Assembly (NCBI GenBank): GCA_016866755.1
Contig: VGLK01000006.1
Coordinates: 1 to 49,982, forward strand
Length of the DNA stretch: 49,982 nt
Direction of reading: 5' to 3'
Source: Candidatus Saccharimonadota bacterium
GTDB taxonomy: Bacteria; Patescibacteriota; Saccharimonadia; Saccharimonadales; Saccharimonadaceae
Shown piece after piece: positions 1-49,982 of this stretch. Position 1 is the stretch's first letter, and the number at the start of each line of letters is the position of its first letter. The notes under the pieces are model-generated. The model had not been told where the DNA came from. It saw only the letters and a program-made list of their open reading frames with translations, and did no database searches. A program made the translations under genes and the position numbers.

Positions 1-580
1 CTTTAATTTCAGTCTCGGAACGCTTGTAAAAATGCGCGGTATCCGCAGCGTTTTCGGTCACAATCACCCGCTCATTACTTAGGTTAAATTGCGACATTAA
101 CTGCTGCTTCATAGTATGAGTTACCGTGGCGATTTTAGCAGTTCGTTTAATTGTTTTGTCTAGGGTATCCTTAAGAAAAGCTGCATTTGTGTCATCGACA
201 TATTGCGGAACCTCTATAAAAGATAGATCGTGTACTGTCGTAATTGCCCTTGAACCCTCGCTAAGCGGCCACGTATTGTAATCTGGGAAAAAATAAACGC
301 CTTTTCCAAAAAAAGTATCCATTTTGGGCAGCGAATCTTTTACAACCAGTTTACGAAACACGCTCATAGGCAAGGGGATTTTTTTAATTGTAATATTTTT
401 AAAGTGGTATTTCTCCAAGCGATCAGCTCGCTTATACGGAACTACAATTGATACATTTAAATCTCTATTTTCATCTTCACCCAACTCTTTATCAAGCTGC
501 TCCACAATTCCCTGTAGGTAGTGGCCAATTCCGCTAAAATGATCCGCTACTAATACGCTTCCGTCGATAATTAAATTCAT
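1..580 (-). CDS. Glycosyltransferase family 4 (GT-B), N-terminal part, cut by window edge
   Basis: The start lies at 580 (an in-frame ATG also at 583) behind a strong AGGAGG; the spacing favours 580. About 193 residues are visible and the frame runs open off the left edge. The sequence begins MNLIIDGSVL, then has a G-I-G-H-Y-L loop and an ITTVHDLSFIEVP stretch. This resembles the N-terminal acceptor-side domain of GT4 mannosyl/glycosyltransferases and the related protein at 5320-6417, which has TTIHDLTLL in the same place. It follows the GT2 gene with an 8-base gap, so the two probably share an operon for glycan assembly at the cytoplasmic membrane. The donor-binding C-terminal half lies outside the window, so the sugar cannot be guessed. 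Confidence 0.8.
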   Translation of the reverse strand, partial: MNLIIDGSVLVADHFSGIGHYLQGIVEQLDKELGEDENRDLNVSIVVPYKRADRLEKYHFKNITIKKIPLPMSVFRKLVVKDSLPKMDTFFGKGVYFFPDYNTWPLSEGSRAITTVHDLSFIEVPQYVDDTNAAFLKDTLDKTIKRTAKIATVTHTMKQQLMSQFNLSNERVIVTENAADTAHFYKRSETEIK

Positions 581-588
581 CATTCCTC

Positions 589-1614
589 CTACTGTATAAT
601 TTTGCGTATTTTATCGGTAATTTTTTTATGCACTGGTACTATGTCTTGCTTCGATTCAATAACACCTAATCGTTCTTCTATTTTAGCAAAACTATCCTTT
701 GATTGCTGCGCAATATGTTTAGTTTCATTCACTATGTATTCGGCCTTGTCGTTTAACTGCCCTTCAAGTTTGCTTGATTCTCTTGTCAGCTGCATCTCTA
801 TAGTCTCTCGTTGGTAACGAAGATTATTCATAATATAGCCGACACCTAAGGTGCCATTTTCAAGATCTTGACGGAGATATTTATTCATTAATACATTTAA
901 AAAATGTAGGTGCTTATCTTTTTCTGCAAAAACCGTATTACCATTAACACCTGTTGCCGAGGGCCTATGGTGATAGTAAGCGAGCGCCTCTTGGGTGTTT
1001 AAATAGTCAATATTATATTTACTTAAAAACCGTATTGCAAAATCCCAATCTCCAGCCACAGGTAATTCTTCATCATAAAAGCCGATTTGTTTATATACGT
1101 CTCGTCTGTACATGAAAGTTATTGGAGTAGCAAAGTTATCGAGGCACTGTCGATACAGGCTTATCTCTTTTAAATCTGGCAACCAGCGCTCGGTAGATAG
1201 CAGTTTAATCTCATTATCAGCAATCTCTTCAATGATACGGTCGGTCGTCACAACCACACCCATTACGCCGGTTGATTCCATATGGTCAACACAGTACTTT
1301 AAAAAGTTAGGGTGCCAAGAGTCATCATCGTCGTGAATAGCCACATATTTCGATTCAACACTTTTTATAGCTTTATTAGATGCCGCCTCCATACCGCGTG
1401 AATCGGTATTATGAATTACTTTAACACGGCCCTGCGTTAACTCTTTATACTTTTCAAGTAACTCTTCTACCGGCTGTGGATCTCCTGCATCATTTATTAT
1501 TACATGAGTAAAGTTTTTGTATTCTTGGCTATGCACCGATTTAATTGCTCGTTGTAAAAATAAAGGTCGATCTTTAGTGCGTGTGATTACCGCTACACTT
1601 GGATAAGTAGTCAT
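589..1614 (-). CDS. Glycosyltransferase family 2 (GT-A) with C-terminal coiled coil
   Basis: This 341-residue protein has the GT2 fold signature: an N-terminal nucleotide-binding strand (VAVITRTKDRP, residues 7-17), an INDAGD turn near 40 and an acidic HDDDDSW metal/nucleotide-sugar motif at 94-100. It would transfer a sugar from an NDP-sugar during surface glycan synthesis. The last ~78 residues are highly charged with heptad-like spacing and probably form a coiled coil, an addition not needed for catalysis. A TATAAT -10 box at 1624-1629 (read on the minus strand) ends 9 bases before the ATG, so the mRNA leader would be very short. It is the first gene of the leftward unit with the GT4 gene. 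Confidence 0.85.
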   Translation of the reverse strand: MTTYPSVAVITRTKDRPLFLQRAIKSVHSQEYKNFTHVIINDAGDPQPVEELLEKYKELTQGRVKVIHNTDSRGMEAASNKAIKSVESKYVAIHDDDDSWHPNFLKYCVDHMESTGVMGVVVTTDRIIEEIADNEIKLLSTERWLPDLKEISLYRQCLDNFATPITFMYRRDVYKQIGFYDEELPVAGDWDFAIRFLSKYNIDYLNTQEALAYYHHRPSATGVNGNTVFAEKDKHLHFLNVLMNKYLRQDLENGTLGVGYIMNNLRYQRETIEMQLTRESSKLEGQLNDKAEYIVNETKHIAQQSKDSFAKIEERLGVIESKQDIVPVHKKITDKIRKIIQ

Positions 1615-1669
1615 ATTAAAGTAATTATATCATTTTTAAAAAAACACTACACCAATACCTTATAGACGC

Positions 1670-1681
1670 TATACTATACAT
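1670..1681 (+). promoter_or_regulatory. -10 box of a predicted leaderless transcript
   Basis: TATACT at 1670-1675 is followed by only six bases before the ATG at 1682. Transcription from this box would begin at or next to the start codon, and no Shine-Dalgarno sequence is visible. Confidence 0.55.
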
Positions 1682-2665
1682 ATGATTGATTACAAAAAAC
1701 AAATTGCCTCAATTTTATTACCCCTTCTTGGTGGTCATACCTCGGTTTCACTTATTATTTACCCGCACCATTGGAATGTTGGTGATAGCGCCATATGGTA
1801 CGGCACTGTTGAGACATTAAAATATATGGGAATAAAGATAAACTATATTGCCGAGTACCGCACCTATCTAGCTGACGACTTAAAAAAACATCATCCCGAC
1901 GGTCCAATCTTGCTTTGCGGAGGAGGAAACTTTGGCGACATCTATCCTAACGAAGCTAGTCTCCGTAAGCGCATTATTACCGACTTTGCCAACAGACCTA
2001 TCATTCAGCTGCCTCAAAGTATTCGATTTTCATCAGAAACTGCTTTAAAAGAAATGTCTATCTTGCTGGAATCACATAGTAACTTTACCTTATTAGTACG
2101 TGAAAACATGAGTCTAGAAATAGCACAAAAAAGCTTTAATATTCCTACGCAATTGTGTCCCGACATGGCAATGGCGCTGTTCGGTCGCCTGCCAGTAAAT
2201 AATAAGCCAACTACACCAGTAATAGTTCTTCGGCGCGATGACGGAGAAATTAATGAAAGCAACAAAAATTTCGAGTTTTCCGCTAATACGCCTGTGTTCG
2301 ATTGGCAACAAGAAAACTCTAAATACATAAAGCGCTATTGGTCAATCACGGGTCGCGTGTGCTATAAAATAGTCGAAAAATGGATAGGTTCAACAGCAAG
2401 ACTTCATTCTCGCACCTCAATGAGACTCCTTGTGTCTGCAGCAAACCAACTTGCTAAAGAGCGTACAATTGGTGGCACAAAACTCTTGTTACCTGCCGAA
2501 GCTATTATAACCGACCGTTTACACGCCGCCATCATGGCTCGTATGGCTCAAAAGCAGGTTATTGTAGTAGATAATTCTTATCAAAAAAATAGCTCAGTTT
2601 ATAAGGCTTGGTTTAGCGAGGACGACAAATTTAGTTTAGCAGACACATTTGAACATAGCATCTAG
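1682..2665 (+). CDS. Polysaccharide pyruvyl transferase family protein
   Basis: The 327-residue protein has the pattern of the polysaccharide pyruvyl transferase family (WcaK/ExoV/CsaB type): an NVGDSAIWYG stretch near residue 32, a glycine-rich LLCGGGNFGD near 80, QLPQSI near 112, and a late DRLHAAIMA motif near 280. Members add a ketal pyruvate from phosphoenolpyruvate to a sugar, or are related transferases in exopolysaccharide and cell-wall glycan synthesis. It stands alone on the plus strand between leftward glycan genes and converges on the ABC exporter gene with a 10-base gap. The start is the ATG just downstream of a TATACT box. Family assignment is firm; the actual acceptor is unknown. 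Confidence 0.8.
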   Translation: MIDYKKQIASILLPLLGGHTSVSLIIYPHHWNVGDSAIWYGTVETLKYMGIKINYIAEYRTYLADDLKKHHPDGPILLCGGGNFGDIYPNEASLRKRIITDFANRPIIQLPQSIRFSSETALKEMSILLESHSNFTLLVRENMSLEIAQKSFNIPTQLCPDMAMALFGRLPVNNKPTTPVIVLRRDDGEINESNKNFEFSANTPVFDWQQENSKYIKRYWSITGRVCYKIVEKWIGSTARLHSRTSMRLLVSAANQLAKERTIGGTKLLLPAEAIITDRLHAAIMARMAQKQVIVVDNSYQKNSSVYKAWFSEDDKFSLADTFEHSI

Positions 2666-2675
2666 AGGCACTTTT

Positions 2676-3872
2676 TTAATCTACACTTACATCCGCAGGT
2701 GCAATAATAGGATAGTAAGACTCTGACTTAGTTACTTTAATTTCGGCAGCATTATCCCATTGGTCGCATATAGTAACACCGTCACCAAGTCTAGCAGTAG
2801 TACTTAAAGTAAAAGTACCGTTGCCTAGTACATTATTAATCAAGAAACAAATATCTTGCTTGCTATCAGGTTCGAGGAAAAGTTTTTTTCCATTTTTAGC
2901 GTTAAGATTATTGCCACCCATAACTAACTTACCCTCTGAATCATACAGTTTATACCCAACTACATAGTTTTCCGCCCCGCGCTTGTCCGACTGTATTGAT
3001 ATAGACAGAGATATTTTGTCATCCGAAGTATCTACATCTAAATTAGATACCCTAACTTGACCATTGCCCCATCGTTTCGTATCAACGGCCGATAAGCTTG
3101 AGCTATTATTCTCATTGAATAACTTTAAATATTCATTTGCAATAACGTCGGCAGTATTTTCATGAGCAATCAAACCGTCTTTAATAAGAATAGCTCGGTC
3201 GCAATATTCACGTACCGCGCTCATATCATGTGTCACAAAAATAACCGTTTTACCTGATTTTTTAAGCGATTTAAAATAGTCGTAACATTTACGCTGAAAG
3301 TCAGCGTCGCCAACCGCAAGCACTTCATCAACAAGTAAAATATCTGCCTCTGAACGAGTAGCCACCGAAAACGCTAAGCGTACTTGCATTCCACTAGAAT
3401 AATTTTTTAGCTTTTGATCCATAAATTCTTCAAGTTCAGCAAATTCTACAATATCGTCATATTTTTCGTCGATTTCTGCACGGGAAAAGCCTAAAAGAGC
3501 CCCATTCAAATACACATTTTCGCGTCCCGTTAGCTCAGGGTTAAATCCTACCCCAAGTTCAATAAACGGAACCAATTTACCAGTTTTTTGTATAGTACCT
3601 GAGGTTGGTTGGTAAATTTCTGCCAGTATTTTAAGAAGCGTACTTTTTCCACTACCATTGCGACCGAGTATTCCAAAAAACTCACCTTTTTCAATTTTAA
3701 AAGAAATATCCTTGAGCGCATGCTGTACTTCAATAGTGCGGTCTTTTGGCTTAAAAATATTTACGATACTCGACTTAATCGACACCATTTTTTCGTGTGG
3801 CAGCAAAAAGTTTTTCGATATATTATTAACACTTAACACCACTTCAGAGGTGTTGTCTTTTTGCTTCGTCAT
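2676..3872 (-). CDS. Polysaccharide ABC exporter ATP-binding protein, Wzt/TagH type with C-terminal substrate domain
   Basis: This 398-residue ATPase has Walker A GRNGSGKST (about residues 70-78), the signature YSSGMQ, Walker B ILLVDEVLAVGD and the switch VTHDM. About 150 residues follow the ATPase, rich in beta strand and resembling the Wzt C-terminal domain that reads the polysaccharide before export. With the permease just upstream it would export an undecaprenyl-linked glycan across the membrane. I place the start at 3872: the permease stop (TAA, 3874-3876) lies one base before it, and GGAGG sits nine bases upstream. A longer frame to 3926 exists but would overlap the permease. Confidence 0.9.
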   Translation of the reverse strand: MTKQKDNTSEVVLSVNNISKNFLLPHEKMVSIKSSIVNIFKPKDRTIEVQHALKDISFKIEKGEFFGILGRNGSGKSTLLKILAEIYQPTSGTIQKTGKLVPFIELGVGFNPELTGRENVYLNGALLGFSRAEIDEKYDDIVEFAELEEFMDQKLKNYSSGMQVRLAFSVATRSEADILLVDEVLAVGDADFQRKCYDYFKSLKKSGKTVIFVTHDMSAVREYCDRAILIKDGLIAHENTADVIANEYLKLFNENNSSSLSAVDTKRWGNGQVRVSNLDVDTSDDKISLSISIQSDKRGAENYVVGYKLYDSEGKLVMGGNNLNAKNGKKLFLEPDSKQDICFLINNVLGNGTFTLSTTARLGDGVTICDQWDNAAEIKVTKSESYYPIIAPADVSVD

Positions 3873-3873
3873 C

Positions 3874-4689
3874 TTATACATCCTCCGCAAACGTTGGTGA
3901 GCGTTTTTTAAACACATAAGCACCAACTATTGCCGTAATTATCACAATTGAAATTGGTATTAATATCAAATACCAACGCTCGCCGCTCAACTTCACCAGT
4001 GTAATTGCATCTGAAGATATTAAGGCATACCGTGCATCTTGTATTGCTTGAGCGACCGGATTAAGAAGCAGTAATTGGCCAAAAAACTCACCTTTCGCTA
4101 GTACAAGCGTAATTGGGTAAATTACCACCGAACTATAAAACAGCCCTTGCATTATTATTTCCCAAATATAGTTTACGTCTCGAATGCGCACAAAAAGCGC
4201 ACTTAGTAGCAAGGCTAAGCCTAGTGCAAATACAAACAGCTCCAGTATAAATAATGGAGCGAGCAGAATTTGCCACTGTAGTTCTACACCGCTTACTGCC
4301 ATAAATATAAAAATAACAACAAGGTTGATTAAAAGGTTTATAAACGCAGAAATACTACTAGCTACAACAATTACGTATTTAGGGAAGTTGATTTTTCTAA
4401 TTACGTCGCCTCGGCCAACAATTGAACCAACACCGTTGTTCGTTACCTCAGAAAAAAAGTTCCACAGCACAATACCAAGCAGCAATTGCACCGGCCAAAA
4501 CGGTACGTCGCCACCAATTTGTAAGAAGTAAACAAATACTACGTACATGATCATAAACAGGAATAACGGGCGCATAACCGACCATAAATAACCTAAAATA
4601 GACCCTTGGTAACGTAATTTAAACTCAGTAATTACTAACTCTCGCAACAAAATTAGCGAGTAGCGATACTTGTTAAGAAAGCTCTCCAT
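3874..4689 (-). CDS. ABC-2 type polysaccharide export permease (Wzm/TagG-like)
   Basis: A 271-residue membrane protein with about six hydrophobic helices. It begins with a cytoplasmic amphipathic segment (ITEFKLRYQGS) typical of the ABC-2 permeases of polysaccharide exporters; GDVIRKINFPKY near residue 100 and LNPVAQAIQDARY near 215 are family landmarks. It pairs with the ATPase gene that starts one base after its stop. A TACAAT -10 (minus strand, 4700-4705) ends 10 bases before the ATG, so this gene starts the transcript with almost no leader. Cargo is presumably the glycan made by the adjacent glycosyltransferases (inference). Confidence 0.9.
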   Translation of the reverse strand: MESFLNKYRYSLILLRELVITEFKLRYQGSILGYLWSVMRPLFLFMIMYVVFVYFLQIGGDVPFWPVQLLLGIVLWNFFSEVTNNGVGSIVGRGDVIRKINFPKYVIVVASSISAFINLLINLVVIFIFMAVSGVELQWQILLAPLFILELFVFALGLALLLSALFVRIRDVNYIWEIIMQGLFYSSVVIYPITLVLAKGEFFGQLLLLNPVAQAIQDARYALISSDAITLVKLSGERWYLILIPISIVIITAIVGAYVFKKRSPTFAEDV

Positions 4690-4729
4690 ATATGTAGGTA
4701 TTGTAGCAGTTTAAGGGCTACAAAACAAT

Positions 4730-5266
4730 TTATCGCCGGTAATCATCCTGTACCCGCACAATATCATTTTCATCTGAAAGTGTGTCAGGGTCGGTGTGCT
4801 GCCAAATTTCGGCAACCAGAGTATATTCGTTTTCGCGGCCAATAAGGCGATGACGCTCGCCGGTTTTAAACTGTACAACCTCGCCCTTTACTGCAACCAT
4901 CGGCTCAACCTCTTCGTTGGTAGAACTTTTACAGTACGCGCCATCAGTTAAAAAGGTCCAACGTTCAGCTCGGCGATCGTGATACTGCCAGCTAAGGCGT
5001 TGGCCGGGAGACACCAATAAAATTTTTGGACTTAACTCAGCCTCAGAATTACCAAGTCGAGCATCTTCTGGCGAGAGACCAGGGAAAAATTCTGCAATAA
5101 ACTTATTGGCGTTTTGGTTATTAAAGCGCAAATAAGCACCCCAAGGTTTAGCAGATTCAACCTCAACTACCTCGTAGTCGTTTGCTTCGGCCTCGTGAAC
5201 TAGCATATCAACCAATCCCTGCTTATTTTTAAAATCGTGTGATAAATGCGCAACAAAATCTGCCAT
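4730..5266 (-). CDS. Mannose-6-phosphate isomerase type II-like cupin
   Basis: The 178-residue protein carries hallmarks of the type II phosphomannose isomerase domain found at the end of ManC/AlgA proteins: KPWGAYLRF near the start of the domain, a cupin core with histidines in SWQYHDRRAERW and GERHRLIG, and the terminal ENDIVRVQDDYRR. It would interconvert mannose-6-phosphate and fructose-6-phosphate, or be a related sugar-phosphate cupin, supplying precursors to the neighbouring glycosyltransferases. It lacks the guanylyltransferase domain of full ManC proteins. The start has GAGAGGA a few bases upstream. It lies behind the exporter genes on the same strand with a short gap. Confidence 0.75.
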   Translation of the reverse strand: MADFVAHLSHDFKNKQGLVDMLVHEAEANDYEVVEVESAKPWGAYLRFNNQNANKFIAEFFPGLSPEDARLGNSEAELSPKILLVSPGQRLSWQYHDRRAERWTFLTDGAYCKSSTNEEVEPMVAVKGEVVQFKTGERHRLIGRENEYTLVAEIWQHTDPDTLSDENDIVRVQDDYRR

Positions 5267-5319
5267 AGTATTCCTCTCTCTTTATGCTCTCTCTATTATA
5301 CCGTATACTAAAGGTACTT

Positions 5320-6417
5320 ATGGCTCACATTGCAATTGATGCGCGAATAATAAATTCTTCTACCGGCACCTATGTTGAACGGTTGCTTCATTATCTGCAG
5401 CAGATAGACACTACTAATTCTTACACTGTTTTGGTGCGCGCCAAAGACAAGGACTATTGGTCACCAAATGCAGCAAATTTCAAGGTAAAAATTGCAGAGT
5501 TTGACAACTATTCTTTTAGCGAGCAGCTTGGTTTTAAGCGCTTTTTAGATAAACTTCAGCCCGATCTCGTTCATTTTTGCATGCCGCAGCAACCACTTTT
5601 TTATAAAGGCAAAAAAGTAACGACCATTCACGATTTAACTCTGCTGCGTACCTATAATTCCGACAAAAACTGGCTTATGTTCCATTTAAAGCAGCAGGTG
5701 GGTCGGTTAGTCTTTTGGGTAATTGGTCGCACAAATTCTCACCTTATTACTCCATCGCACTTCACTAAAAAAGACTACGTGACATTTAGCGGCATTGCTG
5801 ATACAAAAGTGTCGGTAACGTACGAGGCGGCCGATATAAACAAGGGTGCTATGCAAGAATACCCCCATCCCTATTCACGTTATTTATTGTATGTTGGACA
5901 ACAATCTGATTATAAAAATATTCCAGCGCTAGCTCATGCCCATCAAAAATTACTCCCTAAATACCCCGATTTAGGACTGATTTTAGTTGGCAATAACAAT
6001 GCCAGCGCGCAAAAAAACCAACAACTTTTTACGCAAAAAAACTATAAAAATATTACCTTTACTGGCTTTATCCCCAACGAACAGCGCGACTGGCTCTACA
6101 CTCGCGCCAGCGCCTACATCTTTCCTACTCGTATGGAGGGTTTTGGCCTACCCGGTCTTGAAGCAATGGGTTATGGAGCGCCAGTAGTTAGCAGTAATGC
6201 CACGTGTCTGCCTGAAATTTACAAAGATGCCGCACATTACTTTAATCCAGATTCAGTAGATGACATGGCACGAGCAATAGATGAGGTGCTCTCTAGCGAA
6301 TCTCTACGTCGCACACTAATTAGTAACGGCAAAAAGGTTCATGCAAGTTACTCGTGGCGTCGCATGGCCGAAGAAACACATGCAATTTATATACGTTCGT
6401 TAAAAATTTTAGAATAA
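5320..6417 (+). CDS. Glycosyltransferase family 4 (GT-B, RfaG-like)
   Basis: The 365-residue protein has an N-terminal domain with a TTIHDLTLL segment and a C-terminal Glycos_transf_1 domain with LYVGQQSDYKNI and the donor-binding E-x7-E stretch MEGFGLPGLEAMGYG. It would use an NDP-sugar to extend a lipid-linked glycan. I chose the ATG at 5320 rather than 5284 because a TATACT box (5304-5309) lies between them, and MAHIAIDAR matches the usual beginning of this family. It resembles the partial GT4 at 1-580. Its stop abuts the stop of jag with no gap. Confidence 0.85.
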   Translation: MAHIAIDARIINSSTGTYVERLLHYLQQIDTTNSYTVLVRAKDKDYWSPNAANFKVKIAEFDNYSFSEQLGFKRFLDKLQPDLVHFCMPQQPLFYKGKKVTTIHDLTLLRTYNSDKNWLMFHLKQQVGRLVFWVIGRTNSHLITPSHFTKKDYVTFSGIADTKVSVTYEAADINKGAMQEYPHPYSRYLLYVGQQSDYKNIPALAHAHQKLLPKYPDLGLILVGNNNASAQKNQQLFTQKNYKNITFTGFIPNEQRDWLYTRASAYIFPTRMEGFGLPGLEAMGYGAPVVSSNATCLPEIYKDAAHYFNPDSVDDMARAIDEVLSSESLRRTLISNGKKVHASYSWRRMAEETHAIYIRSLKILE

Positions 6418-6873
6418 CTATTTCTTTGCAATAATCAGCCGACGCTCGCGACCTTCGCCAACTGAATAGGTTGTTATGTCGCTAAACTCGCCCGCAACGT
6501 GATGCACAATTCTACGATCGGCCGGATTAAGCGCACATTCACGCGACTCACCAGTCGAACGTACTTCTTCAATCCACCCTTTAGCGGTGTGTGCAAGTTT
6601 ATCGGCCCGCTGCTTTTTATACTCGGCAATATCTACATTTACTCGAACAATCGCGGCGTCTCGGTTACGAAGCGTTGTTGATATAAGATATTGAATACTG
6701 CGTAGTGTCTCGGCGTTATGTCCAATTAGTACACTATTGCTATCGTTCGACGGCACCATCAGCTCAATTACTTCGTCGCGTAATTCTACTGTCACCTCTA
6801 AATTTAAGCCAAAAAAACTAAGTAAGTCTTCACAATATTTTTTTGCAAATTCAAGTGATTGTTCTGCATTCAT
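6418..6873 (-). CDS. jag: Jag/KhpB-like KH-R3H RNA-binding protein
   Basis: A 151-residue protein with a KH-type domain (residues ~45-110, with LIGHNAETLRSIQYL as the GxxG-like loop) followed by an R3H domain (ECALNPADRRIVHHV). This is the C-terminal layout of Jag/KhpB (SpoIIIJ-associated), an RNA-binding protein linked to cell division and wall synthesis in Gram-positive bacteria. The N-terminal Jag domain of Bacillus proteins is absent. The start ATG at 6873 lies one base after the yidC stop, so the genes are translationally coupled. The yidC-jag order is the conserved one near the origin. Confidence 0.85.
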   Translation of the reverse strand: MNAEQSLEFAKKYCEDLLSFFGLNLEVTVELRDEVIELMVPSNDSNSVLIGHNAETLRSIQYLISTTLRNRDAAIVRVNVDIAEYKKQRADKLAHTAKGWIEEVRSTGESRECALNPADRRIVHHVAGEFSDITTYSVGEGRERRLIIAKK

Positions 6874-6874
6874 A

Positions 6875-7858
6875 CTACGACTCCTTTGGGGTACTTTTAC
6901 TGCTACCAGATTTTCGCTTAGCAGACGGCGGATTAACTTTAGCGCGCACTCTTGTAACACCCGGACTCGCAACCACCATGGCTTCTTTAGCTTTTTTAGC
7001 CTTATTTTTAGCGGTTGGCTCGTTTGCAATCGCCTCCATTTCCTCTACGTCACCGCCAAGTACAATCCGCTGCTGAATATAGGCTACGGCATTGGATACG
7101 AGCATGTAAAGCGCAAGTGCACCAGGTAAATTGATCATAATAAAGAACAACATAAACGGCAAAAACACCATCATTTTGCGCATTACAATAGCGTTAATTT
7201 CCATCTGATCAGCCTCTTTGCCTTCGGCTGCCTCGGCCATTACGTCACGCAACCGCCGCGTGGTATCGGTTGTAGGCATGGTCTGCTTAGCCAAAAAATA
7301 TTGTAAAATTGCCGCCGCTAACGCAATAAGTAGTAGTGCCAGCGAGGTTGTGGTAAAGCCGTCGGCCGAAATTGCTTGTTTTGTAAGGTCAACAATCCCA
7401 AAAAGTTCTTCGTTAAAGCCAGCCGGATTCTCGATAATGGCTGCAACTTGAGGTAAAGACTCAAGGAAAGAATAGGTGTACCGCTGAACTTGATCGAGTT
7501 CGGTAGTAAAAATTTGCACCACCCGGTAAATAGCAATAAAGATCGGCAACTGAATAAGCAGCATAAGAATTGAGCGAAACGGCTTAATATCATGCTTTTT
7601 ATATAGCTCCATCATGGCAAAGCCGCGTGCCTGGCGATCGTTTTTATATTTGGCCGACAGCTTTTTAAGCTCGGGCTGCATACGCCGCATAGCTTTGGTT
7701 TGATGGAACTGCGCTTTAATGAGCGGCCACAGCAACAGGCGCACTAAAATTGTAAACAAAATAATACTCAGGCCAAAATCACTACCTGGTACAAAACTAT
7801 ATATCGCTACAAGCAGATTGAAAATCGGCTGCACGATAACGGTGTCAAAAAATCCCAC
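6875..7858 (-). CDS. yidC: Membrane protein insertase YidC (SpoIIIJ/Oxa1 family)
   Basis: A 327-residue Oxa1-family insertase that places proteins into the cytoplasmic membrane with or without SecYEG. The conserved region runs from SIILFTILVRLLLWP through KAQFHQTKAMRRMQPELKKL, a positively charged cytoplasmic hairpin, to later helices ending with a lysine-rich basic tail (KNKAKKAKE and on), which in this family helps ribosome contact. It lacks the large periplasmic domain of proteobacterial YidC. The start is a GTG at 7858 with AAGGGA six bases upstream. It lies between rnpA and jag, the usual order. Confidence 0.93.
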   Translation of the reverse strand: MGFFDTVIVQPIFNLLVAIYSFVPGSDFGLSIILFTILVRLLLWPLIKAQFHQTKAMRRMQPELKKLSAKYKNDRQARGFAMMELYKKHDIKPFRSILMLLIQLPIFIAIYRVVQIFTTELDQVQRYTYSFLESLPQVAAIIENPAGFNEELFGIVDLTKQAISADGFTTTSLALLLIALAAAILQYFLAKQTMPTTDTTRRLRDVMAEAAEGKEADQMEINAIVMRKMMVFLPFMLFFIMINLPGALALYMLVSNAVAYIQQRIVLGGDVEEMEAIANEPTAKNKAKKAKEAMVVASPGVTRVRAKVNPPSAKRKSGSSKSTPKES

Positions 7859-7902
7859 AAGAATCCCTTTCTTGTTTATATACTGCTTTTAAGTATAGCA
7901 GA

Positions 7903-8259
7903 TTATGATGGTGGATTATAGAGACCAGCATCGGTAAAAAGACCGATAATAATACTCCTAAGCTCATCATGTGGCATAGTCATCGCCTCACTCGAGAAAA
8001 TCATAATTGCCACGTCGTGTGGCGCGGTAATTTTTGGCAGCTCTAAGCGCACAACCTCGTACACACGTCGTCGAATACGATTCCTTCCTACCGCACTTTT
8101 TAGTACTTTTTTACTTATAACTACCGCAAATCGCGAGTGCTGTCGGTGAGGATTTTTACTTACCTTAATAGTTACCACGCGCGAACGGAATGCGGTGCCA
8201 TTTTTGTACACATAGCGCAAACTACCGTGTCCGTGAAATCTATGAGGAAGAGTTAACAT
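7903..8259 (-). CDS. rnpA: Ribonuclease P protein component
   Basis: This 118-residue basic protein is the protein subunit of RNase P, which matures tRNA 5' ends. It has the family's central SRFAVVISKKVLKSAVGRN segment and the RNR motif in GRNRIRRRVYE. A TATACT -10 box on the minus strand (8266-8271) ends six bases before the ATG, so rnpA seems to have its own promoter and a leaderless mRNA. That is unusual, because rnpA normally follows rpmH directly; here an antiporter gene stands between them. Confidence 0.93.
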   Translation of the reverse strand: MLTLPHRFHGHGSLRYVYKNGTAFRSRVVTIKVSKNPHRQHSRFAVVISKKVLKSAVGRNRIRRRVYEVVRLELPKITAPHDVAIMIFSSEAMTMPHDELRSIIIGLFTDAGLYNPPS

Positions 8260-8271
8260 ATGATCAGTATA
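8260..8271 (-). promoter_or_regulatory. -10 box for leaderless rnpA
   Basis: Reading leftward, TATACT (8271-8266) is followed by six bases and then the rnpA ATG at 8259. No Shine-Dalgarno sequence fits between them. Confidence 0.55.
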
Positions 8272-8282
8272 TCAGAGTGTAG

Positions 8283-9254
8283 CTACCCTCTAGCGACCAG
8301 ATACACGGTATAACAACAGTACAGCACGACAAAAAGCACCCCTTCGGCGCGGGTTAAATGGTGCTTTTTACTGGTAAACATAAATAAAAATAATAAAAAT
8401 GTAGCGCCAATTGCCACCAGAATGTCGGTTTGTAACGCTCCAGAAATAGAAAGTGGCGTTAGCGTACTGGTAGCTGCGAGTACAAAAAATATATTAAAAA
8501 TATTTGATCCCACCACGTTACCAATTGCAATATCGGCTTGCTTTTTTAGTGCTGCTACTACTGAAGTAGCTAGTTCAGGTAGCGAGGTTCCTATCGCTAC
8601 TACAGTAAGCCCAATAAGTGCTTCAGAAAGCCCCATGTTGGCTGCAATTGCAATTGCCCCCTCTACAAGTAATTGCCCGCCAACCACTAACCCTATCAAA
8701 CCACCAAGTGTTAAAATAACTGCCATTAAGCCTGAATATTGCTTTATAGTATCCGTATCATCATCAGGTACTGCATCGCGATCGTTTTTCGCCATACCAA
8801 AAATGTAGTACATAAATATTACCATTAGCGCTAAAAGGACGATCCCATCTGTACGGGTAAGACTATTAATAGCACCGCCATCTAGCAATATGTCGTTAGC
8901 CATCACCCCTACAAGCACCACGCCCAGAAGTGCGAGTGGAATTTCTTTCCATACAGTAGAAGACTTAACAGAGAGCGGCACAATAATGGCGCAGATTCCA
9001 AGCACAAGTAATATATTTACTATATTACTCCCTATCACATTGCCAATAGCTAAGTCTCCTGACCCTTGCAGTGCGGAAATAAGATTTATAGTAAGTTCGG
9101 GGGCAGAAGTTCCAAACGAGACTACCGTTAAGCCGATAACTAACGGCGAAATATTAAATTTTACAGCAATTGACGAAGCGCCACGAACTAACCCTTCGGC
9201 ACCTAGGATAAGTATTAATAGTCCCGCTAGTAAAAAGAAGCTTGCAAGTAACAT
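8283..9254 (-). CDS. Calcium/sodium antiporter family protein (CaCA, YrbG-like)
   Basis: A 323-residue membrane protein with about ten helices in two inverted halves. Each half carries the alpha-repeat signature of the K+-independent Ca2+/Na+ exchanger family: GTSAPEL with IGNVIGSNI in the first and GTSLPEL with IGNVVGSNI in the second, including the ion-binding Glu of each PEL. It would exchange Ca2+ for Na+ or H+ across the cytoplasmic membrane. A minus-strand TATAAT (9263-9268) ends eight bases before the ATG, so it has its own promoter and nearly no leader. It interrupts the usual rpmH-rnpA pair. Confidence 0.88.
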   Translation of the reverse strand: MLLASFFLLAGLLILILGAEGLVRGASSIAVKFNISPLVIGLTVVSFGTSAPELTINLISALQGSGDLAIGNVIGSNIVNILLVLGICAIIVPLSVKSSTVWKEIPLALLGVVLVGVMANDILLDGGAINSLTRTDGIVLLALMVIFMYYIFGMAKNDRDAVPDDDTDTIKQYSGLMAVILTLGGLIGLVVGGQLLVEGAIAIAANMGLSEALIGLTVVAIGTSLPELATSVVAALKKQADIAIGNVVGSNIFNIFFVLAATSTLTPLSISGALQTDILVAIGATFLLFLFMFTSKKHHLTRAEGVLFVVLYCCYTVYLVARG

Positions 9255-9282
9255 ACCGAAAAATTATAGCGCAAAAACATAC

Positions 9283-9309
9283 AAAAAAACCAGCCCTTAT
9301 CGGCTGGTT
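9283..9309 (-). terminator. Intrinsic terminator of rpmH
   Basis: An eight-base-pair stem (AACCAGCC at 9288-9295 with GGCTGGTT at 9302-9309) and a six-base loop is followed, reading leftward, by a run of seven T. It lies just after the rpmH stop. A weaker T run on the other side could make it act in both directions. Confidence 0.85.
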
Positions 9310-9317
9310 TTATGCTC

Positions 9318-9455
9318 TTAGATAGAGACTTTTGCGCGTCCTTTAATGCGACGACGCTTTAGCACGGCACGACCAGCTTTTGTGGACGTACGCGCACGAA
9401 ACCCGTGAGTTTTAGCACGGTGTCGGGTGTGTGGTTGGTGTGTTCGCTTTGGCAT
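9318..9455 (-). CDS. rpmH: 50S ribosomal protein L34
   Basis: The 45-residue highly basic protein starts [20 protein letters not shown] and continues with [16 protein letters not shown], the standard L34 pattern. It sits in the large ribosomal subunit. I use the ATG at 9455; the frame stays open upstream to 9533, but the family begins at this methionine. It lies divergent to dnaA across the upstream origin region, as in most bacteria, and is followed by its own terminator, so it appears monocistronic. Confidence 0.95.
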
Positions 9456-9533
9456 ATCTGTACCATCATACTGTTTTTTACACCTTTTCGCAAGTAGCCG
9501 CGTGCAAAAATTGTAAAAATATGGCTTAATCAT

Positions 9534-9656
9534 CTTTAGTTATCCACCTTGTACAGCGCTTTTTCCACAGATATAACAGAGGTGAGATAATTCTGTGGAT
9601 AACTATTACCTCATAGACCTATTATTAAACAATTTAAAATTACTACAGATGGCTAC
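9534..9656. other. Upstream origin region with DnaA-box-like sites
   Basis: The gap between rpmH and dnaA holds TTATCCACC (9540-9548), TTTTCCACA (9571-9579) and TGTGGATAA (9594-9602, a perfect reverse-strand DnaA box), followed by an A/T-rich stretch up to about 9645. This fits one half of a bipartite oriC and autoregulation of dnaA. The assignment is by box matches and position only. Confidence 0.7.
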
Positions 9657-9685
9657 TTGTGGAAAACTCACCTGTCTCGTACAAT
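9657..9685 (+). promoter_or_regulatory. Likely dnaA promoter
   Basis: TTGTGG (9657-9662) and TACAAT (9680-9685) are separated by 17 bases. The -35 lies inside a CTTGTGGAA sequence resembling a DnaA box, which would permit autorepression (inference). A TATAGT near 9692 is an alternative -10. Confidence 0.5.
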
Positions 9686-9737
9686 ACAAAGTATAGTAAA
9701 TTTGGGTGGTGGTAGTGTAAATAGGGGTATTTTTTTG

Positions 9738-11114
9738 ATGCAACAAAATGTGTGGCAAAGTGTATTAGGAGAACTTGAATTAACGATTCCTAAACCATCG
9801 TTTGATACGTTTTTAAAGGATACTGAAATTCTTAGCCAAACACATGATGAAATTACGATTGGTGTTCGTAATGTATTTATTCGAAACACTGTAGAAAAAC
9901 GCTATCACGAACAAATTAAACAACTTCTAGTTAAAAACGGCCTTACCGCGCCAAAAATTACCTACGTACAAAAACCAAGCCAAGGTAAAAAGACTGTTAT
10001 CAATCGCGAGACAACCACGCCGCTCAACCGAACCCCTATTTCTTCTAGCGCTGTCGATGATCTTCTCTCCTCGCCCTCTTCGGCACCTACCGTTCATACC
10101 AACACGCTCAATCCACGTTATACTTTTTCTAATTTTATTGTGGGCTCTAGTAACGATCTTGCGTATTCCGCCTGTCAAGCGGTGGCGGCTAATCCGGGCG
10201 TAAAATATAACCCGCTATTTTTGTATGGTGGCGTAGGTCTTGGTAAAACTCACCTTATGCAAGCAGTCGGCAACGAAATCGCCAAAACTCAGCCCGATTC
10301 AAGAATTCTTTATATTAGCACCGAAACATTTGTACAAGACTTTCTTGATAGTATTCGCTTTAAGAAAAAAGGCTTCTCAACAAAGTACCGCAATGTCGAT
10401 GTATTAATTATTGATGATATGCAGTTTATTTCTGGTAAAGAAAAGACACAAGAAGAATTTTTTCATACCTTTAATGCGCTGCACCAAAACAATAAACAGA
10501 TTATTATCAGTTCTGATAAACCTCCAAAAAGTATCCCCACCCTTACCGAGCGTCTTCGTAGTCGGTTTGAGTGGGGCATGGCAATTGATATTCAGCTACC
10601 TGATTACGAAATGCGCTGTGCAATTGTAGAGGCTAAGGCGTCACTTTCTGGCGTCCAGCTTGATAACCCAACTATCGAATACCTTGCCACAAACATTAAA
10701 ACCAATGTTCGCGAACTTGAAGGCGCACTTAATCAGCTACTGGCCTACGCCGAAATGCGCGGTGTAGCGCCGGACGCATCAATTGCCGAGGGATTAATTG
10801 GCTCGGCTCGCCAGAGTCGCCCACAACACGTAACGCCCAAGCAAGTTATCGATAAAACCGCCCGCTACTTTTCACTCGACTCTACCGAAATTTGTAGCGC
10901 CAAACGCGATAAACACATTGTATTTCCTCGGCAGATTGCCATGTATCTCCTGCGTAGTGAACTGCACTTAAGTTTTCCAAAAATTGCCCAAGAATTAGGA
11001 AGGAAAGATCACACGACCGCCATTCATTCAGTCGAAAAAATCGAAAAAGCCTCTAAACTAGACACTATTTTGCGCGAACAATTATCTGAAATTAGAGAGA
11101 GACTGTATACCTAA
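9738..11114 (+). CDS. dnaA: Chromosomal replication initiator protein DnaA
   Basis: The 458-residue protein has the full DnaA layout: N-terminal domain I (VWQSVLGELE, then PSFDTFL), a Ser/Pro-rich linker at ~100-135, the AAA+ domain with Walker A GGVGLGKTH and Walker B VLIIDDMQF, and the C-terminal helix-turn-helix with the signature GRKDHTTAIHS. It binds DnaA boxes at oriC and opens the duplex. I chose the ATG at 9738 because MQQNVWQSVL matches family starts; the frame extends upstream to 9657 across the predicted promoter. GGGG lies ~10 bases before the start. dnaN and recF follow on the same strand. Confidence 0.96.
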   Translation: MQQNVWQSVLGELELTIPKPSFDTFLKDTEILSQTHDEITIGVRNVFIRNTVEKRYHEQIKQLLVKNGLTAPKITYVQKPSQGKKTVINRETTTPLNRTPISSSAVDDLLSSPSSAPTVHTNTLNPRYTFSNFIVGSSNDLAYSACQAVAANPGVKYNPLFLYGGVGLGKTHLMQAVGNEIAKTQPDSRILYISTETFVQDFLDSIRFKKKGFSTKYRNVDVLIIDDMQFISGKEKTQEEFFHTFNALHQNNKQIIISSDKPPKSIPTLTERLRSRFEWGMAIDIQLPDYEMRCAIVEAKASLSGVQLDNPTIEYLATNIKTNVRELEGALNQLLAYAEMRGVAPDASIAEGLIGSARQSRPQHVTPKQVIDKTARYFSLDSTEICSAKRDKHIVFPRQIAMYLLRSELHLSFPKIAQELGRKDHTTAIHSVEKIEKASKLDTILREQLSEIRERLYT

Positions 11115-11406
11115 TGTATGCTGCACCTAGGGAAAACATGTGGACAACATGGGGAGCGGAGCGCGTAAAACCCGTGGACGTCTATCCACAGAACTACACA
11201 GCCGTACAATTGTCCCCGCATTTTTGGTGGAAAAGAGGTATCTATCCACCTATTTATCCCCTGCTATTCTCCACATCTATCCACAGACAAAATAACCCTT
11301 CTCACCCCCGTTTGAACACTATTTTTACCCACAATCCACAGCGCCTACTACTACCCACTACTTTTTATAAATTCTTTAATACTAATAATAAGGGTACAAT
11401 ATAATT
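11115..11406. other. oriC: oriC core between dnaA and dnaN, rich in DnaA-box-like sites
   Basis: This 292-base gap has many TATCCACA-like sites: CTATCCACA ending at 11190, CTATCCACC ending at 11250, CTATCCACA at 11277-11285, plus degenerate copies such as TGTGGACAA near 11150, TTATCCCC, TCTCCACAT and AATCCACAG near 11333. Most lie in one orientation. An A/T-rich stretch at about 11360-11390 could be the unwinding element. A reading frame covers nearly all of it, but its translation looks like translated DnaA boxes and has no domain, so I treat it as non-coding. Confidence 0.8.
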
Positions 11407-12507
11407 ATGGAACTATCAGTTACTCAAGAAAATCTCTCACGTGCACTCTCGACTGTTGGCCGAGTAGCAAGCGGTAAAACACAGTTGCCAATACTTAGTA
11501 ATATTTTACTGCAAACCGACGGCTCACAACTATTGGTTGCTGCGACAAATCTTGAAATCGCCTCTACGCTTCATGTTGGGGCAAAAATTATATCGCCAGG
11601 CTCAATTACTGTGCCAGCGCGCCTTGTAAGTGAATTTGTTAGTAGCCTGCCGAAGGCTACAGTAACTCTTAAGGTAGAAAATGACCACCTGCTTGTCTCG
11701 TCTGGTAAATTTACCTCAAGAATAAATGGCGTTTCAGCTGAGGAATTTCCAGAACTCCCTACTATTAACGAAGATGAGGCGATTCGCTACACTTTAAATC
11801 CGGGTGATTTTAAGCAGGCACTAAACCAAACAATTATTACTGCTAGTAACGACGCCACCCGGCCAATTCTGACTGGTATTTACTGGCATTCATATGAGGG
11901 TGCGTTGTACTTAGCGGGAACCGATGGCTACCGTTTAAGTGAGCGACGACTTGTAGAGACCGACTCGGAAGTTGCGGCAATTGTACCGGCTTCTACTCTG
12001 CAGGAGGTGCTGCGCAGTATGCACGATGACATTAGTGAGGTTGAAGTGCTATTCGACGAATCACAGGTTCGCTTTAGAGCTGAAGGAATTGAAATTACCA
12101 GTCGGCTTATAGATGGAAATTTCCCAGATTACCGTCAGCTAATTCCGGCAACTTCTGAAGTCTCGGCTAAGATTGACCGCTCGGAGTTTATGCGGATTGT
12201 AAAGGTGTCGGGGTTATTTGCGCGTGAATCTGGCGGAAGCGTGACAGTGACGGTTGATGAAGACGCAGGTAGTTTGGCGCTGCACTCGATAGCTTCGGAA
12301 TTAGGTGAAAACACCTCAGAAGCTTCGGCCGATATTCGCTCTAGCGGACAAGTAACACTTAATTCACGATATTTAGCCGAAGCGCTAAATGTAATTGAAG
12401 GTAGCATGGTGGAGTTTCGATTTAGCGGTAAAATTTCGCCATGCGTAATGAGTGAACTTGGCGAGAATCCAAACTACATTCATATTATTATGCCGCTTAA
12501 AAGCTAG
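11407..12507 (+). CDS. dnaN: DNA polymerase III beta sliding clamp
   Basis: The 366-residue protein matches the beta clamp: MELSVTQENLSRALSTVGRV at the start, LPILSNILLQ near 26, the second-domain DATRPILTGIYW, and a C-terminal end NPNYIHIIMPLKS close to the usual MPMR-type end. Three similar domains make each half of a ring that holds polymerase III on DNA. It follows dnaA across oriC, and recF starts three bases after its stop. A TACAAT just upstream (11395-11400) and AAGGG at 11390 suggest some local expression. Confidence 0.95.
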   Translation: MELSVTQENLSRALSTVGRVASGKTQLPILSNILLQTDGSQLLVAATNLEIASTLHVGAKIISPGSITVPARLVSEFVSSLPKATVTLKVENDHLLVSSGKFTSRINGVSAEEFPELPTINEDEAIRYTLNPGDFKQALNQTIITASNDATRPILTGIYWHSYEGALYLAGTDGYRLSERRLVETDSEVAAIVPASTLQEVLRSMHDDISEVEVLFDESQVRFRAEGIEITSRLIDGNFPDYRQLIPATSEVSAKIDRSEFMRIVKVSGLFARESGGSVTVTVDEDAGSLALHSIASELGENTSEASADIRSSGQVTLNSRYLAEALNVIEGSMVEFRFSGKISPCVMSELGENPNYIHIIMPLKS

Positions 12508-12510
12508 ATT

Positions 12511-13554
12511 ATGCAGCTTACTTCTGTATCGGTTCAGCATGTTCGTTCGCATAAAGCGTATCGCTTAAGGCTTGATTCGTGGGTGACTATACTAGTTGGG
12601 AAAAATGGTACCGGTAAGACCTCTTTACTTGAGGCGGTGTATATTGCCTTGCGCGGGTCGTCGTTTAGAGGTAGCGACCGAGAAGTAGTTTCGGTGGGCG
12701 CGGAGTGGTTTCGGATTGATATTGAGGCTCGTAGCGGAGATTCTAAGCAAAATCGTACCGTAAAATATGAACCAGCAAAAACCAGTGGTAAAAAACAGTT
12801 TGTAATTAATGACCGTAGCTATTATCGGCTCCCGCAGGCGCATAAATATCCGGTTGTATTATTTGAACCAGATGATTTGCGACTATTAAACGGTTCGCCT
12901 ACCCGGCGGCGCGACTGGATAGATCATAGTATTATCCAGTATAATTCGCAGTATCACACGCTACGCCTGCGTTACGAGCGCGCACTAAAGCAGCGTAATA
13001 ATGCCCTGAAGCAACAGATGGGTGGTGATGCTCTATTTGTATGGAACGTACTTTTGGCGCAGTATGGTGCGCAAATTATCGCCGCCCGTCAGCAAGCGGT
13101 AACTGCTTTTAATGATCAACTTGGTGTGCAATATAGAAAAATATCCGACATTGCGGACAACGTTGAGATGATGTACTCTTTTACGGACACCGAGTCTATT
13201 GAACAGCTGCTACTTAGCGACTTAGCGGCTAGCGAGGCGCGTGATTTAGCGCTAGGTTTTACAAGTACTGGGCCACACCGCCACGATATTAGCTTTTATT
13301 TTAATAATCAGCCAGCACTTACGGTGGCTTCACGTGGCGAGGTGCGCAGTATTGTACTCGCCCTAAAACTATTAGAAATTGAAGTAATTACGCGTGAGAG
13401 CGGTGTTGCGCCGGTGGTATTGCTCGACGATGTGTTTAGTGAACTTGATGAAGATCGGCAGCGACGATTGTTAGAGCAGACAGCGGGCAGTATGCTTATT
13501 ACCTCAAACTCCCTGCCCTCTGGCTTTGCTGGCAACGCTGTAAAATTAGCGTAG
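12511..13554 (+). CDS. recF: DNA replication and repair protein RecF
   Basis: This 347-residue SMC-like ATPase has Walker A VGKNGTGKTSLLEAVY near residue 29, the GSPTRRRDWID segment near 128 and the C-terminal signature and Walker B regions (RGEVRSIVLALKL, then VVLLDDVFSELD). RecF loads RecA at gaps behind forks together with RecO and RecR. It follows dnaN by three bases in the conserved dnaA-dnaN-recF order. gyrB does not follow; instead a minus-strand gene converges with a two-base gap. Confidence 0.94.
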   Translation: MQLTSVSVQHVRSHKAYRLRLDSWVTILVGKNGTGKTSLLEAVYIALRGSSFRGSDREVVSVGAEWFRIDIEARSGDSKQNRTVKYEPAKTSGKKQFVINDRSYYRLPQAHKYPVVLFEPDDLRLLNGSPTRRRDWIDHSIIQYNSQYHTLRLRYERALKQRNNALKQQMGGDALFVWNVLLAQYGAQIIAARQQAVTAFNDQLGVQYRKISDIADNVEMMYSFTDTESIEQLLLSDLAASEARDLALGFTSTGPHRHDISFYFNNQPALTVASRGEVRSIVLALKLLEIEVITRESGVAPVVLLDDVFSELDEDRQRRLLEQTAGSMLITSNSLPSGFAGNAVKLA

Positions 13555-13556
13555 TT

Positions 13557-14417
13557 TTACAAACTAATATCTGGATTTGAACTGTACGCACGACGTTCTG
13601 GATCGAGGTAAATCAGCTCTAGTTTGTCGAGCGGATAACCGGCGTCTTTAAGGCTAGCGGTTACCCTATTGTGGAAATCTTGTGCGTTAATGTTTTGGTC
13701 TCGAACTTCGATTGCTAGGATTGGCGTAGTTAAACTAGCTTTTGGTCGGTGCGAGACACGAAACGCATTGTTCGCAAGTACAGTGCGATCGTCTGGGTTT
13801 GTATCGATATAGGTCTCATACTCATCAAGTTTAAAACCTACATACTCAAGACCCAGTTTAGCATTCTCTCGTAACGACTCATCTGGCAAATCGACGCAAA
13901 TAGCACGCGCCGTTTCGGTATCGGGCTCAAGCAGTGAGCGACAGGTATAGGCGTTAAATTCTCTGGTATATAGTGGCAACTGAGAAAACAGCGGATTCTC
14001 CTCTGTAATCGCTCGATGAACGCGGCTCATTTCGGCCGATGCGGCACCTTCAAGTAGGACATTTTCTTCACCCAACACAAGGTTACGGGCGGCATCGGTG
14101 AGCGGAGTTAACTGTGCAGTGAGTGAAGTCTCCTCACCTTTTTTAATTGTTACTTCGGTGGTATAGGGGGCAAATTCATCTCGCGTTAGTGATAGTGTAT
14201 GAGAGCCAGCAGCCAGGCGAATAGATTGGTTTTGTTCAAACTCACCAATAACAGTACTGCCAATAGTAAGCGTCGCATCGGTTGGACTGCTAATGATACG
14301 CAGACTGCCCTTTTGGCTCTCACTGTAGGCATATACACCGCTTGCGACGGTAATAATCGCCAGTAAAGCGATAAGGGCAATAACAATTCTATTACGAGTA
14401 AATAACTGAGAATTCAC
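13557..14417 (-). CDS. Membrane-anchored protein with PEGA-like domain
   Basis: A 286-residue protein with one N-terminal membrane helix (residues ~9-28) and an outward region whose first part, GSLRIISSPTDATLTIGSTVIGE through LAAGSHTLSL, has the PEGA-domain pattern: a short beta-sandwich with a conserved Gly and an ITS/SPxxA start. The rest is unrecognised. The protein at 15659-16471 has the same plan, so they are likely paralogues flanking the wall hydrolase gene. I use a GTG start at 14417 with AGGAG six bases upstream; an earlier in-frame start would overlap the hydrolase stop. Its place at the end of the T4SS unit suggests an envelope anchoring role (inference). Confidence 0.65.
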   Translation of the reverse strand: MNSQLFTRNRIVIALIALLAIITVASGVYAYSESQKGSLRIISSPTDATLTIGSTVIGEFEQNQSIRLAAGSHTLSLTRDEFAPYTTEVTIKKGEETSLTAQLTPLTDAARNLVLGEENVLLEGAASAEMSRVHRAITEENPLFSQLPLYTREFNAYTCRSLLEPDTETARAICVDLPDESLRENAKLGLEYVGFKLDEYETYIDTNPDDRTVLANNAFRVSHRPKASLTTPILAIEVRDQNINAQDFHNRVTASLKDAGYPLDKLELIYLDPERRAYSSNPDISL

Positions 14418-14430
14418 GTGAGTCTCCTTA

Positions 14431-15678
14431 TTAATTAGTTGCTGGCGCACCTTTGTAACGGGCTAAGACTGATTGACCTTGGCTCATAGTAACAAATTCT
14501 TGCATCATGTTGTGCTGCGACGGTACACGCCCTTGGCCATCACGTACATGGAGCGAGGCGTCAACGGTATCTTTGCCACTTACACCTGTAAACATTGCGG
14601 TATGAGCCGGCCAAATTATAATATCACCCGGCTGGAAGTCGCTTAAGGTTGGATTTTCGATTATTTGATAAAGATCTGGCTTGCTGCGAACGTACTTTTC
14701 TTGCACCGGGGTACTAACAAGTGGGTAATCTGGGTCGGCACCACTTGAGCGCATTACATTCGAGATAAAGCGGCCGCAATCGCTAAATGGCGCAATGGCG
14801 TCGGTATCTTTTGTAATGTTGGAGTGCATAGCCATGGCAGTTACGTATTCTTGTTTGGCATCGGCTTTTTGCCACTTACCCTCATCAACTACATCTGGCC
14901 ACGCAAAATTGAGGGCAGTTTGTAAAATATCACCGGTTACCGCGCCGCCAGTGGCGCAACCACCCGAACTGGATTGGTTGCTGGTTGTACCTGCCGAGTT
15001 ATTTTGCCCCTTAAACTGGTCAAGGTACTGTTTGGCGTGTTTAATTCGCTCATCGTTGTGGGCGAGCGCCGGATTTGGTCGTTCGTATATTTGCGATACT
15101 GCAAGTGTAGCCTCTTCAACAGTGCCCGATTTAAACCTTGGGTCATTCATTACTGCCGATTCGGCACCTTCAAGTTCAAACTTTATATACTCAAGTTGAA
15201 ACTGTAGGTCGGTTGGGTCTTTACCTCGACGCGCCGCCTCGGCCTCTAGTGCCGTACGTCGATCAAAGCTCCATTGTGCTAGCCCAAGACCAATGCCTGT
15301 TCCACCCTCAATCCTTGCAGGGTCAAGACCGCCCGACTCCCAGTGAAAGTTACCAAGCAGCGCCGACGCTTGCACATCGCTCATTGGCTTATTGCCGTTA
15401 GTAGAGAATGAGTTTTGGGTAAAAAAGTCAAAAATAATTTTTGCCGTCTCACCCGTGCTAAAATTTAAATCTCCGCCACCGGTACTGCATACGGCGCTCG
15501 ATTTTTGAAATGTGCGGTCGTAAAACGGAATATCGTTTCCCGACATAAAATCGCGATCCATTGGCGTACCGACATTAGCGTCTACTGCCGCTACAGACAG
15601 CGGCAAACTGCAAACGCCAATCACCGCCATAAGCGCGGCGAGGGTAAAAATGTAGCTATTACGGATGAAGTGGTGCAT
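14431..15678 (-). CDS. Two-domain peptidoglycan hydrolase of the T4SS locus (phage tail lysozyme-like plus NlpC/P60- or CHAP-like)
   Basis: The 415-residue protein begins with a signal peptide (hydrophobic 10-31, ending VAA). Residues ~75-222 resemble the phage tail lysozyme/transglycosylase domain, with LLGNFHWESGGLDP and a candidate catalytic Glu at 114, then GLGLAQWSFDRR. A Ser/Gly/Asn linker (222-245) leads to a cysteine-peptidase-like domain with Cys301 in DCGRFI, GDIIIW near 351 and His359 in AHTAMFTG. The combination suits opening the wall for a secretion machine, as VirB1/Tgt proteins do. It overlaps the upstream PEGA gene by 20 bases, implying coupling. Confidence 0.75.
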   Translation of the reverse strand: MHHFIRNSYIFTLAALMAVIGVCSLPLSVAAVDANVGTPMDRDFMSGNDIPFYDRTFQKSSAVCSTGGGDLNFSTGETAKIIFDFFTQNSFSTNGNKPMSDVQASALLGNFHWESGGLDPARIEGGTGIGLGLAQWSFDRRTALEAEAARRGKDPTDLQFQLEYIKFELEGAESAVMNDPRFKSGTVEEATLAVSQIYERPNPALAHNDERIKHAKQYLDQFKGQNNSAGTTSNQSSSGGCATGGAVTGDILQTALNFAWPDVVDEGKWQKADAKQEYVTAMAMHSNITKDTDAIAPFSDCGRFISNVMRSSGADPDYPLVSTPVQEKYVRSKPDLYQIIENPTLSDFQPGDIIIWPAHTAMFTGVSGKDTVDASLHVRDGQGRVPSQHNMMQEFVTMSQGQSVLARYKGAPATN

Positions 15679-16471
15679 GGTCTTGGCCTCTCTCTAGGTA
15701 CTCACTAGGAAATTTATCGTGGACGCTAAGCGGCGGGTTGAGGTAGCGAATGTAATAATTTTCGGCAACATAGCCCTGAGTTTTTAGTGACGATTCAATC
15801 GCCTGATCGCTATAGGTATCGGAATTATGCAGTGTTAGAAGAAGCACTGGCTTGTCGAGATCAAAAGTGTGTGCAACTTCAGCTCGCAGTATGGTGTCGG
15901 TGTATAAAAGTTGTGCTGTCGGTGAAGTGCCAATTTGAAATTCTAGGTAGCGGGCGCGTGGATTTGATTGAATAAATTCGGCGTACTTAGTAGGAATATC
16001 GCTCGTAATGCAGATAGCCTGAATTTGGTTGGCACTAGGAAACCTAACTGAAGGACAGCGACTCATGCCGGGTGTTAACTGCGAAAAACTCTCGCCCGGC
16101 AGTGCCGCTATTTTTGTAAGCAGTGCTTGATTTTTCTGATCGTAAAGTGCGGTGGTAGCACTCTGAGTTTGTGGTGTAAGAACTACCGGAGCAATCGCTG
16201 GCGCATTGCTGGTTGCCGATAGCTGAACGGTCTCTGATTCAAATCCCTCACGCTCCACACGTACACTGTAGGTGCCAGTAGCGAGCCTAAATGATGTGTC
16301 GTTTGCAATTTGCTTCTCGCTCTCTACTAGAGTTAAGGTGGCGTTGTACGGTACGGAGATAACTTTAAATTCAGCTCGCGATGCGGTAAAACTTGCGAGC
16401 GCCCACCACCCAAGCAGTAGCACTACAAATGCACCGGCGATAAGAATTAAGGTACGACGAGAGAGCTGCAT
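15659..16471 (-). CDS. Membrane-anchored protein with PEGA-like domain (paralogue of 13557-14417)
   Basis: A 270-residue protein with an N-terminal membrane helix (about 8-28), then a PEGA-like segment: EFKVISVPYNATLTL followed by FRLATGTYSVRVEREGF. The remainder shares layout with the 13557-14417 protein, including a region with paired cysteines and an ARYLEFQI/LLLTLHN part near the end. The ATG at 16471 lies 4 bases after the M23 gene stop. Function is unknown; PEGA domains are commonly found on surface proteins. Being sandwiched between two wall hydrolase genes points to a structural envelope role near the T4SS (inference). Confidence 0.65.
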   Translation of the reverse strand: MQLSRRTLILIAGAFVVLLLGWWALASFTASRAEFKVISVPYNATLTLVESEKQIANDTSFRLATGTYSVRVEREGFESETVQLSATSNAPAIAPVVLTPQTQSATTALYDQKNQALLTKIAALPGESFSQLTPGMSRCPSVRFPSANQIQAICITSDIPTKYAEFIQSNPRARYLEFQIGTSPTAQLLYTDTILRAEVAHTFDLDKPVLLLTLHNSDTYSDQAIESSLKTQGYVAENYYIRYLNPPLSVHDKFPSEYLERGQDHAPLHP

Positions 16472-16475
16472 ATTT

Positions 16476-19463
16476 TTACCTACAATTTGCCGCCGTAGTT
16501 TTACCGGCAACCCCATTTGGGATATTAACTAACCTTAAGGGGTCGCTTGTATTAGATGTATCGGGAAAGTACGGTGGTTGAATGCTACTCACCTCAAAGT
16601 GAAGGTGAGCCCCAAAAGAGTTTCCGGTATTTCCCACCAGTGCTATAACTTGTCCTTTCGAGACTTTGTCGCCTACCGATACTCGGTTGCTGAGGTTATG
16701 AACATACGTTGTGTAAAGGTTGTCCTTATGCTTAATTGCTACCGCGTTACCATACGACGGATACGCACCGCCAACCGAGTGTGTCCAAACTACTTCACCG
16801 CCATCGGCTGCAATAATCTCCGTCCCCTCTGGCGCACCAATATCAAGGCCTAGATGACCGGTAGAAAACGTACCTGGAATGTAGCAGCGGCTCATGCTCA
16901 ACTTTGAGTTATCGGCCTCTTTAAAAGGCCAGCCAAGATCGCCTGTGGCATTACCGTCACCTTGTTCATCCGAACCACCATTTTCGCCACCTTGGTTTGA
17001 GCGAACAATTTCATCTTCCGCCATGCCCGATTCAATAGATTGGTCGATGTAGAATACGCGGAAGTTGCGGAACATCTCACCCTGATCCCAACAGACTTCA
17101 CCGGTGTAATATGGGTCGGCTGCGTTGCCGCCACCTTCGCCAGTGTAACCAAACGGATCGGTGCGGTTCATACAGGCAGCAAGGTAGCGTTCGTAGTCGC
17201 TGCCTGCTACAGGATTCCCCTCTTCGTCGGCGTAGTTGTTACTTATCATGTAATCAACTACTCCCAGCACATCCATAGCCTGCTCTTCTTTTGATAATCC
17301 GTAGCGAAGATTACAAAAGACGTCAGCTTTCATACCATATTCTTGGTAAATAAAATCATCACACTGATCAAACCGAGCCGAAGTATAGCTAGATTGTGCA
17401 CCGGCCACGCTTGAAATTGTTTGGAATGGTAAACTTGCCAATTGAGAAAGTTTAGTAAGCGGGCTTGGTGATGCTGGCAAAGTTACGGTGGCTACTTGGC
17501 GAGTTAAAGCTCCAAGGAATGAGTATTGGCTGTAGATATTAAGCGGGTCACTTCGAGCCTCGTGCTTTTCTATGGCAATGTATTCGTTTTGGACCTCGGC
17601 AGTTTTCGCAAGATAACTCTCGAGCGCTTCATCGGTGGTAAGTGGGCTAAGGCCGCGGGTTTGTGCCACCTGTCCCATAAATCCAGCGCTTCCGGCAAAG
17701 ATGGCATTGCCCGAGTCTACACTGGTCATATCTTCGGTAATTATATTACCAGCCAGTACGTCAATCAACATACCTTCAATAAACGGAATTGAAGCTCCAA
17801 GCGCCGCGCTAAATGCCGCACTGGCAATTACCGATGTTCCACCAGAAAGAATACCGACTCCAAGACTTAGTAAAATTCCAGCAACCTGTACAAATGGATT
17901 TTGCACTACGCCGCAGGTGCGTGCCAATGATTTAAGTGTGCCATCACCGCCAAATCTATTAAGCCCAATCTTTTGCAAAAGCTCTTTAACGCCAAACGAG
18001 CCGCCAAGACTATACATTTTATCCTGAGCAGTTAAGCGCTGCGGTTTTTTATAGGCAGCAACCTGATAACCGGGTGAATCAAAGGCGTTTTTACCGTAAT
18101 GTGGATTTGGTATGGCTTCAAACTCGTTTTGTCCAAGTGGCGTATTAGATTTTTGAGCCATAATAGTTTCGCTTGAGACTGCGGCCATTAATAGGTTTCC
18201 GGCGGCATTAGTCTCGCGTTCGGTGGCGTCGCCATATTTAATTTTGTCGGCTAGCGTTAAAAACTGATGGGCGTAAATAGCCATTTGCGCCATTCCAACA
18301 AGTTTTACCCCATTCGACACAGCTACGCCGGTTTGCATGGCCACGCAACCGGTGTCGGCGGCACCAAGAAGTGACAGCCCTTTGAAGCCGCCTTTTAAAG
18401 CTCCCGCGGCAACTCTGGTTCCAGAGTCTTTGGCGTCAAGCACCTGACTCTGAATGTCGGAGTCTAATCCATCAGCCAGTTGGTTTTGCTCTTCGCTTAA
18501 CTGGTCTCTATCGCGATTAGAATTATTAAGACGATCAGTACTACCTTGAGTTCCCTCTCTGGCGGCCGTGGCGAGAGTGCGTTTATTTTCGCGATCATCA
18601 TCGCTTGTAAGAATAAAATCTTTTCCTATTCCAAACCGGTCGTATACCCGCGTGGCGACATTATCAATAAAACCAACTACCTTGGGGTTATAGGCTCGGC
18701 GTACCGAAGCGCGCAGATCGGTGTCACTACGTACGGCGCGCATAAAAGCGCCAGGATCAGCGTAGCTTTGACCGCGGTACGAAATGGCGTCTATTTTACT
18801 GTAGCGACCAAGCGCATTTTTAGTACATTCCCTGCCGCCGTCACAAGTGAGCGTAACACCTTGTTTTTTTAAGCGATCGGCTTGCTTGCTAGCCATAGAC
18901 GAGTATTTACAGCGTAAATTAACCGCTTCACTACAAAAGCCCACACCTTTTTTCATTGAATCTACCTTGGTTCGCAGCACTTTGTCGCTTCGTATGTCAA
19001 GTGCTGTAAGTTGATCGTTGAGGTCGTCGAGAAGAATCTCTTTAATGTGCACAAGGCCAATTGCCGGTGTAAGAAGTACTGTTCCAACACTTCCTAGTCC
19101 AACTAGCGCAAGAATTATGGCCGACATGGGACCTTTCTTTTTTACAATGCCCTTCACCGCCCCACGAACTGTGCCGCGTCGTCCGGTAGAGGTAGAGCCA
19201 TTTGAGCCGCGCCGTGAACTTTCATTTGCACGCGAACTGGCCGGACTATAACCCATTGGATTCTCTTCGGCCGAGGTGAGTTGTTCGGCAGCCGGTACCG
19301 AAGCGCCACTTGCCGAAGGGGCGTCGTACATCGCCTCGAGATCTTGAGCCTCGCGGGCGGCTCGTGCCTGTTGAGTATCGGCATTATTCGGATTGTCACC
19401 GTAAAGCTGCCGGTTTTCTGCCGGATTGTAGCGTTCACTTTGACGATCGTTTGAATTTGCCAT
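16476..19463 (-). CDS. Large T4SS-locus membrane protein with C-terminal M23 metallopeptidase domain
   Basis: This 995-residue protein begins with ~110 residues of polar, low-complexity sequence, then a membrane helix (SAIILALVGLGSVGTVLL). A long middle region of coiled and hydrophobic segments (including one near 535-580) leads to a linker rich in Gly/Asn/Glu. The last ~130 residues form an M23/LytM domain: HLGLD near 870 (HxGxD zinc motif) and HLHFEV near 955. M23 enzymes cut peptide cross-links in peptidoglycan. The N-terminus inside and the peptidase outside suggests a trans-envelope component. It lies between VirB4 and the PEGA/hydrolase genes in one leftward unit. The middle region is not recognised. 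Confidence 0.75.
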   Translation of the reverse strand: MANSNDRQSERYNPAENRQLYGDNPNNADTQQARAAREAQDLEAMYDAPSASGASVPAAEQLTSAEENPMGYSPASSRANESSRRGSNGSTSTGRRGTVRGAVKGIVKKKGPMSAIILALVGLGSVGTVLLTPAIGLVHIKEILLDDLNDQLTALDIRSDKVLRTKVDSMKKGVGFCSEAVNLRCKYSSMASKQADRLKKQGVTLTCDGGRECTKNALGRYSKIDAISYRGQSYADPGAFMRAVRSDTDLRASVRRAYNPKVVGFIDNVATRVYDRFGIGKDFILTSDDDRENKRTLATAAREGTQGSTDRLNNSNRDRDQLSEEQNQLADGLDSDIQSQVLDAKDSGTRVAAGALKGGFKGLSLLGAADTGCVAMQTGVAVSNGVKLVGMAQMAIYAHQFLTLADKIKYGDATERETNAAGNLLMAAVSSETIMAQKSNTPLGQNEFEAIPNPHYGKNAFDSPGYQVAAYKKPQRLTAQDKMYSLGGSFGVKELLQKIGLNRFGGDGTLKSLARTCGVVQNPFVQVAGILLSLGVGILSGGTSVIASAAFSAALGASIPFIEGMLIDVLAGNIITEDMTSVDSGNAIFAGSAGFMGQVAQTRGLSPLTTDEALESYLAKTAEVQNEYIAIEKHEARSDPLNIYSQYSFLGALTRQVATVTLPASPSPLTKLSQLASLPFQTISSVAGAQSSYTSARFDQCDDFIYQEYGMKADVFCNLRYGLSKEEQAMDVLGVVDYMISNNYADEEGNPVAGSDYERYLAACMNRTDPFGYTGEGGGNAADPYYTGEVCWDQGEMFRNFRVFYIDQSIESGMAEDEIVRSNQGGENGGSDEQGDGNATGDLGWPFKEADNSKLSMSRCYIPGTFSTGHLGLDIGAPEGTEIIAADGGEVVWTHSVGGAYPSYGNAVAIKHKDNLYTTYVHNLSNRVSVGDKVSKGQVIALVGNTGNSFGAHLHFEVSSIQPPYFPDTSNTSDPLRLVNIPNGVAGKTTAANCR

Positions 19464-19481
19464 ATAAATTTTTACCTAATA

Positions 19482-21344
19482 TTAGCGGTACCCGCCTGGC
19501 ATTGTTTGCGAAGTAGCCGATTCCTGACCAAATTGCGGTTGCGGGTTGGTGCTAATAAGGCTGGTTTCGGTTTTGCTAGCGTAAATTTGAATATGCACAT
19601 GGTTTTGTCCGGCAAAAAACAAGCCTTGCCCTACCGGGAAGTTTGAAAGTCGCTTTTTTTCTTCTTCGGTTAGTTTAAATACGTCGCTTAATACATCTAC
19701 GGCGCTACTTGATTGCTTAAGAAGAAGCTGAATGGACGAGTTGGCAACAATCGCTCGGCCCATTTTACTGCCCATAAAGTCTTCTACGTCTTGGGTGATA
19801 GTGGTAAGACCAAGGTAGTATTTTCGAGCGCGTTTGGCTAGTGAAAATAAGAAGTTAGCTGAATCATCGTATTTCATAAGTTGCCACGCCTCATCTACAA
19901 TCAGCATTCGCTTGCGGCGATCGGTACGAGTAATGTTCCAAATATGGCTTAGTACAATATACATCGCTACTGGTCGCAGCTCATCTTCAAGATCGCGAAT
20001 ATTAAAGACCACCATGCGATTATTAATGTCGATGTTGCTCTGTTGCGAGAAAATACCGGCAAATGTTCCAGACGTGTACTTACGTAACCGCTGGGCTAAT
20101 TGCGGTCCGGTACCACCCATATGCAGCAGTGTGTCGTAAAGGTCGGTGATGGTTGGCGGCAGCGAGTTGTGAGTTAGCGGATCGCTGGTGATGCCAACTC
20201 GAGCATAGGTGTCAATCAGCGCCTGATCAAGATCAGCCTCCTCGGCTGGTGATAAGCCGCTAATTACCTGCCCGTTTGCAAGCGCCTGCGAACCACCTAG
20301 CATAAGACGGAGGAGTCCGTGTAAGGTTACAAGGTTGGCACGTAAGGCATCGTCGGCTTCATCGCTATCAATCACTTTTGGTAAATCAAACGGGTTAATG
20401 CGCGTGTCGCTAGTAAGACTGAGGCGGATATAACTACCGCCAACTGCTTCGGAAAGTTTTTGATATTCGTTTTCTGGGTCGATAATTACCACATCGGTTC
20501 CCATCATCATACTGCGTAATGCTTCGAGTTTAACGGTGAACGATTTACCGGCACCAGATTTTGCAAATACTACCATATTGGCATTTTCTAAAGAGAAGCG
20601 ATCAAAAATAACTAGGCCATTGTTGTGCATATTTACCCCGTAAAGCACACCTTTGCCGTCAGTTAAATCGGCTGAGGTAAACGGAAAAGAGGTAGAAATT
20701 GCCCCGGTATTCATGTTGCGACGAATTTGTAGCTGATCGCTGAGTTGTGGCACGGTGCTGTTTAAGCCCTGCTCTTGCTGCGAGCTAGCTACTTTACTAA
20801 ACACCAATTGCTGGCCAAAAATAGTCTCTACCTTGTGCTGAATGTAATTAAGTTCGTCCATACTATCGGCGTAGAGTGTAATGTACAAACCATAGCGGAA
20901 AAATTTTTCAGCGCCAATCTGCAACTGGTCGCGTAGGTTTTCAGCGTCCTGAATAGCCGCTTCTACGCCAGGGTCGCGAGTCTTTCCTTTTTCATTCGCA
21001 ATCGACACGCTTGCCTCTAGCTGGGTTACTTTTTTACGCAAATTATTTAGTACCACTTGAGTGTCAACCGGGTACACAAACATGCTAATATCAAGCACTT
21101 CATCAATGTTAATAATAGAGCTGAGCCAGCCGGTGTAAATACGGCGTGGGTAGCCGTAGACGTAAATGGTGCGGCCGTATTTGGTGCCTAGGCGAAAATG
21201 GCTGGAGTGAAATTCTAAGCTACTTGGCGCTATAAGATCACGCAGGGTGTTGATACCAGTTAGAAAGGCTTGTTCAACTTCAGCTTGCTCTTTAGCGCGC
21301 TGTTCAGCGGCAATATCAACTGCGTCTTTTTTCTTTTTGGCCAT
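19482..21344 (-). CDS. VirB4/TraC-family T4SS ATPase
   Basis: The 620-residue protein has an N-terminal VirB4-like region (LEFHSSHFRLG, RTIYVYGYPRRIYTGWL) and a C-terminal hexameric ATPase domain with Walker A AKSGAGKSF at about 261-269, VVIIDPENEY soon after and Walker B RMLIVDEAW followed by a QxxxD-type TITQDVEDF. VirB4 ATPases power pilus assembly and substrate transfer at the base of type IV secretion systems. Its ATG overlaps the stop of the TraC-like gene by one base. The N-terminal part is shorter than in proteobacterial VirB4, perhaps because the adjacent protein supplies some of it (inference). Confidence 0.92.
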   Translation of the reverse strand: MAKKKKDAVDIAAEQRAKEQAEVEQAFLTGINTLRDLIAPSSLEFHSSHFRLGTKYGRTIYVYGYPRRIYTGWLSSIINIDEVLDISMFVYPVDTQVVLNNLRKKVTQLEASVSIANEKGKTRDPGVEAAIQDAENLRDQLQIGAEKFFRYGLYITLYADSMDELNYIQHKVETIFGQQLVFSKVASSQQEQGLNSTVPQLSDQLQIRRNMNTGAISTSFPFTSADLTDGKGVLYGVNMHNNGLVIFDRFSLENANMVVFAKSGAGKSFTVKLEALRSMMMGTDVVIIDPENEYQKLSEAVGGSYIRLSLTSDTRINPFDLPKVIDSDEADDALRANLVTLHGLLRLMLGGSQALANGQVISGLSPAEEADLDQALIDTYARVGITSDPLTHNSLPPTITDLYDTLLHMGGTGPQLAQRLRKYTSGTFAGIFSQQSNIDINNRMVVFNIRDLEDELRPVAMYIVLSHIWNITRTDRRKRMLIVDEAWQLMKYDDSANFLFSLAKRARKYYLGLTTITQDVEDFMGSKMGRAIVANSSIQLLLKQSSSAVDVLSDVFKLTEEEKKRLSNFPVGQGLFFAGQNHVHIQIYASKTETSLISTNPQPQFGQESATSQTMPGGYR

Positions 21345-22252
21345 TATACATCTCCCTCTTGTAAGTGCGGTCGCAGTGCTTCACCCTCGCCTTTACGCAC
21401 AAAGGTGGTGGTTTGATTTTCAAAATTACCTAACGGCTGACGTACGGCGGTATCAGGATTGTATACGTTGTAGTAGAGTTCGCCCAGTTCGCGCGTAGTT
21501 AGCTGATAACTTTTTACACCAATCTGAAACAGGCCATTCATAACAAGATCGGTGCGATTACCAATTTCATCTTTGGCTTTTTCGTAGGTAACTTGGTCAA
21601 TTTTTGTAACCGAAGTACCAACTTTTGCGCCACCAAAAATTTTTCCAACTAGCCCTGTAGTTTGTTCTTTAATGGCATTTACGTTGCCCACCGGGTAGTA
21701 CGGTACAGTAATATAAAACGTTTTATCCATGATATTGGCTTCTTGAGAGAGTTGATCGATAAAGTCGATGTAATCGTCCATCAGCACGTTTAAAAGCATA
21801 TTGTCTTGGGCTCGTCGAATAGTTACGAGGCGATCAATGTAGGGTCCAATATCAACTCGCTGCGAGCGGATAAAAATTTGCACCGGAAAATACAGGGAGT
21901 TAAGGAAATTTTGATAACTGTATTCAATTCCCTCACGCTCGCGGGAGCTCATAAGATCAAAGTTGATAGACTCGCAGGCGACCACCGCCCGAAAGCTGCC
22001 ATCGTGCATAATTACCATATTTTCGCGTATCTCAGAAATAAGCAGGCTATTTTGTGTAGTATTTTGCTGCTTTGGTTGCGGCAACGGTTGCTGCTGGCCA
22101 GTTACGGGAGCCTGAGTAGGTAGCTGATTCGGTTGCTGAGCAGGCATTACTCCAGGATATCCCGGTTGTTGCGGGGCGTAATTTGGCTGGCCGAATTGCG
22201 GCGCCATACCGGTATTGTCCGTCGCTCGAGGCGGCTGGTCTGTTGGTTGCAT
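21344..22252 (-). CDS. TraC-like T4SS protein, possible split N-terminal VirB4 module
   Basis: A 302-residue protein with ~70 residues of Pro/Gln-rich disordered sequence, then a folded region (IRENMVIMHDGSFRAVV, FDLMSSREREGIEYSYQNFL, PVQIFIRSQRVDI). This resembles the TraC-like domain commonly encoded beside PrgI and VirB4 in Gram-positive and CPR T4SS loci. It has no Walker motifs. One-base overlap with the downstream VirB4 ATPase gene implies tight coupling and probably a physical complex. The start ATG has AAGGA just upstream. Confidence 0.75.
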   Translation of the reverse strand: MQPTDQPPRATDNTGMAPQFGQPNYAPQQPGYPGVMPAQQPNQLPTQAPVTGQQQPLPQPKQQNTTQNSLLISEIRENMVIMHDGSFRAVVACESINFDLMSSREREGIEYSYQNFLNSLYFPVQIFIRSQRVDIGPYIDRLVTIRRAQDNMLLNVLMDDYIDFIDQLSQEANIMDKTFYITVPYYPVGNVNAIKEQTTGLVGKIFGGAKVGTSVTKIDQVTYEKAKDEIGNRTDLVMNGLFQIGVKSYQLTTRELGELYYNVYNPDTAVRQPLGNFENQTTTFVRKGEGEALRPHLQEGDV

Positions 22253-22276
22253 GTATCCTTCCCCACTCTCTAATTT

Positions 22277-23239
22277 TTACCGCAGTGAAATAAATACTTC
22301 ACCTGGTTTTTGTTGTTCAACCTCTTTTTGATGAATCCGATCGGCCTCTCTCTGAATAGCCTCCACCGACAAGTCGTGGTGGTTGTTTGCAAGATCAATT
22401 ATATCAGGTGAGACACTATTCACGCTAGGGGTTTGGACGGCTGACGCTGGCGCTTGGTATTGCGCTGGTTGCTGGGCTGGTGATTGTGGCTGCGAGCTAA
22501 GGGGTTGAATGACTGATTGGTGCATACTGCTTGGATACGGGTTAAATGTTGGCGCTGATTGTGGCTGATACGTTTGAGTTGGTTGTACTGGTGGCGTTGG
22601 TGCAGCCTGCGGAGTGAAATACTGGGTTGGTTGTTGCTGTGTAGTTGGTTGCTGCATACGCCGAATAGCCGCCTCGCGTCGTTCGGTGTCGGCTCGATCG
22701 ATCATGGTATTAATATTACGCGACACCTGAGCGGTATCATCAAGGATATCTTCGGTTTGTTGAGCGGTGTAAAATACGTCGGTGTTCATAGAGTTATTCG
22801 GCTCAATCACCCCTACTCCACGTACCGACCAACCTCGGCTATCAACAATATTCGCCAAATACGACAGGCGACGCTCAGCTTCATCTTCGGTAAGGTTTTT
22901 TGTCAACACTTGTTCAATCTTTTTTGGTGCGGTTACTTCTACTAGCGAGGTGATACCGTCTGGCTTCCAAAGGCGACGTTTTGGTTTAAGGTGAAACTGT
23001 ACAATTGCCGCAAGGTAAGTTTCCATGGGTTGATCTTTTTTAAGCGGCAAGGCTAGTGCGCTAAAAAAGATAATAATAGGTAGTGGAATAATAGCGAGTG
23101 GTGGAAACAGCCCAAACAGCGCCCATGCTCCACCAAGCCCAATCGCCACAACTATTAGGTAAATAAATTGACGAAAACTAAACGGACCAAGAAGCTTGTC
23201 GTCCGCTTCGACATCTTGAGGTACTGTATACTCCGCCAT
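22277..23239 (-). CDS. PrgI family T4SS membrane protein
   Basis: The first ~110 residues match the PrgI family: YTVPQDVEADDKLLGPFSFRQ, then two membrane helices separated by a tight turn (FIYLIVVAIG; PLAIIPLPIIIFF), then RRLWKPDG. PrgI proteins are the VirB3-like partner of VirB4 in Gram-positive T4SS. A Pro/Gln-rich tail follows (residues ~195-290), much longer than the classical ~120-residue PrgI. A minus-strand TATACT (23249-23254) ends nine bases before the ATG, making it the first gene of a leftward operon: prgI, traC-like, virB4, M23, PEGA, hydrolase, PEGA. Confidence 0.88.
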   Translation of the reverse strand: MAEYTVPQDVEADDKLLGPFSFRQFIYLIVVAIGLGGAWALFGLFPPLAIIPLPIIIFFSALALPLKKDQPMETYLAAIVQFHLKPKRRLWKPDGITSLVEVTAPKKIEQVLTKNLTEDEAERRLSYLANIVDSRGWSVRGVGVIEPNNSMNTDVFYTAQQTEDILDDTAQVSRNINTMIDRADTERREAAIRRMQQPTTQQQPTQYFTPQAAPTPPVQPTQTYQPQSAPTFNPYPSSMHQSVIQPLSSQPQSPAQQPAQYQAPASAVQTPSVNSVSPDIIDLANNHHDLSVEAIQREADRIHQKEVEQQKPGEVFISLR

Positions 23240-23254
23240 ACTGCTTATAGTATA
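23240..23254 (-). promoter_or_regulatory. -10 box heading the prgI-virB4 operon
   Basis: Reading leftward, TATACT (23254-23249) is followed by nine bases and the prgI start at 23239. It is the only clear promoter-like site I see for the seven-gene unit that runs down to 13557. Confidence 0.5.
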
Positions 23255-23275
23255 GCAGTTTTGTGCTGCAGATTA

Positions 23276-26092
23276 TTATTTTTCGCCACGATCGGCTGGA
23301 CCGGTTGGTTCAGGACCCTGCGTATTTGTAGTGCTGTAGTCGGTAGTTGGGTCTTTGCCATCATTAGCGGCGCGAGCTATGTCACGAATTTGATCGGACG
23401 GTTTGTAATTGTAATGCTTGGTTAATCCGTTAAACATTTCGTTTAGGCTGTCTCGACGACTGTCGATGTTGGCCATAACGTCAGGGTTGGACTTGGCGGC
23501 ATAGAGCGCATCCACCCACGACTGCATGTTCCCCTTAAATTCTTTCGCCATTTCTTTGTCGGTTCGCTCGAGGTATTGTTCAATATCGCGAACTTTATTG
23601 GGATTACCAAAAGCTGTCGAGACCTCTTTAAACCATGAGGCTTTCATCTTACCGATATTCTGCGGTGTGGTGTCGGCCAATGATTTAGACGCTAGTGCTA
23701 AGTTACGTAGTTCCCAATCACCCTTGCTCTCGCCTGGTTTAATGGCAAGATTCGGCACGTTAACCAAGTCCCAACCACCGGCTTCAACTAAACCTGATGC
23801 ATTGCGAGCAATAACCGACCCTACGATTTCCTGGTTTAATCCCTCTAAACCACGAGCCTTTCGAATAGCCAGTACGTCTTTTTCGCGAGCTTTTTGCTCT
23901 AAGGCGGCCTCTATTTTTTGCATACCATACATTTTCATGGCCGTATCTGGATCGCCGGTTAAATCTTTTACAATCATGTTGGTGTAGTTTTTAAGCGTAC
24001 CACCGTATTTTGATGGCTCTAAAATCGCCTGCTCTTCCATCAAATCTAGCACATTGTCGCGTGCCTCTTTGTTAATTTTATTAAGTGCCTCGGCAGCAAC
24101 CGCTTCGGCTCGCAGGCGGCCATTCGGATCAACACCGGCGGCGGTATTAAGCAGCGATTCCTTTAGTTCTGAATCTGCTGTAAACGCCGTGTTAATGGTT
24201 TCTGCCCGCATATTTCGAGCCGATTCAGCCTGTTGTTTTACGGCCGAGTGCAAGATAGCGTTATGCGTCATATCGCGTGCAATTTCGCCAACTTCACCGT
24301 CGTGATTTGTTTTACCTGAACGTAGCTCTTCATCAAGCGCCGCCACTCGGTCGTTGGCAGTCGCCATGGCATCTTGGGCGCGCGTAGCTTTTACGTGCGC
24401 AAGGTTATGGTGAGAACCTACCTGAGCAGTTTGCTCGGCAATATAGGTGCCAACATTTCCCTCAGAAGTTTTAGCAATATCTTCAACATTTTTGTTCACA
24501 TCTGCCATGCGAAGACCGGCCTCGCTCTGATTAAACAGTGCATCGGCTGCTTTATTATCGGCATCTTTAAGCCCTTGGCGAGTGCGTTGATCGCTATCCC
24601 AGTATGTAGCATATGAGCGCAGAGGGTTACGCCAGCGTGAAAGTTTGCCCTTATCATTCATCTCGTGATTCAGGCGCATATTTTTGGCACGGCCAGATTC
24701 GTAGCGATCGCGCGACCAGTTTTTAGCCTTGTCGATAAGCCCTTTATTAGGATCGTTAACCATACCAGCAATCCGAGAAAGCAGCGATCCACCAAGCTTA
24801 AGCGTAAGTGGTACAAGCGCGAGTGGAATCACCTGTACTGCCATACCAAGAATAATGGTTGTAATATCGGTGGCATTTTGAATAATAAGTACACCGGCCA
24901 ACTGAGCACCGCCAAAAATAAGCGAAAATGCCGGGAATAGTAGAAGCATGGTGGTAAAAAGGCGGCGCCAACGGTTAAATAAATCTTCGGTATTTGGAAG
25001 TAAATAGGCTACGAAAGCTAGAGGTGATATGACTACTAAAATTGTTACCAGCGCCTGCCTGGCGGTAAGTACCACAAGCGTAATAAGCACCGCAAAAAGC
25101 ACGTTAAGAAGCACCGGTACCAGTAGCATAGCCGAGGCAACACCGGCCGCACCAATAGTAATACCAGCTCCGGCTACGGCACCGGCCAGTACCCCACCGG
25201 CTAAAATAGCTTCAGCAAGCGACTTCCACGAAATCATTTCCCAGCTGTTGGTTGATGTTCCAAGCAGACTATTGCGGATATCAATAAACATATCTTGCAG
25301 AGAAAAACCAAGAATATTAGAGATATCTATAAGAATAGCGCAAAGCCAGTACGAAACATTCACCAGTACCGCGGCAATAATAAGGCGCGGCAACAGCTTT
25401 TTAATACCGTAGTTACTAATACCTAGGGAAGTAAGCTGTGAAGCGATAATGATAAGAAACGCCAAGACAAAGCAGATATTAGCAAATCCACGCATTACGT
25501 CCCAGGCGCGGCGCATAGCGGTGTTTTCGGTGGTTTCAAGGTAGCGGACTTCTAAAAAGGCCTGTACGCGTTCAAAAATCCAATCTGTACCAGCCGCTAG
25601 ACCATTGGTAATCGGACAAATTAGCCAGCCAAGCCCGTCTATACGGCACGAGGAGCCGCCCTCTTCATCTACCGGCGCATTAGCTTCTTCAGATGTAGCG
25701 GTGTCGATAGTAACGGTTTGCGTATCGCCATCAACCACCACGCGTCCGGCACGTTCTACGTACGGTACGTAGCGAGCCGAGCCAGCGGTTGCTGGGTCTT
25801 GTCCAGGCTCGAACACTAACGCATATTGAGTACCAAAAGCTCCACCAGATGAGATATATACCTGTGCCCCTTCGGGAAATGCTCCGCGATCATCGGAGTT
25901 TATCTCGGTTGGGCCGCGGTAAGTACGACCATCGTATTGAAGTTCACCTCCCGACCACGAGGCATCGGCGGCAAAAGATGTTTGTGGAAACGCTATAGCT
26001 AAAAATGCGGCTAGAAGCGCCGCAATCAGCAGAAGTCCTCGAAACCTCGAGAAGAACATCCGCCACGGATGTGTAACTACGTATTCCACCAT
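23276..26092 (-). CDS. VirB6/TrbL-like T4SS channel protein, copy 1
   Basis: A 938-residue protein with a signal-like N-terminus (residues ~15-42, PQTSFAA), a short extracytoplasmic domain, then a polytopic membrane core at about residues 150-460. The core includes CRIDGLGWLICPIT, KKLLPRLIIAAVLVNVSYW and several alanine/leucine-rich helices. The C-terminal half is soluble and charged, with many helical repeats. The layout matches VirB6/TrbL-type channel proteins of Gram-positive-like T4SS. It shares motifs and order with the 27151-30183 protein, so they are paralogues. The GC-rich cassette gene lies between them on the other strand. Confidence 0.82.
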   Translation of the reverse strand: MVEYVVTHPWRMFFSRFRGLLLIAALLAAFLAIAFPQTSFAADASWSGGELQYDGRTYRGPTEINSDDRGAFPEGAQVYISSGGAFGTQYALVFEPGQDPATAGSARYVPYVERAGRVVVDGDTQTVTIDTATSEEANAPVDEEGGSSCRIDGLGWLICPITNGLAAGTDWIFERVQAFLEVRYLETTENTAMRRAWDVMRGFANICFVLAFLIIIASQLTSLGISNYGIKKLLPRLIIAAVLVNVSYWLCAILIDISNILGFSLQDMFIDIRNSLLGTSTNSWEMISWKSLAEAILAGGVLAGAVAGAGITIGAAGVASAMLLVPVLLNVLFAVLITLVVLTARQALVTILVVISPLAFVAYLLPNTEDLFNRWRRLFTTMLLLFPAFSLIFGGAQLAGVLIIQNATDITTIILGMAVQVIPLALVPLTLKLGGSLLSRIAGMVNDPNKGLIDKAKNWSRDRYESGRAKNMRLNHEMNDKGKLSRWRNPLRSYATYWDSDQRTRQGLKDADNKAADALFNQSEAGLRMADVNKNVEDIAKTSEGNVGTYIAEQTAQVGSHHNLAHVKATRAQDAMATANDRVAALDEELRSGKTNHDGEVGEIARDMTHNAILHSAVKQQAESARNMRAETINTAFTADSELKESLLNTAAGVDPNGRLRAEAVAAEALNKINKEARDNVLDLMEEQAILEPSKYGGTLKNYTNMIVKDLTGDPDTAMKMYGMQKIEAALEQKAREKDVLAIRKARGLEGLNQEIVGSVIARNASGLVEAGGWDLVNVPNLAIKPGESKGDWELRNLALASKSLADTTPQNIGKMKASWFKEVSTAFGNPNKVRDIEQYLERTDKEMAKEFKGNMQSWVDALYAAKSNPDVMANIDSRRDSLNEMFNGLTKHYNYKPSDQIRDIARAANDGKDPTTDYSTTNTQGPEPTGPADRGEK

Positions 26093-26157
26093 TACCGATA
26101 AATGATATCATGTTTATAGCTTAAAGTCAATACCACAACCATTATCACACAGCTGTA

Positions 26158-26186
26158 TTTACAAAAAGTAAATTTTATGATAAAAT
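26158..26186 (+). promoter_or_regulatory. Sigma70-like promoter of GC-rich cassette 1
   Basis: TTTACA (26158-26163) and TAAAAT (26181-26186) with an exact 17-base spacer. The expected start of transcription near 26193 gives a leader of about 75 bases, unlike the leaderless starts of many neighbours. Confidence 0.65.
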
Positions 26187-26212
26187 AATGCTTGAATCAT
26201 TGAAAGTCCTAC

Positions 26213-26231
26213 AGACACTACAGTAGTGTCT
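26213..26231 (+). promoter_or_regulatory. Leader hairpin upstream of cassette 1 gene
   Basis: AGACACTA and TAGTGTCT form a perfect eight-base-pair stem with a three-base loop. It lies between the promoter and the AGGAGGTG ribosome-binding site (26253-26260). It has no T run, so it is a leader structure and not an obvious terminator. Confidence 0.6.
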
Positions 26232-26268
26232 CTTCCAGTGATCTACCTTGAGAGGAGGTGGCCTTAAA

Positions 26269-27048
26269 GTGGCTACCGCAATGGAAACGTCTTCCGATCA
26301 CCGCGCCGCACGTGGGCGCACGTTTTGGGGTGTGATTTACGATCACGGGGCGCTGGTATTCAGCGCCTTCTCGGTGTGCATCTACGCCATTCTGGCGCTC
26401 TCGCAGAGCTCGGTATGGTGGTTCGTGCTCATTCCCGTACTGATGGTGGTGTGGGCTGGTCTCGTGTGGGCTGCATCGACCATTCAGATTCCCGGCATGG
26501 AGAAGCCCAGTTTTCGTCCGCAGGATTTCATCAAGATTTCTGTGCGGGCGGTGGTGGTGGCAATCATTACTGCCCTGTGGATGCTGTTTGGCTACTACTT
26601 CGGTACGGCTGACAACTACTGGGCGCTGGTTGCCGGCCACTACCTCTACGGCTCCAAGGGGCTCACCTATTCGCTTGGTCACATCCCCTGGTGGGGACTG
26701 GTGATCATCGGCGTACTGGTGGCCTCTCTGCTGGCCTGGAAGACCCGTCCCAAGTTCATGCAGGCCTCCGGTGCTCAGAAGATCGTCATTGTGATTTTCG
26801 GTGTGCTGGCACTGGTGGGCGTGATGTTCGCCTATACCTTGGTGAGCGGGGTGTTCGCTTTCTTCAACGGGTTTGTGGTGATGTTGCTGCTCGGTCTCCT
26901 GACCTGGTGCCTCATCTACCTCTGCCGGTGGAAGAGCGACCTGTTCGCGCGTGGCGACCTGCTGGCGTTTGCCGGTGTGGCAATCCTGACGGGGTTGCCG
27001 ATCGGCTTTCTGCTCATGCAGATGCTGTACGCCGGTTCCGGTACGTAA
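26269..27048 (+). CDS. Unrecognised seven-helix membrane protein, GC-rich cassette 1
   Basis: A 259-residue protein I do not recognise. After a polar start it has about seven hydrophobic segments: ~26-45, 50-70, 92-112, 140-156, 171-190, 198-218 and 230-252. Loops carry aromatic and basic residues (PSFRPQDF, GHYLYGSKGL). I use a GTG start at 26269 nine bases after AGGAGGTG; an ATG at 26281 is 12 bases farther. The codons strongly favour G or C in third position, unlike all the neighbours, and the gene points against both flanking virB6-like genes. It has its own promoter, leader and 3' hairpin. Recent transfer is likely (inference). Function is unknown; a role with the T4SS is possible from position only. 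Confidence 0.7.
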   Translation: MATAMETSSDHRAARGRTFWGVIYDHGALVFSAFSVCIYAILALSQSSVWWFVLIPVLMVVWAGLVWAASTIQIPGMEKPSFRPQDFIKISVRAVVVAIITALWMLFGYYFGTADNYWALVAGHYLYGSKGLTYSLGHIPWWGLVIIGVLVASLLAWKTRPKFMQASGAQKIVIVIFGVLALVGVMFAYTLVSGVFAFFNGFVVMLLLGLLTWCLIYLCRWKSDLFARGDLLAFAGVAILTGLPIGFLLMQMLYAGSGT

Positions 27049-27066
27049 CCCACTCGCGTGGAAAGG

Positions 27067-27102
27067 CTGGAGTGGTGCGATGATCGCATTGCGCCACTCC
27101 AG
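27067..27102 (+). terminator. Strong hairpin after cassette 1
   Basis: CTGGAGTGG...CGATG pairs with CATTGCGCCACTCCAG over about 16 base pairs with G-T pairs and a four-base loop. No T run follows directly (CTGCCACGG), so it may act as a Rho-independent terminator of weak type, an mRNA 3' stabiliser, or part of the cassette boundary. Confidence 0.55.
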
Positions 27103-27150
27103 CTGCCACGGTCATCTCTCTCAAGGGTTTTTACCCTAAATTTATTTTAA

Positions 27151-30100
27151 TTATCTAGGCCGATAGTTTCGGGGCGGTTCTTGGGGCGAATTGGTTGATT
27201 GAGAGGCGTTAGCTTCAAAACGGTTTCGTAAATGTTCGCGAGCAGCGCGCTCCCCTTCTACCTTGTGGTAGATATTTTTTTGCTCGGTAGTATTAGAATT
27301 GCGTGTCGCATCGGCAATTCGCGCCAAGTCACCATCACTTAAGCCAGCTGGTTTTACGGTGTTTATAATATTGGTAATAGTTTGCGGGCGAGAAAGATCT
27401 TCCCCGACAGTGTAGCGCTGCGGTGTTGGTACGGCACCGGCGGCATATCCTTGGCGGGGCGCCTCGTTGTAGAGTGCTGCCCGTGCCTGTGTGGCTATCT
27501 CTGGTTGTACGGCCGTTCTTGTGTCGGGGTTATATGATCTAGCGTCGCTAGAGGACGGCACAATACGTGGCGCTTCAGGACGCGGTGAGCTTACACCGTG
27601 CGGAATAACTAATTCAGGGGCGGCCGTTGAAGGAGGCGAAGATGTAGTTACGGATACGGGAGCTGAACGAGGCGTTGAACTACCTACTGATGATGCAGAC
27701 GACGAGGTGCTGGCACTAGAGGCTCCAACTGGCGCAGTACTACCACCTCCTGCCGCGGCAGTTGTCGAGGAGCTTGCTCCACCGCCACTCGCTACAATGT
27801 TACGCAGAATAGCTTCTCGTGGACTATTTAAAATTTTCTGACTAAGTTCTGGCGTCTCTAGAATAAACTCTGCGGTCGATGCATTTATGCGTCCATGCTG
27901 CGCTTCGGCTGCCATGGCAATGGTGCTTAGTCCAACAAGTTTCTCTGGTTCTAGGCCGCCGGCACTCATATCGGTGTTAGCGATAACTTGTCGATCGGTG
28001 CCATTAACTCTGACAGATGTAGGGGCGTTTGAAGTAACTCCATTCGCGTAGTCGGACAGCGCTTTGTCCTTTGGTCGCACGCTTCCAACATTTGAACGAA
28101 TACCCATTGTTACAATTCTTTCAGTCTCCGAGCCGCTTCCAGCAACTGTACTTGCAACTACTTCGTTAAGCACCTCTACGCCTCTTACGCCAAAGCTGTT
28201 CGAAAGCATACTCACGTGCGCTTGAATATCAATCGCGTCTGGCACCTCTTGCGCAAGAGCGTCACGTAAGCCCTGTTCAGCTTGACTTAGGCTACCAGCA
28301 TACTCCATTGTTAGCTGCGTTGAGCGATCCTTAATATCAGAATCTTCTTGCCCAGCGGCAATACCGGCAGCTCGCCGAGTAAGCGCACTCTGACTGGCCA
28401 ACCATTCTTGTCGCCTAGTCGGTACTTTATCTGGCTCTAACCCAGCAGCCCGCGCGGCGGCGGCCTCAGCTACCACGTTTTTAGCCGTCTGTACTTCTTC
28501 GGCCCAACTTTCGGTGCCTTGGTTTTTAGCGGCTTGACGCATTACCTCTCGGGTTTGCTTGTTTCTTGCTCCCCGCTGGTAAAGACTGCGGCCTGCTGCT
28601 GCCCCTGGGTTCATCCAGCTACGTTTAGAATTTGGTTTATTTGCCCACATTTGTGCTCTAGTACCCCATTCATCGGCTCGGCGCTTTTTAGCCCGATCGA
28701 TAAGACCGCGGTTTTTATTGTTTGCCATGCCCGCCAACTTACCAACCACACCACCACCAATTGCCACGATCTTAGGAATAAAGACCAATGGCGCAACTAG
28801 TACGGCGAGCCCTAACCCGACCATTATTAATCCAAGCACTTCTTGACCGGTACTGGCTTCATCTGTTAGTGGTAATGGGGCGCTTGAAATAATAATAAAC
28901 CCAGCAATCTGCGAGAGCCCAAATATAAGTGAAAATATTGGAAACAGCATAAGACAAGCTACAAATGCTTTGCGCCAAAAAGTAAAGTATTTTTCGGTGT
29001 TTGGGAGTAAAAAGGCACAAAAAGCAATTGGAGCAACAGCGATAAGAATGATTACTAGTGCATGGCGAGCAGCGATAATAAGAAATGCTACTAATACAGC
29101 AAGTAATGCGGCCAGCATAAGCGGCGTGATTGCAGAGAAAGCCGCAACAATCACGCCCGGTGCAACTGCTAATAGAGAGTATCCTACACCAAGGATAGTT
29201 AGAGAGCTAGCACCGAACAATACCGCAGTAACGACAGTAGTCCACATTTCGGCAGAATCGCTTTGAGAAGTATTTATTAAATCGGGTCGATTAGCTTCAA
29301 GAAAGCCCTGAAGTCCCCAGCCAACAATGTTAGATACATCAACCAATATCGCGCATATCCAGTACGATAAGTTTACTAAAATAGCGCTAGCAATAATTCG
29401 CGGCAACATTTTTTTAATAGTGTAATTAGTTATGCCAATACTTGTTAAGTGCGACATAATAACCAGCAATATCGCAATAACAAATAGAATATTTGCAATG
29501 TTTCGGGCGGATTGCCAAATCACATAGAGTGAGTATGTTGGAGAGTCTTGGTCGCTCGTGTCGGTATTAAGCGGGGTTACCTCTAGCATTGAGCCGATAA
29601 CGGCGTAGACACCATCGAGTGCACCTGCTATAAATAGCGAAACAGGACAGATAATCCAGCCAATGCCATCAATCTGGCATTTGGTCTCTTCAGCGGCAGT
29701 TTCATCACCGTCAGCTGCGCCGTTACCGTTAGCCGCCTCTTCTTCGGTTAATACCGAAAATGATTGATCGCCAGGACCTTCATTATCACAACCATTGCCG
29801 CCAATTGCATTGCCGGAGGTACGGTTCAGTACATCCATGCGCACCGAGTCGCCGTTGCGTGAAAAGCTGACGTTGTAGGTACATATTTGATCAGCATTAC
29901 CGTATCCGAGGCGCACGTTGGCTACATCTAAGTTTCCACCATTGGCACTAATATCCACCACTTCATCAGTACATTGCTCGCCTAACGCTGCGGCACCCGG
30001 CTGCGAAGATATGTTACAGTTTTGATAACGAAACTCTAAACCATTATTGGCAGTTTCAACTACCTGATAATTTTTCGGCTGACCAACAGCCATGGAAATA

Positions 30101-30183
30101 GTAGAATAAAAAACTGACACGCCAAGCGACATGCCAAAAACCATGATGCTAAATAAAGATGCTTGTGTTAGCGCTTTTTTCAT
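27151..30183 (-). CDS. VirB6/TrbL-like T4SS channel protein, copy 2
   Basis: A 1010-residue paralogue of the 23276-26092 protein. It has an N-terminal hydrophobic signal segment, an extracytoplasmic domain with several cysteines, then a polytopic core with CQIDGIGWIICPVS and KKMLPRIIASAILVNLSYW matching copy 1. The C-terminal ~450 residues are soluble and end in Ser/Ala/Pro-rich low-complexity sequence and a basic tail. I place the start at 30183 (MKKALTQAS) because it gives a clean signal segment and follows GTGGGA; the frame continues upstream through a terminator. Two different VirB6-like proteins may form separate or mixed channels. Confidence 0.82.
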   Translation of the reverse strand: MKKALTQASLFSIMVFGMSLGVSVFYSTISMAVGQPKNYQVVETANNGLEFRYQNCNISSQPGAAALGEQCTDEVVDISANGGNLDVANVRLGYGNADQICTYNVSFSRNGDSVRMDVLNRTSGNAIGGNGCDNEGPGDQSFSVLTEEEAANGNGAADGDETAAEETKCQIDGIGWIICPVSLFIAGALDGVYAVIGSMLEVTPLNTDTSDQDSPTYSLYVIWQSARNIANILFVIAILLVIMSHLTSIGITNYTIKKMLPRIIASAILVNLSYWICAILVDVSNIVGWGLQGFLEANRPDLINTSQSDSAEMWTTVVTAVLFGASSLTILGVGYSLLAVAPGVIVAAFSAITPLMLAALLAVLVAFLIIAARHALVIILIAVAPIAFCAFLLPNTEKYFTFWRKAFVACLMLFPIFSLIFGLSQIAGFIIISSAPLPLTDEASTGQEVLGLIMVGLGLAVLVAPLVFIPKIVAIGGGVVGKLAGMANNKNRGLIDRAKKRRADEWGTRAQMWANKPNSKRSWMNPGAAAGRSLYQRGARNKQTREVMRQAAKNQGTESWAEEVQTAKNVVAEAAAARAAGLEPDKVPTRRQEWLASQSALTRRAAGIAAGQEDSDIKDRSTQLTMEYAGSLSQAEQGLRDALAQEVPDAIDIQAHVSMLSNSFGVRGVEVLNEVVASTVAGSGSETERIVTMGIRSNVGSVRPKDKALSDYANGVTSNAPTSVRVNGTDRQVIANTDMSAGGLEPEKLVGLSTIAMAAEAQHGRINASTAEFILETPELSQKILNSPREAILRNIVASGGGASSSTTAAAGGGSTAPVGASSASTSSSASSVGSSTPRSAPVSVTTSSPPSTAAPELVIPHGVSSPRPEAPRIVPSSSDARSYNPDTRTAVQPEIATQARAALYNEAPRQGYAAGAVPTPQRYTVGEDLSRPQTITNIINTVKPAGLSDGDLARIADATRNSNTTEQKNIYHKVEGERAAREHLRNRFEANASQSTNSPQEPPRNYRPR

Positions 30184-30234
30184 ATATCCCACTCTGCTGT
30201 CCTCATTATGCCTAAGCATAAGAGAAAAAGCCAG

Positions 30235-30272
30235 AGTAAAAACACACCCCTTTTCAGGAGTGTGTTTTTTGA
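30235..30272 (-). terminator. Terminator of the lipoprotein gene
   Basis: AAACACAC and GTGTGTTT with an interior CCCCTTTTCAGGA form a stem-loop; reading leftward it ends in a T run (GTGTGTTTTTA). It lies between the lipoprotein stop (30296) and the start of the VirB6-like gene, separating the two transcripts. Confidence 0.8.
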
Positions 30273-30295
30273 TCAAATGCGTGTGGTTATTGCTA

Positions 30296-31231
30296 TTATT
30301 TATTAGCAGACATAGAAATGTGTGTCACGCCTAGTCGGTGTTTACTTGGGTCATTCTCGCACATTTCACCCGTATCTTCAAGGTTCACAAAAGCAATCGT
30401 ACTTACCGGAGCCTCTGGATTTGCAATATCCGGAGAGACTGTTGTAAGTTCGTTCTCACCTTCAGTTTCGGGAACACTTTGTGGGGTTAAAGACACAGGA
30501 ACTTCGTTTATATCAAGAAAAGATACAAGCTGATACGGATCTTTTTTAAGCTCTGCTCGAGGATCTTGATGGATATTGTCGGCTGAAGTGAACTCTAAAT
30601 TAACAGGATTACCAGCTTCGTATTGTTTATTTAGCTCGTGACTCATAGCTATAGCGGCCACTGGAAACTCACCTTCCATAACTGTACCGCTCGAGCTTCC
30701 TGCGGCCATGCCTAACGAGTAATTTGTGAGCATACTAGTAGATAATTCACGCGGATCAGCTTCAAGTACGTGAGATTCCTCTGGAAACTTTTTTTCTATA
30801 TGATCTACAATAAGTTGATTAAATTCCTGATTAGGATTAACCGCGTTCTCCATACTGTCAATTACTTCATTGAAGGTTGCTTGACGATTTGGTTTTTCAC
30901 TAGAGACGTCAATAGAATCTGGTGCAACACATATTTGGCTTTGTTCGGCGTGCGCTTCTCCGAGTTCATTTAGACCATCTATATTATCTAGCTCAAGCGT
31001 AAGTTCGTTTATAGATACAAAAGTTTTTTCAACCGTTGGCTCTGGCGTTTGTGGCATACGATCAGAATTTTGGATTTCAGTCGAGGTAGCTGATGGTTGT
31101 GAGCCGGGCTGTGATTCGGCTTTACTACAGCCAGTTACTGCTACACCGGCAATGGCGCCAAGTGTTGCTAGTCTAATCGCTCGCTCCTTAAAACTAAGGT
31201 TCTCGCGTGATGGTTGGTTGTGGTTTGGCAT
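30296..31231 (-). CDS. Predicted lipoprotein of unknown function
   Basis: The 311-residue protein has a basic N-terminal region, a hydrophobic segment (LATLGAIAGVAVT) and a lipobox ending in Cys (AVTGC, Cys ~35), so it should be lipid-anchored outside the membrane. A Ser/Gln/Pro-rich linker follows, then an acidic, mostly soluble domain that I do not recognise. It has a minus-strand promoter TTGACA-N16-TATAAT (31294-31267) and its own terminator, so it is a single-gene unit between the two T4SS blocks. A role in T4SS assembly or surface contact would be guesswork. Confidence 0.65.
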   Translation of the reverse strand: MPNHNQPSRENLSFKERAIRLATLGAIAGVAVTGCSKAESQPGSQPSATSTEIQNSDRMPQTPEPTVEKTFVSINELTLELDNIDGLNELGEAHAEQSQICVAPDSIDVSSEKPNRQATFNEVIDSMENAVNPNQEFNQLIVDHIEKKFPEESHVLEADPRELSTSMLTNYSLGMAAGSSSGTVMEGEFPVAAIAMSHELNKQYEAGNPVNLEFTSADNIHQDPRAELKKDPYQLVSFLDINEVPVSLTPQSVPETEGENELTTVSPDIANPEAPVSTIAFVNLEDTGEMCENDPSKHRLGVTHISMSANK

Positions 31232-31266
31232 AATTTCTTAAGCACTCCTAGTTATGTATAAGCATT

Positions 31267-31294
31267 ATTATACACATAAACGTATTAATGTCAA
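31267..31294 (-). promoter_or_regulatory. Promoter of the lipoprotein gene
   Basis: On the minus strand TTGACA (31294-31289) and TATAAT (31272-31267), both perfect matches to consensus, are separated by 16 bases. The expected leader to the start at 31231 is about 30 bases. Confidence 0.75.
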
Positions 31295-31312
31295 GGATAA
31301 GAGTTACTTTTA

Positions 31313-31347
31313 TTGTAGATTTAGCCTATTTATCGTATGGTATAAAT
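31313..31347 (+). promoter_or_regulatory. Predicted leaderless promoter of the pilin operon
   Basis: TTGTAG (31313-31318), a 17-base spacer, and TATGGT (31336-31341) are followed by six bases and the ATG at 31348. No Shine-Dalgarno sequence precedes the ATG. Confidence 0.45.
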
Positions 31348-31821
31348 ATGTATTTAACAAACATCAATAAAACAATATATATAATAGGAGCAGTACTGGC
31401 GATTATAGGCACTTCTCTCCTTTTTTTCACCCCAGCGTCTGCCGTAGAGCCAGATTGTAATGGCGACGCGGCCGGAACGGCTTATTGTCTCACGCAAAAT
31501 AACGAAAGTATGTACGCCGATGATGCACCGAAAAACTGTGGTGGTGCCAGTACCTCTATTATTGAATGCGACAGCGAAGATGGCGAAGGGGCAATTTTTG
31601 ACCTGCTAAATTTAGTTATATCAATCATGACAGCTGGTGTCGGTATTTTGGCGGTAATTGGTATTGTGTATGCGGGTGTACTATGGGCGTCGGCTAAAGA
31701 TAGTTCTGATCAGGTTAAGAAAGCCAAAAATATTATATTTAACGTGGTAATTGGCCTCATTATGTTCTTCTTCCTCTATGCAATAACAAACTTCTTAATT
31801 CCTGGCGGAGTATTTGGATAA
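31348..31821 (+). CDS. VirB2/TrbC-like pilin family protein 1
   Basis: A 157-residue protein with an N-terminal signal segment (IYIIGAVLAIIGTSLLFF, ending PASA), a cysteine-containing acidic region (four Cys), and a C-terminal pair of helices around a short charged loop: ILAVIGIVYAGVLW, then DQVKKAKNIIFNVVIGL. This two-helix plan is that of VirB2-like T4SS pilin or TrbC-type proteins. I use the ATG at 31348; an in-frame ATG at 31288 would add a less plausible extension. The next gene starts four bases after its stop, and the first four pilin genes form one operon. Confidence 0.75.
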   Translation: MYLTNINKTIYIIGAVLAIIGTSLLFFTPASAVEPDCNGDAAGTAYCLTQNNESMYADDAPKNCGGASTSIIECDSEDGEGAIFDLLNLVISIMTAGVGILAVIGIVYAGVLWASAKDSSDQVKKAKNIIFNVVIGLIMFFFLYAITNFLIPGGVFG

Positions 31822-31825
31822 GCCT

Positions 31826-32257
31826 ATGAAACAACTACGTATATATATAGCAACGCTCGGTCTTATACTAATTGGTTCGGTTGGTATGGCGCTGGTGTCA
31901 CCGCACGCACCGGTTGCCGATGCCGCTAGCTGTGATCAGCGACTTCTTACAATTCCACCGTGGTATCGCGGGCTAACCACTGGTTCAGACTGCGCCCTGG
32001 TAAGCCCCGATGAAGCCGGCGGAATTTCAGCTTACATCTGGAAAATTGTACTAAACGTATCGGAAATATTCATTCAACTAATTGGTTACATTGCAGTTGG
32101 ATTTATTATTTACGGCGGTTTTATGTATATGATTAGCCAAGGTTCGGCCGATGGAATAAGCAGTGCCAAAAAAATTATTACCAATGCTCTTATTGGGTTG
32201 GTAATAGTAATAGCAGCTACGGCGATAGTTAATCTAGTGGTGGGAGGACTTTCGTAA
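31826..32257 (+). CDS. VirB2/TrbC-like pilin family protein 2
   Basis: A 143-residue protein with signal segment (YIATLGLILIGSVGMALV, ending ADAAS), a short cysteine-bearing exposed part, then helices IGYIAVGFIIYGGFMYM and ALIGLVIVIAATAIVNLVV around the loop SQGSADGISSAKKI. This matches the two-helix pilin plan. The ATG at 31826 follows the previous stop closely; a TTG twelve bases earlier is possible but overlapping. Its stop overlaps the next start by one base. Confidence 0.75.
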   Translation: MKQLRIYIATLGLILIGSVGMALVSPHAPVADAASCDQRLLTIPPWYRGLTTGSDCALVSPDEAGGISAYIWKIVLNVSEIFIQLIGYIAVGFIIYGGFMYMISQGSADGISSAKKIITNALIGLVIVIAATAIVNLVVGGLS

Positions 32258-32556
32258 TGGCGTTGCTGCAAATTTTACGACAGCAGGCTGTACAACGATT
32301 AAACGCCAGCGAGCTTAACATTCCTACAAATGAGGTAAGCAACAGTGCATTTAGCACCGCTCTAGAGGTTGTATATTTAGTGGCGGGCATTGTGGCGGTT
32401 ATAGCAATTATTTACGCTGGCTTTGTTTATACTACGGCAAACGGTGACAGTGGCCGACTGGCGAAAGCTAAAAATGTCATCCTCTATACGGTAGTAGGAC
32501 TGGTAATTATTGGTTTTGCATTCTTAATAACACAAATTGTCATAGGAGTATTTTAA
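32257..32556 (+). CDS. VirB2/TrbC-like pilin family protein 3, lacking a clear signal peptide
   Basis: A 99-residue protein with helices VYLVAGIVAVIAIIYAGFVYT and TVVGLVIIGFAFLITQIVI around the loop TANGDSGRLAKAKN, the same as its neighbours. Unlike them the first ~35 residues are polar with no hydrophobic signal segment, so it may insert without cleavage or act as an internal channel component. ATG and previous stop overlap (TAATG), as do its stop and the next start, so the genes are coupled. Confidence 0.72.
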   Translation: MALLQILRQQAVQRLNASELNIPTNEVSNSAFSTALEVVYLVAGIVAVIAIIYAGFVYTTANGDSGRLAKAKNVILYTVVGLVIIGFAFLITQIVIGVF

Positions 32557-32927
32557 TGAAAAAAACGTATGTATACGGATTACTTTTGGGAGTGGCTACA
32601 GCTGCGTATCTTGCTGTTTCAACTGGGTCGATCGCCGGTGCTATGGATATATATGGGCCATGTAGCGGTAATAGTGATAGTACAATTTGTCGCGCTAGTA
32701 GCGATGAGGCAAGTTCGATTACCCTACCGCTTATTAATACCCTCCTTTTCATTGTAGGCTTGGTTGCAGTAATCATGATTATATTAAGCGGTATTAAATA
32801 CGCAACCTCGGGCGGTGATAGCGGCAAGACGGCCGCCGCTAAAAATACTCTACTCTACTCTATTGTAGGATTGATTGTGGCGATTTTTGCCTACGCAATT
32901 GTACGATTTGTGGTTCAAGCATTTTAA
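32556..32927 (+). CDS. VirB2/TrbC-like pilin family protein 4
   Basis: A 123-residue protein with signal segment (YGLLLGVATAAYLAV), a short exposed stretch with two Cys, and helices LPLINTLLFIVGLVAVIMII and LLYSIVGLIVAIFAYAIVRFV around the loop YATSGGDSGKTAAAKNT. It is nearly the same in this loop as the proteins at 32998 and 35004. It ends the four-gene run; the next pilin gene has its own promoter. Confidence 0.78.
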   Translation: MKKTYVYGLLLGVATAAYLAVSTGSIAGAMDIYGPCSGNSDSTICRASSDEASSITLPLINTLLFIVGLVAVIMIILSGIKYATSGGDSGKTAAAKNTLLYSIVGLIVAIFAYAIVRFVVQAF

Positions 32928-32952
32928 GGCTGGCTAATATATTTACATCTGA

Positions 32953-32958
32953 TATAAT
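32953..32958 (+). promoter_or_regulatory. Extended -10 promoter for pilin 5
   Basis: TATAAT at 32953-32958 preceded by TGA gives an extended -10. The leader of about 35 bases contains AAAGGAAAAG before the ATG at 32998, so this gene is translated with a Shine-Dalgarno site. Confidence 0.5.
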
Positions 32959-32997
32959 TAAAATGAAATTTTCTTAACGAAAGGAAAAGAATCGACT

Positions 32998-33402
32998 ATG
33001 AAAATTAAAAAAATAATTACCTCGGCGCTTGCTGGACTACTAGTTGTTCCTGCGGTTGCTCTTGGTGTTCAGGCTGTAGCTGGTAATATGGCAGTTGCAT
33101 CTGACTGGAACCTTAATGATTCAGTAGATCCAAGCTACACCCAAGGTGACGGCACACCAACTGATCTTGACGGTGATCAGGGAATTATCAAAATGGTAAT
33201 TAACATCCTACTCTTCATCGTTGGTATCATTAGCGTAATTATGCTTATTATTGGTGGTATTCGTTATGCAACTTCTGGTGGCGACAGCGGATCGGTTACT
33301 TCGGCTAAGAATACGATTCTTTACGCAATTATTGGTCTTATCGTAGCAATCTTTGCTTACGCAATTATCAATTTCGTTGTAGACGCATTTGCAACAAGCT
33401 AA
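32998..33402 (+). CDS. VirB2/TrbC-like pilin family protein 5 (probable major subunit)
   Basis: A 134-residue protein: signal segment to about residue 34 (AGLLVVPAVALGV, ending AVAS), a short polar exposed stretch (DSVDPSYTQGDGTPTD), then the two-helix core with YATSGGDSGSVTSAKNT as the loop. It has its own extended -10 promoter, a purine-rich ribosome site and its own terminator, so it can be expressed separately from the upstream operon and in larger amounts; this suits a main pilin subunit (inference). It is close in sequence to the 35004-35423 protein. Confidence 0.78.
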   Translation: MKIKKIITSALAGLLVVPAVALGVQAVAGNMAVASDWNLNDSVDPSYTQGDGTPTDLDGDQGIIKMVINILLFIVGIISVIMLIIGGIRYATSGGDSGSVTSAKNTILYAIIGLIVAIFAYAIINFVVDAFATS

Positions 33403-33426
33403 GCCTGAATACGTAAATAAAAACTT

Positions 33427-33450
33427 CCCTCTCCTGTAGAGGGATTTTTT
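33427..33450 (+). terminator. Terminator of pilin 5 gene
   Basis: CCCTCT (33427-33432) and AGAGGG (33438-33443) form a stem with a five-base loop, followed by a T run to 33450. Confidence 0.85.
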
Positions 33451-33473
33451 ATTTAACGTGTAAATAGTCACAT

Positions 33474-33516
33474 ATAAAAAAACTCTCCCAAGCATATGCC
33501 TGGGAGAGTTTTTTTG
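33474..33516. terminator. Bidirectional terminator between pilin 5 and hsp20
   Basis: AACTCTCCCA (33481-33490) pairs with TGGGAGAGTT (33501-33510), with A runs on one side and T runs on the other. It would end the leftward hsp20 transcript and back up the pilin terminator. Confidence 0.85.
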
Positions 33517-33529
33517 TTTAATCGCAAAA

Positions 33530-34015
33530 TTATTGAATCTGGATTTTCTTTGCTTGTTCTTGCTTTACTTTTACAAAGCTTATAGTAAGAACACCGTCTT
33601 TAAGCTCGGCCTTTACCTCATCTTCTTTAATTGGCACCGGCAAGGCTAAGGTACGGCTAAATTCGCCCCAGTAACATTCCTGAATGTGCCAGTTTGTTGC
33701 CTCAGACTCATCGCCGCTTGAAAGCGTACCAGATATTGTAAGAATGCCGTCAGAAATGCTCACGTCAAGATCGTTACGATCAACGCCAGCGGTACGGGCT
33801 TTTACTACAAGAAGCTCTTCGGTTTCGTAAGCATCGACTGCTAACTGACCCGGAAAGTCTTCCTCTTCGTCCCACTGCTGTTCAGCGGCTGGCTGAGCGG
33901 TAGGTTGTTGGTTTTGAGCAGGTTGTTCATTTTCAGATGAGTAATCATCGTTCAGAAAAGCTGCTGCGAGTTCATCTTCGATCAATAGATCGTCATTCGA
34001 TTGTTTACGGGCCAT
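33530..34015 (-). CDS. Hsp20/alpha-crystallin family small heat shock protein
   Basis: A 161-residue protein with an acidic, Gln-rich disordered N-terminus (~60 residues) and an alpha-crystallin domain: QLAVDAYETEELLVVKARTAGV, DVSISDGILTISG and a late ELKDGVLTISFVKV, the conserved hydrophobic-I/V patch before the C-terminus. Small heat shock proteins hold unfolding proteins. The ATG at 34015 has GGAGG five bases upstream; an earlier in-frame GTG would lie upstream of that site. Its promoter overlaps the divergent comF promoter. Confidence 0.88.
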   Translation of the reverse strand: MARKQSNDDLLIEDELAAAFLNDDYSSENEQPAQNQQPTAQPAAEQQWDEEEDFPGQLAVDAYETEELLVVKARTAGVDRNDLDVSISDGILTISGTLSSGDESEATNWHIQECYWGEFSRTLALPVPIKEDEVKAELKDGVLTISFVKVKQEQAKKIQIQ

Positions 34016-34060
34016 GTTTTCCTCCACTTTTCTCTAGGCTCTTTGACAAAAGTCTCTTTA

Positions 34061-34089
34061 AGTATAACGATTATGTACGGTATAATCAA
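34061..34089 (-). promoter_or_regulatory. hsp20 promoter, overlapping the divergent comF promoter
   Basis: On the minus strand TTGATT (34089-34084) and TATACT (34066-34061) have a 17-base spacer. On the plus strand a TATAAT at 34081-34086 lies inside the same stretch and would serve comF, so the two polymerases would compete for this DNA. Confidence 0.6.
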
Positions 34090-34120
34090 CATTACAGTAC
34101 CTATAAACGTAAAAAATACA

Positions 34121-34798
34121 ATGCTTGATACCCTTCTCTCTACACTAGCTCCTCACTACTGTTACGGCTGTGGTTTAATAGGTAGTGCGCTATGCCCTAA
34201 TTGTATAAATAACATCATTAATGAACCATTTACGGTGTGTTTTAATTGCGGCAAAACGCTGCCGTGCACTACTCAATTAGCCTGTCAAAATACTATTTCT
34301 GCAAGCTGGTGTGTAGGTGCGCGCGAAGGATTACTGCGCCTATGTATAGATGAATATAAATTCGAAAGCGTGCGGGCCATTGCTAGTTCGCTGGCCGAGC
34401 TTCTTAATCAGCGAATACCGCTATTGCCTTCGTCGGTTGTGGTTACAAATATTCCTACAGCATCTAATCATATCCGCGCACGCAGTTTCGATCATGCAGC
34501 GCTTTTGGCACGATGTTTTGCTAAACGACGAGGATTAATTCACCAAAATTTACTGGAGCGGCGGCATAATTTGTCGCAGCGTGCAGCCGTAAGCCGTGAA
34601 GAACGAGCCTCTCGAGCGGCTAGCGCGTTTTGTGTAACGAGTAATGTAGAAGGGCTAACTATTCTACTACTTGACGACATTGTAACTACAGGCAGTAGTG
34701 TACGAGCGGCGGCGCAGATACTTAAGGCTGCCGGTGCACAGGAGGTGTATGTAGCTGCGGTGGCATACAGTCCGTTACTAAGCCATAAAGAGCCATAA
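34121..34798 (+). CDS. ComF-like phosphoribosyltransferase-family protein
   Basis: The 225-residue protein has an N-terminal cysteine cluster that probably binds zinc (C14, C17, C25, C28, C40, C43) and a C-terminal PRTase fold with the PRPP-loop-like ILLLDDIVTTGSS near residue 190. This is the ComFC/GntX plan, related to DNA uptake in competent bacteria, though the biochemical role of ComF is not fully settled. The ATG at 34121 (MLDTLLSTLAP) was chosen because the cysteines begin soon after; an upstream frame extends to 34001 but runs through the promoter region. It is followed closely by tRNA-Ser. Confidence 0.85.
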   Translation: MLDTLLSTLAPHYCYGCGLIGSALCPNCINNIINEPFTVCFNCGKTLPCTTQLACQNTISASWCVGAREGLLRLCIDEYKFESVRAIASSLAELLNQRIPLLPSSVVVTNIPTASNHIRARSFDHAALLARCFAKRRGLIHQNLLERRHNLSQRAAVSREERASRAASAFCVTSNVEGLTILLLDDIVTTGSSVRAAAQILKAAGAQEVYVAAVAYSPLLSHKEP

Positions 34799-34856
34799 AG
34801 ACTCGACATAGCAGAGGTGGTTTGGTAATATTATAAAGCAACCAACAGGTAACTAC

Positions 34857-34946
34857 GGAGAGGTGCCCGAGTGGTTGAAGGGAACGGTCTTGAAAACCGT
34901 CGTGCCGGCAACGGTACCGAGGGTTCGAATCCCTCTCTCTCCGCCA
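34857..34946 (+). tRNA. tRNA-Ser (anticodon UGA)
   Basis: The acceptor stem GGAGAGG pairs with TCTCTCC (one G-U), the anticodon loop is CTTGAAA so the anticodon is TGA, the variable arm is long as expected for a class II tRNA, and the T arm GAGGG-TTCGAAT-CCCTC is intact. The CCA is encoded. Confidence 0.93.
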
Positions 34947-34984
34947 TAGAAAAACACGCTTGCAATCGCAGCGTGTTTTTCTAT
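34947..34984. terminator. Bidirectional terminator between tRNA-Ser(UGA) and pilin 6
   Basis: ATAGAAAAACACGC and GCGTGTTTTTCTAT form a 14-base-pair stem with a nine- or ten-base loop; T runs occur in the stem on both strands. It lies between the tRNA and the leftward pilin gene stop. Confidence 0.8.
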
Positions 34985-35003
34985 TTCAAGAATGAGTAAG
35001 GCG

Positions 35004-35423
35004 TTAAACGTTGGTGCCACCGGTTGAGTTACCGGTAACAGCCTCTACAACAAAACGCACAATGGCGTAGGCAAAAATTGCCACTACAAGCCCAATGATT
35101 GCATAAAGAATTGTGTTTTTTGCGGCGGTAACCTGATCACTTTTGCCGCCCGACACCACGTAGCGAAGACCACCAATAATAAGCATGATTACGCTAATAA
35201 TACCGATAATAAACAGTAAAATATTGATAATCTGCTGAATAACGCCGCCATCACCGCTAATTTCTGTTGGTACACCAGTTCCTCGTGCGCTTTCAACTCC
35301 ACCTGGCGCACCCGCTTCGTAGTTAAAAGCCTGTGCGGCTTCTGGCACAAGAGCGCTACTTATAAGTGCGAGACTGGCAATTGTGGCTATAACTGCTACT
35401 GTACTTATAATAAACTGTTTCAT
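35004..35423 (-). CDS. VirB2/TrbC-like pilin family protein 6
   Basis: A 139-residue paralogue of pilin 5 on the opposite strand. It has a signal segment (VIATIASLALISSAL, ending AAQA), a short polar stretch (EISGDGGVIQQ) and the two-helix core with the loop YVVSGGKSDQVTAAKNT. It stands alone between two tRNA-Ser genes, with its own -10 (TATACT, 35459-35454 on the minus strand) and AAAGG before the ATG. It may be an alternative pilin subunit (inference). Confidence 0.78.
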   Translation of the reverse strand: MKQFIISTVAVIATIASLALISSALVPEAAQAFNYEAGAPGGVESARGTGVPTEISGDGGVIQQIINILLFIIGIISVIMLIIGGLRYVVSGGKSDQVTAAKNTILYAIIGLVVAIFAYAIVRFVVEAVTGNSTGGTNV

Positions 35424-35519
35424 CTAAAACCTTTCTTTGCGTATTTCTCTATTAGTATAGCAAAAAGACCCTTTAAGTATATACGAATCAGCATTAAATT
35501 ATGTTATACTAACAGAGCT

Positions 35520-35612
35520 GGAGGAGTACCCAAGTGGCTGAAGGGGACGGTTTGCTAAATCGTTAGTCTGGGGAGACCTGGAGCGGGAGTTCGAATCTCC
35601 CCTCCTCCGCCA
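35520..35612 (+). tRNA. tRNA-Ser (anticodon GCU)
   Basis: Acceptor GGAGGAG pairs with CTCCTCC, the anticodon loop is TTGCTAA giving anticodon GCT, the variable arm is long, and the T arm reads GGGAG-TTCGAAT-CTCCC. The CCA is encoded. A TTATACT box ends about ten bases before the 5' end. Confidence 0.93.
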
Positions 35613-35629
35613 AATACAGCAGCCAACTA

Positions 35630-35656
35630 AATACGCATTAATATGGCGTATTTTTT
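35630..35656 (+). terminator. Terminator after tRNA-Ser(GCU)
   Basis: AATACGC (35630-35636) pairs with GCGTATT (35646-35652), followed by a T run to 35656. Confidence 0.7.
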
Positions 35657-35658
35657 AT

Positions 35659-35685
35659 TTGGCAAAATGACGCTCGTGGTATACT
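35659..35685 (+). promoter_or_regulatory. Leaderless promoter of the two-helix protein gene
   Basis: TTGGCA (35659-35664) and extended -10 TGGTATACT (TATACT at 35680-35685) are 15 bases apart. The ATG follows eight bases after the -10. Confidence 0.5.
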
Positions 35686-35693
35686 AGCTATAT

Positions 35694-36308
35694 ATGAATC
35701 CAGATCGACAAAGTAATTACTGGGCGCCGGATGAATCGGCCGAGCCTGAGCTGGCGGTACCGGCAGCAACACTCGGTGTGGACGGTGAAAAAATCGAAAC
35801 AGCATCAAACACTGACTCTAATAGCCAACCTGCCTTGACTAACGACGACACCCCGCTTACATGGGAAGCCCCTGAGTTTATCTTTCGTCCACGCTCGGCA
35901 ATGTGGTACGTATGGTTCACAATTGCCTTGGTAGTAATGTTGTTTGTAGCGATTGTCCTTATGCGCTCAATCACCTTTTCTATCTTGCTGGTTGTTATGG
36001 CGGCAGCAGTTATTATTTACGCCAAGCGCCCACCGGCTATGATTACCTACTCGGTTAGTCTAAAAGAAGGTATTTTTGTTGGCAATAAACTGTATCCGTT
36101 TGAAAATTTTAGAAGTTTTGGTGTGCAGAATGACATGGGGTATTATGCGCTTGTATTTATTCCGACTCAGCGATTTCACCCAAGTCTTACCATGTATTTT
36201 CCCGATGCAATTGGCGAAGAGTTAGTTGATACTGTAGGTGTGCGTCTACCGCTTCAAGATATACACCCCGACGTAATTGATCGAATCATTAGAAAACTAC
36301 ACCTTTAA
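35694..36308 (+). CDS. Two-helix membrane protein of unknown function
   Basis: A 204-residue protein with ~65 polar residues, then two membrane helices (MWYVWFTIALVVMLFVAIVL and ITFSILLVVMAAAVIIYAK) and a C-terminal soluble domain with beta-like strands (ISYSVSLKEGIFV-like, YPFENFRSFGV, YYALVFIPT). The order, two helices then a small beta domain, recalls bacterial PH-like membrane proteins, but I cannot assign the family. An extended -10 (TG-G-TATACT, 35680-35685) ends eight bases before the ATG and there is no ribosome-binding site, so a leaderless mRNA is expected. Confidence 0.65.
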   Translation: MNPDRQSNYWAPDESAEPELAVPAATLGVDGEKIETASNTDSNSQPALTNDDTPLTWEAPEFIFRPRSAMWYVWFTIALVVMLFVAIVLMRSITFSILLVVMAAAVIIYAKRPPAMITYSVSLKEGIFVGNKLYPFENFRSFGVQNDMGYYALVFIPTQRFHPSLTMYFPDAIGEELVDTVGVRLPLQDIHPDVIDRIIRKLHL

Positions 36309-36428
36309 ACTTGCTCTTAAGAGGTGAATCGTGGTATTATAAAATACGTTCCTCGAGCATTTCTCGAGCGAAAGCACCTTCTAGTTATGTGCGGTCATCT
36401 AGTAATTTATTGCTTTATGACTGCGTTT

Positions 36429-36505
36429 GCACCCGTAGCTCAGCTGGATAGAGCGTCGGCTTGCGGAGCCGAAGGCCATAGGTTCGAATCCTGTCGGGTG
36501 TACCA
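36429..36505 (+). tRNA. tRNA-Arg (anticodon GCG)
   Basis: Acceptor GCACCCG pairs with CGGGTGT (one G-U), the anticodon stem TCGGC/GCCGA holds the loop TTGCGGA giving anticodon GCG, and the T arm has GGTTCGAATCC. The CCA is encoded. Length 77. Confidence 0.92.
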
Positions 36506-36512
36506 ATAAAAC

Positions 36513-36541
36513 AGACTCACTTTTTAAGTGGGTCTATTTTA
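36513..36541 (+). terminator. Terminator after tRNA-Arg
   Basis: AGACTCACTT pairs with AAGTGGGTCT (10 pairs including one G-U, three-base loop), followed by ATTTTAT. Confidence 0.65.
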
Positions 36542-36607
36542 TATAGAGAGGCTAAGTAATCTGTTGAGTACGGTGCGCTTAGTCGCAAAAAAGTATTACA
36601 AACAATA

Positions 36608-36639
36608 AAAAATAAGCACCGCGTTATGCAGTGCTTATT
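36608..36639 (-). terminator. Terminator of the 76-residue protein gene
   Basis: AATAAGCAC (36611-36619) pairs with GTGCTTATT (36631-36639). Reading leftward, T-rich sequence follows. It is 16 bases past the stop at 36655. Confidence 0.75.
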
Positions 36640-36654
36640 TTAAATGCTTAGGTG

Positions 36655-36885
36655 CTATTGCATTCGTTCTACAGCATCAGATGCACGATTAGCCGTTCCC
36701 TCGGCTTCCCCTGCTTGATCAAGTGCCATGATAGAGAGTGCTAGTGCAATTACCGATGCGATCAGCGCAAGTGTAGATAGTAATTTTGCCACCTTAGCAT
36801 CAGAGTGTGCCTCGTGAACATCTTTGCGAAGTTCGTTGTTGCTTGTGTGGTGATAGTTATTGTCGTTACTGTATGAGTCTGCCAT
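36655..36885 (-). CDS. Small single-helix membrane protein, 76 residues
   Basis: A 76-residue protein with a polar, His/Asn-rich N-terminus (~28 residues), one membrane helix (LLSTLALIASVIALALSIM) and a short acidic tail. No family is recognised. It has an unusually good ribosome-binding site (AAGGAGGTC with a suitable gap to the ATG) and its own terminator, so it is a real, well-translated single-gene unit. Confidence 0.7.
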   Translation of the reverse strand: MADSYSNDNNYHHTSNNELRKDVHEAHSDAKVAKLLSTLALIASVIALALSIMALDQAGEAEGTANRASDAVERMQ

Positions 36886-36988
36886 TGTTGACCTCCTTAA
36901 TTGCTATCGTAACTAAAACTATAGAGTATTTAAGTTAAAGGTATTGTAATTATTTTAACATTTAGGCACATTGCTTTTATGTAAACTG

Positions 36989-37357
36989 CTAAACCTGAGG
37001 TTCAATATATTCTTGCGCATCATCAGGTAAATAGTCGGGATATGACTGGACTGCATTGCCAGCAAACATAACGGCCACCACAAAGAAAATAATTGCCAGC
37101 GCAATAAGAATAAGCGAAATTAAGGTGGTAATTCCACCCATAATAATGCCGGCTATAGCAAGGCCACGGTCATTTTTATTGCGGCGAAGGCCAATCCAGC
37201 CAAAAATAACCGCTGGCAAGCCGGTAATTATAAGTGGTCCAGTAAGCGAGATTGCTCCAAGAATAAGCGAGGCAATGGCGAAGCCACTACTCTGCGGGGT
37301 GTTAGTGGTAGTTTGCGGAGTTTGTGGTGCTTCAGGAGTTGGTGCGGGTGTTGTCAT
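36989..37357 (-). CDS. DUF4190-like small membrane protein
   Basis: The 122-residue protein has a Thr/Pro/Gln-rich N-terminus (24 residues), then two helices with the pattern GFAIASLILGAISL, LPAVIFGWIGL, a basic RRNKNDRGLAIAG loop and IIMGGITTLISLILIALAIIFF. This GLAIAG-centred arrangement is that of DUF4190 membrane proteins, whose function is unknown. A minus-strand TATACT (37369-37364) ends six bases before the ATG, so the mRNA should be leaderless. Confidence 0.75.
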   Translation of the reverse strand: MTTPAPTPEAPQTPQTTTNTPQSSGFAIASLILGAISLTGPLIITGLPAVIFGWIGLRRNKNDRGLAIAGIIMGGITTLISLILIALAIIFFVVAVMFAGNAVQSYPDYLPDDAQEYIEPQV

Positions 37358-37421
37358 GGCTATAGTATACCACTGCTAGAGTTGAGCGTAAAAACTTGCT
37401 ATACTTAAAAACGAACAATTT

Positions 37422-37509
37422 GGAGAGGTGCAGGAGTGGTTGAACTGGCTTGTCTCGAAAACAAGTGTGCCGCAAGGTACCGAGGGTTCGAATCCCTCTC
37501 TCTCCGCCA
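37422..37509 (+). tRNA. tRNA-Ser (anticodon CGA)
   Basis: Acceptor GGAGAGG pairs with TCTCTCC, the anticodon loop CTCGAAA gives anticodon CGA, and a long variable arm and standard T arm follow. CCA is encoded. Its 3' third is identical to tRNA-Ser(UGA). TATACT at 37400-37405 is a likely -10. Confidence 0.93.
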
Positions 37510-37514
37510 TAAAC

Positions 37515-38003
37515 TTATTTAGTCGACGTACGTTCGGCTTTTTTTGTCTGTTGATTGGTTAAAGTGGCCGATATTGAAGCATATTCTTTATGAAGTCCAC
37601 CAGAGGTTTGTATAAAATTTTCCAAAAATGGACTACGGCGATAGCGGACAAGATCAAACACAACGCGCCCCACTAAAAGCGGGTACGGGGTACGCACAGT
37701 TTCAGCCACCTCTTGCACATGAGAGATAAACTCTTTTGTAACCTTTTGCTGTTCAAGACTTAAGTTGGGGTGTAATAATTTACTTATGATATAACCAGCT
37801 AGCAGTACAATGCCGATAACTCCCGCCACTACAACTAACGGGATAAGTAAAAGCCAAAATAACTCATGTACGTGAGTAGCCAAAAGCCAAACAATTCCAC
37901 CAAATGCTGTTACCGCGGCAAGATAAATAAAAAATAACGGCACTACAAACGACAGTACAAGCTGCGATGCGATCGCTCGAACGGCAAAGATGTGTGGTTT
38001 CAT
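37515..38003 (-). CDS. Membrane protein of unknown function, 162 residues
   Basis: A 162-residue protein with an amphipathic start, two long membrane helices (LVLSFVVPLFFIYLAAVTAF-type and LFWLLLIPLVVVAGVIGIVL) and a basic C-terminal region with the pattern VTKEFISHVQEVAETV. I do not recognise the family. A minus-strand TATAAT (38016-38011) ends seven bases before the ATG, so it appears leaderless. The gene is divergent from the HIT gene with a 28-base gap, and the two promoters overlap. Confidence 0.65.
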   Translation of the reverse strand: MKPHIFAVRAIASQLVLSFVVPLFFIYLAAVTAFGGIVWLLATHVHELFWLLLIPLVVVAGVIGIVLLAGYIISKLLHPNLSLEQQKVTKEFISHVQEVAETVRTPYPLLVGRVVFDLVRYRRSPFLENFIQTSGGLHKEYASISATLTNQQTKKAERTSTK

Positions 38004-38010
38004 AGTTGCT

Positions 38011-38025
38011 ATTATACGCTACAAT
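38011..38025. promoter_or_regulatory. Overlapping divergent -10 boxes for two leaderless genes
   Basis: TATAAT on the minus strand (38016-38011) serves the gene starting at 38003; TACAAT on the plus strand (38020-38025) serves the HIT gene at 38032. With normal spacing each -35 would lie in the first codons of the other gene. Confidence 0.5.
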
Positions 38026-38031
38026 AGAGGT

Positions 38032-38430
38032 ATGAAGAGCGAAAAAAGCATATTTACTAAAATTATTGATGGCGAAATTCCGGCTCATAAAATTTATGAA
38101 GATGACCGGGTGTTGGCCTTTCTTGATATCCATCCGCAGACCGAAGGTCATACGCTGGTAGTGCCAAAAACTCCGGTCGATCACCTGTGGGATATGGAAG
38201 ATGGCGACTACAGCTACCTTATGCACATAGCGAAACGTATCGGCGGTCATATAAAAGGAACGCTACATGTGCCGCGTGTGGGCCTTGTGGTGGAAGGCTT
38301 TGGTGTGCCGCACGTGCATGTACACCTTATTCCGCTTTATAACAGCGAAGATTTAAAAAAGCCACAAGATCTTTTAGGTGAACCGGACCACGGTGCGCTG
38401 GCCCAAATGGCGTCATCCCTAGCGTTGTAA
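38032..38430 (+). CDS. HIT family nucleotide-binding hydrolase
   Basis: The 132-residue protein has the HIT fold: IFTKIIDGEIPAHKIYEDD at the N-terminus, HTLVVPKTPVDHL near 40, and the catalytic triad PHVHVHLIPLY near 100. HIT proteins hydrolyse dinucleoside phosphates or nucleotidyl adducts. The ATG at 38032 has TACAAT six bases upstream. The stop overlaps the rlmH start by one base, so the pair forms an operon. Confidence 0.9.
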   Translation: MKSEKSIFTKIIDGEIPAHKIYEDDRVLAFLDIHPQTEGHTLVVPKTPVDHLWDMEDGDYSYLMHIAKRIGGHIKGTLHVPRVGLVVEGFGVPHVHVHLIPLYNSEDLKKPQDLLGEPDHGALAQMASSLAL

Positions 38431-38888
38431 TGGCAATCTCTATTATTGCAGTTGGCAAACGACATGAACCATGGCTGGTTGATGGCATAGAGCGTTTTGC
38501 TCAGCGACTGCGCACTCCCTATGCAGTTGAATGGCGACTTTTAACCCACAGCCTTAGTGATGGTGATAGAGCGCGCGAGGAGGAATCGACACGTATATTA
38601 GCTACGCTGAATGATCGAGCATTTGTAGTGTTATTAGATGAACGTGGCACTAACCTTACCTCTCCGGCGTTTTCAGATACATTAAGCGATGCTTTTAACG
38701 ACGGACGTGAAGTGGTGTGTGTAATTGGTGGAGCATACGGTGTGAACGAGGCGGTGTGTGCGCGAGCCAATCTGGTGTGGTCGCTTTCTAGATTGGTATT
38801 TCCGCATCAATTAGTGCGGCTACTTGTAGTTGAGCAGTTATATAGGGCTCAAGAAATCGCTAAAGGTTCAAAATACCATCACCAATAA
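38430..38888 (+). CDS. rlmH: 23S rRNA pseudouridine-1915 N3-methyltransferase RlmH
   Basis: The 152-residue protein matches RlmH (YbeA, SPOUT class): SIIAVGKRHEPWL at the start, VVLLDERGTNLTS near 69, CVIGGAYGVNEAV near 93 and the C-terminal LLVVEQLYRAQEIAKGSKYHH. It methylates a pseudouridine in helix 69 of 23S rRNA with SAM. Size is typical. It is coupled to the HIT gene. Confidence 0.92.
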   Translation: MAISIIAVGKRHEPWLVDGIERFAQRLRTPYAVEWRLLTHSLSDGDRAREEESTRILATLNDRAFVVLLDERGTNLTSPAFSDTLSDAFNDGREVVCVIGGAYGVNEAVCARANLVWSLSRLVFPHQLVRLLVVEQLYRAQEIAKGSKYHHQ

Positions 38889-38910
38889 AAAATAAACTAA
38901 TGCTACAATA

Positions 38911-38939
38911 TTGACAATTTTAAAAGCTTGTGCTAATAT
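38911..38939 (+). promoter_or_regulatory. Near-consensus sigma70 promoter
   Basis: Perfect TTGACA (38911-38916), 17-base spacer, TAATAT (38934-38939). It would drive the 104-residue protein gene with a leader of about 54 bases, which ends with a purine-rich AAAAGAGAG ribosome site. Confidence 0.7.
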
Positions 38940-38999
38940 AAGCATATTACCCTAATGCGGTAGCAATAAAACAAACACACCTTAAAGAAAAGAGAGTAC

Positions 39000-39314
39000 A
39001 TGAACACCATTGCCCTTTCGCTTGCCTCTATGTTGGTAAGCTTTATGACAATCGGCGGCCTATTTATCCACGAAACAAGCATTGACGCGTCGCTTAGAAC
39101 GGCGGTGCGTAAAGCAAACGTTTCGCAGCTTGATGACGGTGGTTCGGTAAAGTTTGGCTCACAGCCGCATACGCACCCCGATCACAACCCACTTAAGCAC
39201 CTGCGTCAAGCTCAGGCGGAACGCACCCCAGCCCGAAGCGAAAAGCGATTTATGTCTGCAAAACGCGACACTCGTACGCTTTCTCCCTTTGATAGCTTTC
39301 TGTTGCAAGTCTAA
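39000..39314 (+). CDS. Small protein with N-terminal membrane helix, unknown function
   Basis: A 104-residue protein with a hydrophobic N-terminus (LSLASMLVSFMTIGGLF), then a basic, His-rich soluble region (SQPHTHPDHNPLKHL). No family is recognised. A near-consensus promoter and a reasonable ribosome site support it as a real gene. It converges with valS, three bases apart. Confidence 0.6.
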   Translation: MNTIALSLASMLVSFMTIGGLFIHETSIDASLRTAVRKANVSQLDDGGSVKFGSQPHTHPDHNPLKHLRQAQAERTPARSEKRFMSAKRDTRTLSPFDSFLLQV

Positions 39315-39317
39315 CGG

Positions 39318-41867
39318 TTAAGAGATAACCGACAATTCATTTACAAGGCGTTCAATCGTCGCCTCGGTAGCTGCCAGCTCATCTTGTGTTTCTTTTACAA
39401 GATGGGTTGGCGCTTTTTCTAAGTAGCTTTTGTTTTCTAAACGTGCTTTTAATTTTTCTGCCGCAGTACGAGTTTGAGCTAGGCGAACCTCAAGGTTAGA
39501 CTGATGCTCGTAAAGTGTATCGGCGTCAATGTCAATCCAAGCTTCGCGATTAGAATTTGCAAGGCGAAGTCCTCGTGGGGTGTCGGTGTAGCAAACCGCT
39601 TCGAGTTTAATAAGATGTCGCAGCACTTCCCTGTTGTCATCTATAAGCCCATCGTTTTCGTAAAGTAGCGTGTAGCGACGCCCAGATGGCAAATCGGCAA
39701 TTACATAGCGTGCCTCGCCCACTAGCTCTTGTACGCGCTCAAATGCGCTTGCAGCAATATCATCGTAGTCGTTGGCGGTTGGCCACGATTCGGTAATAAG
39801 TAAGCCTGTAGTAAAATTAAGCGACTGCCAAATAGTTTCGGTAACAAAGGGTGCAAATGGGTGTGCCAGTTTAAGACAGGTTGAAAGCACCCACGAGAGC
39901 ATTTCATTATTCGGATTTATCTTTGACGCTTCAACGTACCAGTCGGCAACGTCATCCCAAATAACGTGATACATGGTTTCAATCGCTTCAGAGAAACGAT
40001 AGTTTTGAAGGTGAGTTTCGATATCTTGGGCGGCAGTATTTAGTTGTCGAATAATCCAGTGGTCGGCGGTTGAGGACGGCTGAAGCTCGCCGATCACATG
40101 GTTGTCGCCAATCTTATCTTCAATAAAGCGAGCAATATTCCAGAGCTTATTGCAAAAGTTACGTCCGGCAATTACTTTGCTGGTAGCGAAAGCCTGATCT
40201 TGACCTGCACTACGGTTAGACACGACGCCAATTCGCAGAGCGTCGGAACCGTACTCGCTAAGCACTTCCATTGGGTTAATTACATTCCCCTTACTTTTGC
40301 TCATCTTTTGATTGTGCTCATCGTTTACAAGACCGTTAAGATACACATGTTTAAACGGCACTTGATCGGTGGCATATAGGCCAAGCATAAGCATGCGGCC
40401 AACCCACTGATACAAAATATCGGCGCCAGTTTCCATAACGCTGAGCGGATAAAAGCGCTTTAATTCACCGGCGTTAAGGTAGTCGGTGGTAATAAATGGC
40501 CACTGACCGGAACTAAACCAAGTGTCAAAAGTGTCCTCTTCTCGTTTATACGTTGTTCCGTTAACAACAATGGTCTTTTCTTCGACTCGCTCGTCATAAA
40601 TCCAGTCGTCGGGGTTAACGATGCTTTGAAAGGCGGGAATTGGAATGCCCCACGGAATTTGACGGCTAATATTCCAGTCGTGAACGTTGTCAAAGTACTG
40701 CGCCAGTGCTTTGGCGCGAGACGCTGGAGTGAAGGTCACTTCCCCGCTCTCAATTGCCTGCTTTGCCCGCTTGGCAAGCGGCTTAATGCGAATAAACCAC
40801 TGGTCTTTTACGAGTGGTTCGATTACATTTTTACATTTGTAACAGTGTCCAACGCTATGCTCAAGTTCAGACTCACCGCGCAAAAGCTCGGCAGCTTTTA
40901 ATGCGCCAAGTATACGAACGCGTGCTTCGCTAGCGGTCAGACCGGCAAACTGACTTGGTACATTTACCATGCGTCCGTCAAAGCCAATCACCTGTAAAAC
41001 TTCAAGGTTGTGACGCTGCCCTATTTCAAAATCATTCGGATCGTGACCCGGCGTTACTTTAAGCGCACCAGTGCCATAAGCGGCATCTACGTACTCATCG
41101 GCAATAATTGGTATCTCGCGCTCTAAGATTGGTAATAGAACCCGTGTACCAATAAGGTGTTTGTAGCGTTCATCATCGGGGTGAACGGCAATGGCGGTGT
41201 CGCCTAAAAGCGTTTCTGGTCGTGTTGTAGCAATTACAATCTCACCAATTTTATCGAGGGTTGGATAGGCGATTTTCCATAGCTTACCCTTTTCGTTACT
41301 GTATTCTACCTCAATGTCTGAAAAGCTAGTTTGATGAGTTGTACAGAAATTAACTATACGCTCACCCCTGTGAATAAGACCATCATTCCACATTTTTTGA
41401 AATGTGCTGTACACGGTTGAAATGACTTTCTCGTCTAATGTAAAAGTTAAATTCTCCCATGAGGCACTTGCACCAAGCGCTCGAAGCTGTAACTCCATAA
41501 TACCGCGTTTCGAGGCTACAAAATCCCACACCTGAGAATAGAGTTGTTCTCGGGTGAAATCAAAACGACTTTTGCCTTGCCGCTCCATTTCGCGCTCAAA
41601 TACCACCCATGTCTCAAATCCGGCATGGTCGGCACCGGGAATGTAGAGCGCGTCCCTTCCCTTCATACGGTGGTAACGTACTAATATATCCTGAAGACCA
41701 GTGATGAACGCATGCCCAAGATGAAGATTGCCGTTAGCATTTGGCGGGGGCATAACAACCGAATACGGCTCGCCAGTTCCTCGTGACTTAAAAGCACCGC
41801 TTGTCTCCCAAAGGGCGTAAATATCGGGTTCGTAATTATTTGGTTCGTATGATTTAGCGAGTTTCAT
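39318..41867 (-). CDS. valS: Valyl-tRNA synthetase
   Basis: The 849-residue class I synthetase has the HIGH-type motif NGNLHLGHAF at about 45-54, the large editing domain (TTRPETLLGDTAIAVHPDD, then AAYGTGALKVTPGHDPND), GADILYQWVGRM, and the KMSKSKGNV motif. An anticodon-binding domain and the valine-type C-terminal coiled-coil arm follow. It charges tRNA-Val and clears threonine. Length is within the usual range. A leader of about 115 bases containing small hairpins lies upstream (41868-41990). Confidence 0.96.
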   Translation of the reverse strand: MKLAKSYEPNNYEPDIYALWETSGAFKSRGTGEPYSVVMPPPNANGNLHLGHAFITGLQDILVRYHRMKGRDALYIPGADHAGFETWVVFEREMERQGKSRFDFTREQLYSQVWDFVASKRGIMELQLRALGASASWENLTFTLDEKVISTVYSTFQKMWNDGLIHRGERIVNFCTTHQTSFSDIEVEYSNEKGKLWKIAYPTLDKIGEIVIATTRPETLLGDTAIAVHPDDERYKHLIGTRVLLPILEREIPIIADEYVDAAYGTGALKVTPGHDPNDFEIGQRHNLEVLQVIGFDGRMVNVPSQFAGLTASEARVRILGALKAAELLRGESELEHSVGHCYKCKNVIEPLVKDQWFIRIKPLAKRAKQAIESGEVTFTPASRAKALAQYFDNVHDWNISRQIPWGIPIPAFQSIVNPDDWIYDERVEEKTIVVNGTTYKREEDTFDTWFSSGQWPFITTDYLNAGELKRFYPLSVMETGADILYQWVGRMLMLGLYATDQVPFKHVYLNGLVNDEHNQKMSKSKGNVINPMEVLSEYGSDALRIGVVSNRSAGQDQAFATSKVIAGRNFCNKLWNIARFIEDKIGDNHVIGELQPSSTADHWIIRQLNTAAQDIETHLQNYRFSEAIETMYHVIWDDVADWYVEASKINPNNEMLSWVLSTCLKLAHPFAPFVTETIWQSLNFTTGLLITESWPTANDYDDIAASAFERVQELVGEARYVIADLPSGRRYTLLYENDGLIDDNREVLRHLIKLEAVCYTDTPRGLRLANSNREAWIDIDADTLYEHQSNLEVRLAQTRTAAEKLKARLENKSYLEKAPTHLVKETQDELAATEATIERLVNELSVIS

Positions 41868-41994
41868 GGAATGTCTAATAGAATCTTTCCGTATTTCACG
41901 TGGAAAACCACAAAAGTAACCATACCTATTTCACATGAAATGGCTACCTCGATAAACAGTTTCTCACACGTGTTTATTTTATATCTTTAGTATA
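41868..41994 (-). promoter_or_regulatory. valS promoter and structured leader
   Basis: On the minus strand TATACT (41994-41989) lies well upstream of the valS ATG. The leader has three small stems: ATAAACA/TGTTTAT, ATTTCA/TGAAAT (palindrome) and GTGG-TTTT-CCAC. I see no T-box element or typical terminator, so any regulation is speculative. Confidence 0.4.
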
Positions 41995-42013
41995 GCACAA
42001 AATGCTCTTGACA

Positions 42014-42931
42014 CTAGCGATTTTTAACTGATTGGTAGGTGCGATATAAATAGTAGGAAAGTGGCCGCAGTGGCTTGTCCCAGGCGCCGGAATACTCAAC
42101 GTCGCTACCACCGAATGAGCGTTTAAATTTTGAGAAGCCAGCCCATGGATGATCTGGCTCTGATTCTGGCGCAACGCCGTAAAGATCAAAGTGCGTCTTG
42201 TTACTCTTTTTAGCGTCTAATATGGCATAGGCTAACAGGGCAGTGCCAACAGATAGCTTACGGTACTCATCGTTTGCGGCGGCATGAGCGTATATACGTG
42301 TAGAGGGGGAATCGAACATTAGACTGGCGGCAATAGGTGTGTCGTGGTGGTAGGCAATAAATAGCGATGCAGCACCGATTGGCAACAGGGTAGAGGCTTG
42401 GGTACGGAAGTACTCGTCGCTATGAGGGGTAATGTGGTTGCGTGTTGCTACAGAATGAAGAAAGCCGAGTAGTATTTCAATGTCTTTAGGATTATGCGAG
42501 ACTACAATACGCACGTCTTTTTTGTGGTAATTCCGATAAATATTACGGGTATTTTGACTCATATGGGCAATAATGTCATTTTCTGACTGGGTGAGATCGA
42601 TAACGCTGGTGTGTGCAGGCTGAAGTTGATTGTAGGTAACGGGTTTAAAGCCGCGCTCCTTCAGTTCGGCAGGCGATAGGCGATAGGTAGGTTCGATACG
42701 GATAAAACTCGCTTTTGCCTGTTTGGCATCAGTAATAAGTGAGGCCGTAGCCGCATCGAATGCTGCTAGTGAGTTACATTCAGGCCCGTAAGGGGTGTAA
42801 AGGCGAGTATTGCCAGTTCCGCGCTCAACGATTGCTAAATAACGCCAGTCTTTATTGGCGCGAATAATTACCGTGCGCCCTAATTTTTTTTGAAAATCTC
42901 CCCACGCTGAAGATTGTAAAAAAGACACCAC
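42014..42931 (-). CDS. FemAB-family peptidyltransferase (FemX-like)
   Basis: The 305-residue protein shows the FemAB tandem-GNAT pattern: FLQSSAWGDFQ at the start, RLYTPYGPECN near 45, IRIEPTYR near 75, SQNTRNIYRNYHKKDV near 125 and the C-terminal HFDLYGVAPE plus GFSKFKRSFGG. FemX/FemA proteins attach the first or later amino acids of the peptidoglycan cross-bridge from aminoacyl-tRNA. The start is GTG at 42931 or the next GTG at 42928; AGGAGG upstream fits the second better. The 49191 gene is a second family member. Confidence 0.88.
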   Translation of the reverse strand: MVSFLQSSAWGDFQKKLGRTVIIRANKDWRYLAIVERGTGNTRLYTPYGPECNSLAAFDAATASLITDAKQAKASFIRIEPTYRLSPAELKERGFKPVTYNQLQPAHTSVIDLTQSENDIIAHMSQNTRNIYRNYHKKDVRIVVSHNPKDIEILLGFLHSVATRNHITPHSDEYFRTQASTLLPIGAASLFIAYHHDTPIAASLMFDSPSTRIYAHAAANDEYRKLSVGTALLAYAILDAKKSNKTHFDLYGVAPESEPDHPWAGFSKFKRSFGGSDVEYSGAWDKPLRPLSYYLYRTYQSVKNR

Positions 42932-42952
42932 TTACCTCCTAGCATTAGCCTC

Positions 42953-42981
42953 TTGACATATCAATAGATATATGATAACAT
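42953..42981 (+). promoter_or_regulatory. Promoter of GC-rich cassette 2
   Basis: A perfect TTGACA (42953-42958), 17-base spacer and TAACAT (42976-42981). The leader to the ATG at 43113 would be about 125 bases, and it contains a stem-loop CTCGCCAC/GTGACGAG at about 43029-43050 with one mismatch. Confidence 0.7.
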
Positions 42982-43112
42982 TTTTATTAATCATTGTCTA
43001 TGCCGAGCTCGACATTGCACAACGATTCTCGCCACTAACTGGTGACGAGTCGCTGGCCTCTTGTCATAAAAATCCTAGAGACCAACAAAAACACGAAAGG
43101 GGATGAAGAGTC

Positions 43113-43388
43113 ATGTCGCTCATGGCTTCCGAATCCATCATCCGTACCCGCCACGAGAAGCTGTACAAGATCAGCGACCTCACCGAGAGGGACGACTTGA
43201 CGTACGACCTGACGGCCGTCGACTGCGTCACCGGTGAGACCGAGCAGATCACCGTCACTCGTCACGGCTTCGAGGACATTCACCCGTGCTGCCGCATTTT
43301 CTGCTTTCTGGCAGAAGTTCACGGTCGCCCGGTTCGCATTCGCCTCGACGTCGACATGAAGGACGGCACCATCTGGTCGATGGACTGA
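43113..43388 (+). CDS. Unrecognised 91-residue soluble protein, GC-rich cassette 2
   Basis: A 91-residue protein with no signal, membrane segment or known motif. It is rich in acidic and basic residues, with a cysteine-rich centre (HPCCRIFCF) and strand-like parts (TYDLTAVDCVTGE, QITVTRHGFEDI, RIRLDVDMKDGTIW), so a small beta-rich fold is plausible. By hand count 76 of 92 codons end in G or C, unlike any neighbour. AAAGGGG lies about ten bases before the ATG. It has its own promoter, long leader and strong 3' hairpin and points against both flanking genes. I cannot name a function; recent acquisition is inferred from composition. Confidence 0.65.
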   Translation: MSLMASESIIRTRHEKLYKISDLTERDDLTYDLTAVDCVTGETEQITVTRHGFEDIHPCCRIFCFLAEVHGRPVRIRLDVDMKDGTIWSMD

Positions 43389-43426
43389 CCCTGAAGAGTG
43401 CACAACTCCAGCACTTGTGGCAATTC

Positions 43427-43468
43427 CCCCCGGTAATTCAGCTGCGCTGCAGTGTGAATGACCGGGGG
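43427..43468 (+). terminator. Strong hairpin after cassette 2
   Basis: CCCCCGGT (43427-43434) pairs with ACCGGGGG (43461-43468), extended inward by imperfect pairs ATTCA/TGAAT and CTGC/GCAG. ATTGTCATATTT follows, only partly T-rich. Confidence 0.6.
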
Positions 43469-43489
43469 ATTGTCATATTTAAAGTATGG

Positions 43490-44572
43490 CTATGCCCACG
43501 CAGTGTCGCGCATCGATCGACTTGGTATAACTTCGAAAGCGAAAGGATTGGCAGGCTGCACAGATTGCGCCTGATAAAAGGCTAGAGTGGCAATCATAAC
43601 GGCGTTATCGGTGCAAAGTTGCATTGGCGCATACTCAACCTTAAGTGGCAAGCGTAAAGAAAGTTGTCTACGTAATTCGCTATTGGCGGCCACACCACCA
43701 GCAATTACTACCGATTTTGGAGCAAATTCGTTAAAAGCTTTCTCGGTTTTATCAATTAATGTTTCTATGGCAATACGCTGAAAACTAGCCGCCATATCTG
43801 CCTGTAGGCTAGGTGAGACAAGAGCGGGTAGTTCAAAGGACGGATAGGTATGATCGACGCCAACTTCGCGCTGGACGCTTCTAAGTACAGCTGTCTTTAG
43901 ACCAGAGAAAGAAAAATCGTAAACACCAGTAGTTTTGGCTTTAGGAAGGGGATATTTATGTGCATTGCCACTTTGAGCGGCATGGGCAACTGAGGGTCCG
44001 CCAGGATAGGGCAAGCCAAGAATTTTTGCAACCTTATCGAACGCTTCGCCCACGGCATCATCGGTCGTTTCTCCTAGTAACTGGTAGTTGCCATGGTCGT
44101 TAAACAACACAAGCTGTGAATGTCCTCCTGATACAATAAGCGCCAGCATTGGAAAGAGTGGCTGGGTGGCCGGAAGTGTCGGCAATTTAACGCCTGCACC
44201 CTGTTCGACGACAAAATTAGCGTAAACATGAGCCTCGACATGGTGAATTGCGTAAAGCGGTTTTTGGTGAATAATAGCAAAACTGCGGGCGGCAAGTGTA
44301 CCAATAAGAAGTGAGCCAACTAAGCCTGGAGCGTACGTCACTGCAATAGCGTCAATCTCATTCCACGAACACTCTGCCTCGCGTAAAGCCTGTTCAATAA
44401 CTGGATTAATTACCTCAATATGACTGCGCGCGGCAACTTCTGGAACTACGCCGCCGTAGCGGGCATGAATATCAATTTGCGTATGCACTACATTTGATAG
44501 AACACGTCGTCCATCTTCTACCACCGAGGCGGCGGTTTCATCGCAACTGCTTTCAATTCCAAGTATCTTCAT
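43490..44572 (-). CDS. tsaD: tRNA N6-adenosine threonylcarbamoyltransferase TsaD
   Basis: The 360-residue protein matches TsaD/Kae1: ILGIESSCDETAASVV at the start, HHVEAH metal ligands at 110-115, VSGGHSQLVL, TDDAVGEAFDKVAK, and YDFSFSGLKTAV. With TsaB, TsaC and TsaE it makes t6A37 on ANN-decoding tRNAs. I chose the ATG at 44572; the frame runs on upstream to 44671 but that would overlap the divergent Mur ligase gene. TATAAT on the minus strand (44588-44583) ends ten bases before the ATG. Confidence 0.95.
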   Translation of the reverse strand: MKILGIESSCDETAASVVEDGRRVLSNVVHTQIDIHARYGGVVPEVAARSHIEVINPVIEQALREAECSWNEIDAIAVTYAPGLVGSLLIGTLAARSFAIIHQKPLYAIHHVEAHVYANFVVEQGAGVKLPTLPATQPLFPMLALIVSGGHSQLVLFNDHGNYQLLGETTDDAVGEAFDKVAKILGLPYPGGPSVAHAAQSGNAHKYPLPKAKTTGVYDFSFSGLKTAVLRSVQREVGVDHTYPSFELPALVSPSLQADMAASFQRIAIETLIDKTEKAFNEFAPKSVVIAGGVAANSELRRQLSLRLPLKVEYAPMQLCTDNAVMIATLAFYQAQSVQPANPFAFEVIPSRSMRDTAWA

Positions 44573-44634
44573 AACTAGGGTTATTATAGCAAAAAACTGT
44601 CCACAAGACGTAGGAATGGTGGTAGAGTAGAGAT

Positions 44635-45927
44635 ATGAAACAGAAGTTAGTGAGGGGTGTACGACAATCATTGCCGCCGGCTACGGTAAAAACGCTCGAG
44701 GAGTCGTATCGACGGGGACGCGTCAAGTTGGTGCGGGCTCGTTATGGCAATCCTGCCAAACACCTACGAATTATTGCAGTAACCGGAACAAACGGTAAAA
44801 CGACTACTGTTAATTACATTAACGAAATTCTTAAAGAGGCTGGCAAAAAAACCGCATTATATTCTACGGCGGTGATTGAAATTGGCGGCTCGCGGCAGCT
44901 TAATGATACAAACTCGACCGTGGGCACGACTGCTCGGATGCAGCAGTTTTTTAGAGACGCCAAAAAAGCCCATGTTGATTTTGTGATTTTAGAGATTACC
45001 TCGCATGCACTTGATCAGCATAAACTTGCTGGCGTGCCAATTGAGGCTGCGGTAATGACTAATCTTACTCAAGATCACCTTGATTACCATAAAACGATGG
45101 ACGCCTACGCGGCAGCGAAAGCAAAATTATTTAAGCTTGAGCCGCGTTACGTGGTGCTAAATCGGGACGATGAGTGGTATGACTATTTTAATGCCTTTTC
45201 GGCGCGCGATCAAAAAATTACTTACGGAAAGCATGACGATGCGGAAGCAAAAATAGAGCAGATTACCTTATATAAAAAGGGCAGCGAGGCACGCGTGGTG
45301 ATAGACCACCAGACAACACTCGAACTTGCAACGGCGCTACCGGGCGAATTTAACGTGGCTAATATGACCGCCGCTGCCGCACTATGTTACGTGCTTGGTG
45401 TAGGGGTAGATGACATTATTGAAGGCGTCGCTAATCTTGAAGGGGTGCCGGGGCGTTTTGAGCGCGTGCCGATTGAGGCACCGTATGAGGTAATCGTTGA
45501 TTATGCACATACGCCAGACGCACTCGATAAACTCTTGGAGGCTGTGCGTGCGGTGACGAAAAACCGAGTTATTGCAGTGTTTGGCGCTTGTGGTGATCGC
45601 GATAAGCAAAAGCGACCAATTATGGGTGAAATTGCCGCTAAGCGGGCTGATCGGATTATTTTGACTGATGAAGAGAGTTACAATGAAGATCCGGACGAGA
45701 TTCGCGATATGATTCGCTGTGGCGTTGAAGCTGCGGGTGGTGAAATAAAAATGACCGAAATTGCTGATCGCAAAGAGGCAATCGCTAAAGCTATGTCGAT
45801 CGCTAAACGTGGTGATAGTGTCGTTATTACTGGCATGGGTCACGAAGTCTTTCGTATTATTAACGGTGAACGTCAACCGTGGAGCGATGTTGCGGTGGTG
45901 AAAGAGCTGACCGATCAAAAGACGTAA
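44635..45927 (+). CDS. murE: MurE-like Mur ligase (UDP-MurNAc-tripeptide synthetase family)
   Basis: The 430-residue protein has ATP-binding VTGTNGKTTTVN at 49-60, TNLTQDHLDYHKTM near 142, the central EFNVANMTAAAA near 238 and PGRFE near 272, and the C-terminal VDYAHTPDALDKLL near 288. This is the MurE pattern; it adds the third amino acid to UDP-MurNAc-dipeptide. The usual N-terminal UDP-binding domain is cut down to about 45 residues. The specificity loop, DNPR in diaminopimelate enzymes, reads EESYN at 346-350, so the amino acid added cannot be inferred. A TAGAGT extended -10 ends six bases before the ATG. Confidence 0.85.
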   Translation: MKQKLVRGVRQSLPPATVKTLEESYRRGRVKLVRARYGNPAKHLRIIAVTGTNGKTTTVNYINEILKEAGKKTALYSTAVIEIGGSRQLNDTNSTVGTTARMQQFFRDAKKAHVDFVILEITSHALDQHKLAGVPIEAAVMTNLTQDHLDYHKTMDAYAAAKAKLFKLEPRYVVLNRDDEWYDYFNAFSARDQKITYGKHDDAEAKIEQITLYKKGSEARVVIDHQTTLELATALPGEFNVANMTAAAALCYVLGVGVDDIIEGVANLEGVPGRFERVPIEAPYEVIVDYAHTPDALDKLLEAVRAVTKNRVIAVFGACGDRDKQKRPIMGEIAAKRADRIILTDEESYNEDPDEIRDMIRCGVEAAGGEIKMTEIADRKEAIAKAMSIAKRGDSVVITGMGHEVFRIINGERQPWSDVAVVKELTDQKT

Positions 45928-45990
45928 ACATTGTTTACGAGCTACTAAAAACCAAATATTGTGGCCGCAGTGCGGTATACTAATAGGAGT

Positions 45991-47274
45991 ATGCATGCAC
46001 ATATAGCCAGTCTAAAAAAGAAACTCTATTTTTTTGTGGCCGCGTATTTTCGCTTTTGGGCTAATTTGTCGCTCAAGCGCTGGAAGCCAACAGTTATTGC
46101 GGTTACTGGTTCGGTTGGTAAAACAACCATGCTTCACCTGTTAGAATTGCAACTAGGCGAGCGCGCACACTATTCTCATTTTGCCAATAGTGCCTTTGGT
46201 ATCTCGTTTGACATTGTAGGAACGCGAGGTGTGGGCGCCTCAAAGTGGCGCTGGTTCAAATTGGTGGTTATCGTTCCGCTACGAGCTCTAACATTCACCC
46301 ATACGCAACCTTACTACGTAGTAGAAATTGATGGCGAACGACCGCACGAAGCTGAATTTTTAGCCTCTTGGCTAAAACCAACCTATACACTTTGGGTAAG
46401 CTCAGGGCGCTCGCATGCCATTTATTTTGATAGCCAAGTGCGTAAGGGTAAATTTACAACAGTCGAAGAGGCAATTGCCTACGAGTTTGCCAGTCTAGCC
46501 CGACACACTACTAATACGGTGTATGTTGATGGCGAGAATGAGTTAATGCAACAGCAGGTGGCGAAAATTACTGCTCGAGTGGTGCCTGTAATAAAGAGTG
46601 ACTTAAAGATGTATCAGGTAACACCGGCGTCTTCATTGTTTGAGTTTGTTGGTGGTACGTTTACTGTACCGTATCCTCTTCCTAAAGAGACTTATGTGCA
46701 GCTTTCAATGCTTGAGCTAATTTGCACCGAGCTAGATATAAAGATAAATTATTCACTTGATAACTTTGTAATGCCACCTGGGCGTTCAAGTTATTTGCAG
46801 GGTAAAAATGATATTAATATTATTGATAGCACTTACAATGCTCACCTTGTAAGTATGCAATCAATGTTTACAATGATGCACGAGATGCGGGTTGAAGGTA
46901 AAAAATGGTTAGTTATTGGTGATATGACTGATCAGGGTGAAGGGGAGGCTGATCAGCACACTAAGCTTGGCGAGGCGATGGCAAGCGTGCCAGCTGATCG
47001 CTACGTGCTGGTAGGTCGTCGCACTGCGCGCTACACAAAGCCGGCACTTGAGGCGGCGGGGATGGGTGAGCTGACAGTAAGTTTTACCTCTACCCGAGCA
47101 GCTCTTGAATATATTGAGTCGCATAACGAGGGTGGTGAAACCATGCTTTTTAAAGGCAGCCAGTACCTAGAGTGGGTAGTGGAAAAACTTTTGAAAACTC
47201 CTGATGATAGAAATAAGTTGGCGCGTCAAGACGAAGCAGCGAGGCAGCGACGCGCTAAATGGGGGCTTGAATAA
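45991..47274 (+). CDS. murF: MurF-like Mur ligase
   Basis: The 427-residue protein has a membrane-proximal N-terminal region (LYFFVAAYFRFWANLSL), ATP-binding VTGSVGKTTMLHLL near residue 38, PPGRSSYLQGKND and the MurF-like DSTYNAHLVSM near 290, and KKWLVIGDMTDQG near 308. MurF joins D-Ala-D-Ala to the tripeptide precursor. The region between motifs is less conserved than in classical MurF and begins with a possible membrane helix, so a related ligase such as MurT is possible. ATG at 45991 has AGGAG immediately upstream and TATACT nine bases before. Confidence 0.75.
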   Translation: MHAHIASLKKKLYFFVAAYFRFWANLSLKRWKPTVIAVTGSVGKTTMLHLLELQLGERAHYSHFANSAFGISFDIVGTRGVGASKWRWFKLVVIVPLRALTFTHTQPYYVVEIDGERPHEAEFLASWLKPTYTLWVSSGRSHAIYFDSQVRKGKFTTVEEAIAYEFASLARHTTNTVYVDGENELMQQQVAKITARVVPVIKSDLKMYQVTPASSLFEFVGGTFTVPYPLPKETYVQLSMLELICTELDIKINYSLDNFVMPPGRSSYLQGKNDINIIDSTYNAHLVSMQSMFTMMHEMRVEGKKWLVIGDMTDQGEGEADQHTKLGEAMASVPADRYVLVGRRTARYTKPALEAAGMGELTVSFTSTRAALEYIESHNEGGETMLFKGSQYLEWVVEKLLKTPDDRNKLARQDEAARQRRAKWGLE

Positions 47275-47278
47275 AATT

Positions 47279-47983
47279 ATGGCAAACAAAATTATTATTA
47301 TTCATGGCTGGACCTACACCATTGCGCCATGGGAGACAACTGTTGGATTATTAAAGCAGGCGGGCTACGACGTGCTACAGCTGCGCGTCCCGGGTTTAAC
47401 AAGCGAAAGCAGTGAAGTGTGGACAGTTGAAGGCTACGTACAGTGGCTGCACGAGCAGCTAGAGGGCGAAGAGACACCAATTGTGATTGGTCACTCTAAT
47501 GGCGGGCGAATTGCGCTTAATTACCTACAAAAATATCCGGAATCTTTTGCGCATTTAATTTTACTTAATAGCGCTGGTGTATATGTCGACCCTAAGAAGC
47601 AGTCTCGCAAACGTAAATTGTTTCGTCTACTTGCAAAAACTTTTGCACCGCTTGCACGGGTGCCGCTTCTGCGAAAAATTGTCTACCGTCTGCTAAAAAG
47701 TGATTACGGTAGGGCGCCTGAAAACATGAAGCAGACTTTGCACAACATGCTAGAGAGCGACGCGCAGCTTGATTTATCTAGGGTTAAGCAGGCGAAAATA
47801 TCAATTTTATGGGGAGAGAATGATGCCGTTACGCCGCTTGGTATGGCGCGAGTATTTGCACGTGAGCTACCGCATGCTAAGCTGGCGACTTTTCGGGATT
47901 GGGGACATGCTCCCTACATAACTCACCCTAAAGAGCTAGCCCAAGCAATTACCCGTTCACTTGGTAAGGGGGATATTCGTTAG
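47279..47983 (+). CDS. Alpha/beta hydrolase
   Basis: The 234-residue protein has an alpha/beta-hydrolase plan: IIIIHGWTY oxyanion region near 5, nucleophile elbow VIGHSNGGRIA near 70, catalytic Asp in WGENDAVTP and His in RDWGHAPYITHP. It may be an esterase or act on wall or lipid substrates, but no substrate can be inferred. I chose the ATG at 47279, four bases after the murF-like stop, since an earlier frame overlaps that gene. The DegT-like gene begins two bases after its stop, so it is operon-internal. Confidence 0.82.
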   Translation: MANKIIIIHGWTYTIAPWETTVGLLKQAGYDVLQLRVPGLTSESSEVWTVEGYVQWLHEQLEGEETPIVIGHSNGGRIALNYLQKYPESFAHLILLNSAGVYVDPKKQSRKRKLFRLLAKTFAPLARVPLLRKIVYRLLKSDYGRAPENMKQTLHNMLESDAQLDLSRVKQAKISILWGENDAVTPLGMARVFARELPHAKLATFRDWGHAPYITHPKELAQAITRSLGKGDIR

Positions 47984-47985
47984 CT

Positions 47986-49191
47986 ATGTTATTTCAGTCG
48001 GTAGGGTCACATTATACGTTACGGCAAGCGCTTGCTCATGCCTTTAGGCTAGGGCGAAGACAGCACACCAGCATCCTTGAGCGAACACTATCAGACCGTT
48101 ACAAGGGTAGAGCGACCTTATTTTCGCGTGGACGTGCAGCACTAGCCGAGGCGGTACGTGTAGCAACTGGCGGTGAAGGCGCGGTTGTGGTGAACGCGTT
48201 TACTTGTTATAGCGTAGTAGAGGCTGTGCAGTCAGCTGGCTGTACGGTAGTGTACTGCGATATTGATCTCTCTAGCCTTCATTATAACGGCGAAACGCTG
48301 GAACAGGTACTGTTGGATCATCCTGAGGTAAATGCGATAATTGTACAAAATACTCTAGGTATGCCATGCGACATAGAGGGAATCGAGACGGTTAGTCGAC
48401 GCCATAACGTAACTATTATTGAAGACCTTGCACACGGGGCTGGCTTGTTGTACGGTGATGGCCGTGAGGCTGGCACAGTTGGCGATATTACAATGCTCTC
48501 GTTTGGCCGTGATAAATTGCTTGATAGTATAAACGGCGGCGCGCTAGTAATGCGTATGCCAGATAAGTTGGCGCACGTAAAGCAACCTGTGCAACAGCCT
48601 CAGCTGCGCGATCAGCTGCGAGATCGAGTCTATCCGCTCCTTGCGGTAGCAATACGCACAGGTTACCCAATTGGTCTCGGTAAATATTTGCTTGCTATTG
48701 CGTATAAGTTACATATAGCAGTGCGCTCAGCTGATGGGTTGCTCTCAACCCGTGTTGCATTACCAAATTGGCAGGCAGCGCAAGCCTATGCACGATTTTC
48801 AGCTCTTAATGGAGACCTTGAAGCACGTCGCAAAAAGCGCGACAGCTATCATCAGCAGCTTGTTGGTATGCGATTACCAGAAGCAAGCCTAGCAGCAAGT
48901 GCAGCACCTATTCGCATACCAGTATTATCCCACCGGCGTGATGAAATTGTTGCAGCACTTAAAGAAAAAGGTTACTTTTTTGAAGATATTTGGTACGATC
49001 GCCCGGTGTCGCCGGCGCGACATTATGATAAGGTTGGCTTTGATGAAAGTCTGTGTCCACGTGCAACACTAGCCGCTAAAACTATTTTTAATTTGCCAAC
49101 ACACCAGCTGGTTGACGACGCTGCGATAGGAGAGATTTGCGCAGTAGTAAACCGTTTTGCGCCTGACGTTAAAACCGAGGAGGCGGGTTGA
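47986..49191 (+). CDS. DegT/DnrJ/EryC1-like PLP-dependent aminotransferase
   Basis: The 401-residue protein resembles the DegT/DnrJ aminotransferases: FSRGRAALAEAVRV near 46, the core VNAFTCYSVVEAVQSAGC, IVQNTLGMPCDIEGI, IIEDLAHGAGLLYG and SFGRDKLLDSINGGAL with a candidate PLP-binding lysine in RDKLL. Such enzymes form amino-sugars from keto-sugars or, in some cases, act in other amine transfers. The neighbours (Mur ligases, FemAB) point to an envelope precursor. Its stop and the FemAB start share one base. Confidence 0.8.
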   Translation: MLFQSVGSHYTLRQALAHAFRLGRRQHTSILERTLSDRYKGRATLFSRGRAALAEAVRVATGGEGAVVVNAFTCYSVVEAVQSAGCTVVYCDIDLSSLHYNGETLEQVLLDHPEVNAIIVQNTLGMPCDIEGIETVSRRHNVTIIEDLAHGAGLLYGDGREAGTVGDITMLSFGRDKLLDSINGGALVMRMPDKLAHVKQPVQQPQLRDQLRDRVYPLLAVAIRTGYPIGLGKYLLAIAYKLHIAVRSADGLLSTRVALPNWQAAQAYARFSALNGDLEARRKKRDSYHQQLVGMRLPEASLAASAAPIRIPVLSHRRDEIVAALKEKGYFFEDIWYDRPVSPARHYDKVGFDESLCPRATLAAKTIFNLPTHQLVDDAAIGEICAVVNRFAPDVKTEEAG

Positions 49192-49982
49192 TGCCGTGGC
49201 TATCGGCACAATCGGCGCAGTGGCAGGCGTTTCAGGCTCAGTTTAGCGAGGCAAATTTTTTGCAGTCGTGGCAATGGGGTGAAGTAAACGAACGAGCTGG
49301 CCATGTGGTAATTCGCGAAGTTTATTTAAGTTCACAGGCCAATAGCGTGGCCACTGTGGGTTGGATGGGTTTTGTAAAAAATGCGCGGAGAGGGCGTTAT
49401 TTAGAAGTGCCAGGAGGTCCGTTGCTTGACTGGACAGATCAGGTGCAAGTTTCTGAGGTGCTAGAGCGGATTAAAAAGGTTGCAAGACAGCATGGGTGCG
49501 TTTTTGTGCGGCTTCGGCCACAGGCGGAGTCTAATAAGAGTATTGAGGCGTCACTCTCTCGTTGCGGAGCGCGAAAGGCGCCGATGCATTTACATGCTGA
49601 GCATACTAACGTTATGTCGCTTACGCCAACAGAAGACGAGCTTTTGGCGGCAATGCGCCGACAAACTCGTTACGAAATACGCCGCGCTAGTAAGCGAGGC
49701 GTACGGGTTGAAGCAGTTACGGCTAACGAGGCGATAGATGAATTTTACACATTACAAGCCGATACCGCACGCCGTCAAGGATTCGTACCGCCGTCTAAAT
49801 CGTTTTTAGCCTATCAGGCGGCTGGTTTTAAAAAACAATTAGTGCTGTACCGTGCGTATAAAGACAAGCAACTGCTTAACGCGGCACTGGTAATTAATGA
49901 CGGGCGCGAAGCTGTGTACCACGAGGCAGCTAGTACTGAGGCGGCTCGCCGAGAGCCGGGTGCCTATGCGTTGGTGTGGCAG
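49191..49982 (+). CDS. FemAB-family peptidyltransferase, N-terminal part, cut by window edge
   Basis: The start ATG at 49191 overlaps the previous stop (TGATG), with GAGGAGG upstream. The 264 visible residues have FLQSWQWGEVNERAG near 22, LEVPGGPLLDW near 68, VRLRP near 105, MRRQTRYEIRRASKRGV near 148 and a second GNAT-like half beginning ALVINDGREAVYHEAAST. This is the FemAB pattern for cross-bridge synthesis on lipid II. Its gene is coupled with the aminotransferase gene, while the other FemAB (42014-42931) stands apart. The last part lies beyond the window. Confidence 0.88.
   Translation, partial: MPWLSAQSAQWQAFQAQFSEANFLQSWQWGEVNERAGHVVIREVYLSSQANSVATVGWMGFVKNARRGRYLEVPGGPLLDWTDQVQVSEVLERIKKVARQHGCVFVRLRPQAESNKSIEASLSRCGARKAPMHLHAEHTNVMSLTPTEDELLAAMRRQTRYEIRRASKRGVRVEAVTANEAIDEFYTLQADTARRQGFVPPSKSFLAYQAAGFKKQLVLYRAYKDKQLLNAALVINDGREAVYHEAASTEAARREPGAYALVWQ

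Follow-up and report, generated by a model that had tools for sequence, protein, structure and literature searches.

A probable moron-like, GC-rich single-gene cassette encoding a seven-helix protein between two virB6-like genes of a Saccharimonadota bacterium

Morons are single-gene cassettes that carry their own promoter and terminator, deviate in composition and lie between the genes of phage operons. The gene studied here resembles them in consisting of one open reading frame with a putative promoter, a ribosome-binding site, a 3' hairpin and a deviating GC content, and in running counter to the flanking operon. It differs from them in its location, a bacterial type IV secretion system (T4SS) locus with no recognised prophage, and in having no match to a phage family. 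Since its neighbours are PrgI, a VirB4-like ATPase, pilins and virB6-like genes, and no PHROG is matched, we call the gene moron-like and do not file it as a moron. A second likeness is with genomic ORFans, or lineage-specific genes, gained by horizontal gene transfer. The GC-rich genes among which this gene falls also have no homologues, deviate in codon usage, are scattered and include mobile genes, but they differ in bearing GC-rich hairpins without a U-tract. Finally, the VirB6-like T4SS proteins of Patescibacteria (PMC12102498) are, like the predicted product of this gene, polytopic membrane proteins encoded in the same locus. However, the gene lies on the opposite strand, is about one quarter of their size, shows no sequence similarity to them and is missing from relatives that have a T4SS. 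With a little more belief than doubt, we take it to be a moron-like single-gene cassette from a high-GC pool, independently transcribed and encoding a cytoplasmic-membrane protein, and its place in the T4SS locus to be probably incidental.

The gene and its surroundings

The window, i.e. the whole stretch of 49,982 nucleotides analysed, is the entire contig C6 of genome G000 (848 kb, 7 contigs, 99.8% complete). Its T4SS locus (about 14–34 kb) encodes PrgI (PF12666), a VirB4-like ATPase (P-loop TraG), several T4SS pilins (PF18895), an M23 peptidase, a phage-tail-lysozyme protein and two paralogous VirB6-like proteins, the only two that a virB6 protein search of G000 returned. This gene set agrees with the published T4SS of Patescibacteria, which is MPF-FATA-like (PMC12102498). 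The features around the GC-rich gene are the following.

23276..26092, - strand: virB6-like gene A (938 aa, 10 TM), adjoining the PrgI (PF12666) and VirB4-like ATPase genes
26102..26130, - strand: divergent promoter-like site, TTGACT-17-TATCAT (10/12 matches)
26158..26186, + strand: putative sigma-70-like promoter, TTTACA-17-TAAAAT with extended -10 TG, called from 10/12 consensus matches
26213..26231, + strand: leader stem-loop AGACACTACAGTAGTGTCT, perfect 8-bp stem
26253..26260, + strand: Shine-Dalgarno sequence AGGAGGTG, 8 nt upstream of the GTG at 26269
26269..27048, + strand: the GC-rich open reading frame, GTG start, 259 aa, about seven TM helices, matching no known family
27065..27104, + strand: GC-rich 3' hairpin without U-tract, 18 pairs (15 Watson-Crick, 3 G-U)
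27124..27137, + strand: small second hairpin AGGGTTTTTACCCT, with AT-rich sequence behind it
27151..30276, - strand: virB6-like gene B, paralogue of A, on a long branch

The order of the two virB6-like genes (23276-30276) is unlike that of most relatives, and the PrgI-adjacent copy is by sequence of the type that is PrgI-distal in relatives. Together with the long branch of copy B, this order suggests a local rearrangement.

The initial annotation had described a gene opposed to both virB6-like neighbours and with a third-position preference unlike theirs, and both observations hold. The gene is on the + strand between two genes on the - strand (23276-26092 and 27151-30276), and its GC3 is 0.757 when counted from an upstream TTG and 0.769 from the GTG start, whereas the remaining 45 genes of the window range over 0.31-0.55. 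Its composition stands apart within the window, yet not from every gene genome-wide, as it ranks 7th of the 824 genes of G000 (mean GC3 0.412, sd 0.075). The GC content by codon position (0.56/0.44/0.77) fits a real GC-rich coding frame. Its codon choice resembles that of other GC-rich orphans and of an actinobacterial-type island and not that of conserved genes, for example for TTC (0.67 in this gene, 0.66 in those orphans and 0.68 in the island, versus 0.14 in conserved genes) and for AAG (1.0, 0.82 and 0.81, versus 0.31). The GC-rich block extends from about the Shine-Dalgarno site to about position 27118, spanning the stop codon and the 3' hairpin. The compositional boundary is sharp, which could indicate an assembly chimera or contamination. 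This we hold to be barely credible, because the gene is single-copy in a 99.8% complete genome of 7 contigs, is flanked by the paired virB6 genes of a locus conserved in relatives, has a GC-rich body joined to an AT-rich promoter, and has dozens of similar counterparts in the independent single-contig genome G023. The protein has the seven hydrophobic helices previously described (Kyte-Doolittle), and an AF2 model made from the single sequence without alignment is all-helical, of low confidence (pLDDT 54).

Of the signals that the initial annotation assigned to the gene, the Shine-Dalgarno sequence and a very strong 3' hairpin are confirmed. The hairpin starts 17 nt past the stop codon and folds with a z of -4.9, equalled by none of 200 shuffles. 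It has no T-run directly behind it and is probably a terminator or a protector of the mRNA 3' end. The gene's own 17-base-spaced promoter stands as a 10/12 consensus match, but two sites of its grade occur in the region versus 1.3 expected in shuffles, so that by itself it is within chance. Likewise, the stem in the leader is indeed perfect, but the whole leader folds no better than its shuffles (z -1.2), and among the GC-rich genes described below 5' stems are not characteristic (2/50). The divergent site at 26102..26130 is possibly a promoter of the virB6-like gene 23276-26092.

Homologues and the corresponding site in relatives

The protein had been called unrecognised, and it matched nothing in any of the libraries searched. 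Searches of 60 representatives, 295 genomes of the family and 393 genomes of the taxonomic class gave no homologue, the sole match below 1e-3 being an 18-bit one with an internal stop in G230. Pfam, NCBIfam, PHROGs and PADLOC gave no match above the curated cut-off or at a significant E-value. There was also no match in the PDB or in plasmids and phages (tblastn), and Foldseek of the pLDDT 54 model returned nothing with E <= 0.001. GTDB contigs and IMG/VR, scanned by exact peptide patterns only, gave no match; Actinobacteria were covered by such patterns in the GTDB contigs. That neither a donor nor a homologue was found in the sets searched counts against the cassette reading. Weak matches in L097, L100 and others (E 6e-4 to 0.2 per genome over 295 genomes) have stops or mismatched contexts and were dismissed as chance. 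A membrane protein adjoining an ECF sigma factor in L098, picked as the top scorer out of 295 genomes, reached a Smith-Waterman score of 86 versus a shuffle maximum of 69. Such sigma-factor partners share with our protein a weak local similarity (PWW motif, helices), but a sigma factor adjoins them and none adjoins this gene. Kinship was rejected after a 14-member profile, run over two whole genomes, left the protein outside the top 25.

Gene maps of 20 loci from relatives, all of other genera, differ in what lies next to the virB6 genes. In one relative, G018, a 278-aa ORFan with 6 TM helices (L035:3086-3922) has the place and orientation of our gene, with a normal GC3 of 0.52; no homologue with a convincing score was found for it elsewhere in the family. 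Other relatives encode soluble proteins unrelated to ours between the virB6 genes, or have only 6-90 nt there, and their gene order differs. A PrgI gene, sought in G018 for the gene order, was not found (genome 85% complete).

The G018 ORFan hints at a positional role, which counts against a cassette. The main rival to the cassette reading makes our gene a resident of the T4SS locus, a membrane gene that evolves very fast and is the positional orthologue of the G018 ORFan, with a T4SS-accessory function such as channel modulation or host-contact specificity. Besides place and orientation, the two genes agree in approximate length, helix count and promoter (TTTACA-17-TATAAT in G018), and virB6-A of the window groups with the G018 copy, its nearest (98/94). 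Moreover, a soluble GC-rich orphan pair beside virB6 (L040:11338-11856 and L038:9818-10366) is syntenic in two genera despite only 32% identity. We nevertheless consider a resident gene unlikely. No homology between our protein and the G018 ORFan was detectable (Smith-Waterman score 44, equalled by 28% of pattern-preserving shuffles; BLASTP E 0.68), GC3 is 0.52 in one and 0.77 in the other, and the remaining relatives have unrelated proteins or a short gap at this site. The syntenic orphan pair, with GC3 of 0.81 and 0.71, is confined to G013 and G023 among the 295 family genomes. That it keeps this composition at 32% identity means that a high GC3 need not imply recent import.

A genome-wide class of GC-rich genes

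All genes of G000 and of G023 (single contig, 1.16 Mb) were surveyed, and genes without a BLASTP match at 1e-4 between the two genomes were counted as lineage-specific. Conserved genes have a narrow GC3, of 0.396 (sd 0.043) in G000 and 0.430 (sd 0.047) in G023. Genes more than 3 sd above these values are nearly all lineage-specific (36/40 in G000 and 54/57 in G023; odds ratios 27 and 25). Our gene belongs to a class (GC3 >= 0.58, >= 120 aa) with one member per 33 kb in G000 and one per 23 kb in G023, about 75 in all, by thresholds picked after the data were seen and in lists that contain some doubtful ORFs. The idea of a unique T4SS cassette was abandoned on these numbers, the GC3 outliers being a genome-wide class. 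GC-rich orphans turn up beside virB6 genes in several genera, and the T4SS segments of relatives hold nine class genes in 155 kb, or one per 17 kb (Poisson P 0.05 and 0.23). A T4SS hotspot was rejected as not significant, and enrichment of the class at T4SS loci is weak or absent.

A T4SS-linked role, proposed from the place of the gene between two channel genes, did not gain from this survey. Since the class is scattered through the genomes, the place of our gene is probably incidental. Position in a T4SS locus is by itself no evidence of a T4SS role, which is possible but unsupported. The location, and the recurrence of GC-rich orphans near virB6 in several genera, would also fit a cargo, effector or immunity gene associated with the T4SS, as the initial annotation implied. 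This is very unlikely in our view, as density does not significantly exceed the background, the gene is not conserved across T4SS-bearing relatives, and secreted cargo proteins are not typically polytopic membrane proteins.

GC-rich 3' hairpins without a U-tract follow 18 of the 65 class genes with free 3' space versus 10 of 573 other genes (Fisher P 8e-13), with a scoring that somewhat favours the GC-rich class. Composition would not be expected to yield perfect stems of 14-16 bp, however. Promoter matches are also more frequent in the class (28% versus 8-11%; P 5e-4). Hairpins of this kind are described as occurring fairly commonly in GC-rich mycobacterial genomes and have been reported in actinophage, but their termination efficiency is disputed (PMC5335608).

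The strong 3' hairpins across the class, AT-rich promoters of local look, and the diverged syntenic orthologues that retain a high GC3 could also mean that our gene is native, its GC-rich codons being selected for translation or for mRNA stability along with the 5' and 3' hairpins. We find this distinctly unlikely. The tight GC3 of conserved genes (0.396, sd 0.043 in G000), with few outliers, argues that expression level alone does not drive GC3; moreover, the class contains a transposase, and 5' stems are not enriched in it.

In G023, class members include a DDE transposase and a ThiF operon. The latter (G023:C1 148807-152388; L122:8807-12388) comprises four adjacent genes of GC3 0.81-0.91, including one for a ThiF-family protein and one for a small protein that may be ubiquitin-like, and it may be an imported operon for ubiquitin-like conjugation or for defence. 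In G000, the class includes a seven-gene island at C1 59325-67538 (L061/L062; GC3 0.55-0.86), which encodes a ParA-like ATPase, a 3-TM pilin-like protein, a 7-TM VirB6-like protein, two ATPase-like proteins and a lysozyme/M23-like protein. An ATPase of the island matches Streptomyces, Nocardia and Gordonia plasmids at about 30%; a genome-contig scan queried with it gave no match. From the sequences, the island resembles an actinobacterial-type conjugation/T4SS operon, and it is probably an imported second T4SS of G000.

Origin and role of the gene

We return to the cassette reading. A foreign origin is suggested by the codon usage, the absence of homologues in relatives and membership of a class with many mobile or imported genes. 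The initial annotation had proposed a foreign gene fitted with local transcription signals. For the promoter side, which is AT-rich and local in look, this remains apt; for the 3' side it does not, as the GC-rich block passes the stop codon through the hairpin, a signal that probably arrived together with the gene. Neither target-site duplications nor a recombinase, which would mark the boundaries of a cassette, were identified, and this counts against the reading.

We can propose the following scenario. The gene would have been acquired from a high-GC pool, with actinobacterial hosts or their phages as the likeliest donors. It would carry its own promoter and ribosome-binding site, and the reading frame would encode a seven-helix protein of the cytoplasmic membrane. 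The hairpin would end or protect a transcript made independently of the T4SS operon and against its direction. If both promoters work, the T4SS operon would be split here into two transcription units. The cassette would be one of the genome-wide class, its position in the locus being incidental or tolerated and not functional. We infer that the product stands alone in the cytoplasmic membrane and has an accessory role; mobile-element exclusion or defence, or envelope modification, would be our guess. A broader proposal is that GC-rich single-gene cassettes, with their U-less GC hairpins, form a turnover pool drawn from high-GC hosts or shared phages and placed under local promoters, and that those adjacent to virB6, including this gene, serve as T4SS host-adaptation factors. 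We regard it as rather doubtful.

As an ORFan, the gene alone says little, and the surrounding class is more useful. In reduced episymbiont genomes, high GC3 combined with a U-less GC hairpin is a mark of genes that were probably imported, and it offers a way to list what these episymbiont parasites take from their hosts and phages.

Other observations concern the rest of G000. Its most extreme gene (C1 20536-21018; L060:536-1018) has a GC3 of 0.957 and encodes a 160-aa protein with one TM helix and no Pfam match. Two adjacent genes at C2 94028-97107 (GC3 0.84-0.91) have signal-peptide-like starts, and one of them has a repeated Asp/Gly/Asn-rich unit; they likely encode surface proteins. In the window, beside the T4SS pilin genes, three tRNA-Ser genes (TGA, GCT, CGA) and one tRNA-Arg gene lie within 2.7 kb (34857-37509), interleaved with small genes.
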